NCBI GenBank assembly: GCA_021735425.1
Contig: JAIPGZ010000009.1
Location: 1 to 44,318 of the forward strand
Direction: 5' to 3'
Origin: Candidatus Altimarinota bacterium
GTDB taxonomy: Bacteria > Patescibacteriota > Gracilibacteria > JAHISY01
DNA: 44,318 nt
The notes under the pieces were generated by a model that saw only the letters and a list, made by a program, of their open reading frames with translations, had not been told where the DNA came from and ran no database searches. This document shows, one piece after another, positions 1 through 44,318 of the stretch. Position 1 is the stretch's first letter; each line of letters starts with the position of its first letter. Both the position numbers and the translations under genes were made by a program.

Positions 1-136
1 TTCTTTTGCCTACCTTTTTATATTGCCATGAGCCACATTTAGAACATTTTTTTGAAACATAGTGAAAAAAATTAAGTATTGACCTTACACTAGACTAATA
101 CATGGAATCTGTAGACCCCATTTTTTTCATTAAGCC
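1..136 (-). mobile_element. End of an insertion sequence with 5' fragment of a zinc-ribbon transposase (left contig edge)
   Basis: Positions 1-136 are the exact reverse complement of 44180-44315, so the window is bounded by two inverted copies of the same mobile-element end. Read outward on the minus strand, the frame encodes CSKCGSWQYKKVGKRS, a Cys-x-x-Cys zinc ribbon of the kind that begins IS1/IS1595-like transposases; the rest lies outside the window. The likely IS tip is around GGGGTCTACAGATTCC (minus strand). No ATG/GTG/TTG precedes the zinc-ribbon frame after the upstream stop; the only nearby ATG is one frame off across an A7 run. The IS family is inferred from the zinc ribbon only. 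Confidence 0.6.
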
Positions 137-1530
137 AGATTTTTTAAATCTGGATCGACGAGTAAATTCTGGTTGGCGGAAAGCGATTCGAGATAACCCT
201 CGGGAGGATCGCGGTCAAAATGTCCAATCCGCCAATTTTGATTCGCCGAAATCCGCGCAAGGAAGGCATCCGTGAGCGCATAGCCGTCGACGATGAAGCA
301 GTCGCGCGGTGAAAAATAACCAAAAATCCCGACATTCCAAAAAAGCTCGATGTCGTCACAGCTCCCCTGTTTTTTCACTCCCCAAGAATGATTTTCAATC
401 CCGCCGAGGCGAATGACACCAGCGATTGAGTTTTCCGACTCAAAAAACTTCCGCTCGTCGGAGATTCCGAAAGAATTCAGCGTCTCATTCGAAATCCTAC
501 TTCCTGAAAAATGGATTCCGAATCCCAGCGCCGCGAAAATCGCAATTAAAACTGCGAATTTTTTGAGCTGCGCGGAATTTAAAATTTGGGACAATAAAGC
601 AACAGCGACAAAAAGCAGAGGCGTAAAAAACCTCCCGCTCATAAAATCTCCTCCGATTTTGAGGATATAAAGCGCGTAAAACAACATCCCAAAAACAATC
701 GCGAGAAATTTTTTGTTGCGTGCCGTGAAAGCAAAGACACTACCAGCTAAGACCGTGGGAAGCATAATCGGGTCGCGAATGAAGGAGTCGAGAAAATATC
801 TTCCACCTTGCCGAAGAAGATCAAGCGACGAAACTCCCGTTGCCAATTTCGCGTAAGCCGTATTTGGAAAAGGAAAACCGAAATAAACGATCGAAAAAAT
901 TTCCCAAAAAAAGAGAGGGAGGAGGCCGAGCAAAATAATCCCGCAAGACTGAAATTTTTTCGGTGAGGTGAAAAACACAAAAGCCAGCGCCGGCAGGAAA
1001 AATAAAATCGCATCAAGTCGGTTCAGCCCAGCCAGCGCGGCGAAAAGAGCAAGTAGAAAAATTTGGCGGGAAGAGCTTTTTTGGATAAAGATAAAAATAA
1101 AAGCCGCAAGCAGCAAATGCGTCAGCGGATTTTCGAGACCGGAGGTCGAAAAATCGAGGAAGGCAGAGGAAAAAATCAGAGGCAGTAGGGCAAAAATCGC
1201 AGCAATCTTCGTTTTGGCAATTTTAAAAACGAGCAACCAGACCGAGGCGAAAGTTGTAATGATCGAGACAAAAATCGTCGTGAAAAACGGTTCATGTGTG
1301 AAGAAATAAAATGGGGTCAATAGAAACAACCAAAGCGGATGGGTGAAAACCTGGACTCTTTCGAGAATATTCCACCGCAACCCAAAACCGTTGACGAAAT
1401 TGTCGACCACGCGAAGAGTGATGAAGGCGTCTTCCGAAACCCAAGCGCGTAACAAAATTCTAAGCAAAATAATTCCGAGCAGCGCCACGAGAATCCAGGC
1501 CGACCAATTTTGTTTTCGGGAGAAAAGCAT
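130..1530 (-). CDS. AftB-like GT-C membrane glycosyltransferase, probably truncated at the C-terminus by the IS
   Basis: A 466-aa polytopic membrane protein with many hydrophobic helices. Near the N-terminus it has EDAFITLRVVDNF followed by RVQVFTHPLW, the acidic first-loop signature of GT-C glycosyltransferases that use polyprenyl-phosphate sugars; this segment resembles mycobacterial AftB. The C-terminal part has VDGYALTDAFLARI and WRIGHFDRDPPEGYLESL, also typical of that group. Family members continue past the point where this one ends (LLVDPDLKNLA-stop). The last Ala codon and the stop lie inside the IS repeat, so the IS insertion probably removed the natural tail. Start: ATG at 1530, with TAAAAT 7 bases upstream. 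Donor and acceptor cannot be read from sequence. Confidence 0.65.
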   Translation of the reverse strand: MLFSRKQNWSAWILVALLGIILLRILLRAWVSEDAFITLRVVDNFVNGFGLRWNILERVQVFTHPLWLFLLTPFYFFTHEPFFTTIFVSIITTFASVWLLVFKIAKTKIAAIFALLPLIFSSAFLDFSTSGLENPLTHLLLAAFIFIFIQKSSSRQIFLLALFAALAGLNRLDAILFFLPALAFVFFTSPKKFQSCGIILLGLLPLFFWEIFSIVYFGFPFPNTAYAKLATGVSSLDLLRQGGRYFLDSFIRDPIMLPTVLAGSVFAFTARNKKFLAIVFGMLFYALYILKIGGDFMSGRFFTPLLFVAVALLSQILNSAQLKKFAVLIAIFAALGFGIHFSGSRISNETLNSFGISDERKFFESENSIAGVIRLGGIENHSWGVKKQGSCDDIELFWNVGIFGYFSPRDCFIVDGYALTDAFLARISANQNWRIGHFDRDPPEGYLESLSANQNLLVDPDLKNLA

Positions 1531-1559
1531 CGCGGAAATTTTACGCTAAAATTCAGGGA
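1531..1559. promoter_or_regulatory. 29-bp symmetrical divergent leaderless promoter
   Basis: Between the two divergent ATG codons the layout is 7 bases, ATTTTA (1538-1543), CGC, TAAAAT (1547-1552), 7 bases. Each strand therefore has a TAAAAT -10 box ending 7 bases before its ATG, which places both transcription starts at or next to the start codons. Neither gene has a Shine-Dalgarno site. Any -35 contact must lie inside the opposite gene; I see no good -35 box on either side. Confidence 0.6.
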
Positions 1560-2039
1560 ATGAAGATTGCCATCATTGCAGATTCGCACGGCTCACTCGA
1601 CCGGCTTGAGGCAGCTTTGGAGAATCTGAGAAAGGGAGGAGTCGTAGAAATAATCCACGCTGGGGATTTCGCACTCGGCGAGATTGCCAAACTTTTAGCG
1701 AAGTTCCCGAATTTGAATTTTCGAATCGCAATCGGAAATTGTGATGTCGACGAGGAGACACTCGCGGAAGTTGAGAAGTTGCCGAATGTCGAGCTCGCCA
1801 AAATTTTGGAATTCGCAATCGAAGGAAGGACATTCGCAGTCGCGCACCGAAGCGAAGATTTGCGAGTAATTGAAGATGCGGAAATTTTGATTTCTGGTCA
1901 CACCCACATCCCGCGCGTTGAAAAAATCCACGACAAACTTTTGGTAAATCCCGGCAGCCTGATGGACGGCGGCAAATACATTTTGCTGGATCCGAAGAAG
2001 CTCACAATCGAAGGAAAACTGTTTAACGAAAAACTTTGA
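1560..2039 (+). CDS. YfcE/MJ0936-type metallophosphoesterase
   Basis: 159 aa. It opens with MKIAIIADSHGSLDRLEAAL, the D-x-H metal motif of calcineurin-like phosphoesterases. The other blocks follow in order: HAGDF (GDxx motif), AIGNCD (GNxD motif), AVAHRSED, ILISGHTHIP (GHTH motif) and a C-terminal NPGSL. This is the YfcE/MJ0936 subfamily of small Mn/Ni-dependent phosphodiesterases; the natural substrate is unknown. Length matches the family. ATG at 1560 follows TAAAAT by 7 bases, so the message is probably leaderless. The gene ends in TGA, which shows TGA is a stop here. A small hairpin (ATGGC-gaa-GCCAT) follows the stop. Confidence 0.85.
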   Translation: MKIAIIADSHGSLDRLEAALENLRKGGVVEIIHAGDFALGEIAKLLAKFPNLNFRIAIGNCDVDEETLAEVEKLPNVELAKILEFAIEGRTFAVAHRSEDLRVIEDAEILISGHTHIPRVEKIHDKLLVNPGSLMDGGKYILLDPKKLTIEGKLFNEKL

Positions 2040-2083
2040 TGGCGAAGCCATGCGTAGCTTGAGCCAAGCGAGAACGATTCGAA

Positions 2084-2173
2084 TGGCGGAGGGAGGGGGA
2101 TTCGAACCCCCGAGACGGTTGCCCGCCTACCCGCTTTCCAAGCGAGCGCACTCGGCCACTATGCGACCCCTCC
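2084..2173 (-). tRNA. tRNA-Ser(GGA)
   Basis: On the minus strand a 90-nt class II tRNA with encoded CCA. The acceptor arms GGAGGGG and TCCCTCC pair, the anticodon loop TTGGAAA gives anticodon GGA (UCC/UCU codons), there is a long variable arm as expected for Ser, and the T arm is GGGGG-TTCGAAT-CCCCC. It lies downstream of rpmB on the same strand, 84 bases after its stop. Confidence 0.95.
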
Positions 2174-2257
2174 GTTTTGCGAAATTTCAAAACATTCCAA
2201 AATTAAAACATTCGACAATTCAATCTTGTTTTAAAATTTAAAAATTAAAATTCGAAA

Positions 2258-2506
2258 TTAAACCTCTTTCTTCTCCTCAGCTTTTTCAACTTTCGTCTCC
2301 TCAGTTTTGGCACTTAATCCTTTGTCCTTAATCCTTTCAGGCTTTTTCAAAGTCCGCAGGCAAGCCGTGCAAATCTGCATCTTAATCCCGCCGAATTTTT
2401 TGGAAATCAGATTGGGGCTGAAACGACGTTTGGTGCGACGCTTGGAATGCGAAACATTGTTTCCGCTGACGGGTTTCTTACCGCAAAGATTACAAACTTT
2501 ACTCAT
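2258..2506 (-). CDS. rpmB: 50S ribosomal protein L28
   Basis: 82 aa. [33 protein letters not shown] is followed by a second Cys pair in [13 protein letters not shown]. These are the two CxxC halves of the zinc-binding form of L28, which sits at the E-site side of the large subunit. The C-terminus has an acidic/lysine tail ([16 protein letters not shown]) beyond the core, a common low-complexity extension. It has its own promoter (TTGAAG-17-TAAAAT, 2538-2566) and a leader of about 25 bases without a Shine-Dalgarno site. tRNA-Ser follows on the same strand. Confidence 0.93.
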
Positions 2507-2537
2507 TTTGAAATGTTAAAATTACTTCAGTTGCGAG

Positions 2538-2566
2538 ATTTTAGCGGGGAAAAAGATTTTCTTCAA
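2538..2566 (-). promoter_or_regulatory. rpmB promoter
   Basis: Reading the minus strand: -35 TTGAAG (2561-2566), 17-base spacer, -10 TAAAAT (2538-2543). Start of transcription expected near 2531. Confidence 0.6.
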
Positions 2567-2606
2567 GCCACAATCTTCAATCTAAAATTGTAAATCTTAA
2601 ATTAAA

Positions 2607-3233
2607 ATGTTTCTCTTAAGCCTCTCCACTATCGAAATAGTCGCCTGGATCGTCGGCTTTTTTATTGCGCTCAGTGTCCACGAAGCTGCCCACGCCGCCG
2701 CCGCGAATTACCTCGGTGATCCGACTGCGAAGCTAGCTGGAAGAGTCAGCTTGAATCCGCTCCGACACCTCGACCCTTTTGGGACTTTGATGTTGCTTTT
2801 CGCAGGCTTCGGTTGGGGTAAGCCAGTGCCAGTGAATCCGAGCAATTTCGCCAATCCGCGAGCCGGAGAAGCTTTGACTTCACTGGCTGGTCCGTTGGCG
2901 AACTTCACCATCGCTTTGATTCTAGCAGTGCCCCACAATCTACTCGCACCGGGTTCTTCAGCTTTTATTTTTGTGCAAAACATAATGTTTGTGAACATCG
3001 TAATTATGGTTTTCAATTTGCTGCCCATCCCGCCACTCGATGGAGGTGGTGTCGTGGTGAATTTTTTGCCACCGAAGTGGGCGGAAATTTATCGACGCAA
3101 TGGTCCAATTCTGCTTTTTGGTCTGATTGCTTTCGATTGGGTATTTCATACAGGCATTTTGTGGGGAATTTTGGGCAGACTAATCAACATCGTGTTTGCT
3201 GTGGTGAACTTAAACACCATATTTGGGGGGTAA
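2607..3233 (+). CDS. Site-2 protease family (M50) membrane metalloprotease
   Basis: 208 aa, about six hydrophobic segments. The catalytic zinc motif HEAAH (in ALSVHEAAHAAAANYLGD, about residues 24-29) lies in the first helix region, and the second-site motif NLLPIPPLDGG supplies the third ligand near residue 145. Motifs and length fit the short bacterial M50/Rip-like family without a PDZ domain, which cleaves substrates within the membrane; the substrate is unknown. A TAAAAT at 2583-2588 upstream gives a leader of about 12 bases. It is divergent from rpmB. Confidence 0.85.
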   Translation: MFLLSLSTIEIVAWIVGFFIALSVHEAAHAAAANYLGDPTAKLAGRVSLNPLRHLDPFGTLMLLFAGFGWGKPVPVNPSNFANPRAGEALTSLAGPLANFTIALILAVPHNLLAPGSSAFIFVQNIMFVNIVIMVFNLLPIPPLDGGGVVVNFLPPKWAEIYRRNGPILLFGLIAFDWVFHTGILWGILGRLINIVFAVVNLNTIFGG

Positions 3234-3376
3234 ATCAATGACAGGCACAGTCTGGAAAATGGTTTTGAAAATGCCGCAACTCAATTTGATTGCATACAAA
3301 AGTTGTTCGGGTAAATTAAAGACACTCTTTCACATTCGCGAACTCGGCGTGAAGCCAAATCGCTCACAAAAAATAA

Positions 3377-3507
3377 GGGGCTTCGTATATTCCACTCCCG
3401 CGTAAGCCGGAGGGAAGAAACCCCACTTTGCTTACAGGATTGCTGCTTTCCGGAGAGACGGTGTGGAGGAACAATTTAAAACCACCACTTACTAGCGGTA
3501 GTTTTTT
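3377..3507 (+). ncRNA. Candidate structured RNA ending in a terminator-like hairpin
   Basis: Most of the gene-free stretch 3234-3685 is unexplained. Within it, GGGG (3377-3380) can pair with CCCC (3421-3424), GTAAGC (3402-3407) with GCTTAC (3430-3435), and CCGGA (3407-3411) with TCCGG (3449-3453); the last two are interleaved and so mutually exclusive or pseudoknotted. The segment ends with AAAC-c-ACC (3479-3486) against GGT-a-GTTT (3497-3504) followed by a T run, like an intrinsic terminator. No RNA family was recognised: it lacks the SRP, RNase P and tmRNA core motifs. It could simply be the 3' UTR of the M50 gene. Confidence 0.3.
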
Positions 3508-3515
3508 GTTTTATT

Positions 3516-3642
3516 GCTTATATTTTTAGTAAAGATATGAGCTATAAAAATTAAAATATTTACTGAAGGTTGTATTTTTAGTAAAAATGATACCTTCATG
3601 CGTGTGTTTAATAACTTATGAGTGCTATTTTTAGTAAAAATA
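3516..3642. repeat. Three regularly spaced AT-rich palindromes
   Basis: Three copies of the core TATTTTTAGTAAAAATA or a close variant. They sit in longer imperfect palindromes at 3516-3542 (27 bp, GCT..AGC ends), 3565-3597 (33 bp, GAAGGT..ACCTTC ends) and 3626-3642 plus weaker flanks. The centres are about 52-53 bp apart. The flanking arms differ between copies but keep pairing, which suggests selection on the fold or on dyad symmetry. A related cluster lies at 21533-21667. Confidence 0.6.
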
Positions 3643-3685
3643 ATAAATTTACACAGCATGTCTTCAGCTGTCCGTCACAAGATTC

Positions 3686-3964
3686 TTATTGCTTTTTGGC
3701 CTCAAAAATCATTGTGGCATTTCCTATAGTTTTCCTGCCACACCTAATCATTTTGTTGATTTTCTTATAGCCTATTTTGTATGCCAGCTCGGTATATTCT
3801 TCTCCGCTTCCGATTGTAGCGCAAGCAACTGGAGTGCAGGCTAATTCTTCGCCATCATCCGTAGTAAACATATCGCAGACTTTAAGCATTTTTAGAAATT
3901 TAAAATACCGCATCTTAGCTATTATCGCTAATTTGTCAACTGCTACTTCAAATACTCGTCCCAA
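3686..3964 (-). CDS. Small hypothetical protein overlapping the carB end
   Basis: An open frame of 92 aa whose first ATG lies 22 bases inside the 3' end of carB, in another frame. The protein is not recognised. It has a basic N-terminus (MRYFKFLKMLKVC), a central acidic patch (TTDDGEE) and several Cys (CDMF, ACTPVACAT, IRCG), but no clear motif. An internal start at M18 is possible and would remove the overlap. No Shine-Dalgarno site. It could be a translationally coupled gene after carB or a chance frame. Confidence 0.35.
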   Translation of the reverse strand: MGRVFEVAVDKLAIIAKMRYFKFLKMLKVCDMFTTDDGEELACTPVACATIGSGEEYTELAYKIGYKKINKMIRCGRKTIGNATMIFEAKKQ

Positions 3965-6900
3965 CTTCGCACTGGCAACTCTTCGTCTTTGTATTTTTCG
4001 AGCGAATCGACGACGAGCTTCGCCACCTGCGGATTGACGAAAAGTGGGATTCCAAAATCAGTCGCTTTGCGACGAATGAGATAACCATTAGTTAGTTCCT
4101 CGGGTTGATAATTTTTCGGAATGTTGACCACCATCCCAACTTTTTTGGCAGTGAAAAGGTCGAGCACGTTGGGCTTTTTCTTTTCGAGTGGGAAGTGAAC
4201 GAAGGAATTGGGGACACCGTTTTCGGTGAGGAATCGCGAAGTGCCTGGCGTCGCAAAAATTTTGAAACCCATCGTGATTAATTTTTGAGCGGAGGGGAGA
4301 AAGGTTAATTTCGATTCGAGTGAGCCAGTCGAGACCAAAACATTTTTCTTGGGCAAACGGAAACCGATCGCGATTTGAGCCTTGAGGAAAGCCTCGTGGA
4401 GATTTTTGCCGAAACAAGCCACCTCACCAGTCGACGCCATCTCGACGCCGAGCGTTGGATCAGCGCCTTTTAATCGGGAAAAAGAAAATTGAGCCGCCTT
4501 CACCCCGACATGGTTTAAATCCAAAGTTTGGTAATTGTGCTTCCGCCATTCTTTCGACTTTACTTTGCCGAGCATCCCTTCGACAGCAATCTCGATGAAG
4601 TTGTGTCCGGAAACTTTGGAGACAAAGGGGAAACTGCGCGACGCCCGCAAATTCATTTCGATGACAGCAATCCGATTTTCTTTCGCGAGGAATTGGATAT
4701 TGAATGGTCCAGTAATCGCCAAACTTTTGGCGAACTTTTTGGCGATGTCTTTGATTCGGCGAATCGTCTCGATGTAAGTTTTTTGGGGCGGGAGAACCAA
4801 AGTCGCGTCGCCAGAATGAACGCCGGCATTTTCGATGTGTTCGGAAACTGCGAAAATTACGAGCTTGCCGCCGACAGCCACGCCGTCGAAATCAATTTCG
4901 CGCGCACCGGTTTCGAATTTGGTAATCACGACCGGAGCTTCGGTAGAGACTTTCGTCGCCTTCGCAAGATAATTTTCGAGCTGCAGGGAATTGAAAGCAA
5001 CCGACATCGCCGCACCAGAGAGGACATAGCTAGGCCGGACGAGGACGGGGTAATCAACCTTTTTGGCGAAGCTGAGGGCCTCAGAATTTTGAGTGAATTC
5101 CGCCCACAACGGTTGATCGATACCGAGTGCATCGCAAAGTTTGGAAAATTTTTCGCGCGACTCCGCCCGATCAATCGAGACCGGAGAGGTCCCAAGAATC
5201 GGGATTTTGGCTTGCGCCAATTTGCCAACCAAATTGTTGGGAATCTGACCTCCGGTCGAAACGACGACGCCTTTGGGTTTCACGAAATCGAGAATATCGA
5301 GGACGCGCTCGACGGATAATTCGTCGAAATAAAGTTGATCGCAAGTATCGTAATCGGTGGAAACTGTCTCGGGATTGTAATTAATCATCACCGTCTCGAA
5401 GCCGTTTTTCGCCAAAGTCTGAACTGCCGAGACACAACACCAGTCGAATTCAACAGACGAGCCGATACAATACGCACCAGAACCAAGCACGACGGCGCGC
5501 GGTTTTTTGGTGAATTTAATTTCATCAGAGGAATCACCGTGATAGGTGAGATAGAGGTAATTTGTTTTCGCGGGAAACTCCGCAGCAAAGGTATCGATTT
5601 TTTTAATCGACGGGCGGATACCGAATTTTTTGCGAATTTTGCGAACCTCCACCTCATGACTACCTGCCCGCCAGGCGATTTGGGCATCAGAGAATCCCAA
5701 CTTTTTGGCGCGCAGCATTTCTGGTTTGGAAACTTTGCCTTTCTGTTTTTTGAGAATATCTCGCTCGAAATCGGCAATGTTTTTACATTTTTCGAGAAAC
5801 CACGGATCGATGCCAGAAAGTTTTTGAATTTTGGCAACCGACCAACCGTTGCGCAGCGCCCGCGCGATTGCGAAAATTCTTTCCGGAGTAGGTGAGGAGA
5901 TTTCTTTTTCGAGTGAAGCGAATTGGAAGTTGGCATGACTGAAACCGTAGGCACCGACTTGAAGCATTCGCAAAGCTTTTTGAAGAACTTCTTCGAATGA
6001 CCGCCCAATCGCCATCACCTCGCCAACCGACTTCATTTCGGAACCAATCTCGGTCGAAACGCGGCGAAATTTTTGGAGATCCCAGCGCGGAATTTTGAGA
6101 ACGAGGTAGTCGAGCGCCGGCTCAAAACAAGCCGTCGTGTTGCCAGTCACCGCGTTCGGGACTTCGTCGAGGCGAAAACCGAGCGCCAGTTTCGCAGCAA
6201 CATGAGCGAGCGGATAACCCGTCGCTTTGGAAGCTAAAGCCGAGGAACGGGAAAGACGAGCATTCACCTCAATGACGCGGTAGTCGAGAGAATTCGAATC
6301 GTCCGGACTCGGATGAAGCGCATACTGAATGTTGCACTCACCGACAATACCAAGGTGGCGAATTACTTTAATCCCAATTTCGCGCAGCTTGTGATATTCG
6401 AAGTTGTTCAAAGTCTGACTCGGCGCAACGACAATCGACTCGCCAGTGTGGATGCCGAGTGGATCGAAGTTCTCCATGTTGCAGACCGTCAGACAAGTGT
6501 CGGCGCAATCGCGAACAACCTCGTACTCAATTTCCTTCCAGCCGCGCAAATCTTCTTCAATCAAAACTTGGGGCGAGGCGGAGAAAGCAACCTCGAGTAA
6601 TTTTTTTAGCTCAGTGGAATTTTTGGCAAAGCCCGAACCCTTCCCCCCGAGAGCATAAGCCGCACGCACAATAACTGGAAAACCGATTTTCTTAGCAGCG
6701 GCAATTCCGGCAGAAGTGTTTTCAACTGCCAAAGCCCTCGCCGTTTTGACATCGATCTCGGCTAATTTTTTGACGAAAATTTGTCGATCTTCGGTCGCCT
6801 CAATAGCAGAAATTTGAGTGCCAAGAATCTGAATTCTGTGCTTTCTGAAAACGCCGCGTTTTTCCAATTCAACGCCGCAATTGAGAGCCGTCTGCCCGCC

Positions 6901-7182
6901 GAAAGCGAGCAAAACTCCGTCCGGTTTTTCTTTTTCGATAATGCGTTCGACAAAGCGGGGAGTGACAGGGAGAAAATAAACCCGATCCGCAACACCGGCG
7001 GAAGTCTGGTTAGTGGCGATGTTTGGGTTAACGAGAATTGTAAAGATTTTCTCTTCTTTAAGCGCTTTGATTGCCTGACTGCCCGAATAATCGAACTCGC
7101 CTGCCTCGCCAATCTTGAGAGCTCCGGAACCGAGAATCAAAACTTTTTTTGGCCTGTGTTTTGAGTTTATCGAAAGATTCAT
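3943..7182 (-). CDS. carB: Carbamoyl-phosphate synthase large subunit
   Basis: 1079 aa from ATG at 7182, the normal length of CarB (about 1070). The open frame runs upstream, but homology begins at KKVLILGSGALKIGEAGEFDYSGSQA. It contains both ATP-grasp halves: the carboxyphosphate half (LGGKGSG, IEVNARLSRSSALASKATGYP) and the carbamoyl half (second Rossmann start RAVVLGSGAYCIGSSVEFDW, later EMNLRASRSFPFVSK). A C-terminal MGS-like allosteric domain follows (VLVSTGSLESKL...FKIFATPGTSRFL). It makes carbamoyl phosphate for pyrimidines and arginine with the glutaminase CarA, which is not in this window. TAAAAT at 7190-7195 (minus) lies 7 bases before ATG, so the mRNA is probably leaderless. Confidence 0.95.
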   Translation of the reverse strand: MNLSINSKHRPKKVLILGSGALKIGEAGEFDYSGSQAIKALKEEKIFTILVNPNIATNQTSAGVADRVYFLPVTPRFVERIIEKEKPDGVLLAFGGQTALNCGVELEKRGVFRKHRIQILGTQISAIEATEDRQIFVKKLAEIDVKTARALAVENTSAGIAAAKKIGFPVIVRAAYALGGKGSGFAKNSTELKKLLEVAFSASPQVLIEEDLRGWKEIEYEVVRDCADTCLTVCNMENFDPLGIHTGESIVVAPSQTLNNFEYHKLREIGIKVIRHLGIVGECNIQYALHPSPDDSNSLDYRVIEVNARLSRSSALASKATGYPLAHVAAKLALGFRLDEVPNAVTGNTTACFEPALDYLVLKIPRWDLQKFRRVSTEIGSEMKSVGEVMAIGRSFEEVLQKALRMLQVGAYGFSHANFQFASLEKEISSPTPERIFAIARALRNGWSVAKIQKLSGIDPWFLEKCKNIADFERDILKKQKGKVSKPEMLRAKKLGFSDAQIAWRAGSHEVEVRKIRKKFGIRPSIKKIDTFAAEFPAKTNYLYLTYHGDSSDEIKFTKKPRAVVLGSGAYCIGSSVEFDWCCVSAVQTLAKNGFETVMINYNPETVSTDYDTCDQLYFDELSVERVLDILDFVKPKGVVVSTGGQIPNNLVGKLAQAKIPILGTSPVSIDRAESREKFSKLCDALGIDQPLWAEFTQNSEALSFAKKVDYPVLVRPSYVLSGAAMSVAFNSLQLENYLAKATKVSTEAPVVITKFETGAREIDFDGVAVGGKLVIFAVSEHIENAGVHSGDATLVLPPQKTYIETIRRIKDIAKKFAKSLAITGPFNIQFLAKENRIAVIEMNLRASRSFPFVSKVSGHNFIEIAVEGMLGKVKSKEWRKHNYQTLDLNHVGVKAAQFSFSRLKGADPTLGVEMASTGEVACFGKNLHEAFLKAQIAIGFRLPKKNVLVSTGSLESKLTFLPSAQKLITMGFKIFATPGTSRFLTENGVPNSFVHFPLEKKKPNVLDLFTAKKVGMVVNIPKNYQPEELTNGYLIRRKATDFGIPLFVNPQVAKLVVDSLEKYKDEELPVRSWDEYLK

Positions 7183-7264
7183 CCGCTGGATTTTAGCGGG
7201 ATTTTGTTTGAATTTCCATCGCTTGACAAAAAGTTGTGATAATTTCACGAAATAGCCATTATCA

Positions 7265-7293
7265 TTGCTTTTTAAGCCATTTCTTGCTAAAAT
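7265..7293 (+). promoter_or_regulatory. Promoter of the PH-like/EF-hand/VirB6-like operon
   Basis: TTGCTT (7265-7270), 17-base spacer, TAAAAT (7288-7293). The predicted start of transcription is about 7300, only a few bases before the earliest plausible in-frame codons of the first gene. Confidence 0.55.
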
Positions 7294-7395
7294 AAACGGA
7301 TTAAAAAAATAAAACTGACAACAAAAAAACAAACCATCTCGAAGCTGCAAATCCACCACGGAGAAATTCAGCACGAATTTTATTCGCCGGAATTT

Positions 7396-7827
7396 TTGGA
7401 TTATCCGCGCGGACCAGTCTGGTATATCGTCGCAACAATCGTCGGAGTCGGGATTATTTCTTTTGGAATTTTGACAAAAGCCATCACTCTGACGCTCGCC
7501 TTTTTACTTTTCGTAGCGGTTTATTGGTTATTGCATCATCGCGAAGCACGAATTTTGGAAGTTGCCGTCACCCAACACGGCATCCGAATCGAACAAAATG
7601 ACGAGTTTATTCCCTTCGGGGAAATCAAGGAATTTTGGATTATCCACAATCCACCTTTTGTCTCGGACTTGAAATTGAAAGTCACACGCAATTGGAATTC
7701 TGTCCGTACGATCCACATCTTCGGACAAGATCCGACTGAGCTGCGCAACCTCCTCGCCCCTCATGTGAAAGAGGTGGAGCGGGAAGAGGAATTAGTTGAT
7801 TTAATTGCGCGAGCGCTCCGAATTTAA
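7396..7827 (+). CDS. Small membrane protein with C-terminal PH-like domain
   Basis: Two close hydrophobic helices (VWYIVATIVGVGIISFGIL and LTLAFLLFVAVYWLL) are followed by a soluble part (EVAVTQHGIRIEQNDEFIPFGEIKEFWII), the pattern of the short PH-like membrane proteins common in Candidate Phyla Radiation genomes. The listed start is TTG at 7396, but the frame stays open upstream and reads ISKLQIHHGEIQHEFYSPEF before it, which looks like genuine N-terminus. There is no ATG/GTG/TTG in that part. With the promoter at 7265-7293, initiation at a rare codon (CTG at 7315 or ATT at 7300) is possible. First gene of an operon; the next gene starts 2 bases after its stop. Function unknown. Confidence 0.7.
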   Translation: MDYPRGPVWYIVATIVGVGIISFGILTKAITLTLAFLLFVAVYWLLHHREARILEVAVTQHGIRIEQNDEFIPFGEIKEFWIIHNPPFVSDLKLKVTRNWNSVRTIHIFGQDPTELRNLLAPHVKEVEREEELVDLIARALRI

Positions 7828-7829
7828 AA

Positions 7830-9248
7830 ATGTCCATCAATCCAGAAATCCCGCAATCAATAACTCCTGAAAAAATCGGGGCTGCTGCGCGACAAAATTT
7901 AGGAAAAGAAATCAGGACTGATTTTGAAAAAAATGCCGAGCCGAAAACCAAAGATTTTCTCGAAAAAAATCCGCATCTCGCGCTAACAATCGAAAACGGA
8001 ATCGACGCTATGCTCGTCGAACCAACAGACTACAAAAAGGAAATTTACGAGCGAATGATGTTTGGGCAAAAAAATCGCATCAAAATTCAGCTCTTTGCTT
8101 TTTTGAAAGGCAGCTACCAAAGTCAGGATCCCGAGCTAAAGCTAGCTGCAGAGAATTTTGTGAGCGAAAAGTTGGCGGAATTATTAAAACTCGACAAAAA
8201 CGGCAACGGCAAATTGAGCTATGGAGAAATAATTCCCAAAGACCCCAAGGAGCGAAAGCTCGCCGAAAATTTACTCGACAACGCACCTTTTTGCATCAAG
8301 ATGCGAGAGAGCAAAATTTTTGATTTTGAAAAACCTAGTGTCGAAAAAAATCTCCCCGCCAAAAAAGATTTTCTCAAAAAATTTCTCGTTGACTTCACAA
8401 AAAAATTAATTGATCCTCAAACCAACGAGGCAGCAAAAGGGAGCGGCTTACGCCTGACGGGGATGTTGAAAATGATAATGCTACAAACCGTCGGCAACTC
8501 TCAAATCTCGAACGCGGAATTCAACAATGTCTGGGGAGAATTATTAGAGAAAGAAGAAAACGTGCAAAAAGTTTACGCCGAGGCAAGCGGAAGCGAAGCA
8601 AGCGACCGAACAGAGCTAACGCGCTGGATGGAGAAAGAAGATTTAGACATTGTCAAAATACGCCTCAAAGCAAATCAGGCGATACAAGAAGTTCGCGCGA
8701 TGGAAAAGGCCAACCCTTATGGATTTAGTTTGCGAAAAATGGGCGACCTCAAAAGTGTATTACTCTATTTTGGGAAAGATATTCTTTACGGTGCGATCGG
8801 TCTGGGCATCGTGATGTCTGGGTTCAATCCTCTCAAAATGATTCAAGATCCGGTCTTGATGGGAGCAGTCGCAGCCAGTCTGGGAGTCGTGAAATATTAT
8901 AATCCAAGCTTCATGGCGGGCACTCCGAAAGCAATGAGGGTCGAACAAGACAATCTGAAAAATTCCGTTACACAGGCTCCAGAAGCAGTCCAAAACTGGT
9001 TAAATAAATTTAGAAAAAATGACCTCAACAAAGATGGAGTCATTGAAAAATTACTTTCAGAAAAAGGACGCAACGGAATCAGCTCCGTCGAACTAACGGC
9101 CGCCTTAAGGGAAAAAGACGCCAAGGCGGTTCCACCAGATAATTCTGAATTCCTAGCAAGCTCGACCGAAGCCAAAACTATTTTTCAATTTCTCACAGCG
9201 TGCAAAAAACGCGATTTAAGTCCAGACAAGCTTGATCCCAATGTCTAA
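7830..9248 (+). CDS. EF-hand protein with a membrane segment, function unknown
   Basis: 472 aa, not recognised as a whole. Residues 122-133 form a perfect 12-residue EF-hand loop (DKNGNGKLSYGE), and near residue 400 a second loop-like segment (NDLNKDGVIEKLL) lacks the final Glu. In between is a long charged helical region, then one or two hydrophobic helices (DILYGAIGLGIVMSGF, GAVAASLGVV). No signal peptide is evident. The gene lies between a PH-like membrane protein and a VirB6/TrbL-like protein and overlaps the latter by 8 bases, so it is probably part of the same membrane machine, perhaps with calcium-dependent folding or assembly. Confidence 0.75.
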   Translation: MSINPEIPQSITPEKIGAAARQNLGKEIRTDFEKNAEPKTKDFLEKNPHLALTIENGIDAMLVEPTDYKKEIYERMMFGQKNRIKIQLFAFLKGSYQSQDPELKLAAENFVSEKLAELLKLDKNGNGKLSYGEIIPKDPKERKLAENLLDNAPFCIKMRESKIFDFEKPSVEKNLPAKKDFLKKFLVDFTKKLIDPQTNEAAKGSGLRLTGMLKMIMLQTVGNSQISNAEFNNVWGELLEKEENVQKVYAEASGSEASDRTELTRWMEKEDLDIVKIRLKANQAIQEVRAMEKANPYGFSLRKMGDLKSVLLYFGKDILYGAIGLGIVMSGFNPLKMIQDPVLMGAVAASLGVVKYYNPSFMAGTPKAMRVEQDNLKNSVTQAPEAVQNWLNKFRKNDLNKDGVIEKLLSEKGRNGISSVELTAALREKDAKAVPPDNSEFLASSTEAKTIFQFLTACKKRDLSPDKLDPNV

Positions 9249-11544
9249 ACTTTCCCAACTTTTTCCGAAACTGACAAAGCGACTGCTCGCTATCTTCATC
9301 GCGTTGTTGCCGTTTTTAGTTTTTGTTGAATCAAGTTTGGCAGGAACAACAATAGACTCACTCGGTAAACCTGGCGGCCTCGATGCAGTACTCGGCATCG
9401 TGATGATGATTTTTTCTTTCGTCATTATCGCCATTGTTTTGCTGGCATATTTGTTTGCACTTGGCATCGGTCAACTACTCGACAGTACTTTCATCCTGGA
9501 CAGCGGCATGGGAGACACACTGCATCTGATTTGGGAAGTAATGCGCAACTTTGTAAATGTAGCTTTTATTTTAATTTTGCTGATTATCGCGGTGATGGTG
9601 ATTCTGAAGCCAGGCAGTGAAGGCGGTTTAGGATTATTGAAAAAGGTTTTGCCGAAATTTATTTTGGCGCTCGTTTTCGTGAATCTGACTTTCTTCGCTG
9701 GACGATTCATCTTGACGACGAACGACGTTTTAGCCACCGCAGTTTTTACTCTACCCAAAACAGTGTCAGGAGAAAAAATGATCAAAATGCCCTGCAACCC
9801 TAGCCCTGCAAATCCAGAAAGCTGCCGAATTGAAATTCAGAATCAAATCAAAACAGCCTTTTCAAATGAACCCAACGGCAGTCCGATAAGCTCTACTAAA
9901 AAAGCCGAGCAATTCGTCAAAGACGTTACAAAAAATCTAAAGTCGCAAAAAATTGCTGATATGGTCGACAAAAAAAATATAGCTCTCGTACTTGTGACCA
10001 GCATGATGGATCTCGAAAATTTAGTTTATTTGAAGGGTTTGGGAAGTGGCTGGGATGCAGCAATCGGTGCGATTGGAGCGATAGTCGTGGCAGGAGCGGT
10101 TGGAATCATTATTTTTATGCTTTTCCTCGCACTCATAATCAGAATGGTGGTGCTATGGCTATGCATTGCAATTTCTCCACTGGCAGCTCTCGCAATTGTG
10201 TTGAAAGAGGTTGTTCCAGGAGCCGACATGAAGGGTGATTTCGACTTGCTCGATATTTTTATTAAACACGCCTTCATGCCGACGATGGTAGCGATTCCAC
10301 TGTCAATTGGTTTAATTATGATTTTTGCCAATAATACGACGGGGTTCGATTTGTCAGTGGGAAAAGTTTTTTCACTCAGTGATGGACTTCACTCTGGCAA
10401 CTTCTTCGCCATCTTGTGGTGGATTGCCTCAATCGTAATCATCTGGTTCGGGACAAATGAAATGATCAAAAAAGCCAGTCCGAAATTCGCGGCGATGGTC
10501 ACAGACAAAATCCACGGCGGAGTAAATAGATTCGTCGGCGCCGCAGCAGGGACGCTGAAATATGCGCCGATTGTGCCGACATGGAACAAAGACGGCACAA
10601 AAGGTCCAGGTCGATCAATGGGCTCCTTTACTGAAATTCCAAGTCGCGTTCAATCATTGATGTCTGGACAAGCTGGGAGCAGGGCTGGGAAAAGTGCTGA
10701 AAGCATCGCTGAACATTTTGGATATACGCCAAAAGCTTTGGACAACGCAACATTTAATGCTGAAATTAAGCGAGCCGAAATTAAGGATTTACCAAGCTTA
10801 AAAGCTGTACTTTATGAGCTAGTCAGAAAAAAGGCTACAAGTGAAAACTCATTGGATAAAACTACTGCCAATAAGCTCTGGCAAGGCCCTGTTGGTGGAG
10901 AGCTTGCAACAGCTGGTTTCGATGGTCCGTCAGACCTAGAAGGTAAATCCATCCGCGAAATCTTAACGAGAATCAACGGCAAAGATGAAGTTGACTCTGG
11001 CGATGCTCTTGGCGAGCTAAATAAAAACGATAAGGATTTCGAAGCCGTGTTTGTGCCAAGTCAGACAAAAAACGAAGAGGAAGTAAAAAAAACAATCACC
11101 AGCCAAACTAATATCGGCTCAGAAGAGGCTGGTAAAAACTACAAAGAAGGCAGTGGGGATCGTGTAGTGGAAAAAGAAAGTGGAAAAAATATTGAAGTTG
11201 CAGGAAAAGTTTTACACGAGGTCACAGTGAAAGATGAAGCCGGTAAAACTAAAACCATTTATGCAACTCAAAACGATGATAAAAGTTGGACTACCACATT
11301 CACCAAAGATGAATTCCAAAAAGAAATGGGAAATCTGCGCGCCGAAATAATGACGGCCAATGATAATACAAACATGAATGCACTTGGCGACCGCCTTGCG
11401 GAATTCAAAACAAAATACGGTGATTTAGCAATGACAGAGTTTAAGCAAATTCAAATGCAAAGCGAAAAGGCGAAAGCCAACCTAAAAATATGTTTAGAGC
11501 AAGAACACAAAATCACTGACGAATTTAAGAGCATGATCCAATAA
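9241..11544 (+). CDS. VirB6/TrbL-like polytopic membrane protein
   Basis: 767 aa from ATG 9241; the frame also has TTG at 9232. The N-terminal half has a signal-like helix (LLAIFIALLPFLVFVESSLA) and about seven more membrane helices. It includes MRNFVNVAFILILLIIAVMVIL and a conserved-looking VVLWLCIAISPLAALAIVL, both typical of VirB6/TrbL components of type IV secretion-like systems. The C-terminal half (from about residue 420) is soluble, charged and Lys/Glu-rich. ATG is embedded in the previous gene's end (ATGTCTAA), implying translational coupling. No VirB4 or pilin gene is nearby, so a full secretion system cannot be claimed. Confidence 0.65.
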   Translation: MSKLSQLFPKLTKRLLAIFIALLPFLVFVESSLAGTTIDSLGKPGGLDAVLGIVMMIFSFVIIAIVLLAYLFALGIGQLLDSTFILDSGMGDTLHLIWEVMRNFVNVAFILILLIIAVMVILKPGSEGGLGLLKKVLPKFILALVFVNLTFFAGRFILTTNDVLATAVFTLPKTVSGEKMIKMPCNPSPANPESCRIEIQNQIKTAFSNEPNGSPISSTKKAEQFVKDVTKNLKSQKIADMVDKKNIALVLVTSMMDLENLVYLKGLGSGWDAAIGAIGAIVVAGAVGIIIFMLFLALIIRMVVLWLCIAISPLAALAIVLKEVVPGADMKGDFDLLDIFIKHAFMPTMVAIPLSIGLIMIFANNTTGFDLSVGKVFSLSDGLHSGNFFAILWWIASIVIIWFGTNEMIKKASPKFAAMVTDKIHGGVNRFVGAAAGTLKYAPIVPTWNKDGTKGPGRSMGSFTEIPSRVQSLMSGQAGSRAGKSAESIAEHFGYTPKALDNATFNAEIKRAEIKDLPSLKAVLYELVRKKATSENSLDKTTANKLWQGPVGGELATAGFDGPSDLEGKSIREILTRINGKDEVDSGDALGELNKNDKDFEAVFVPSQTKNEEEVKKTITSQTNIGSEEAGKNYKEGSGDRVVEKESGKNIEVAGKVLHEVTVKDEAGKTKTIYATQNDDKSWTTTFTKDEFQKEMGNLRAEIMTANDNTNMNALGDRLAEFKTKYGDLAMTEFKQIQMQSEKAKANLKICLEQEHKITDEFKSMIQ

Positions 11545-11694
11545 TCGCTCAATTAAAATCAATCAAGTTTATCCTGCAATCAGGTGAATCAGGATTTATA
11601 AATTGGTATTGAGACTTGTTTTGAATCCGCCGCGGCGGAGAAATTTGATAATTCTTGTCTACCAACTATCAACTACTTTCCAAATACCAAAAGA

Positions 11695-11723
11695 TTGAAC
11701 ATTCCGGCGGGGCGAATTAAAAT
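11695..11723 (+). promoter_or_regulatory. Promoter of the membrane-anchored HTH gene
   Basis: TTGAAC (11695-11700), 17-base spacer, TAAAAT (11718-11723), then 8 bases to ATG at 11732, so a leaderless transcript is expected. The gap 11545-11694 before it holds two inverted repeats: ATCCTG..CAGGAT near 11573-11598, a possible weak terminator of the preceding gene, and the 14-bp palindrome TCCGCCGCGGCGGA. Confidence 0.65.
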
Positions 11724-11731
11724 CTAATCCG

Positions 11732-12286
11732 ATGCCTGCCAAAAAAGATTTTTACACCACTACCCGCGAAGAAGCTGCTGAGCTTTTGGGGGTCTCGACT
11801 CGCACGCTGGATCGCTATGCCAAGGGTGGGAAACTGCGGACTAAGCTTTCAGCTAGTCGGAATATTTTGATTCACGAAAAAGATTTGGTAAATCTGCGCA
11901 AAAATCTAGGCCCAAAAAAAACTACTTCGTCTCGTCCTCGCCCCATTCCGACACGAGAGGTCGAAGCAATGGAAGCCATTGAAGTAGCGACCGAGAACGT
12001 CGAAGAAAAAGTTTTTCGCGAACTTTATGAAGAAACCAATAAAGAGTTACGCGCCAAACAGGAAAAATTGGAGGCAGCTAGTTTCCGGGTCGGACAACTC
12101 GAAGCGCAATTAAAAAACAGCGTCCCCCTGCTCGAACACAAACAAAAAGAGCAAGAATTGGACGCTGAAAAATCGCGACTGAAAGAAAAGTTAGTTGGGT
12201 CAATTTTGAAGAGTTGGGTTTTTCTCGGCGTAGCTATTTTGGCGACAGCCGTCGCGGCAACACTCGGATTTTTGCTTTATCTGTAA
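11732..12286 (+). CDS. Tail-anchored helix-turn-helix protein with coiled coil
   Basis: 184 aa. Residues 8-50 (TTTREEAAELLGVSTRTLDRYAKGGKLRTKLSASRN in two stretches) form a MerR/excisionase-type helix-turn-helix with wing. Residues about 85-155 are a charged coiled coil (EEKVFRELYEETNKELRAKQEKLEAA). The C-terminus is a single hydrophobic helix (WVFLGVAILATAVAATLGFLLYL) reaching almost the last residue, so the DNA-binding head would face the cytoplasm from the membrane. It may be a membrane-bound regulator or a DNA-tethering protein. Separate promoter from the operon upstream; convergent with the PKD-7TM gene. Confidence 0.75.
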   Translation: MPAKKDFYTTTREEAAELLGVSTRTLDRYAKGGKLRTKLSASRNILIHEKDLVNLRKNLGPKKTTSSRPRPIPTREVEAMEAIEVATENVEEKVFRELYEETNKELRAKQEKLEAASFRVGQLEAQLKNSVPLLEHKQKEQELDAEKSRLKEKLVGSILKSWVFLGVAILATAVAATLGFLLYL

Positions 12287-12323
12287 TCTCGTGGAACACA
12301 CAATCCGCCACAGGGACTCCACA

Positions 12324-13880
12324 CTATTCCTCCTCTGCCTTGTTAATCACTTCACGAAAGCGAATGTATTCTGTGATACGTAGTCCAGTGAATTTACCAA
12401 GCATGATATCAGCCAAAAGAAATAGGAAAATTATTTCGGAATGCGCCAGCATCGTGGTGCGGAGATAGCTCCATTCGCCGACGACGAGATAGCAGACCAA
12501 GGAAACGAAAAGTAATTCGGCGAACATTCGAATGGCGCTGCTCGCGCCTTTTTCACTTTGAATCGAAACGAATTTTTCCGCGAGAGTCGACATAATCAAC
12601 ATTGGGAAAATGGATGCCGCGATCAGATCTGCAACGCGGAAATATTGTCCAAAAGGGGCCAACCAAGTCAGCAAAACAATGGAAGCAAAAATCGCAAAAG
12701 AAACGAATGTCAAAACAATCGCTAAGCGGGGAGTGTAGGCCAGCCGGTAACGACGCAGAATTCGCCGAATGAGAATCGAAGCAAAAACGACAACAAATAA
12801 AATCGCGATACCGAGCTTCAGCCCAATCGCAAGGAACGAAAGAGTGAGAACCGAAGGAGTGTAAACCCCGAAAGTCGTAATCCCAACGACCTGTTTGAGG
12901 AAAGCCACAAGCGTCGCGATTACCGGCAACATCAAGACAAGCAAGATAACAGACGGTGGAATTCCTTCGGAGATAAGGTAATTGACGAGAAAAGAAAGCG
13001 GGGACTTAAAACTGAATTTTTCGAGGCCGGAGTCAACAACGCGAAGCGGAATCGCTTGAGTCTCGAGTGAGGCTTTTAGCTCGGTTGAATTAGCTGAAAG
13101 AATAACATCCCGCAAAGCCTCCACTCGAGTGATAATAATTTCACGAGGCTGCAGGATGGCAAAATTGCCGCGCGCGATACGCACCAACGAATCAAGACTG
13201 CCTTCGGTAATCACAACAACTTCTTTGTCGGAAAAATCGAGGGGAGGATTCAGTTTTTGTGCGAAACCAGACAAGCCATTTAGCCCATCTCCACCGCGCG
13301 CCCAAAGAATAATCGAATCTGTGTCACGCAGCGTTGGAAACTTTTCCTGTAAGGCAGCGGTAATTGCATTTTCTTCGGCGAAAAATCCCGCCTGATTGCC
13401 GACCCCCCAAGCAGTGTCGAGAAAAATATTTCTCTCTTTGGCCGCCTCCGCTAAAAGTGCAATTTTGATTTCGCGAGAAAAAGAGTCAGTCAGTAAAAGA
13501 ATGTTCTTTTCAAAAACAAAAAGCGGGAAGCTAGCAGTGTCGGTCTCACTGCCAACCTGCATTTTGAGTTGAATTTCGTAGACCCCAGCGGTGCGAAAAA
13601 TATGAGACTGTTCCGCCCCCGTGCCGGTCGAGCCGTCTCCGAAATTCCAGCTGAAAACTGCCGGCCGCTCGAGAAAAGGGTTGAGCGAATGTTCGGCGGA
13701 AAAATCAATCTCAACGCCAACCGCGACAGCTTCGGCAGCGGAAATCACGGCCTGAAGTTGACCCGCCGCTGGTTTAAATTCAGCAGAATCTTCAGTTTCG
13801 ATGGCAAAGACCGGAAGACAAAAACTAAAAAGAAGAACTCCAAGTATTAGCCGAGAAGTTAGTTTTTTTAATTTAATCAA
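12324..13880 (-). CDS. PKD-domain protein with 7TM (inactive-transglutaminase-associated) domain
   Basis: 518 aa. A signal peptide (LILGVLLFSFCLPVFA) is followed by a PKD fold (residues about 60-120, with AVFSWNFGDGSTGTG). A Rossmann-like region of about 170 residues comes next, then seven membrane helices. The helix bundle has VGITTFGVYTPSVLTLSFL and ends ADIMLGKFTGLRITEYIRF, the hallmarks of the 7TM domain found next to inactive transglutaminase domains. The middle part would be outside the cell. Start TTG at 13880, inferred from the signal peptide. It lies 35 bases after ilvE on the same strand. Function unknown; probably surface sensing or polymer handling. Confidence 0.75.
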   Translation of the reverse strand: MIKLKKLTSRLILGVLLFSFCLPVFAIETEDSAEFKPAAGQLQAVISAAEAVAVGVEIDFSAEHSLNPFLERPAVFSWNFGDGSTGTGAEQSHIFRTAGVYEIQLKMQVGSETDTASFPLFVFEKNILLLTDSFSREIKIALLAEAAKERNIFLDTAWGVGNQAGFFAEENAITAALQEKFPTLRDTDSIILWARGGDGLNGLSGFAQKLNPPLDFSDKEVVVITEGSLDSLVRIARGNFAILQPREIIITRVEALRDVILSANSTELKASLETQAIPLRVVDSGLEKFSFKSPLSFLVNYLISEGIPPSVILLVLMLPVIATLVAFLKQVVGITTFGVYTPSVLTLSFLAIGLKLGIAILFVVVFASILIRRILRRYRLAYTPRLAIVLTFVSFAIFASIVLLTWLAPFGQYFRVADLIAASIFPMLIMSTLAEKFVSIQSEKGASSAIRMFAELLFVSLVCYLVVGEWSYLRTTMLAHSEIIFLFLLADIMLGKFTGLRITEYIRFREVINKAEEE

Positions 13881-13915
13881 ACTTTTAGGTTAAATTTTCT
13901 ACCGACCACCTGCTA

Positions 13916-14845
13916 CTAGCTACCAACTACTGTCAGCCACTTCTGATATTTGGGAGCTTCACCTGCAACCGCAGCCAAGAAGATTTCGCGAAGCTTCGTG
14001 GTTAATTCACCCGCTTTGCCATTTTTAATTTTGCGGGAGTCGAGTGAGCCGATTGGCTGAACCTCAGCCGCTGTACCGGTGAAGAAAGCTTCGTCGGCAG
14101 AATACAGGTCACGCAACTTGTAATTACCCTCCCGCGTCTTTACTCCTAAATCGGCAGCGATTTGGATAATCGCGTCGCGAGTAATCCCAGCAAGAATCGA
14201 ACCAAGCCTGGGAGTTTGGAGAACTCCTTTTTTGAGGAAGAAAATATTCTCACCAGGTCCTTCTGCGACGAAACCACGGTAATCTAGGAACAGAGCTTCG
14301 TCGAATTTGGCTTTTTTGACTTCGAGTGAGGCGAGAATTGAGTTGATGTAATGTCCGCAAACTTTGGCGTCAGCGACGACCGAATCAGGATGGAGGCGAA
14401 TTAATTTGGAGGTTTTGACTCGGATCGGTTTCCCTCCGAGATAGCTTCCCCAAGGCCAACAAGCGATAGCCAGTGAGACTGTCGCGCCAGTCGGATTCAA
14501 CCCCATTTTGCCGTAATCGAAAAAGGCGAGCGGACGAATGTATCCCGCCGGAATTTTGTTAACCCTAACTGTTTTGCAAATCGCCTCGGCAACCTGGGTG
14601 TGATTATAAGGAATCTTCATCTGCAGCGCCTTCGCGGAATAGAAGAGTCGATCGATGTGTTCTTTTAAACGAAAAATCGCTGGACCTTTTTTGGTTTCGT
14701 AAAAACGAATTCCCTCGAAAACACCCGAACCATAATGGAGAGCGTGCGAGAGAACATGAACATTCGCGTTTTCCCAATTTGTCAGTTTGCCGTTCAGCCA
14801 AATCTTTTTAGTGATTTGAAAGGAGGCTTTGGGTAATTTATTCAT
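13916..14845 (-). CDS. ilvE: Branched-chain amino acid aminotransferase
   Basis: 309 aa, the normal length of class IV aminotransferases. It transfers the amino group between glutamate and Leu/Ile/Val and uses PLP. Visible blocks: HYGSGVFEGIRFYET near the N-terminus, RPLAFFDYGKMGL, DAKVCGHYINSILAS with the PLP-binding Lys, EGPGENIFFLKKG, SILAGITRDAIIQIA and AFFTGTAAEVQPI. ATG at 14845 is preceded by TAAAAT (14852-14857, minus) with 6 bases between, so it has its own leaderless promoter in the 25-base gap after thrC. Adjacency to thrC fits isoleucine synthesis. Confidence 0.92.
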   Translation of the reverse strand: MNKLPKASFQITKKIWLNGKLTNWENANVHVLSHALHYGSGVFEGIRFYETKKGPAIFRLKEHIDRLFYSAKALQMKIPYNHTQVAEAICKTVRVNKIPAGYIRPLAFFDYGKMGLNPTGATVSLAIACWPWGSYLGGKPIRVKTSKLIRLHPDSVVADAKVCGHYINSILASLEVKKAKFDEALFLDYRGFVAEGPGENIFFLKKGVLQTPRLGSILAGITRDAIIQIAADLGVKTREGNYKLRDLYSADEAFFTGTAAEVQPIGSLDSRKIKNGKAGELTTKLREIFLAAVAGEAPKYQKWLTVVGS

Positions 14846-14870
14846 AAGGAAATTTTAGCTTTTAGGGGCT

Positions 14871-16715
14871 TTATTTTCCAATCTTCTGACCTTTCCAATA
14901 AAGTATGTTGTAGCCTTTTTCAAACGCCGCAATCGAAGCCGCGATGATGTCAGGAGAATTGGCGATGGCCACGACGGAATTTTTTTGTGAATCTTCAAGT
15001 TTCATTTTGACCTCTGTCGTCGCATCCACTCCGTCTGCGTCGACGAAGACTTCAAAGTCCACCAACTCTTCTTTTAGTTGAGATTTATTTTTCAGAGCAG
15101 AACGAATAGCAGAAATCACCGCATCAACCGGACCTACTCCTTTCGCCGAGGCGGTTAATTTTTTGCCAAGAAATTCGACTGTAATTTTCGCACGCGGCTG
15201 CCGTTTTTTTTGAATTTTTAATTCATAATCCTGTACTCGCATCACCCGCGTCTCATAAGTCAGGTCGCTCAAAGCCTCCTCGACTAAGCTTTGCAAATCC
15301 GCCTTGGTTAGAGGCTTCCCTTTCGCGATGAAGGTTTCAATCGCGAGTAAAACTTCCTGCCGGTGTGATTCTTTTAAGTTGGCGGAAAATTCCTTTTTAA
15401 TTGTCTGGGTTAATTTTGCCAAAGTCGGTTTTTGGCGAAAAAGAATTTTCTTCCGCTCGGCAAAACCAGCGCTGCGAATCGCGTAAAGTTTGTATTTGAT
15501 GAAGCGATCAATCTCGGAAATCTCGGGCTCGACGGCCGGTGGGGTGGGGTGCGCATCTAGCGCTGACTTGGGGTCCTTGAGCCCAACCCCAGTGGCGACA
15601 AGAACAATGGTGTCCGAAGCTTTGAGAAATTTCTTCTTTTGTAAAATCTTGATGGCGACGAGCGGAAGCGCTGCCGATGGCTCGACGAAAATTGCCTCCT
15701 GCGCACCCAAATCTTTTTGGGCATGGATGACTTCGGCATCGGGGACAGTAATCCCAATTCCTTTTGAGTCGCGAATTGCTTCCAAGGCTTTGAGGTCGTC
15801 AAGCGGCTTGCCAATCCCGACAGCAGAACAAATCGTGTCGGGGTGCGCGACGAAGGGTGCTTTTTTAAATTTCTTGGTGAAAGCTGCAACGACGGTAGAA
15901 CAACCCGCTGGCTGTACTCCTACAATTTTGGGAATTTTTTTGATGAAGCCGAGTTTGTGAAATTCGAGGAAGCCGGCGTAAATCGCAGCAAGATTCGTCC
16001 CACAGCCAACCGGGACAATCACGACATCGGGAACCTTCCAGTCAAGATTTTCGATAATTTCGAAAGCGCAAGTTTTTTGTCCTTCGCCGCGAAAAACATA
16101 ATCACCCGCCAAATAAAAATTATATTTTGCCGCCATTTGCTCGGCGAGCACACAACAGTCAGCGTAAGTCCCACGAATCGAAAGCACCCGCGCGCCGTAA
16201 CTCATCGCCTGCGCCAATTTCCCCAACGGCGTGTTTTCTGGGATGAGAACGTAACAAGGTAATCCAGCCAGTGCCGCGTAAGCGGAAACCGAAGCCGCCA
16301 TATTACCAGTCGAGGCACAAACCACCGCCTTGGCGCCGAGTTCGAGGGCTTTCGAAATTTCAACTACTGAACCTCGGTCTTTGAAAACTCCGGTCGGATT
16401 CATCGCCTCGTTTTTGAGGAAAAGATTAGGCTGGTGTAAAATTTTCCCTATTTTGGAAATTTTAATCAAAGGAGTGTCACCCTCCTGCAAACTGACTAAT
16501 TTTGTCTTGGCGGCCAGCGGATAAAAGGCGCGATATTTGGAAGAGGTAGTCGGAGCCAGCTTATGGAATTCTTTTTGGGCTCGTTTTTTTAATTTGAAGA
16601 AATCCCATTCCACCCGCAAAGCCTCACCACAAAAATGACAGCGTGCCACCGCGTCACTTTCTTGAATCGTCTTTCCGCAACCAACACAACGAAGTCGGTA
16701 AAAGTCTTTTTGCAA
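14871..16715 (-). CDS. thrC: Threonine synthase fused to a C-terminal LeuA-type allosteric domain
   Basis: 614 aa, much longer than the usual 350-450. Residues 1-40 are a zinc ribbon (Cys 10, 13, 26, 29) as in many ThrC proteins. Residues 60-390 are the PLP fold II enzyme (NPTGVFKDRGS with Lys112; CASTGNMAASVSAYAALAG; PVGCGTNLAAIYAG), which converts O-phosphohomoserine to threonine. Residues about 400-490 are helical. Residues about 495-604 match the LeuA dimer/regulatory fold: KGVGPVDAVISAIRSAL (525-541), a middle EVFVDADGVDATTEVKM, and SPDIIAASIAAFEKGYN (587-603). In isopropylmalate and citramalate synthases that fold binds Leu or Ile. I infer end-product control of ThrC. Start TTG 16715, 15 bases after the FtsB-like stop. 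Confidence 0.9.
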   Translation of the reverse strand: MQKDFYRLRCVGCGKTIQESDAVARCHFCGEALRVEWDFFKLKKRAQKEFHKLAPTTSSKYRAFYPLAAKTKLVSLQEGDTPLIKISKIGKILHQPNLFLKNEAMNPTGVFKDRGSVVEISKALELGAKAVVCASTGNMAASVSAYAALAGLPCYVLIPENTPLGKLAQAMSYGARVLSIRGTYADCCVLAEQMAAKYNFYLAGDYVFRGEGQKTCAFEIIENLDWKVPDVVIVPVGCGTNLAAIYAGFLEFHKLGFIKKIPKIVGVQPAGCSTVVAAFTKKFKKAPFVAHPDTICSAVGIGKPLDDLKALEAIRDSKGIGITVPDAEVIHAQKDLGAQEAIFVEPSAALPLVAIKILQKKKFLKASDTIVLVATGVGLKDPKSALDAHPTPPAVEPEISEIDRFIKYKLYAIRSAGFAERKKILFRQKPTLAKLTQTIKKEFSANLKESHRQEVLLAIETFIAKGKPLTKADLQSLVEEALSDLTYETRVMRVQDYELKIQKKRQPRAKITVEFLGKKLTASAKGVGPVDAVISAIRSALKNKSQLKEELVDFEVFVDADGVDATTEVKMKLEDSQKNSVVAIANSPDIIAASIAAFEKGYNILYWKGQKIGK

Positions 16716-16730
16716 CGAAAAAAGTTTACC

Positions 16731-17132
16731 TCAAATTCCAAAAATATAACGCAACCACTTTTGGGGCGGAGTGAGTAATGCACTGTCTGGACGAGTCTGA
16801 ATCCGATAAGGCAGGAGGTCTGTTAAATTTTGGGTCTCATTTGTGAGAATGATAACTTCTTCACCTGGTGCTTTACGTCCAAGCAGTTCTTTAGCAATTT
16901 TCTCGCGATAACGCGGAGAGAAAGCGTAGGCCAACTCGGCAGGCTTACTCTCTAATGCCTCTTTTTGCTCATCGATGTAGGCAACGGAAGCTTCGATGTA
17001 GCTACCGACTTGGAATAAATCGCGATAGGTCGACCGCGCCAAAGCAAACAACATAAAAACAACTATTGCGAAACAACTGCTGATAACAATTTTGAAATAA
17101 AGCGGCTGCGAGGATTTATTGGAATTATTCAA
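16731..17132 (-). CDS. FtsB/DivIC-like septum protein
   Basis: 133 aa. One N-terminal membrane helix (FKIVISSCFAIVVFMLFALA), a short coiled coil (YIEASVAYIDEQKEALES), then REKIAKELLGRKAPGEEVIIL. The last corresponds to the conserved FtsB/DivIC pattern in which the helix ends in a short motif before PGE-x-V. FtsB-type proteins link FtsL and FtsQ in the divisome. Start TTG at 17132, chosen because it gives a short cytoplasmic tail before the helix. It sits between dnaN and thrC on the same strand and ends in TGA. Confidence 0.7.
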   Translation of the reverse strand: MNNSNKSSQPLYFKIVISSCFAIVVFMLFALARSTYRDLFQVGSYIEASVAYIDEQKEALESKPAELAYAFSPRYREKIAKELLGRKAPGEEVIILTNETQNLTDLLPYRIQTRPDSALLTPPQKWLRYIFGI

Positions 17133-17197
17133 AGTAAAATAATTCTAGCAAACAAAAAATTCCGGATCTTAAACAAATCCTGACTTAAAAGAGAAGC

Positions 17198-18298
17198 CTA
17201 AACTTTTAATGGCATAATAAGGTGCAAATAGTCTTTTTTCTTCGCCGCGCGAATAACTGCCGGAACCATTTTTTCGCCGAGCTCAATTTCCAAATCTTGC
17301 GAGCCGACAGCGGAAAGAGCGTCAAGTAAGTAGTTAGCGTTCAGCGCCACCGCATTTTCGACACCGGCGATTGCGGCAGTAACCTCCGCTTCCTCCTCAC
17401 CAATCTGGGTGGCATCGGAAAGAATTTGGAGTTTTTTGTCAGCGGTAATCAGTAGCTTTACTGAATGGGAGTCTTTGGTAAAAAGATTGACCCGCTTAAC
17501 GGCGTTAGACAATTCCTCATTTTTGACAGAAATTGTTGTGATGTGTTTTTTGGGAATAATTTGTTCGTAGTCTGGGTAACTACCTTCAATCAGCCGCGAC
17601 GCGAGCTCAACATTTTTGTAGAGAAATAAAACCTGATTTGCGGACAAATCGAGGGTGACATTTTCTTTGCCTTTTTCGAGAATCCGGGCGAGCTCGTTCA
17701 CCGTCCGCGCCGGAACAATAATGGATACTTCTTTTTCGGGTGGAGTGACCTGCGGAAGAATTTTTTCGGAAAGTCGGTAAGAGTCGGTCGCTGCTAGACG
17801 AATTTCTTTTTTGTTGGCACGGAGATGGACACCAGCGAGCACCGGACGAACCATGTCGCGCGCCGCCGCGAAGGCAACTTGATTAATCGCCTCGAGCAAG
17901 TCGCCAGCCGACAGCGTAAGAGAAATTTCTTTTTTGACTTGCGGAATGAGAGGAAACTCATCAGCGGAAATACCCTTGATTCGAGTTTTGGACTGCGCCG
18001 CCGCGATTTGTAAATCCAAGCCTTCGGAGTTTTTGAGCTCGACTTTGCCCGAACTGAGCAGAGCGACATAATTGGTGAAAAGCCGCGCGGGGACCGTCAG
18101 GCTGCCTTCGTTTTTAATTTCAGATTTAATCGAAGTGGTAATGGCAATTTCCAAATTCGTCGCCGCGAAAGTCAACTTTTTGTTCTCGGCCTTGAGGAGA
18201 ATGTTATTGAGAACAGGCAGCGTGGAATTGAGGTTCACCGCTTTGGACACAGTCGTCAGGGCCGCGAGTAAATCTTTTTGCTCACAAGTGAGAAGCAT
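17198..18298 (-). CDS. dnaN: DNA polymerase III beta subunit (sliding clamp)
   Basis: 366 aa, the usual length. It starts MLLTCEQKDLLAALTTVSKAVNLNSTLPVLNNILLKAE and includes LTFAATNLEIAI in domain I. Domain II has VRPVLAGVHLRANKKEIRLAATDSYRLSEK, and near the end of domain III are NANYLLDALSAVGSQDLEIELGEK and a terminal HLIMPLKV. Three clamp domains are therefore complete. It tethers the polymerase to DNA. dnaA is not beside it here, which is usual for this group but differs from most bacteria. Promoter TTGTCC-17-TAAAAT upstream, leader of about 20 bases without a Shine-Dalgarno site. Confidence 0.95.
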   Translation of the reverse strand: MLLTCEQKDLLAALTTVSKAVNLNSTLPVLNNILLKAENKKLTFAATNLEIAITTSIKSEIKNEGSLTVPARLFTNYVALLSSGKVELKNSEGLDLQIAAAQSKTRIKGISADEFPLIPQVKKEISLTLSAGDLLEAINQVAFAAARDMVRPVLAGVHLRANKKEIRLAATDSYRLSEKILPQVTPPEKEVSIIVPARTVNELARILEKGKENVTLDLSANQVLFLYKNVELASRLIEGSYPDYEQIIPKKHITTISVKNEELSNAVKRVNLFTKDSHSVKLLITADKKLQILSDATQIGEEEAEVTAAIAGVENAVALNANYLLDALSAVGSQDLEIELGEKMVPAVIRAAKKKDYLHLIMPLKV

Positions 18299-18323
18299 TT
18301 GAGTAAGGTTTTAATTCACTTCG

Positions 18324-18352
18324 ATTTTAGAGTTTTTGCGGGTTGCGGACAA
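18324..18352 (-). promoter_or_regulatory. dnaN promoter
   Basis: Minus strand: TTGTCC (18347-18352), 17 bases, TAAAAT (18324-18329). It overlaps the divergent promoter of the lipoprotein gene, so the two may compete. Confidence 0.6.
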
Positions 18353-18364
18353 CTCATTTAAAAT
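18336..18364 (+). promoter_or_regulatory. Lipoprotein promoter, leaderless
   Basis: TTGCGG (18336-18341), 17 bases, TAAAAT (18359-18364), then 6 bases to ATG at 18371. It overlaps the dnaN promoter on the other strand. Confidence 0.65.
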
Positions 18365-18370
18365 CGTCGT

Positions 18371-18841
18371 ATGAATACAAAATTAATTTCTGTCCTGCTC
18401 GCAACCGGAATTTTGTTCGGCTGTCAGACTGTCGACACGGTAATCACCGATGCACAAAAACTACAGGCAAGTGTGTTGAAGAAGGTAGTCGAAGTCCGTA
18501 GCGGCATTGATAATGTCGTCACCGATGCAAAAGACGCTTACGCCGCGCTTTTAGAAAAAAAGCAGCAGCTCGAAGAACTGGTCGCGCAGATTAATGAGGC
18601 AGTCGACAGCGTGAATAAATTGCTCGGAAAGGAAAATTCCGCCGAGACAACTCAAGATTTACAAATCACGATTGACGAACTGCGGAATGCCTTGAACCAA
18701 GCAGAGACCACCCTAAATGAAGTAGGTGCAGCGGAAGCACAATTGGTAGAAGCAGAAAATCAGGTCGAAACTCCAAGCGTCGAGGAAACCCCAGCGAGCG
18801 AAGAAGCCACGGCAAGCAATAATCCAACCGAGACTGAATAG
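18371..18841 (+). CDS. Putative coiled-coil lipoprotein
   Basis: 156 aa. MNTKLISVLLATGILFGCQT is a lipoprotein signal with lipobox LFGC, predicting lipidation at Cys18. The rest is one long helical coiled coil (KVVEVRSGIDNVVTDAKDAYAALLEKKQQLEELVAQINEAV, in parts), ending in a Glu/Thr/Ser-rich disordered tail. No enzymatic motif. It resembles small envelope lipoproteins in layout only. It lies upstream of dapA (22-base gap) and is divergent from dnaN. Confidence 0.75.
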   Translation: MNTKLISVLLATGILFGCQTVDTVITDAQKLQASVLKKVVEVRSGIDNVVTDAKDAYAALLEKKQQLEELVAQINEAVDSVNKLLGKENSAETTQDLQITIDELRNALNQAETTLNEVGAAEAQLVEAENQVETPSVEETPASEEATASNNPTETE

Positions 18842-18863
18842 GCTTAATTTTTAATTTTTTAAA

Positions 18864-19745
18864 ATGCCCCAACTGAAAGGCAGTTTTGTCGCCCTCATCA
18901 CCCCGTTTAATCCACAAACCCTCGAATTAGATGAAGCGAAACTGCGCGAACTAGTAAATTTTCAAATCGAGTCTGGAACAGATGGAATCGTCGCGGTCGG
19001 GACGACCGGCGAATCAGCGACTGTCTCCAAGACCGAGCACCGTCAGATTTTGGAAATTGTGATTGACGAGACAAAAGGCCGCGTACCAATCATCGCCGGG
19101 ACCGGCTCAAATGCGACTCGTGAAGCAGTCAGTCTGACAGAATTCGCGAAAGCGAAAGGCGCTGATTTTGGTTTGGCGATTTCGCCTTATTACAATAAAC
19201 CAACACAGGATGGCATCATCGCCCATTATTCGAAAATCGCGGAAGTCGGTCTACCGACGATCCTTTACAATGTCCCGAGCCGGACCGGTCGAAATGTCGA
19301 AGCAGCGACCACGCTGGAACTGTCGAAAAATCCGAATCTAATCGGGGTGAAAGAAGCGAGCGGCGATTTGGAGCAAATCCGGGAAATTTGCGAAAAGAAG
19401 CCAGCGGATTTCGCAGTCATCTCGGGCGAGGATTCGCAAACTTTGGAGATTATTAAATTGGGCGGAGCCGGAGCAATCGGCGTGGTGCAAAATGAGATTC
19501 CAGCAGAAATCAAAAAAATGATTGACTTCGCCTTGGCGGGGGAATTTGAAAAAGCAAAGGAGATTAATTCGAAATTTGCCGAGCTGATGGATTTGAATTT
19601 TGTGGACAATAATCCGATTGACGTGAAATGGATTTTGGCGAAAATGGGGCGACTCGATTACGCCGTCCGACTGCCGTTGACTCAGCCGAGCGAAGAGAAT
19701 AAAAAAAAGATTTTGGCGGAATTGCAGAAATTAAAGTTGGCTTAA
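18864..19745 (+). CDS. dapA: 4-hydroxy-tetrahydrodipicolinate synthase
   Basis: 293 aa TIM barrel, the family's normal length. It condenses pyruvate with aspartate semialdehyde in the lysine/diaminopimelate pathway. Motifs: GTTGESAT (46-53), the catalytic Tyr in ILYNVPSRTG (Tyr135) and the Schiff-base Lys in GVKEASGD (Lys163). C-terminal helices are complete. The homologous N-acetylneuraminate lyase and aldolase groups are less likely given the GTTGE and YNVPSRTG motifs. It shares the strand with the lipoprotein and the S41 protease; other dap genes are not in the window. Confidence 0.93.
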   Translation: MPQLKGSFVALITPFNPQTLELDEAKLRELVNFQIESGTDGIVAVGTTGESATVSKTEHRQILEIVIDETKGRVPIIAGTGSNATREAVSLTEFAKAKGADFGLAISPYYNKPTQDGIIAHYSKIAEVGLPTILYNVPSRTGRNVEAATTLELSKNPNLIGVKEASGDLEQIREICEKKPADFAVISGEDSQTLEIIKLGGAGAIGVVQNEIPAEIKKMIDFALAGEFEKAKEINSKFAELMDLNFVDNNPIDVKWILAKMGRLDYAVRLPLTQPSEENKKKILAELQKLKLA

Positions 19746-19799
19746 TCCCGCGGGAAAGCTAAACTCCGTTTCTAATTTTTAGTTTTTTAACTTTTCAAA

Positions 19800-21500
19800 A
19801 TGCAATTTTTTCGTAAACTTTTTCTAACTTTTTTAATTCTCGTCCTCGCGGGGAATTCGACTTTCGCCGTTTTCGCCGATGTGAAAAACGATGAAATTGC
19901 GCCGGAGGTGATTGAGTTTTTACGGGCCAGTGGAATTGGTGAGGCAACAGAAAATTTTTATCCCAAAAGACCAATCTCGCTCGCTGAATTTCTCGCGATG
20001 GGACTCACCGCCGCCGGTATCACAGAGGAAGATTTGACGAAAAATTCGACCAGCCGATTTAGCGATGTGCCAAGTGAAATTTGGTTCGCACCCTTCATCG
20101 CTGAGGCAGAGAAGTTGAACTTGCTGGAAGGTTTCCGAGGAGAGAACTTGTTGCCGAATCGTCCAGTGAATCGCGGCGAGGCTGCCCAGCTCGGCTTGGG
20201 AATCTTCGGGATTGGGGTGCCAGTGAAGTTGTCGGAAGAAGAGTTTGGTTTTCGGGATGTCGGACAAAAACACCGACTCGCCCGCTTTATTTTTCGGGCG
20301 GTGAAAATGGGAGTAATCAACCCCGAGACCGATGATGAATTTGGAGTGACAAGACGGATGAATCGCGCCGAAGCAGCGGAGTTTTTTTATAATCTCGCGA
20401 ATTTTAAGGAGGGCGGCGAAACAACAATTATTATAAACAACGGACTTTCCCAAATCCCCAACTGGCAGCTTTTTGAAACGATTTGGAAAGAAGCAAAAAA
20501 TAAATTTCTTTTTAAGGAAAACTTGAATGATGGAAAAATGTTGAATTCGGCGCTCGCCGGCTTGGTCGACAGTTTGGGCGATCCTTATTCGGAGTTTTAC
20601 ACGCCGGAGCAGACCCAACTTCAGACAAGTAATTTGTCGGGGGAAATTGAAGGCATCGGCGTTTTTATTGAAAAAGATTTGGAAGATCGGGGGCTACTAA
20701 TCGTCGCGCCGATTTTTAGCTCACCAGCCGACCGCGTTGGTTTGCGAGCTGGCGACATCATCACTGCGGTGGACGACAAATCGCTCGTCGGCTTGCCGCT
20801 CGAGGACGCGGCCAATCTAACCCGCGGTCCGTCGGGCACGACAGCGAGATATCGAATTTTGCGGGACGGTCAGAAATTTGTGGTTGAAATTATTCGGGAA
20901 AAAATCAAGATTGATTCGGTTTCGCTTGAGTTTAAAGACAACATCGCAGTTGTCGATTTGAATCAGTTCACCGCGGCGCTACCGGAAGATTTTGCTGAAA
21001 TCACGGAGAAAATTAAGAAGCAGCATCCACGCGGAATAATTCTTGATTTGCGGAATAATGGAGGCGGTTTGGTAAATTCGGCAGTCGACCTACTGGGCTA
21101 TTTTTTGCCGGAAGGCGCGATTGTCGCGTCACAGGAATTTCGAGAGGGACTAGAGAATCGGAATTTAGACTACCGAACGGAACGGAAACCAACACTGCAA
21201 GGTTTTCGAACTTTAGTCTTGGTGAACAAGGGTAGCGCGTCGGCGAGCGAAATCGTCGCGGCAGCACTACAAGATCACAATGTCGCGTCCGTCGTCGGCG
21301 AACAAACTTTTGGGAAGGGGACCGTGCAAGAAATCAGTTTTTTTGAAAACGGCACCGCGTTGAAACTCACCGTCGCCCACTGGCTGTCGCCGAGGAAGCA
21401 ACCCATTCAAGATTTTGGCGTCACCCCGGACTTCGAAGCAGTAGACAACCCCGAAACACCAATGGACGAAGCTCTGAATCGAACGTTGGAGTTATTTTAG
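19800..21500 (+). CDS. SLH-domain C-terminal processing peptidase (S41)
   Basis: 566 aa. Signal peptide (LFLTFLILVLAGNSTFAVFA), then three S-layer homology repeats at about 30-200 (YPKRPISLAEFLAMG; LPNRPVNRGEAAQLGL; FRDV...RRMNRAEAAEFF). A linker and CTP cap follow (GLVDSLGDPYSEFYTPEQ, 254-271), then a PDZ domain (about 280-370, RVGLRAGDIITAVDD). The S41 protease domain has LDLRNNGGG (416-423), GSASASE (478-484, nucleophile Ser) and FGKGTVQ (Lys506, general base). Ser and Lys are both present, so it should be active outside the cell. The SLH part would anchor it to the wall or S-layer. Typical CtpA proteins lack SLH repeats. Confidence 0.9.
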   Translation: MQFFRKLFLTFLILVLAGNSTFAVFADVKNDEIAPEVIEFLRASGIGEATENFYPKRPISLAEFLAMGLTAAGITEEDLTKNSTSRFSDVPSEIWFAPFIAEAEKLNLLEGFRGENLLPNRPVNRGEAAQLGLGIFGIGVPVKLSEEEFGFRDVGQKHRLARFIFRAVKMGVINPETDDEFGVTRRMNRAEAAEFFYNLANFKEGGETTIIINNGLSQIPNWQLFETIWKEAKNKFLFKENLNDGKMLNSALAGLVDSLGDPYSEFYTPEQTQLQTSNLSGEIEGIGVFIEKDLEDRGLLIVAPIFSSPADRVGLRAGDIITAVDDKSLVGLPLEDAANLTRGPSGTTARYRILRDGQKFVVEIIREKIKIDSVSLEFKDNIAVVDLNQFTAALPEDFAEITEKIKKQHPRGIILDLRNNGGGLVNSAVDLLGYFLPEGAIVASQEFREGLENRNLDYRTERKPTLQGFRTLVLVNKGSASASEIVAAALQDHNVASVVGEQTFGKGTVQEISFFENGTALKLTVAHWLSPRKQPIQDFGVTPDFEAVDNPETPMDEALNRTLELF

Positions 21501-21532
21501 TTCCGTAGAAAAATTAATTTTGGGCGGAAGTT

Positions 21533-21667
21533 TAGCTGCTATTTTTTGTAAAAATATTACTTATAAGATCATATTTTTAGACTAAAGATGCTATTTTTGA
21601 TAAATATGTCAGCCATAAATAATCTTTTTATAACTAAAGATATCATTTTCAATAAAAATAGTAGCTA
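21533..21667. repeat. MITE-like element of AT-rich palindromes between convergent genes
   Basis: The 135 bp between two convergent genes are bounded by TAGCTGCTATTTTT (21533-21546) and AAAAATAGTAGCTA (21654-21667), inverted copies matching at 13 of 14 bases. Inside are further imperfect dyads: TATTTTTTGTAAAAATA (21540-21556), TATTTTTAGACTAAAGATG (21572-21590), a 24-bp dyad at 21590-21613, and two weaker ones at about 21622-21665. The core matches the repeats at 3516-3642. No ORF is inside. Confidence 0.55.
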
Positions 21668-21669
21668 TG

Positions 21670-24045
21670 TTAGCGCAAAATCAGGATGGCAATCAGGCTG
21701 CCATCGGACCCCTGTACCAGACCAATCGCCACCCACGACTTATCCGTCGCCGCTAAAATCTCGTCAGTCAAAACTTCAGCAATCTGAGACAAAGCTCCGG
21801 CCGAAGCAATGAAAGTCAGAAAACTGTCGCGCGAACCCGTCGCGCGGATGGAGTTTTCGAGTGAGTCGTCGCCGTAGGCAAAGTCGAGAAAATCCTCAGC
21901 GAGCATTTTGGCGCTCCAAGCTTGCGCCACATTTTCGAGATCGGAGTCAGCTCGCAAGCTCACCAAACCATTGGCTGACCGCAAGGAGTTGATTTCTGCC
22001 AACAGCCTGGATTTGGTCTGCGCCAAATTTTCGGTCGACAGCGGATCGGTCGAAAATTCCTGAACAAAAAGCATCCGACCTTCGGAGTCTTCCGCAATCC
22101 CCAACCCAACCCGCGTCCATTCAGGAGTGAGAATATTGGAAAGATGAGCGGCACTGCGAAGCAGTCCGGCGTGAGCATAGGCAGTCTGATAATCGCGAGC
22201 AAGGTTTTCACCGACAGGCAGAGCCAGTCCGAAAATCTTGCGGCGAGCATCAGGATCGTTGCCCGACAAGTCGACATGACCGAAGAAATTTTTGGCAGCC
22301 ATCTCCTCGGCGTATTTTTGAGCGAATGCGGAAAGCTCGACATCGAGATTAACTTTGGAAAGCTGAAGCTGCGCTCGTGTATCGTTGACCGCCCGCATCC
22401 AAAGTGACTTTTCTCGACTGAGCGAAAATTTGAAATCCTCCTCCCGCGGTTCGCGCAAATCAGCAAAATCTGGCAGTAGTGGAAACTGACCCGGTAAATA
22501 AAGGGGGTGGTTGAGAGCAGCAATACCACTCGTCCCATTAATTTCGAGAATGTAAGTCCCGACTTCAGGCAGCTGTAGGCTGAGGCTGAACTCGGACCCC
22601 GCCGAAATTTTTTCTGAATCTTCAAGAATCGGAATCGTCTCGACCTGACCGCGAGGGGTAATCAAGTAAGCCTCGCTTTCCAAATCGACGAGCGCCGTTC
22701 CGGCGAGAGTAATATTCGGAACGCGCAAGGTTGGAAGATTGGCGAGCGAAATCTTTGTTTGGTTGAATTCTGAGAAATGGTGTTGGGAGAGTTGAATCGT
22801 CGAAACAGGACTAGCAAACCAACCGCTGCGCGGCTCGAAGCTCCAGCCTTTTTCGACGCGCGTACCAAAAACTTGGAGGGTCGCCGCACCACTTGCGAAA
22901 TCCTGGAAGTCAGCAGGGTTTAATTTTAGAGAAGTCTGATTGACCGAAACCAGCTTCTCGAAACGCTGATTGCCTTGGCGAATCACGACTCGAAAAAGAT
23001 TGTTGTTCGCGGGATTCCAAAAAACAGTCGGCTGATTGTCGACAAGTTCGGTCCGCAAATTGATGGGCGGTGTGCCAACAGCAGCTACCGTCGCTGGCTG
23101 ACATTCTCGAGGAACGACCTCAATCGTGGCAGCAGAGTTGCTACTCGCGTCAGAGGGAATCGCGGTGAAATTATAACTGCCAGGAGTAGTAAAACTAACC
23201 GGAATTGTGAAATTTTGATTTTCGACGGAAGCAGTGAAATGAGTCTGATCCTTGGTGGAACGATTTTCGACAATCGCAGAAATATCTTCGACGAAGTGAT
23301 CAACTGTCCCTCGCAAGGCAAAAACCTCGTTTTCATAAAAAATATTGGGCAGCTCTTCGGCCAGCTGAATTGCGCGGAAATAATTCGAGCGAATTGTTTT
23401 GCTGTTTTCGAGAAACTGAGGACAGGTGTTTTCGACTCTAGTCTGGAAACGAAAAACAATTTCGGCGAGCTGTGCCCGAGTCAACGACGTCGCGGGATAA
23501 ATTTTGTTGGCAGAGTCCGGCTCGACAATTTGAAAGGTTTGGGCGTAAAAAAGAAAAGCATTGTACCAAGCTCTTTTTTCAGAGTCAGCAAAAAGTTGGG
23601 CTTCCGTTTCGTAATTTTCGAGTACAACGGAATTAGCGGCAAAAAGCATTTTCAACGCCTCGACGAGATTGACCGTCTGCTCGGGCCGGAAAAATCCGTC
23701 GGGATAGCCGTTGGCGATGCCGCGCGCGTCAGCGGAGAAAACGAAGGGGGCGAACCAAGCCTCCTCCGCCACATCCGGAAAATTGCCGCTGCGACTCGTA
23801 TTCACCGGCAGACCGCTCGCGAGGAGGAGAATTTTGAGTGCCTCGGCGCGATTCACCGGATTCGCTGGACCAAACGAACCGTCGGGGTAGCCGGAAATAA
23901 CTTTTTCTTTTGAAAGAAAATCAATCGCGACGGAGTTGGGATGGTCAACTGGGACATCAGAAAAAACGGCTTGCGCAATCCCGGTCGAGCAGAAAAAAAT
24001 CAGAGCTGCAAAAACTACTTTTCGGAATTTAGTTAAACCTCTCAC
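21670..24045 (-). CDS. SLH-domain surface protein with two CAP (SCP/PR1) domains
   Basis: 791 aa. Start GTG 24045 with signal peptide (VVFAALIFFCSTGIAQAVF). Three SLH repeats follow (FSDVPVDHPNSVAIDFLSKE, ISGYPDGSFGPANPVNRAEA; NGYPDGFFRPEQTVNLVEA; IYPATSLTRAQLAEIVF). Two or three beta-rich Ig-like parts come next, then a CAP domain at about 530-665 with the family's NFFGHVDLSG and GENLARDY segments. A second, degenerate CAP-like domain lies at about 680-790 (EINSLRSANGLVSLRADSDL). CAP domains in bacteria are secreted, and their ligands are mostly unknown. SLH repeats predict wall attachment, as in the neighbouring protease. Confidence 0.85.
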   Translation of the reverse strand: MRGLTKFRKVVFAALIFFCSTGIAQAVFSDVPVDHPNSVAIDFLSKEKVISGYPDGSFGPANPVNRAEALKILLLASGLPVNTSRSGNFPDVAEEAWFAPFVFSADARGIANGYPDGFFRPEQTVNLVEALKMLFAANSVVLENYETEAQLFADSEKRAWYNAFLFYAQTFQIVEPDSANKIYPATSLTRAQLAEIVFRFQTRVENTCPQFLENSKTIRSNYFRAIQLAEELPNIFYENEVFALRGTVDHFVEDISAIVENRSTKDQTHFTASVENQNFTIPVSFTTPGSYNFTAIPSDASSNSAATIEVVPRECQPATVAAVGTPPINLRTELVDNQPTVFWNPANNNLFRVVIRQGNQRFEKLVSVNQTSLKLNPADFQDFASGAATLQVFGTRVEKGWSFEPRSGWFASPVSTIQLSQHHFSEFNQTKISLANLPTLRVPNITLAGTALVDLESEAYLITPRGQVETIPILEDSEKISAGSEFSLSLQLPEVGTYILEINGTSGIAALNHPLYLPGQFPLLPDFADLREPREEDFKFSLSREKSLWMRAVNDTRAQLQLSKVNLDVELSAFAQKYAEEMAAKNFFGHVDLSGNDPDARRKIFGLALPVGENLARDYQTAYAHAGLLRSAAHLSNILTPEWTRVGLGIAEDSEGRMLFVQEFSTDPLSTENLAQTKSRLLAEINSLRSANGLVSLRADSDLENVAQAWSAKMLAEDFLDFAYGDDSLENSIRATGSRDSFLTFIASAGALSQIAEVLTDEILAATDKSWVAIGLVQGSDGSLIAILILR

Positions 24046-24074
24046 CGTTCAATTCTCTCAAATTTAAAGTGTTT

Positions 24075-24335
24075 TTAAAACTTCTTTTGTGAAAAAATCC
24101 ACGGCGGCAATAAAATCGCTAAAAGAAAAAGCCAGCCGTTGTGAAGCGAAATCGCCGCAATGGTCAGAGTGAAAAAGCTGATTGATGCCAAAAGACAATT
24201 ACGCTTCAGCCGCCGAAAAAACGGAAGAGCGAAAAGATTGAATTCGGGTGGTGACGAATTTTTAGGTGGAGATTTTTTTTGCGGAATTTTGCCGACAACT
24301 TCCCCTTCGAGAATGTCGTCTTTTTCAGAATTCAT
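24075..24335 (-). CDS. Small membrane protein, function unknown
   Basis: 86 aa. A charged, proline-rich N-terminus (EKDDILEGEVVGKIPQKKSPP) is followed by two hydrophobic helices (CLLASISFFTLTIAAISL; GWLFLLAILLPPWIF). The ATG overlaps the stop of the methyltransferase gene as ATGA, so it is translationally coupled to it. No motif recognised. Confidence 0.65.
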   Translation of the reverse strand: MNSEKDDILEGEVVGKIPQKKSPPKNSSPPEFNLFALPFFRRLKRNCLLASISFFTLTIAAISLHNGWLFLLAILLPPWIFSQKKF

Positions 24336-24967
24336 TTTTCAGCAAGAACAATTAAATTACGACCGCGGAGAAAATTAGACTTCATGGAGTGCCGCGCGTA
24401 AAAAATTTTAATGTTTTTGAAGCCAGCTGTCGCGAGGAGTTTTTTTAATTCATTTTTGCGAAAGACATAAACTTGCCGAGAACCTTTTCCTGCAAACGGA
24501 ATTTTAAGATTGCGCGAGAACTTTTGGCTAAAGTGAAGCTGCCAAAATCGCGGCTGCCATAAATTCCAAACTGTCAGAAAAATCCGACCACCAGAACGCA
24601 AATTTCGAAGAAGATTTTGGGCAGCCTTTTTTTGTTCGGCGGGACCGTGGAGATGGTGCAAAACAGCGATACAAAAAATCACGTCGGCACAGTTCGGTTT
24701 ATGAAGGTCGAGCAAATTTTGATTTTCAAACTTACGGTCAGGAAAATTTTGACGAGCGAGCACGATTAAATTTTTGGACGAATCGACGCCCAAATAGTCG
24801 CCGGGGAAATTATTTTCCGCGAGCCAAAAATTAAGCCGACCATTACCACATCCAGCATCGAGAATTTTTTGGGCCGACAAAAAACTTTTCGCGAACTCAA
24901 ATTCTCCCCACGAGCTTCGGCGAGCGCGATCCCAGTCTTCCGCGTTAAAATCGTAAAAATTTTTCAT
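24332..24967 (-). CDS. Trm9-like class I SAM-dependent methyltransferase
   Basis: 211 aa from ATG 24967. The N-terminus (MKNFYDFNAEDWDRARRSSWGEF) resembles the Y-x-x-x-A-x-x-(Y/F/W)-x-x-x-R-x-x-x-W start of the Trm9/ABH8 tRNA methyltransferases. Motif I is ILDAGCGNGRL (35-45), with an acidic residue in LGVDSS, HHLHGPAEQ, and LRSGGRIFLTVWNLWQ, which corresponds to the LRPGG-(x)-VWALEQ block of Trm9. Trm9 methylates cm5U34 made by Elongator, and the divergent neighbour here is elp3, which makes this reading likely. A longer open frame to 25039 overlaps elp3 and is less plausible. The start codon overlaps that of elp3. Confidence 0.75.
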   Translation of the reverse strand: MKNFYDFNAEDWDRARRSSWGEFEFAKSFLSAQKILDAGCGNGRLNFWLAENNFPGDYLGVDSSKNLIVLARQNFPDRKFENQNLLDLHKPNCADVIFCIAVLHHLHGPAEQKKAAQNLLRNLRSGGRIFLTVWNLWQPRFWQLHFSQKFSRNLKIPFAGKGSRQVYVFRKNELKKLLATAGFKNIKIFYARHSMKSNFLRGRNLIVLAEK

Positions 24968-26477
24968 GCTAGCTATTGAAATGATTTTAGAAGCGATTGC
25001 CCAAAAAGTCGCGACTGAAAAAAAATTACGAGAAATCAAGGCCCAGTTCGCCGGAAATTCCGGCAGCTTGATCGCAAATTCGAAATTGGTCGAGGCTTAC
25101 CTCAAGCTCTTGAAGTCGAAAAAAATCCGACAACAGCCTGATTTGGAAAAAATTCTGAAAAAGTCGCGCATCCGAACCCTGTCGGGGGTCAGCCCCGTCG
25201 CGGTCTTGACAAAACCATCCGGTTGCCCTGGGCAATGTGTTTTTTGTCCAACGGAGCGAGGAATGCCCAAAAGTTATTTGTCGAACGAGCCAGCCGTGAT
25301 GCGCGCCATTCGCGCGAAATTCGACCCCTGGCGACAAATCAAAGATCGACTGAGGGCGCTGGAAAGCTGTGGACATGCAACAGAAAAAATCGAACTAATC
25401 GTGATGGGCGGAACTTTTTCAGCGCATCCAAAAAATTATCAAAACTGGTTTTTGCGACGCTGCTTCTTCGCACTGAATTCACGAAAAGCGAAATCTGGTT
25501 CGCTAGAAGACTTGAAAACGGCAAACGAAAAATCCAAACACCGCGTCGTCGGTTTGACTCTCGAAACTCGACCGGATTTTATCGACGCATCCGAGGTGCA
25601 GAATTTTTTACGACTGGGTGCGACCCGCGTCGAAATTGGAGTGCAAAATTTGGACGATAAAATTTTAGCAATTTCAAAACGCGGTCACGGCGTGGCAGAA
25701 TCAATCGAAGCAATCAGGTTATTAAAAAATGCCGGGCTAAAGGTCGGGGTACACCTGATGCCAAACCTGCCTGGCGCAACACCGAAATCAGATTTCAAAA
25801 TGTTTGAAAAGCTTTTTGGGGACGAAAATTTCAAACCCGACCAAATTAAAATTTATCCGACCGTTTTGGTGGCCGGCGCAGAATTGGAAAAACTGTGGCG
25901 CACAAAAAAATGGCAACCTTATTCTGACAAAACTCTGACCGAACTTTTAGCAAAAATTAAATCCATCGTCCCACCCTGGGTGCGCCTGACGCGAATCATC
26001 CGTGACATCCCAGCGGAGTCAATCTTGGCAGGAAGCAAGCTGACCAACTTGCGACAAATTTTGCAGCAAAAAAAAGTGTTCTGCCATTGCATTCGTTGTC
26101 GCGAAATTCGAGGAACGGAATTCGACGCAAAAAAGACCAAATTGATTCGACGAAACTATCAAGCAAGTGGTGGCAAAGAAATTCTTCTGAGCTCCGAGGT
26201 CGATGGAAAATTAATCTCACTCCTCCGCCTCCGTCTCGACAAAAAAGCAACCGTCCGCGAGCTCCATACTTTTGGCGAAGAGATCAGAATTTCGAAATCG
26301 GGGAATTCCCAGCATCGCGGTTTTGGCAAAAAATTAATTTTGGCAGCAGAAAAAACTGCACGCAAAAACAGCTTCGAGAAATTGCGGATCATTTCGGGCG
26401 TCGGCGTGCGAGAATATTATCGTAAACTCGGATATAAACTTGATGCTGAAAAAATTTATATGGAGAAAAAACTATGA
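24966..26477 (+). CDS. elp3: Elp3-type tRNA uridine-34 carboxymethylation enzyme (radical SAM + GNAT)
   Basis: 503 aa, close to archaeal and bacterial Elp3. After a helical N-terminus comes RTLSGVSPVAVLTKPSGCPGQCVFCPTE with the radical-SAM Cys set at 87, 91 and 94. The barrel includes GLTLETRPDFI and EIGVQNLDDKIL. A Cys cluster follows (FCHCIRCREI), then a C-terminal GNAT domain (SQHRGFGKKLILAAEK acetyl-CoA loop and GVGVREYYRKLGY). Elp3 places a carboxymethyl group on U34 of tRNA using SAM and acetyl-CoA. ATG 24966 gives the listed start; ATG 24981 is an alternative. TAAAAT lies upstream at about 24944. It overlaps nadC by 4 bases (ATGA). Confidence 0.93.
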   Translation: MLAIEMILEAIAQKVATEKKLREIKAQFAGNSGSLIANSKLVEAYLKLLKSKKIRQQPDLEKILKKSRIRTLSGVSPVAVLTKPSGCPGQCVFCPTERGMPKSYLSNEPAVMRAIRAKFDPWRQIKDRLRALESCGHATEKIELIVMGGTFSAHPKNYQNWFLRRCFFALNSRKAKSGSLEDLKTANEKSKHRVVGLTLETRPDFIDASEVQNFLRLGATRVEIGVQNLDDKILAISKRGHGVAESIEAIRLLKNAGLKVGVHLMPNLPGATPKSDFKMFEKLFGDENFKPDQIKIYPTVLVAGAELEKLWRTKKWQPYSDKTLTELLAKIKSIVPPWVRLTRIIRDIPAESILAGSKLTNLRQILQQKKVFCHCIRCREIRGTEFDAKKTKLIRRNYQASGGKEILLSSEVDGKLISLLRLRLDKKATVRELHTFGEEIRISKSGNSQHRGFGKKLILAAEKTARKNSFEKLRIISGVGVREYYRKLGYKLDAEKIYMEKKL

Positions 26478-27334
26478 AACTTTTCCAATCCCAAATCTCG
26501 CGTCTCTCAGTGACAAACCACGACTACCGCAAATTCGTGATGGACTTTTTGGAACTATTACTAGCTCAAGACGTCGGCAAGGACGACATCACAACGGCAC
26601 TCCTCGCCAAGCCGAAAAAAATCATTCAAGCCGAAATCCGCGCTAAAGAAAAAGGTATCCTCGCGGGAGTCGAGGAGACTAAGTTTTTCTTGAAACGAAA
26701 AGGTGTGCGAATTTTAAAAAATAAAAAGGACGGAGCCACGGTGAAAAAAAATGATGTCGTATTCGTCCTTCAGGCTCCAGCCAAAAAAATCCTCACACTC
26801 GAAAGAGTCGTTCTCAACCTCATCCAACGCATGAGTGGCATCGCGACCGCGACAGCGAAATTGGCAAAAAAAATTGGTAAAAATAAATTTAGTGCGACGC
26901 GCAAAACGCCACTCGGACTTCTCGATTCGCGGGCAGTCGTAGTCGGTGGCGGCCTGCCTCACCGGCTGAATCTAGCCGACATGATTCTCGTAAAAGAAAA
27001 CCATCTGGCAGTTGACCCAAACTGTTGGAAAAAAATTCACACAAAAGATTTTTTCGAAATCGAGGCAGATTCGCCAAAATTGGCACTCGCGATTGCGGAG
27101 CACTTTTCTAAATCGCGAAATTTAATTTTGTTGCTCGACAATTTTTCAGTCGCGCAATTCCGAGAAACCGCGACCGCAATTCGTAAAATAAATCCCAAAA
27201 TTATTTTGGAAGCCAGCGGTGGAATCGACGAAAAAACCGCCCCGAAGTTTTTAGCAGCCGGCGCAGATTTCGTCTCACTCGGAAAATTGACCAACACTGT
27301 GGGAGTGGTGGACTTTAGTTTGAGTGTTGTCTAG
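26474..27334 (+). CDS. nadC: Quinolinate phosphoribosyltransferase (carboxylating)
   Basis: 286 aa, normal length. It joins quinolinate and PRPP to give nicotinate mononucleotide in de novo NAD synthesis. Visible: DVGKDDITTALL (family GDLT-type start), LERVVLNLIQRMSGIAT, ATRKTPLGLLDSRAVVVGGGLPHRLNLADMILVKENHL (in parts), LLLDNFS, EASGGID and DFVSLGKLTN. The closely related ModD and nicotinate phosphoribosyltransferases are less likely because nadB follows. ATGA overlap with elp3 implies coupling. Confidence 0.9.
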   Translation: MKLFQSQISRLSVTNHDYRKFVMDFLELLLAQDVGKDDITTALLAKPKKIIQAEIRAKEKGILAGVEETKFFLKRKGVRILKNKKDGATVKKNDVVFVLQAPAKKILTLERVVLNLIQRMSGIATATAKLAKKIGKNKFSATRKTPLGLLDSRAVVVGGGLPHRLNLADMILVKENHLAVDPNCWKKIHTKDFFEIEADSPKLALAIAEHFSKSRNLILLLDNFSVAQFRETATAIRKINPKIILEASGGIDEKTAPKFLAAGADFVSLGKLTNTVGVVDFSLSVV

Positions 27335-27342
27335 TAGAGAAT

Positions 27343-27684
27343 CTAAGTCTTCTTTTCGCCTCGCTTAAGAAAGCTGAAGTCAAGATTTAGTGTGTTGGTG
27401 CTTTGAAGATGAAGTTTTGGGTCTACCAACAGATTGTCAATTTCTGTACGATGCTCTTGTTTTAATGCTTTTAAAAGCTCATTGGCGCCAACTTCAAGTG
27501 ATTTAATTTCCGTAAGATCGGCACCTTCAATGTCTTTTGCTGTTTTTAAGCCAACCAATAAATCAGCAAGCTTAAGCCGATATTCTTGGGTGTTTACCTG
27601 ACCTGTCAGAGATTTTGCTTTTAACACTAGATAGGTATCACGCAGAGAGGCGACAAAAGAAACGATGAATGGTGTTTTTTTCAT
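27343..27684 (-). CDS. Small helical protein, function unknown
   Basis: 113 aa, mostly helical and charged, with no membrane segment. MKKTPFIVSFVASLRDTYLVLKAKSLTGQV suggests an amphipathic N-terminus and a soluble body; the C-terminus is basic (KRGEKKT). Not recognised. ATG at 27684 is preceded by TAAAAT (27692-27697, minus) with 7 bases between, so it has a leaderless-type promoter of its own. It is convergent with nadC (8-base gap) and divergent from nadB (66 bp). Confidence 0.65.
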   Translation of the reverse strand: MKKTPFIVSFVASLRDTYLVLKAKSLTGQVNTQEYRLKLADLLVGLKTAKDIEGADLTEIKSLEVGANELLKALKQEHRTEIDNLLVDPKLHLQSTNTLNLDFSFLKRGEKKT

Positions 27685-27750
27685 GGGTTTAATTTTAATG
27701 AGGAAATCATTCTATCTGTTAAAATCTCTTTTGTCAACCCCCCATCTCTT

Positions 27751-29175
27751 TTGCAAAATCCTAACTTCCTCATCGTCGGCTCTGGCATCGCGGGACTCAC
27801 CGCCGCCCTTTTTTGCGCCAAGCAGGGAAAAGTGTTAATCGTCACAAAATCCACACTACTTGAGTCTTCCTCGCGTTACGCCCAAGCCGGCGTCGCCGCC
27901 GTACGAAATTTCAAATGGGATTCGTTCGAAGAACACGTCGCCGACACACTAGAAGCTGGCTGCCACGACAACGATAAACGTACTGTCAAGTTCCTCGTCG
28001 AAAACGCCCCCAAAATGGTCGACTGGCTCGAACACAAAATCGGCGTGAAATTCCAAAAAGAACCGACTCGCGAGGCGGCACATTCCCATTCACGCGTCTG
28101 GAATACGAAAGATTCGACAGGGGAGGCCATCGAAAAAGCACTGGCTAAAAAAGTCCGCGCTAATAAAAATATTAAAATCCTTACTCAGGCATCCTTGCTC
28201 GATTTAATCGTCGAAAAAAAAGTTTGCCGAGGTGCCTGGCTAAGGCTGAACGGGAATAATGAAATCTTCCCAGTTTTCGCCAACAAGATAGTCCTCGCCA
28301 CCGGTGGCTACGGACAACTCTTCGCGAAATCGACAAATCCGGAAGTCTCAGTCGGCGACGGTATCGCTGCCGCTGCTCGTGCCAGAGCCAAGCTAAAAGA
28401 TTTGGAATTCATCCAATTTCACCCGACCGCACTCGTCGGTCGGCAAACCCGACTGACTTTATTGAGCGAGAGCTTGCGCGGCGAAGGAGCGGTCTTGCGC
28501 AATGCACGTGGCGAACGCTTCATGCCCACCTACAATAAAGCAGGAGAGCTGGCACCCCGGGACATTGTTTCGCGCGCAATTTTCTCCGAGATGAAACAAG
28601 GGAAAGTTTTCCTCGACTTCACCCGCGCCAGCGAAAAGTTTTTGTCCGAACGCTTTCCGTTAGTTTGGCGAGAGGTCGGGAAAGCCGGATTTAATTTGGC
28701 GAAGGATTTAATTCCGATCTTTCCTGTAGCGCATTATTCCTGCGGAGGAGTGGTGACGAATTTGCGGGGCGAGACTTCAGTCAAAAATTTATTGGCTGTG
28801 GGTGAAGTCGCTCAAACAGGACTCCACGGAGCCAATCGCTTGGCGAGCAACTCACTCGCTGAGGCTCTAGTCTTCGGCAAAGCGGTAGCGGAAAAACTCA
28901 AGTCGTCGGAGGTTCAAACAGTCACGATCAAAGCTCCAAAATATTTTTTCGACACCAAAGATGACGTTGCTGTAAGAAAAATTGTTCAAAAAACGATGTG
29001 GGAGAGAGTGGGGATTGTGAGAAACACCAAAGATTTGCGCGAGGCACTAAACACTTTTGAAAAGCTGGAGCCTCGAAGTTTTGCCGCCCAGAACATTGTC
29101 CTAGTTGCGAGGCTAATCACGAAAGCTGCCCTAGCGAGAAAAAAGAGCTTGGGGACGCACTTTTTGGAAGACTGA
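27751..29175 (+). CDS. nadB: L-aspartate oxidase
   Basis: 474 aa FAD enzyme, somewhat shorter than E. coli NadB (540). It converts aspartate to iminoaspartate, the first step of de novo NAD synthesis. FAD-binding start FLIVGSGIAGLTAALFC (7-23). Active-site blocks of the succinate dehydrogenase/fumarate reductase family: SSRYAQAGVAAV, HSHSRVWNTKDSTGEAI, LEFIQFHPTAL, RGEGAVLRNARGERFM, ELAPRDIVSRAI, HYSCGGVVTNL and GLHGANRLASNSLAEALVFG. Start TTG 27751, with TAAAAT at 27720-27725 upstream. nadC is upstream on the same strand; nadA is not in the window. Ends in TGA. Confidence 0.95.
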   Translation: MQNPNFLIVGSGIAGLTAALFCAKQGKVLIVTKSTLLESSSRYAQAGVAAVRNFKWDSFEEHVADTLEAGCHDNDKRTVKFLVENAPKMVDWLEHKIGVKFQKEPTREAAHSHSRVWNTKDSTGEAIEKALAKKVRANKNIKILTQASLLDLIVEKKVCRGAWLRLNGNNEIFPVFANKIVLATGGYGQLFAKSTNPEVSVGDGIAAAARARAKLKDLEFIQFHPTALVGRQTRLTLLSESLRGEGAVLRNARGERFMPTYNKAGELAPRDIVSRAIFSEMKQGKVFLDFTRASEKFLSERFPLVWREVGKAGFNLAKDLIPIFPVAHYSCGGVVTNLRGETSVKNLLAVGEVAQTGLHGANRLASNSLAEALVFGKAVAEKLKSSEVQTVTIKAPKYFFDTKDDVAVRKIVQKTMWERVGIVRNTKDLREALNTFEKLEPRSFAAQNIVLVARLITKAALARKKSLGTHFLED

Positions 29176-29215
29176 GGCCTGGTTTTTGAAGTTACTTAAG
29201 ATTTCAGAATTTTGG

Positions 29216-29289
29216 TGCGCCAGGCAGGACTCGAACCTGCGGCACCCGGTTCCGAAGACCGGTGCTCTAATCCACTGAGCTACTGGCGC
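29216..29289 (-). tRNA. tRNA-Arg(TCG)
   Basis: 74 nt on the minus strand, CCA not encoded. Acceptor GCGCCAG/CTGGCGC, D arm GCTC..GAGC, anticodon stem CCGGT/ACCGG with loop CTTCGGA giving anticodon TCG (CGA codons), T arm GCAGG-TTCGAGT-CCTGC, discriminator A. Confidence 0.95.
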
Positions 29290-29349
29290 ATACTGCGATT
29301 TTAACATTTTTACTAAAAAATACTTCTCCGCTTTGGCAAGTCCTCCCGA

Positions 29350-29378
29350 TTGATGAAAATGGGTAAAAGTGCTAAAAT
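29350..29378 (+). promoter_or_regulatory. Promoter of the FN3 surface protein
   Basis: TTGATG (29350-29355), 17 bases, TAAAAT (29373-29378). The predicted leader is about 14 bases before ATG 29399 and lacks a Shine-Dalgarno site. Confidence 0.6.
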
Positions 29379-29398
29379 AACCAGATTCAAACACAAAA

Positions 29399-31693
29399 AT
29401 GCTAAAAAAACTCCTCGCCGGATTGATCGGAATAGTGAGCTGCATGCTCACGTTAAACTCCGTAATGGCAAGCCAAATCCCGGCTGGCTACGTCTTGGTG
29501 CCGGCCGAAGCTTTTTTCGGTCAGAATATTGTTTCTCCGGCAACAACTGCCGAAATTTCTACAATCAAGTCTTCGCTACGCGTCAACGACGAAATCGGCT
29601 ATGTCGGCGAAAATTATTCGACAGTCACTGCAACACTCCGAGACGAGGCAGGTAAACCGCTCGCCGATAGTCTGGTAAATTTGATTTCTTCGCGGACAAC
29701 CGACCTAGTAGAAAACCTGCAAAACACTACCAATGCGAACGGTGAAATTGTTTTCCGGGTTCGCGCGAACGAAGAAGGGGTGAGCTCCTTCACCGCGGTG
29801 GCGCAAAATCAGACAATCGTCGAAAGGCCTCGAATTGTTTTTTTGAAAAAATCGGGCGGCATCGGCGGCGAACTTTTGGCGGCGGATGTTTTGGCAGACG
29901 GAACGGAATCTGCGGCGACTGCGACGAATCAAGTTGAAGTCGATTTTCCTGAAAAAGTTGGCGTCGATTCTCCCACCGACATCACGATTGAAATCAAAAA
30001 TGCGGGGGGGGAGGTCGCGGAAAACTTTGTTGGAACGGTTGTTTTCCAAAGCTCCGACACGTTGGCAATCTTGCCGCAAGATTATGAATTCACCCCGCTT
30101 GATCGCGGCAGACATGTTTTCGCGAACGCCATCACCTTCACTTCTGAAGGCAGCCAAACAATAAATGTCAGCGGCGACTCCGCCGTCGCCCCGAAAGAAA
30201 TTACGGTGCAGGTCGGCAACGGCACCGAAGACGCCGAAGCACCCATCGTCACCAGCCCTGCAGATGGAGAGCTTTTGAACGAAACTGTCACACTGCTCGG
30301 AACCGCCGCAGCGAATTCGAATCTCGCAGTTTTCGCCGATGGGCAATTTCTCGTCAAAGGCGAATCCGATGTGGTTGGCAACTTTCTCCTCGAAGCAGAT
30401 CTCTTCGACGGCGAGCACGAAATTACTGTTGCAATTTTAGATATGGATAATTCGGTTCGAGCGACCTCAGAAGCTATCCGGGTCGTGATTGACAAAACCC
30501 TGCCAGAAATCGAAGACCTTATTCTGTCGCCCGGCAGCAAAGTCGTCGCCGGATCAGTGGTAAAAATAAACCTGAAAAGCGAGCCTGACCTAGAAAAAGT
30601 AAGACTGTCTGTTGGAGAAGTTTCTGTCGAACTGGAAGACATCGCAGGAAGCGGAAACTATTTAGGAGAGTTCACTGCTCCTCAGTCTGGAGACTACCTC
30701 CTTGAAATTGACCTAACCGACGCCGCAGGCAACGTCGGAGAATACCCCGCTGCTGCCAGCCTAATCATCGGGACGAGAATTACCATCGACGAAGTAGAGG
30801 CTACGCCACGAGACGGACGAGTTGATTTACGTTGGAATCCTCCGACAAACAGTTTAGATATCCAAAATTACGAAATTTTTTATGGGACTGACTCAGAAAA
30901 TCTCGATTCAAAATTCGCCACCCTAGACAATCGCACCAGCTGGTTTATCGACCGACTGCAAAATAAAACTAATTACTTTTTCCAGATTATCTCTTTGGAC
31001 GCAGCCGGAAACCAAAATGGCGGCAGCGAAGTTTTGGAGGCGACGCCAGCCGCGACTTTCGTCGTCGAAGGTTGCGATAGCAAAGCCGCTTTGCGCTGGG
31101 AAACCTCAACAGACTCACGCGTCACGAGCTACCGAATCGATTATGGCATTGCCAGTAAAAATTATTCCGAAAGCCGAATTCTCCCTGGCGGGACTTCCCG
31201 CGACGGCTGGGAGGTTCGCGACTTAATCAACGGAGCAGAATATTTTTTCGTGCTGCGAGGGATTAATGATTTTGGAGAAGTGGTGGCCGACCTAGGCAGC
31301 GAAGAAAGCACGACTCCCAACTTCGGCGAAACCTGTGAGCAAATGGAGGATGTCCAGCTTTCGCAACGCCAAGACGAAAATGGCGACATCTTTTTAATTT
31401 GGAATGAAGTGGCAGGTGCGACGAGCTACCGTATTTACGCTGGCAATCAGCCGAACATTTTTAATCTGCCGACAGTCGAGATTGAGGAAACTTCTTTCCA
31501 ACCAAAAGGTCTCAAAAAAAACAGCGATTATTTCTTCGCGGTTAGCGCAGTCTATGCTGGCGGTCATGAATCTGCCGCATTTTCGAATTTGCTAAAAGTG
31601 GAGGTTGGCCCAGCAGAAGTTCTTTTAATTTCTGCACTTTTTGGCGTTATCGCTGCCTTTTTGCTTCGCAGAAAAAAGTTACTAAAAAGCTAG
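29399..31693 (+). CDS. Large surface protein with Ig-like and fibronectin III domains
   Basis: 764 aa. Signal peptide (LLAGLIGIVSCMLTLNSVMA). An N-terminal invasin/Big-1-like domain at about 60-145 includes YSTVTATLRDEAGKPLADS. Beta-sandwich and Bacterial Ig-type parts follow (EAPIVTSPADGELLNETVTL, about 285-375), then three fibronectin III repeats from about residue 465 (RVDLRWNPPTNSLDIQNYEI, KAALRWETSTDSRVTSYRID, DIFLIWNEVAGATSYRIYAG). It ends in a membrane helix (VLLISALFGVIAAFLL) and basic RRKKLLKS, a stop-transfer anchor without an LPxTG motif. Probably an adhesin or cell-surface scaffold. Its stop overlaps that of the convergent ssb. Confidence 0.85.
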   Translation: MLKKLLAGLIGIVSCMLTLNSVMASQIPAGYVLVPAEAFFGQNIVSPATTAEISTIKSSLRVNDEIGYVGENYSTVTATLRDEAGKPLADSLVNLISSRTTDLVENLQNTTNANGEIVFRVRANEEGVSSFTAVAQNQTIVERPRIVFLKKSGGIGGELLAADVLADGTESAATATNQVEVDFPEKVGVDSPTDITIEIKNAGGEVAENFVGTVVFQSSDTLAILPQDYEFTPLDRGRHVFANAITFTSEGSQTINVSGDSAVAPKEITVQVGNGTEDAEAPIVTSPADGELLNETVTLLGTAAANSNLAVFADGQFLVKGESDVVGNFLLEADLFDGEHEITVAILDMDNSVRATSEAIRVVIDKTLPEIEDLILSPGSKVVAGSVVKINLKSEPDLEKVRLSVGEVSVELEDIAGSGNYLGEFTAPQSGDYLLEIDLTDAAGNVGEYPAAASLIIGTRITIDEVEATPRDGRVDLRWNPPTNSLDIQNYEIFYGTDSENLDSKFATLDNRTSWFIDRLQNKTNYFFQIISLDAAGNQNGGSEVLEATPAATFVVEGCDSKAALRWETSTDSRVTSYRIDYGIASKNYSESRILPGGTSRDGWEVRDLINGAEYFFVLRGINDFGEVVADLGSEESTTPNFGETCEQMEDVQLSQRQDENGDIFLIWNEVAGATSYRIYAGNQPNIFNLPTVEIEETSFQPKGLKKNSDYFFAVSAVYAGGHESAAFSNLLKVEVGPAEVLLISALFGVIAAFLLRRKKLLKS

Positions 31694-32169
31694 AACGGCA
31701 AATCGTCGATCCTTACCTCTTCTTCTTCGGCCACCGGTGGCGGTGTTTGTTGGGCGACTGGATCTGCTACTGCTGGTTGCGAAGCTGCTGGTTGCGAGGC
31801 TGCTGGTTGCGAGGCTGTCGGAGCAGCTCCTCCCCGCGAATCAAGCATAATCATGTTTTCGGCGATGATTTCGGTCCGGTAGTTTTTCTTACCATCGGGA
31901 TCCTCCCAGTTGCGAGTTTTTAGTCTTCCTTGAAAATAAGTTTTCGCACCCTTCTTCAAATACTGCTGACAAATCTCAGCCAATTTTCCCCAAACGACGA
32001 CATTGTGAAATTCGACCTCTTCCTGTTTCTCGTTGGTTTGTTTGTTGGTCCATTTCCGATTCGTGGCAATACCGATTGTCGCGACTGTCTGTCCGTTGGG
32101 AGTCTGACGAACTTCGGGATCGCGAGTGAGGTTTCCAATGACTTGGACGAAGTTGAGAGAAGCAGCCAT
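31690..32169 (-). CDS. ssb: Single-stranded DNA-binding protein
   Basis: 159 aa. OB fold over residues 1-110 (LNFVQVIGNLTRDPEVRQTP, EFHNVVVWGKLAEICQQYLKKG, YFQGRLKTRNWEDPDGK). A disordered linker follows, then the acidic tip IDDLPF that recruits partner proteins. The linker has three near-identical ASQPA repeats (about 117-132), built from a 15-bp DNA tandem repeat at about 31772-31816. That repeat could vary in copy number between strains. Promoter TATAAT-like sequence at about 32203-32208 (minus). Convergent with the FN3 protein, with overlapping stops. Confidence 0.95.
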   Translation of the reverse strand: MAASLNFVQVIGNLTRDPEVRQTPNGQTVATIGIATNRKWTNKQTNEKQEEVEFHNVVVWGKLAEICQQYLKKGAKTYFQGRLKTRNWEDPDGKKNYRTEIIAENMIMLDSRGGAAPTASQPAASQPAASQPAVADPVAQQTPPPVAEEEEVRIDDLPF

Positions 32170-32216
32170 TTTGTGGGGGGGTTAAAAATTATTAGATTCT
32201 AATTATAACAAACTTC

Positions 32217-32292
32217 AAAAACCGTCGCGGAATTTTTTTGAGAAAATTTCTCTTTCTCAAAAAATGACCAAAAATCAATTTTTACGGTTTTT
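32217..32292. other. Nested inverted repeat between divergent genes
   Basis: Outer arms AAAAACCGT (32217-32225) and ACGGTTTTT (32284-32292) enclose a T-rich inner hairpin built from TTTTTTGAGAAA and TTCTCAAAAAA. It could be a terminator-like or regulatory fold, but no gene ends here on either strand: ssb starts at 32169 and the next gene at 32340. Confidence 0.4.
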
Positions 32293-32339
32293 AAGTTAAA
32301 ATGTTGTTTGTCTAAAGTTTGTTTTAAAATCTTAATTCT

Positions 32340-33599
32340 TTGCAAGCAATCCTTCTTGCCGCCGGCCGTTCGCGCAGATTTCAGCCCTTGGGGGACAAAA
32401 ATTTCTTCCGACTATATGAGTGTTTTTTGGTTGAACAACAAGTAGCTGTTTTGCAAAAAGCGGGTCTGAAAAAAATTATCATCGTCGCAAATGACAACAA
32501 TTTCGCGCGCCTCAAAAAACTTTTCCCGAAATATGAGATTGTCATTCAAAAAAACTTAGACGAAGGAATGTGCGGTGGGGTTTTGTCCGCGAAAAAATTT
32601 TTAACTTCTCCGACCCTGATAACATCGACGAACGACTTGGTCGACGCGAGCGTGGTAAAAAAAGTTTGCAGCACAAAAAACTGTGATGGCGCGATTCTCG
32701 CCCAAAAGGTGGAACAATATTTCCCTGGCGGTTACTTGAAGGTGGGGGGCGGGAAAATTTTTAGCATCGTGGAAAAACCACAGCCCAACAAAACCCCAAG
32801 TAAGCTCGTCAATATTGTTTTCCATTTTTTCCAACAACCCAAGCTTTTAGTGAAGGAATTGGAGAAGGCTTCGAATCAGAATGACGACGGCTATGAAAAA
32901 GCCTTGGGCCAACTTTTCAAAAAACAAAAGTTTGTGGCAATAGAAAATGATAAAAAATGGATCGCGCTGAAATTCCCCTGGCATGTTTTGGATTGGATGG
33001 CGAGCTCACTCGAGGAGCAAAAGGCGCGAGTTTCTAAAAAAGCAAAAATCGCTAAAACTGCGATTGTGGAAAATTCGACAGTGGAAGACGGAGCAAAGAT
33101 TTTTGACTATGCGATTGTAAAAAATTCACTGATCAAAAAGGGTGGAGTCGTCGGGACCCACTCACTTGTAAGAGATTCGATTATTTCGAAAAATGCGGTC
33201 GTAGGAAGCGGGAGTGATGTCGCGCGAAGCTTCATCGGAGAAAATTCTTGGCTGCACCGTAATTATGTCGGCGACTCAATCCTCGCGGAAAACGTGAGCA
33301 TGGGGAGTGGATGTGTTTGCGCGAACCTGAGGTTAGATGAGGAAGATGTCAAAACTGTCGTTGGTGAGAAAAAAATGTCCACACAGCGTGATAAATTCGG
33401 ATGTGTAATTGGGAAAAATTCTCGCGTCGGAGTAAACACAAGCTTAATGCCAGGAGTTTTGGTCGGTGAAAATTCTTTTATTGTCAGTGGTTTGGTTGTG
33501 GAAAAGAATGTGGTTTCGCAAACTTTTTTCACCGCGGAGTGGAAAACCAAAAGAGTGAAGAACCTAAAATCTCCACCCGCTCGCGCAAAACTCAATTAA
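32340..33599 (+). CDS. Sugar nucleotidyltransferase with left-handed beta-helix domain
   Basis: 419 aa. The N-terminal nucleotidyltransferase core begins MQAILLAAGRSRRFQPLGDK (Gly-rich NTP loop 6-14) and continues with KKIIIVANDNN, DEGMCGGVLSAKKF, TSTNDLVD and FSIVEKPQ. From about residue 230 the hexapeptide repeats of a left-handed beta-helix appear (SKKAKIAKTAIVENSTVEDGAKI, SIISKNAVVGSGSDVARSFIG, in parts), typical of bifunctional GlmU-like or sugar-1-phosphate nucleotidyltransferases. The substrate cannot be told; glucose-1-phosphate or glucosamine-1-phosphate are options. Start TTG 32340, 9 bases after TAAAAT (32325-32330). Confidence 0.8.
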   Translation: MQAILLAAGRSRRFQPLGDKNFFRLYECFLVEQQVAVLQKAGLKKIIIVANDNNFARLKKLFPKYEIVIQKNLDEGMCGGVLSAKKFLTSPTLITSTNDLVDASVVKKVCSTKNCDGAILAQKVEQYFPGGYLKVGGGKIFSIVEKPQPNKTPSKLVNIVFHFFQQPKLLVKELEKASNQNDDGYEKALGQLFKKQKFVAIENDKKWIALKFPWHVLDWMASSLEEQKARVSKKAKIAKTAIVENSTVEDGAKIFDYAIVKNSLIKKGGVVGTHSLVRDSIISKNAVVGSGSDVARSFIGENSWLHRNYVGDSILAENVSMGSGCVCANLRLDEEDVKTVVGEKKMSTQRDKFGCVIGKNSRVGVNTSLMPGVLVGENSFIVSGLVVEKNVVSQTFFTAEWKTKRVKNLKSPPARAKLN

Positions 33600-33802
33600 G
33601 TGTTTTATTTGAAATTCATTTTTTTAACCTTTTTACAGTTTTAATTTTTAAATTTTTACTTTTAATTTCTAATTAAATGGTCTCACTTCTCCATATTTTT
33701 TCCACAATTTTTCCACAATTTTAAAGAGGAATTAAAAAAAGATAAAATTAAACTAGATTTAGGTTGGTTAAAGCAAGCGCTTTCTATTTATTAATTAAAT
33801 AA

Positions 33803-35356
33803 ATGAAAAAGAAATTATATATATACGATACAACCTTGAGGGATGGTAACCAGATGGAGGGAGTGAATTTTTCTATAAATGAGAAATTAAAAATTACAAA
33901 AAAGTTAGATGAATTTGGAGTTGATTTTATCGAAGGTGGTTGGCCAGGAAGTAACCCAAAAGATGATGAGTATTTCAAAGAAATTAAAAAAATAAAATTA
34001 AAAAACGAAGTGGTGGCTTTTTCTTCGACTCATTTAATCGGAAAAACTCCAGCGACTGATTTTTTAATTCAAAAAGTTTTAGCGGCAAAGACAGGGTGGG
34101 TTTGTGTTTTTGGGAAAACTTGGGATTTTCATTCTCAGAAAATTCTCAAAATTCAAAACAAGGATGCTATTAAATTAATCCAAAACACAATTAAGTTTTT
34201 CACCACAAAAAGAAGAAAAATAATTTTTGATGCAGAACATTTTTTCGACGGGTTTAAATCAAATTCAAAATTTGCGCTGGAGTGTTTAAAAATTGCTGAG
34301 AAAAATGGTGCGGCGAACTTAACTTTATGCGACACGAATGGTGGGAGCTCAGAAAAAGAGATTCGAGAAATAATACGTGAAGTCAAACAAGAGATTAAAA
34401 CACCGCTTGGTATTCATACTCATAATGATTGTGGTTTAGCAGCTTCAAATTCTCTCGCGGCAGTCGAAGAAGGAGTCGAGTTGGTTCAGGGTTGCCTAAA
34501 TGGGTTAGGTGAGAGAAGTGGGAATGCGAACCTTGGGACAATTATTCCTAATCTTCAAATTAAACAGGGTTATAAAATTATTCCACCAGTGAGTCTTGAA
34601 AAAATTACTCAACTTTCAAACTATATTTTTGAGTTTGCGAATCTTCCGCCGCAAAAAAATCAGCCTTTTGTAGGCGCGAATGCTTTTACCCATAAGGGTG
34701 GAATTCACGCGTCAGCGGTTTTGAAAAATTCTAAAAGCTATGAGCATATCAGTCCGAAACTAGTCGGGAACGTTTCTCGAATCACAATTTCAGAACTGAG
34801 TGGGAAGTCGAATGTCGTCGAGGTCGCGAAGAAATTAGGATTCAAGCTCGATCCTCAATCTCAGCAAACTCGCAATATTCTCAAACAAATCAAACAAATG
34901 GAAAGTGAAGGTTTTTATTTCGAGACGGCTGAAGCTAGTTTTGCTTTATTAATTCTCCGCTCACAAAAAAACTACAAAGTGCCTTTTGAAGTCTTGGATT
35001 ATTTTGTAATTAATCTAAAAGATGGGGAGGCGAAAGCGACTGTTAAGCTAAAAGTTGGCACAGAAATTCGCGAGTATGCAGCGAGCGGGAATGGACCGGT
35101 CAACGCTCTAGATGTCGCGACGCGGCGAGCGGTGGGTAAATTCTTCCCACAAATCCAAAACGTTGAGTTGAAAGATTATAAAGTTCGGATACTCGACTCT
35201 GATGCAGCTACGGCGGCAAAGACTCGGGTTTTGGTTGAAAGTTCCAACGGTGTAGAAGGCTGGAACACAAGCGGTTGTTCGGAAAATATTATCAAAGCGA
35301 GCTGGCAAGCCTTGATTGATAGTTTAGAATTTGCGATTTGGCGGGCAGGGAAATAG
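33803..35356 (+). CDS. cimA: Citramalate synthase
   Basis: 517 aa. It condenses pyruvate and acetyl-CoA to citramalate, opening the threonine-independent route to isoleucine. Signature YDTTLRDGNQMEGVNFSINEKLKI and IEGGWPGSNPKD (43-54) mark the CimA rather than the isopropylmalate synthase branch. Metal His in GIHTHNDCGLAA (205 region), GLGERSGNANL (234-244), and C-terminal LeuA-type regulatory domain (about 385-515, SGNGPVNALD). The first half is markedly more AT-rich (Lys AAA, Leu TTA) than its neighbours, which may mean recent acquisition. The 203-bp gap before it is very AT-rich, with two TTTTCCACA repeats at 33698-33717 and a TTGGTT-17-TTTATT possible promoter. Confidence 0.9.
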   Translation: MKKKLYIYDTTLRDGNQMEGVNFSINEKLKITKKLDEFGVDFIEGGWPGSNPKDDEYFKEIKKIKLKNEVVAFSSTHLIGKTPATDFLIQKVLAAKTGWVCVFGKTWDFHSQKILKIQNKDAIKLIQNTIKFFTTKRRKIIFDAEHFFDGFKSNSKFALECLKIAEKNGAANLTLCDTNGGSSEKEIREIIREVKQEIKTPLGIHTHNDCGLAASNSLAAVEEGVELVQGCLNGLGERSGNANLGTIIPNLQIKQGYKIIPPVSLEKITQLSNYIFEFANLPPQKNQPFVGANAFTHKGGIHASAVLKNSKSYEHISPKLVGNVSRITISELSGKSNVVEVAKKLGFKLDPQSQQTRNILKQIKQMESEGFYFETAEASFALLILRSQKNYKVPFEVLDYFVINLKDGEAKATVKLKVGTEIREYAASGNGPVNALDVATRRAVGKFFPQIQNVELKDYKVRILDSDAATAAKTRVLVESSNGVEGWNTSGCSENIIKASWQALIDSLEFAIWRAGK

Positions 35357-35439
35357 CGGGGCGCTATTAATATTAGACAGCCAAGAGGGATTGTAATTTT
35401 CGCTATTTCGTACAGCTGGTTTTTATATGGGATTAAGAC

Positions 35440-35465
35440 TTAAGACGCGATGTATCGCGTCTTAA
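35440..35465. terminator. Perfect hairpin between convergent cimA and secA
   Basis: Arms TTAAGACGCGAT (35440-35451) and ATCGCGTCTTAA (35454-35465) around GT. It lies between two convergent stops and is likely a shared terminator, although neither strand has a strong T run after it. Confidence 0.45.
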
Positions 35466-35476
35466 CGACTTTGACT

Positions 35477-38230
35477 TTAAGAATTTCCCCCACAACATTT
35501 TTTAAACTTTTTCCCGCTGCCGCACGGACAGGGGTCATTTCGTCCGACCGATTTTAGTTCACCAGAAGCTTCATTTTTAGCAGCTCGGACAATTATCGGG
35601 TTGTCGGTTTTTTGTGGGGTAGAACTTTGTGAATCGTCGGCGCGGATTTTGACCACACCGGAACTTCCCAAATTTTGGATTTTTGGGTCGGGTTTCAAAA
35701 ATTTAGCGGCAGCTGCCGCGACATCTTTCGTCTGCTCAGGGGACAGCTCGCGGTCGCCGGTCAAAATGTCTTCGACGGAATCTTCGTTGGTCACTATTTT
35801 GGTCGGAATTTCCGTTTGCAACGAAGGCGATGGTGGGGCTGCGGCTTCAATTTTTAATTTAAAAAGAGCGCGGATCGTGTTGCCGCGAATATTTCCCAAC
35901 AGTTCTTCAAAAGAGATATAGGCCTCGTTTTTGTATTCAACTAAAGGATCGCGTTGACCGAAGCCGCGTAGTGAAACTTTTTCCCGAAGGTGGCGCATAT
36001 TTTCTAAATGCTCCATCCAGAGTCGATCGATCGTCGAAAGATAAATTTGTCGTTCGGCGAAACGTAGCGCTTCGCGATTCGGTAATTTTTCCTCCCGCTT
36101 TTGATAAGCCTTTTTGATCTCCGCTGCGGCGAAATCAGCTAACTCGGGTTGTTTTAAAAATTCTCCCAACTGTTCCATTGTCGGGGCATTTTCAAAAATA
36201 CCGCCGAGTTGTTTTTCAATTTCTGCCAAATCCCAATCTTCCTGTTTCCGATTAGCGCTAAACCCGTCGGCAATCGCTCGCGCCTCATCTTCAAGAATTT
36301 TCTGAATTTCGTCTTTAATGTTTTCGTGCTTCAAAATTTTCCTACGCCTTCCGTAAATAATTTCTCGTTGTTTGTTCATCACGTCGTCGTATTCAACCAA
36401 ATGTTTGCGAATGTCGAAATGGTGGGCCTCCACTTTTTTCTGCGCTGATTCAATTGAGCGGGAAATCATTCCGTTTTCAATCGGCATGTCTTCTGGCACC
36501 TTCAGAACGTCCATCATCCGCTGCATTTTTTCTCCGCCAAAGAGTCGCATCAACGAATCCTCCATTGAGACGAAAAACTGGCTTGCGCCCGGATCGCCTT
36601 GGCGGCCGCTTCTCCCGCGGAGCTGATTATCAATCCTTCGGCTTTCGTGTCGCTCGGTCCCTAGAATAAAAAGACCATCTAATTCGTTCACGCCGTCGCC
36701 CAGCTTGATGTCAGTGCCACGGCCAGCCATATTTGTCGCGATCGTGACTGCGGCTCTCTCGCCGGCCTTGGAGATGATTTCCGCCTCCTTCTCGTGGTGC
36801 TTGGCGTTCAAGACTTTATGAGGAACGCCGTTTCGCAAAAGTTGCTGACTCAAGAATTCTGATTTTTCGATCGTGATTGTTCCAACTAAAACAGGTTGGC
36901 CCTTTTCGTGCAGTTCTTTAATTTTCCCAACAGTCGCCTGAAATTTCCCTGCTTCGCTTTTATAAACCGAATCGGGCAAATCGTGTCGCGTCACTTCCCG
37001 ATTAGTCGGGACAGCTAGACACTCCAAATTGTAAATCTTGGCAAACTCTTCTGCCTCGGTGAGTGCCGTGCCGGTCATCCCTGCGAGCTTCGAATAAAGT
37101 CGGAAATAATTCTGTAGCGTAATCGTCGCCAAAGTCTTCGATTCGCGGCGGACTTCGACATTTTCTTTCGCTTCAAGTGCCTGGTGTAGCCCCTCGGAGT
37201 ACCGCCTGCCCGGCATTAATCTTCCCGTGAATTCGTCCACAATCAGAATCTCGCCGTCTTTCACGACATAATCTTTGTCTCGGGTAAAGACGGCGCTTGC
37301 CTTTAGTGCAGCTTCAATATGGTGGACCTCGCTGAAGCCCGCCTCGGTGTAAATGTTTTGCAGACCGAGCAATCCCTCCATTTTCGTGATTCCCGCCTCG
37401 GTCAAAGTCGCCGTCTTGGCTTTTTCGTCTAGTTCGTAATGCTTGTCTCTTTCAAGATTCCGGATGAGCTGAGAATACCTCAAATATTTGCTGGTCGACT
37501 CCTCTGCTGGCGCGGAAATTATCAGCGGTGTGCGAGCCTCGTCGATTAAAATACTGTCGACCTCATCGACGATGGCGTAATGCAAATCACGTTGCATGAG
37601 CTCCTCCGCGCTGCGTGCCATGTTGTCGCGGAGGTAGTCGAAGCCGAACTCCGTATTGGTTCCGTAAGTAATGTCACACCGATAAGCCGCCTTGCGTTCG
37701 TCAGTCGGGATACCGTGGTCGAGCACGCCGACGGTCATGCCGAGGAATTTAAATAGTCCGCCCATCCATTCCGCATCGCGTCTTGCGAGGTAATTATTCA
37801 CAGTTACAAGATGTGCGCCTTTTCCCGCCAATGCGTTCAAGTAAAGCGGGAGGGTACAAACGAGAGTTTTGCCTTCGCCCGTTTTCATCTCGGCGATTTT
37901 GCCTTCATGGATGGCAATCCCGCCGAGTAGCTGGACGTCGTAGGGAATCATTTCCCACTGTACTGGGTTGCCCCTGATTTCCCAACTCGTGCCGACGAGC
38001 CTTCGGCAAGCATTTTTCACGACAGCGAAAGCTTCCGGCAAAAGCTCGTCTACAGTCGCGCCATTTTTCAGTCGCTCTCGAAATTCGCTGGTCTTGTCCT
38101 GCAGCTCCTCGTTGCTCAGGCTCACCAAACCTTTCTCGAGGGAGTTAATTTGCGAGACAATCACTCCGAGCCTTTTGATTTCTTTGGCGTTGGAGTCGCC
38201 GATGATTTTGTTGATGAGTTTGCTTAGCAT
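35477..38230 (-). CDS. secA: Preprotein translocase ATPase SecA
   Basis: 917 aa, full length. It drives proteins through SecYEG with ATP. Motor domain: Walker A MKTGEGKT (115-122), TVNNYLARRDAEWMG, YGTNTEFGFDYLRDN, Walker B IVDEVDSILIDEARTPLIIS, and in NBD2 TNMAGRGTDIKLG and GTERHESRRIDNQLRGRSGRQGDPG (in parts). C-terminal zinc tail VGRNDPCPCGSGKKFKKCC binds SecB or ribosome partners in other bacteria. A Pro/Ser-rich linker precedes the tail. ATG 38230; no Shine-Dalgarno site. It serves the many signal-peptide proteins in this window. Confidence 0.97.
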   Translation of the reverse strand: MLSKLINKIIGDSNAKEIKRLGVIVSQINSLEKGLVSLSNEELQDKTSEFRERLKNGATVDELLPEAFAVVKNACRRLVGTSWEIRGNPVQWEMIPYDVQLLGGIAIHEGKIAEMKTGEGKTLVCTLPLYLNALAGKGAHLVTVNNYLARRDAEWMGGLFKFLGMTVGVLDHGIPTDERKAAYRCDITYGTNTEFGFDYLRDNMARSAEELMQRDLHYAIVDEVDSILIDEARTPLIISAPAEESTSKYLRYSQLIRNLERDKHYELDEKAKTATLTEAGITKMEGLLGLQNIYTEAGFSEVHHIEAALKASAVFTRDKDYVVKDGEILIVDEFTGRLMPGRRYSEGLHQALEAKENVEVRRESKTLATITLQNYFRLYSKLAGMTGTALTEAEEFAKIYNLECLAVPTNREVTRHDLPDSVYKSEAGKFQATVGKIKELHEKGQPVLVGTITIEKSEFLSQQLLRNGVPHKVLNAKHHEKEAEIISKAGERAAVTIATNMAGRGTDIKLGDGVNELDGLFILGTERHESRRIDNQLRGRSGRQGDPGASQFFVSMEDSLMRLFGGEKMQRMMDVLKVPEDMPIENGMISRSIESAQKKVEAHHFDIRKHLVEYDDVMNKQREIIYGRRRKILKHENIKDEIQKILEDEARAIADGFSANRKQEDWDLAEIEKQLGGIFENAPTMEQLGEFLKQPELADFAAAEIKKAYQKREEKLPNREALRFAERQIYLSTIDRLWMEHLENMRHLREKVSLRGFGQRDPLVEYKNEAYISFEELLGNIRGNTIRALFKLKIEAAAPPSPSLQTEIPTKIVTNEDSVEDILTGDRELSPEQTKDVAAAAAKFLKPDPKIQNLGSSGVVKIRADDSQSSTPQKTDNPIIVRAAKNEASGELKSVGRNDPCPCGSGKKFKKCCGGNS

Positions 38231-38389
38231 TCAAATCAGGATAAAGAATACAGGACACAGAATACAGTTTTTCATCTCCCGAACAACAGAAAACCAACCG
38301 AGAACCTGTTCTGAGAGTTTAAAGCGCGACGGCGAAAAAAGCACGAAAATTAATGTAGAACGTAGAATGGGGTCGCGGTTTTTTGATGC

Positions 38390-38465
38390 AACAAAAAAAG
38401 GGAGGCTGCAGATAAATAATTATCGCAACCTCCACGTTACGAGCATTAAATGCCCGCAGCCTCCC
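38390..38465 (-). terminator. Large branched intrinsic terminator
   Basis: Arms GGGAGGCTGC (38400-38409) and GCAGCCTCCC (38456-38465) pair perfectly, with smaller hairpins inside (GCATTTAATGC type). On the minus strand the stem is followed directly by T7. It ends the transcript of the 82-aa gene. The gap 38231-38389 before secA holds nothing I recognise. Confidence 0.8.
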
Positions 38466-38473
38466 CTCTCTTC

Positions 38474-38722
38474 CTAGGACTGACTCTCTTCCGGTCGGTC
38501 CTTTCCCCTGCGGTCTTTTTTGGTGCGTCTGTCGGCACCAATGGGAGTTAAGTCGATCTCCCTCCTGTCGGTGGTTTTCTCCAACTTCATTTTTTTCAGA
38601 AGAGCTGTTAGATCATTTGTCTCTCCGACGACTCCGAGCATGTTTCCGGAAGCATGGTTGAACTTAGTGCTTTTCAAGACTTTTAGACGAGTCTCGATTT
38701 CCTCAATAGTTGGTTTTCCCAT
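38474..38722 (-). CDS. Small charged protein of a two-gene islet, function unknown
   Basis: 82 aa from ATG 38722. N-terminal helix MGKPTIEEIETRLKVLKS, then NMLGVVGETNDLTALLKKMKLEK, ending in a highly charged tail rich in Arg/Lys/Asp (ADRRTKKDRRGKDRPEESQS). No known motif. The start is fixed by a strong GGAGG (38732-38736) 9 bases upstream, which is rare in this window. The 14-bp palindrome 38752-38765 lies 30 bases before the start, and a strong terminator follows the stop. Confidence 0.7.
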   Translation of the reverse strand: MGKPTIEEIETRLKVLKSTKFNHASGNMLGVVGETNDLTALLKKMKLEKTTDRREIDLTPIGADRRTKKDRRGKDRPEESQS

Positions 38723-38751
38723 TTTTTTAGTCCTCCAAATTAGTGATTTTT

Positions 38752-38765
38752 GCCACACGTGTGGC
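38752..38765. promoter_or_regulatory. Perfect 14-bp palindrome, putative operator
   Basis: GCCACACGTGTGGC is self-complementary and lies 30 bp before the 82-aa gene. A 12-of-14 version (ACCACACATGTGGT, 39474-39487) lies before the neighbouring SDR gene. A second, longer dyad at 38771-38793 (arms GAGACGTTGCA and TGCAACGTCTC) sits next to it and just after the SDR stop. Confidence 0.5.
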
Positions 38766-38798
38766 GAGGGGAGACGTTGCAGTGCAACGTCTCTGTCA

Positions 38799-39419
38799 TC
38801 ATCCTACGTTCAAGACCTGACCGTTGACGTACTTGGCGTCATCAGACGCCATAAACGCAAAAACGGGGGCAATTTCTTCTGGTTCTGCCCGAATTTCAGC
38901 TGTCATTTCTAGGCAGATGGCGTTCACGTTGATGTTGTGTTTGCCAAGCTCACGGGAGGTTGATGTTGTGAATTCGACGATTCTGGTTTTTGCAGCCGAG
39001 TAGGCTTGGACATTGGTGCCAAAAATATCAGCAGGTGATATCACGTTAATAATTTTGCCGGATTTTTGTTTTTTCATGTAGCGGGCGGCTGCCTCAGTGG
39101 TGTTGAGGGTGTTGTTAAAAGTTCCGGTGTTGACAAGAACATCAATACCACCAAGGGTATTGATGCATACGTCGACCATGCGCTGTGCGTTAACAGTGGT
39201 GTTAAAAGCAAAAGCTTGCCCTCGCCCCTCGTATTTTTCAATTGCCGCCGCAGTTTTTTCAGCGGCGTTCTTATCAGATTCGGAGCGGTATCCAATCAAG
39301 ACACGTGCTCCTTCTTGGGCGAACATCATGGCAACTGCCTTTCCGATATCATGGCTGCCATCTGTAACGATGGCGTTTTTCCTGGCTAGTCTTAGCCTCT
39401 TACGCGGTTTTGGTGCCAT
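38799..39419 (-). CDS. Divergent short-chain dehydrogenase/reductase (FabG-like)
   Basis: 206 aa from ATG 39419, chosen because GGAGG (39427-39431) lies 7 bases upstream; the frame extends to 39494. Rossmann start NAIVTDGSHDIGKAVAMMFAQEGARVLIGYR, where the canonical TGxxxGIG reads TDGSHDIG, so a key Gly is changed. The NNAG block is NTGTFNN. The catalytic Ser is in INVISPADIFG and the YxxxK in AYSAAKTRIVEF, with the C-terminal GQVLNVG, ending a few residues earlier than usual. Probably an NAD(P)-dependent oxidoreductase, with activity uncertain because of the altered Gly. Leader hairpin at 39441-39463. Confidence 0.8.
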   Translation of the reverse strand: MAPKPRKRLRLARKNAIVTDGSHDIGKAVAMMFAQEGARVLIGYRSESDKNAAEKTAAAIEKYEGRGQAFAFNTTVNAQRMVDVCINTLGGIDVLVNTGTFNNTLNTTEAAARYMKKQKSGKIINVISPADIFGTNVQAYSAAKTRIVEFTTSTSRELGKHNINVNAICLEMTAEIRAEPEEIAPVFAFMASDDAKYVNGQVLNVG

Positions 39420-39440
39420 TGGTTTTCCTCCTTTTGTTTT

Positions 39441-39463
39441 TCTCTCAGGGGAATCCCGAGAGA
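39441..39463 (-). promoter_or_regulatory. Leader hairpin and operator of the SDR gene
   Basis: TCTCTC (39441-39446) pairs with GAGAGA (39458-39463), extended by GGG/CCC around a GAAT loop. It lies 10 bases before the Shine-Dalgarno site and just after the palindrome at 39474-39487 (minus-strand order: palindrome, hairpin, Shine-Dalgarno, ATG). Confidence 0.4.
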
Positions 39464-39508
39464 TAATTTTTTTACCACACATGTGGTCTTTCATTCTTAA
39501 AAATTTCT

Positions 39509-39607
39509 AAGCGAAGAGGGGACATACCCCCTTGGCTTATTAGGGACAACCGTTCGCACCTCAGTGACGCGCCAGCTGCCCCATTAGGGGTAAGTGTCTC
39601 TCCGCTT
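39509..39607. other. Long imperfect palindrome, candidate structured RNA or DNA element
   Basis: AAGCG (39509-39513) pairs with CGCTT (39603-39607), continued by GAGGGGACA with TGTCTCTC and TACCCCC/TTAGGG with CCCCATTAGGGGTA, so the two halves form a long interrupted helix with a roughly 40-base complex top. Read on the minus strand it would lie about 90 bases before the SDR start; on the plus strand it is about 220 bases before the nrd promoter. The rest of the gap to 39828 shows no gene. No known riboswitch recognised. Confidence 0.45.
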
Positions 39608-39828
39608 ATCGTCATGTCAAAGGGCGAAAGTCAGATAAGGATAAGTGACATAATTTAACATTAAAGATTAACACTAACAACAATGGCGTAGAACGACTAA
39701 GTGTCTTTGAGAATTATTTAGAGGTGGACGGTGTAAATAAGTTGTTCAAATTAGCGACAAAAACAGTGACATTTTTTGATTTAAGATGGCCCAAGAATTA
39801 AAATCAATCTCTCGCAAGCGTAAACTGC

Positions 39829-39857
39829 TTGAGCTTGTCCCCCAAATCAGATATGAT
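39829..39857 (+). promoter_or_regulatory. nrd operon promoter
   Basis: TTGAGC (39829-39834), 17-base spacer, TATGAT (39852-39857). Predicted start of transcription about 39864, so the NrdR box at 39878-39893 lies just downstream, in a position to block elongation or initiation. Confidence 0.65.
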
Positions 39858-39877
39858 GTAGTTTGCATTCTCCATAG

Positions 39878-39893
39878 CCACAATATATTGTGG
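39878..39893. promoter_or_regulatory. NrdR box
   Basis: CCACAATATATTGTGG is a perfect 16-bp palindrome that matches the NrdR consensus ACACWATATWTTGTGT at its core. NrdR is the ATP-cone repressor of ribonucleotide reductase genes. NrdR sites usually come in pairs three turns apart; at that distance upstream there is only a poor ATAT-centred match. Confidence 0.85.
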
Positions 39894-39916
39894 TTTCTTA
39901 ATTTCCCATCCCCTTT

Positions 39917-42043
39917 ATGGCTGCTCACAAAGTCCAAAAACGCAACGGTGCAATTGTCGACTTTGACTCTGCCAAAATCGAGAAGGCGATTTTCTCAGCC
40001 GCAAAAGCAGCGGGTGGGAAAGATTTCGATGAGGCTAAAAATTTAACCGCAAAAGTTGTCGCCGAACTGGAAAAAGTCGACACCGTCCCGACGGTTGAAG
40101 AGGTTCAAGATTTGGTCGAAAGAGTTCTCATTCACGCTGGTCACCCGACGACTGCCAAGACCTACATTCTCTACCGTGAGAAGCGCGCGGAGCAGCGGGC
40201 AGATCGGAACGTGGTGGTAGAGGTTGAGAAAACAATGGACGAATATTTGAACCAACTCGACTGGCGGGTGAACGCGAACTCCAATCAGGGTTATTCTCTC
40301 GGTGGCATGATTCTCAACACGGCCGGCAAAGTTACTGCGAATTACTGGCTGTCGCACATTTATCCCAAAAACGTTGGTGACGCGCACCGCAATGGTGATT
40401 ACCACATCCACGATCTTGACATGTTCTCTGGCTACTGCGCGGGTTGGTCGCTGCGGGCACTGCTCGAAGAAGGTTTCAACGGACTAGGCGGTAAGACCGA
40501 AAGTCACCCGCCGAAACACCTTTCTTCAGCGGTTTCTCAGATGGTCAACTTCCTCGGCTCGCTGCAGAATGAGTGGGCAGGCGCGCAGGCTTTCTCTAGC
40601 TTTGATACTTACATGGCGCCCTTCGTCAAAAAATATTCTCTCGAAGTGGAGGAGTCACTCGAAAAAACAGGAGCTCAGTTCGAGACGCCTGAAGCGAGGC
40701 AGAGCTATGTCGATCGTCGGACTTATAACTACGTTTACCAAAACATTCAATCATTTGTTTTCAATCTCAACGTCCCATCACGCTGGGGGACACAGACACC
40801 CTTTACTAATATCACTCTCGACTGGGTCTGCCCAGAGGATCTTCGCGAAAAAAGATTACTACTTGGCGGGGAGCCCTTCGAACACAAATTCTCCGAACTG
40901 GACAAAGAAATGGGGATCATCAATCGCGCCTTCATCGCTGTGATGACAGCGGGTGATTCCAAAGGTCGCGTCTTCACTTTCCCTATTCCGACCTACAACA
41001 TCACTCCCGACTTCGATTGGGACGGTGAGAACACAGACATGCTTTTCGAGATGACGGCGAAGTACGGGATGCCTTACTTCCAGAATTTCATAAACTCCGA
41101 TCTCAAGCCGAGTGATGTCCGCTCGATGTGTTGTCGACTGCAGCTTGATTTGAATGAGCTGCGCAAGCGGGGGAATGGTCTCTTCGGTTCCGCCGAGATG
41201 ACTGGCTCGATTGGCGTCGTGACCATTAATTCCGCGCGAATCGGTTACCTCGCGAAGGGCGACAAACAAAAACTATTAGATAGGGTCGGGCACCTGATGG
41301 AATTGGCGAAAACTTCGCTCGAGATGAAGCGGGAAGAAATTCAAAAATGGATTGACCGCGGACTTTTTCCGTTCACTAAACGCTACCTCGGTACACTCAA
41401 AAATCATTTCTCAACAATTGGTGTAAACGGAGTCAACGAGTGTGTCCGCAACTTCAGCGACGACAAATTCGACATCGCTTCGAAAGAAGGCAAAGAGCTG
41501 GCTCTCGAAATCCTCGGTTACATGCGGAAAAAATTAACCGAGTTTCAAAACGAAACTGGTAACCTCTACAATCTCGAAGCGACGCCGGCAGAGGGGACGA
41601 CTTACCGCTTCGCGAAAGAAGATCGCAAGCGTTATCCCGACATTCTGCAATCTGGGACAGAGGAGGCGCCGTATTACACCAATTCCTCGCAGCTGCCGGT
41701 GGAATATACCGACGACGCTTTCGAAGCTTTGACTCATCAAGACGAATTGCAAAAAATGTACACGGGCGGGACGGTGCTCCACCTCTACATGGGGGAGCGA
41801 ATTTCCGACTCGGCGGCTTGCAAAAATCTTGTTCGCAAAACCTTGACCAATTTCCGTCTGCCCTACATTACGATTACCCCAACCTTTTCCATCTGTCCGA
41901 AGCACGGCTACCTCGCCGGTGAGCACGACTTCTGTCCGCTTTGTGACGAAGAGATTGGTTACGACGGCATGGATCGGGACGAGAAAATGCGAGCACCGTA
42001 TGTTTCGGCTTCTGCGAAAAAGGAAGCCGCCAACAGAGGTTAG
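39917..42043 (+). CDS. nrdD: Anaerobic ribonucleoside-triphosphate reductase, catalytic part without glycyl-radical loop
   Basis: 708 aa. ATP-cone at about 4-92 (VQKRNGAIVDFDSAKIEKAI). The ten-stranded barrel of class III enzymes follows, with NSNQGYSLGGMILNTAGKV, NGDYHIHDLDMFSGYCAGWS, SRWGTQTPFTNITLDW, PIPTYNIT, DVRSMCCRLQLD (catalytic Cys region) and NGVNECVRN. The C-terminal zinc site is ICPKHGYLAGEHDFCPLC. It ends 32 residues later without the RVxGY glycyl-radical motif that every active NrdD needs. That motif is on the next ORF, 103 bases downstream, in another frame. It reduces ribonucleotides to deoxyribonucleotides anaerobically. Confidence 0.93.
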   Translation: MAAHKVQKRNGAIVDFDSAKIEKAIFSAAKAAGGKDFDEAKNLTAKVVAELEKVDTVPTVEEVQDLVERVLIHAGHPTTAKTYILYREKRAEQRADRNVVVEVEKTMDEYLNQLDWRVNANSNQGYSLGGMILNTAGKVTANYWLSHIYPKNVGDAHRNGDYHIHDLDMFSGYCAGWSLRALLEEGFNGLGGKTESHPPKHLSSAVSQMVNFLGSLQNEWAGAQAFSSFDTYMAPFVKKYSLEVEESLEKTGAQFETPEARQSYVDRRTYNYVYQNIQSFVFNLNVPSRWGTQTPFTNITLDWVCPEDLREKRLLLGGEPFEHKFSELDKEMGIINRAFIAVMTAGDSKGRVFTFPIPTYNITPDFDWDGENTDMLFEMTAKYGMPYFQNFINSDLKPSDVRSMCCRLQLDLNELRKRGNGLFGSAEMTGSIGVVTINSARIGYLAKGDKQKLLDRVGHLMELAKTSLEMKREEIQKWIDRGLFPFTKRYLGTLKNHFSTIGVNGVNECVRNFSDDKFDIASKEGKELALEILGYMRKKLTEFQNETGNLYNLEATPAEGTTYRFAKEDRKRYPDILQSGTEEAPYYTNSSQLPVEYTDDAFEALTHQDELQKMYTGGTVLHLYMGERISDSAACKNLVRKTLTNFRLPYITITPTFSICPKHGYLAGEHDFCPLCDEEIGYDGMDRDEKMRAPYVSASAKKEAANRG

Positions 42044-42146
42044 TCGGTGCCGCTAAAAACCCGATGCAAAAATTTTCAATTTTCAGTTCTCAATTTTCAA
42101 ACAATTTTCAATTCACTAATTTTTTAATTTCTAAACCCTCATCAAC

Positions 42147-42341
42147 ATGCAAACACAAAGCACTGCTGCTGCTGCGGCGACCAAGACGGATGACGAAACT
42201 CTCAACGAGAAAAGAACGCGTTGCGAAGTCTGGACGCGGGTGATGGGTTATCACCGTCCGGTACAGAATTTCAACGTGGGTAAGAAGTCGGAACACTATT
42301 CGCGGAAACATTTTTGCGAGACTAAAACTGCGGCGGCGTGA
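42147..42341 (+). CDS. Separate glycyl-radical domain of NrdD
   Basis: 64 aa. A low-complexity start (MQTQSTAAAAATKTDDETLNEK) is followed by RTRCEVWTRVMGYHRPVQNF, NVGKKSEH and YSRKHF, which aligns with the C-terminal tail of normal NrdD (S-RVxGYxRPVxxWNxGKxxEFxxR). The radical Gly is Gly34 in RVMGY. The gap to nrdD contains several stops and low-complexity CAATTTTC repeats, and the frames differ, so this is not a single-base sequencing slip. GTG of the next gene overlaps its stop (GTGA). It probably docks into NrdD to give an active enzyme after NrdG activation. Confidence 0.85.
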   Translation: MQTQSTAAAAATKTDDETLNEKRTRCEVWTRVMGYHRPVQNFNVGKKSEHYSRKHFCETKTAAA

Positions 42342-42577
42342 AATATATTCTTTTCACCACGACGACTTGTCCGAAGTGTCCAGCGATGAAGGAATTCGTG
42401 GCTGCGGAAATTGAGTTCGAGGGTGAACAGGTCAACAACGAGTCATCGAATTTTATGGAAAAGGCGCAGGAATTCGGCGTGGATGCGGCGCCGACTTTGA
42501 TTATTTTTAACGACGAAGATAAGGAGATTTTTCGAGGAAACGAAGTTCAAGAAATCAAAGATTTCTTGGCGAGCTAA
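42338..42577 (+). CDS. NrdH/glutaredoxin-like redoxin
   Basis: 79 aa thioredoxin-fold protein with the active site TTCPKCPAMKEF (Cys11, Cys14), a cis-Pro loop AAPTLIIF and a C-terminal EVQEIKDFLAS. Redoxins of this type give electrons to ribonucleotide reductases, which suits class III enzymes that use a redoxin instead of formate. GTG start overlaps the stop of the glycyl-radical ORF by 4 bases; nrdG follows after 15 bases. Confidence 0.88.
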   Translation: MKYILFTTTTCPKCPAMKEFVAAEIEFEGEQVNNESSNFMEKAQEFGVDAAPTLIIFNDEDKEIFRGNEVQEIKDFLAS

Positions 42578-42592
42578 AATTAAAACTCCAAA

Positions 42593-43318
42593 ATGCAAAT
42601 AGCTGCGATTCAAAAACTGACGCTTTTAGATTTTCCTACCAAGACGGCTTGTACGGTTTTCACACTGGGCTGCAATTTTCGCTGCGGATACTGTCATAAT
42701 CCCGAGTTAGTTCTGCCCGAAAAATTTCCCAGCGAAATGATGCTCGAGGACGACCTCTTCGCCTTCCTCGCGAAGCGCAAGGGCATGCTTGACGGTGTCT
42801 GTGTGACGGGCGGGGAGCCGACACTGCAAAAAGATTTACCGGAATTTCTCAAGCAAATTCGCAAGCGGGGATTCCTCGTGAAGCTAGACACAAACGGTTC
42901 GCGGCCGGACGTCTTGGAAAAACTTTTCAAGGCGCGCCTGCTGGATTACGTCGCGCTGGATGTGAAATCTTCGCCGGAGGGTTACGAAAAATTAGTTGGG
43001 TTGAACCAACCTTCGCCAAGGCTACGGCAGGCAAGTATTTCGGAAAAAGTTCAAAGCTCCAAAAACTTAATTGTGCAATCGGGCGTGCCTTACGAATTTC
43101 GCACAACCTTGGTTCGTGAAATTCACGACGAAAAAGAGTTTGCCCAGATTCTCGAATTTGTTCGCGGGGCGGAAAAATATTTCCTCCAAAATTTTGTAGG
43201 CAAGCAGGGCTGTCTCGATTCGGCTTTCGAAAAAATGCATGGTTTCACAAATTCTGAACTTAAAAAAATGTGCGAAGAAGCAAAGGAGTTCGTGCGGGAG
43301 TGTGGGGTGCGTAACTAA
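42593..43318 (+). CDS. nrdG: Anaerobic ribonucleotide reductase activating enzyme
   Basis: 241 aa radical SAM protein. LTLLDFPTKTACTVFTLGCNFRCGYCHNPELV holds the CxxxCxxC cluster site (27, 31, 34), followed by VTGGEPTLQKDL (72-83), LDTNGSRPD and DVKSSPEGYEKLVG. It uses a [4Fe-4S] cluster and SAM to make the glycyl radical, here presumably on Gly34 of the separate 64-aa protein. The closest group is the NrdG2-type activase (about 220-240 aa). Last gene of the operon, then a weak bidirectional terminator. Confidence 0.93.
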   Translation: MQIAAIQKLTLLDFPTKTACTVFTLGCNFRCGYCHNPELVLPEKFPSEMMLEDDLFAFLAKRKGMLDGVCVTGGEPTLQKDLPEFLKQIRKRGFLVKLDTNGSRPDVLEKLFKARLLDYVALDVKSSPEGYEKLVGLNQPSPRLRQASISEKVQSSKNLIVQSGVPYEFRTTLVREIHDEKEFAQILEFVRGAEKYFLQNFVGKQGCLDSAFEKMHGFTNSELKKMCEEAKEFVRECGVRN

Positions 43319-43349
43319 AAAACCCCTCCATTTCTGAAGAGGTCTTTTA
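43317..43349. terminator. Weak bidirectional terminator between nrdG and the Lys-rich gene
   Basis: AAAA-CC-CCTC and GAGG-TC-TTTT form a stem with a two-base internal mismatch, flanked by A and T runs, between two convergent genes. Confidence 0.5.
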
Positions 43350-43363
43350 GGTTTTTATTAAAA

Positions 43364-43507
43364 CTATTTTCTTTTTTTGGCAGCCGTTTTCTTTTTGGCC
43401 ACTTTTTTCACTACCTTTTTGATGATTTTTTTCACCGCCTTTTTGACGGACTTTTTTACCACCTTTTTCTTGGCTGTCTTTTTGACGGCCTTTTTTTTAG
43501 CTGGCAT
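43364..43507 (-). CDS. Histone-H1-like Lys/Ala/Val-rich peptide
   Basis: 47 aa, ATG 43507 to TAG 43364. The sequence is a string of KKAVKK / KKVVKK / KKTAKK units with almost no other residue, starting MPAKKKAVKK and ending TAAKKRK. Roughly half of the residues are Lys. Such tails resemble those of bacterial histone-H1-like proteins that bind DNA or polyanions. The unit sequence is repeated in the DNA too (TTTTTGACGGCC-like words). It has its own strong terminator upstream on the same strand (43526-43558) and lies after nrdG on the opposite strand. Low complexity means it could also be a chance ORF. Confidence 0.6.
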   Translation of the reverse strand: MPAKKKAVKKTAKKKVVKKSVKKAVKKIIKKVVKKVAKKKTAAKKRK

Positions 43508-43525
43508 TTTTTTGGGGGTTAAAGA

Positions 43526-43558
43526 ATAAAAAACCTCACGCGAGAATTCGAGCGAGGG
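43526..43558 (-). terminator. Intrinsic terminator of the coiled-coil membrane protein gene
   Basis: On the minus strand an imperfect hairpin with arms CCTCGCTCGAA and TTCTCGCGTGAGG is followed by a T6 run (43527-43533). Confidence 0.65.
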
Positions 43559-43646
43559 GATGGCTGAGCTGGTAGAAATTTTGAATCAAGTTTTTTTGTG
43601 AGTGCGCGTGGATTTTAATTTTTTTTCGAAGGCAAAGTCAATTTTT

Positions 43647-44156
43647 TTATTGATTGATTTTTGGGGCGATTGTCTCTTTCAGTTCCTCCAGCACTCGTTG
43701 CTGTTGATCGACGATTGACTGCAAATTGTTTTCGCGGATTTCACACTCTTTCTTTAGTTCCTCGAAATTATGGATGTTGAGGTGTTTGAATTTGTGCAGC
43801 TCCATTTCGGACTGTTTGCGGAAATAAAAATATTGCAAGACCGTCACGATTCCAAAAAAAACTGCAATAAAAACAATTAAACCCACGACTAAAATCACAA
43901 AATCCTCCGCGACAGCAAAGTTAGCATTTAACTGATTTACTAAAGCCTGATAAAGAAATTCCGCGTCGAGATTTCCCTCTGTTTGTTCGCGTGCGTCACC
44001 TAAAAAAAACTGGATGGGTTGGCTAGTTGGTGCTTCCATTTCTCCTGCTAGCTCAAAAATATTCTCAGCGGGTGTAGGTCCGGTTACTGTGTTTTCAGCA
44101 AGAGCGATTCCAAAAATTTGATTGAGGGCGAGAAGAGAAAAGAGGAACTTTTTCAT
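43647..44156 (-). CDS. Secreted/membrane protein with one central helix and coiled-coil tail
   Basis: 169 aa from ATG 44156; the open frame also reaches TTG 44174. Signal peptide MKKFLFSLLALNQIFGIALA, an acidic extracellular part (about 25-80), a membrane helix (FVILVVGLIVFIAVFFGIVTVLQYFYF) and a cytoplasmic coiled coil (ELKKECEIRENNLQSIVDQQQRVLEELKE, in parts). Not recognised. TAAAAT at 44165-44170 (minus) lies 8 bases before ATG. Its -35 region falls inside the IS repeat, so the insertion may have altered its expression. Confidence 0.7.
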   Translation of the reverse strand: MKKFLFSLLALNQIFGIALAENTVTGPTPAENIFELAGEMEAPTSQPIQFFLGDAREQTEGNLDAEFLYQALVNQLNANFAVAEDFVILVVGLIVFIAVFFGIVTVLQYFYFRKQSEMELHKFKHLNIHNFEELKKECEIRENNLQSIVDQQQRVLEELKETIAPKINQ

Positions 44157-44179
44157 CACAGGCAATTTTAGCAAAAAGA

Positions 44180-44318
44180 GGCTTAATGAAAAAAATGGGG
44201 TCTACAGATTCCATGTATTAGTCTAGTGTAAGGTCAATACTTAATTTTTTTCACTATGTTTCAAAAAAATGTTCTAAATGTGGCTCATGGCAATATAAAA
44301 AGGTAGGCAAAAGAAGCG
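44180..44318 (+). mobile_element. End of an insertion sequence with 5' fragment of a zinc-ribbon transposase (right contig edge)
   Basis: Positions 44180-44315 are the reverse complement of 1-136. The plus-strand frame from 44222 reads to HYVSKKCSKCGSWQYKKVG and continues off the end. The IS tip is near GGGGTCTACAGATTCC (44197-44212). The contig probably breaks here because the IS is multi-copy. Confidence 0.6.

Follow-up and report, generated by a model that had tools for sequence, protein, structure and literature searches.

In the 44,318-nucleotide stretch of DNA analysed here (contig JAIPGZ010000009.1 of a Candidatus Altimarinota bacterium, hereafter the window), a single gene joins a threonine synthase (ThrC)-like PALP domain to a C-terminal regulatory domain of the type found in LeuA. 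The encoded protein is probably a threonine ammonia-lyase of ThrC ancestry that catalyses the IlvA reaction and is controlled by isoleucine through the LeuA-type domain. We infer the reaction, the effector and the direction of control, whereas the fusion, its conservation, the replaced active site residues, the second ThrC of the genome, the gene context and the composition of the pocket are read directly from the sequence. The open reading frame (ORF) begins with a TTG start codon, and the features referred to below are the following.

14871-16715, minus strand: fused gene for a proposed threonine ammonia-lyase of 614 aa, with a ThrC-like PALP domain followed by a LeuA-type regulatory domain at the C-terminus
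16629-16688, minus strand: N-terminal zinc-ribbon-like motif CxxC...CxxC (C10, C13, C26, C29), from the alignment
15588-16496, minus strand: PALP catalytic domain, residues 74-376 (PF00291, E 3.5e-72)
within the PALP domain, minus strand: Schiff-base lysine K112 of the fused protein, aligned to K61 of TtThrS
16002-16301, minus strand: region with four replaced canonical ThrC residues (M139, G204, D205, C238), from the alignment
15312-15542, minus strand: linker, residues 392-468 (NF002085 and NF002086 match residues 437-605 and 435-607)
14901-15311, minus strand: LeuA_dimer regulatory domain, residues 469-605 (PF08502, 77.2 bits, E 1.4e-21)
15015-15128, minus strand: putative ligand-pocket residues V530, D531, L551, F554, V558 and T567, from the alignment
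13916-14845, minus strand: ilvE, branched-chain aminotransferase, 25 bp downstream of the fused gene (PRK06606, 374 bits, cut-off 279)
33803-35356, plus strand: cimA, citramalate synthase carrying a LeuA_dimer domain of its own, the other route to 2-oxobutanoate (TIGR00977, 651 bits, cut-off 450)

The fusion is real. A preliminary description of this DNA had recognized a regulatory domain of this kind from three motifs, all of which are present in the ORF, and a PF08502 profile search of the C-terminal part bears it out, with 77.2 bits against a curated cut-off of 24.9 bits. Because models of 2-isopropylmalate synthase align to the fused protein from residue 435-437 onward, the LeuA-like part seems to begin upstream of the Pfam LeuA_dimer domain and to have captured some of the LeuA helical linker as well. 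A Pfam search of the fused protein returned no ACT domain match, and no riboswitch or T-box was found in the window. At the N-terminus, the four cysteines of the zinc-ribbon-like motif are invariant across 14 aligned fused proteins, with the motif missing from the more distant member G624. An AlphaFold model built from an input alignment of two sequences gave a pLDDT of 39.

A survey of proteins combining PALP and LeuA_dimer domains, in which the profile search covered 353 genomes of the class and a thinned set of 380 genomes drawn from the phylum, found the fusion in 36 genomes of Patescibacteria representing 18 families, two of the genes being truncated by contig ends and one being in two pieces. 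Three of the 18 families lie elsewhere in the phylum. Three congeners (72-78% identity) and ten further relatives from other families (43-48% identity) carry the fusion at full length, which rules out an assembly artefact. The two halves of an apparently split gene in G288 lie at two contig ends and were counted as one broken gene, and LeuA_dimer ORFs of 586-621 aa that were considered as further fusions (G021, G030 and G227) proved to be HMGL-type synthases of the usual layout. A scan of genome contigs with the single protein matched one near relative and one remote PALP protein only, and no plasmid record covered 80% of the fused protein. In a tree in which the LeuA and CimA domains came mostly from the same genomes as the fusions, 31 C-terminal domains from fused proteins formed one clade (99/97) apart from both, as expected of one fusion event.

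The PALP domain falls within the threonine-synthase branch (E 3.5e-72). The NCBIfam thrC model TIGR00260 matches the fused protein at 228 bits against a cut-off of 167, the ThrC model PRK08197 reaches 293 bits against a cut-off of 303, and the IlvA model TIGR01127 reaches 101 bits against a cut-off of 379. The fused enzyme does not group with E. coli IlvA or TdcB in the tree; instead, the fused enzymes group with their unfused relatives (99/93), outside the clade of canonical ThrCs (99/95), a placement that we count against identity as a threonine synthase. The Schiff-base lysine, the K116 position and R209 (R160 of TtThrS) are all retained. However, M139, G204, D205 and C238 occupy the positions of T88, N154, S155 and N188 of TtThrS, four residues that are invariant in seven canonical ThrCs and that we take to hold the phosphate of the substrate. 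The replacements of T88 by M, N154 by G and S155 by D are found in all 33 fused proteins compared and in three unfused relatives, and at the N188 position most of those 33 carry C or V, one has S, one has F, and G022 and G031 retain N. With R160 and K116 in place, some phosphate binding may persist.

The genome from which the window derives carries a second, canonical ThrC (G000:C28; TIGR00260, 255 bits) that is identical to the ThrCs of T. thermophilus, A. aeolicus and M. tuberculosis at 16 of 16 active-site columns, as is a Lysinibacillus thrC that precedes thrB. A canonical second ThrC is also present in the genus. Homoserine dehydrogenase is encoded in the window's own genome, yet it is missing from 17 of the 36 fusion genomes, including 12 of the 23 with a completeness of 90% or more. 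A separate ThrC occurs in 15 of 19 fusion genomes with homoserine dehydrogenase versus two of 17 without it (Fisher p 6.6e-5, indicative only, since the genomes are related and some are incomplete), and so the separate ThrC tracks homoserine dehydrogenase and not the fusion. It is located near the hom gene in G029, G273, G252 and G325; in G038, only a 25-residue end of a separate ThrC adjoins hom. The other PALP proteins inspected in fusion genomes are CysK, TrpB, ThrC or small HK-motif types, and a motif check, which took in some but not all of the TrpB-length proteins, found no classic IlvA motifs among them. Two further kinds of PALP protein were observed in the genus. Small proteins with a GSHKFR / SSGNAA motif (L008 on G000:C11, G001:C71 and G004:C12:129457) are conserved there and fit no obvious known enzyme, and a third, very divergent ThrC-like protein of ~450 aa is encoded in two congeners (L206 on G001:C31, and G002:C50).

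As had been noted previously, ilvE adjoins the fused gene on the same strand, and the two are probably co-transcribed. This linkage recurs in G001, G003 and G004 and in families f18, f20, f32 and f76. Across the 35 fusion genomes with flanking sequence, in which gene identities were assigned by HMM and which are related and in some cases incomplete, 28 of 35 neighbourhoods contain ilvB/C/D/E/N, leuB, ridA or ileS within 6 kb of the fusion, on the same strand in 27 of the 28. The ilv genes account for 18 neighbourhoods and ileS for four, and ridA lies within 300 bp in 12. Examples of gene order include fusion-ilvE-ilvD-ilvC-ilvB in G029/G277, ilvE-ilvB-ilvN-fusion-ridA in G306/G307 and fusion-ridA-ileS in G019. 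None of these genes was detected in the flanks of G022, G037, G045, G052, G059 and G174, and G028 could not be scored. At the level of whole genomes, ridA is present in 36 of 36 and ilvD in 30 of 36, with ridA located away from the fusion in the window's genus (G000:C25). RidA deaminates the enamines produced by threonine/serine dehydratases (PMC9127364, PMC3416771). Among the LeuA_dimer genes typed, those assigned to CimA were confined to G059, G370 and the genus of the window; therefore, most fusion genomes need another source of 2-oxobutanoate.

Given the linkage to ilv genes, ridA and ileS, the lack of a classic IlvA among the proteins inspected and the rarity of CimA, the fused protein is read as a threonine ammonia-lyase. 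Its PLP domain would convert L-threonine to 2-aminocrotonate and then 2-oxobutanoate, with RidA aiding hydrolysis of the enamine, and 2-oxobutanoate would be carried on to isoleucine by IlvB/N, IlvC, IlvD and the adjacent IlvE. Isoleucine bound by the C-terminal LeuA-type domain would inhibit the catalytic domain, the LeuA-type domain thereby standing in for the ACT-like domain of IlvA. Deamination by a ThrC-type enzyme is chemically plausible, because the ThrC of Microcystis forms 2-oxobutanoate from threonine and that of T. thermophilus does so as a side reaction in vitro (PMC12172450).

The preliminary description took the fused protein for a threonine synthase and suggested that isoleucine or leucine controls it directly. 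Much of that view holds, in that the enzyme is of ThrC ancestry, the domain is of the LeuA type, and the effector is likely a branched-chain amino acid, probably isoleucine. The controlled step, on the other hand, is probably not threonine synthase and the name is probably wrong, because of the second ThrC, the four lost residues, the genomes without hom and the ilv/ridA/ileS context; the second ThrC, the altered active site and the gene context in other genomes had all escaped the earlier account. We consider it very unlikely that the protein is a true threonine synthase under isoleucine or leucine control: ThrC models are its best family matches (TIGR00260 above its cut-off and PRK08197 close to it, at 293 versus 303), and the protein retains the overall fold, R160 and the Schiff-base lysine, but a canonical ThrC is already available in that genome and genus, homoserine dehydrogenase is lacking from 17 of 36 fusion genomes, four residues invariant in ThrC are replaced and the neighbours are ilv, ridA and ileS genes.

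An enzyme of the Microcystis type, making threonine from O-phosphohomoserine as well as deaminating it, is unlikely too. Such an enzyme would have a precedent in Microcystis and in the side deaminase activity of the T. thermophilus and B. subtilis ThrCs (PMC12172450), and R160 and K116 are in place; nevertheless, the synthase activity would be left without a source of substrate in the genomes that lack hom, and those that possess hom mostly have a separate ThrC of their own. The least probable reading is a PLP lyase acting on another substrate, such as a deaminase for serine or for a broad set of hydroxy amino acids, or an enzyme for some other reaction linked to branched-chain amino acid synthesis. 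It would be compatible with the clearance of 2-aminoacrylate by RidA (PMC9127364) and with the catabolic-looking contexts of unfused relatives, whereas the ilv operons, the isoleucine-like pocket and the linkage to ileS point to the step from threonine to isoleucine.

Relatives that are truly unfused and have no sensor were found in family f33. In G311 and G312, whose genomes are without ilvD, the sensor-less gene adjoins ridA. The unfused enzyme of G627 has an active-site signature nearly the same as that of the fused family, and an aromatic amino acid lyase gene (L073, 74-2400, plus strand) overlaps it by 4 bp. The sensor thus appears to persist where an isoleucine pathway needs control, which parallels the relationship between TdcB and IlvA.

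The fused LeuA_dimer domain gives a weak match (E 0.018) to 3F6G, the domain with which Leptospira citramalate synthase binds isoleucine, whose pocket we take to consist of D431, L451, Y454, I458 and V468; this list fits the 3F6G chain if residue number equals chain index plus 389. The corresponding positions are D, L, Y/F, I/V and V in the fused family, compared with D, L, F, A and A/G in most LeuA proteins and D, L, Y, A and G in E. coli LeuA. Because the fused pocket resembles 3F6G and not LeuA, its composition favours isoleucine as the effector and disfavours leucine. Isoleucine is listed as a regulator of the Leptospira enzyme (PMC10464499). In the window's genus, T replaces V at the position of V468 and CimA coexists with the fusion, making us less sure of the effector there. 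The window does contain, as reported earlier, a cimA gene with its own LeuA_dimer domain, and the suggestion that the threonine and citramalate routes are joined still holds in an altered form, with CimA and the fused enzyme as two candidate entries to isoleucine, each with a LeuA-type domain.

In the bacterial threonine dehydratases described so far, the number of ACT-like regulatory subdomains ranges from zero to two (PMC3851459, PMC3901761), with two in biosynthetic IlvA of E. coli and one in that of B. subtilis. The fused enzyme resembles IlvA in its proposed reaction, in its neighbours ilvE, ilvD, ilvB and ilvC and in having an N-terminal PLP domain followed by a putative C-terminal isoleucine sensor, and in ilv neighbourhoods the fusion takes the same place as ilvA in the E. 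coli ilvGMEDA operon. Unlike IlvA, its catalytic domain is of the ThrC branch, its sensor is of the LeuA type and it has the N-terminal zinc-ribbon-like motif. It shares with ThrC of the T. thermophilus type the fold class, the Schiff-base lysine motif and the FKDRG and STGN loops, and is ~35-39% identical to annotated ThrCs, but differs in having T88, N154 and S155 replaced throughout and N188 almost throughout, in the fused sensor and in gene context. Microcystis ThrC is likewise a ThrC-type enzyme that forms 2-oxobutanoate from threonine, as we propose here, although threonine synthase is its main activity and the available part of the report (PMC12172450) mentions no LeuA-type domain. The regulatory domain is homologous to that of LeuA and CimA, probably including part of the helical linker, yet it is attached to a PLP enzyme and not to an HMGL-like TIM barrel, and it forms a separate clade; its pocket is like that of the Leptospira citramalate synthase and unlike that of LeuA. 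The unfused G311, G312 and G627 proteins are like catabolic TdcB in having no sensor, with no ilvD found for f33, but belong to a different PALP branch. A literature search on PF08502/LeuA_dimer, of partial coverage, did not turn up any threonine dehydratase described as having a LeuA-type sensor.

The best reading of these comparisons is that the fused enzyme works like IlvA but lies outside the IlvA sequence family. With somewhat less confidence, we lean toward viewing it as a third build of the allosteric threonine deaminase, independent of IlvA, in which the phosphate site was remodelled and a LeuA/CimA-type sensor was gained once, early in Patescibacteria, adapted to isoleucine and later dropped wherever the capacity to make isoleucine disappeared. 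If the threonine ammonia-lyase assignment is correct, a widespread Patescibacteria gene annotated as threonine synthase is an entry enzyme for isoleucine and metabolic models should be corrected, since many of these reduced genomes would be expected to derive isoleucine from scavenged threonine while making no threonine themselves. One metabolic control point would then have been rebuilt with both catalyst and sensor exchanged, and this natural chimera would make it possible to ask how signals pass from a LeuA-type domain to an unrelated enzyme fold.

Several other genes were noted alongside. The isoleucyl-tRNA synthetase that adjoins ridA in G019 (L118, 11599-15468, plus strand) is 1289 aa long, with a histidine-phosphatase-type match at ~532-724 inserted between its two halves. 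Directly downstream of ilvE in the window (12324-13880, minus strand) is a gene in which a PKD domain is fused to 7TM_transglut, and a similar gene is found beside ilvE in G001 and G004. Elsewhere in the window, a radical SAM protein with a Radical_SAM_C domain typical of Elp3-like proteins (24966-26477, plus strand) directly precedes a NadC-like quinolinate phosphoribosyltransferase (26474-27334, plus strand), which is followed by a FAD-binding, L-aspartate oxidase-like protein (27751-29175, plus strand), a pair that might allow NAD to be made de novo in this Patescibacteria genome of 1 Mb.
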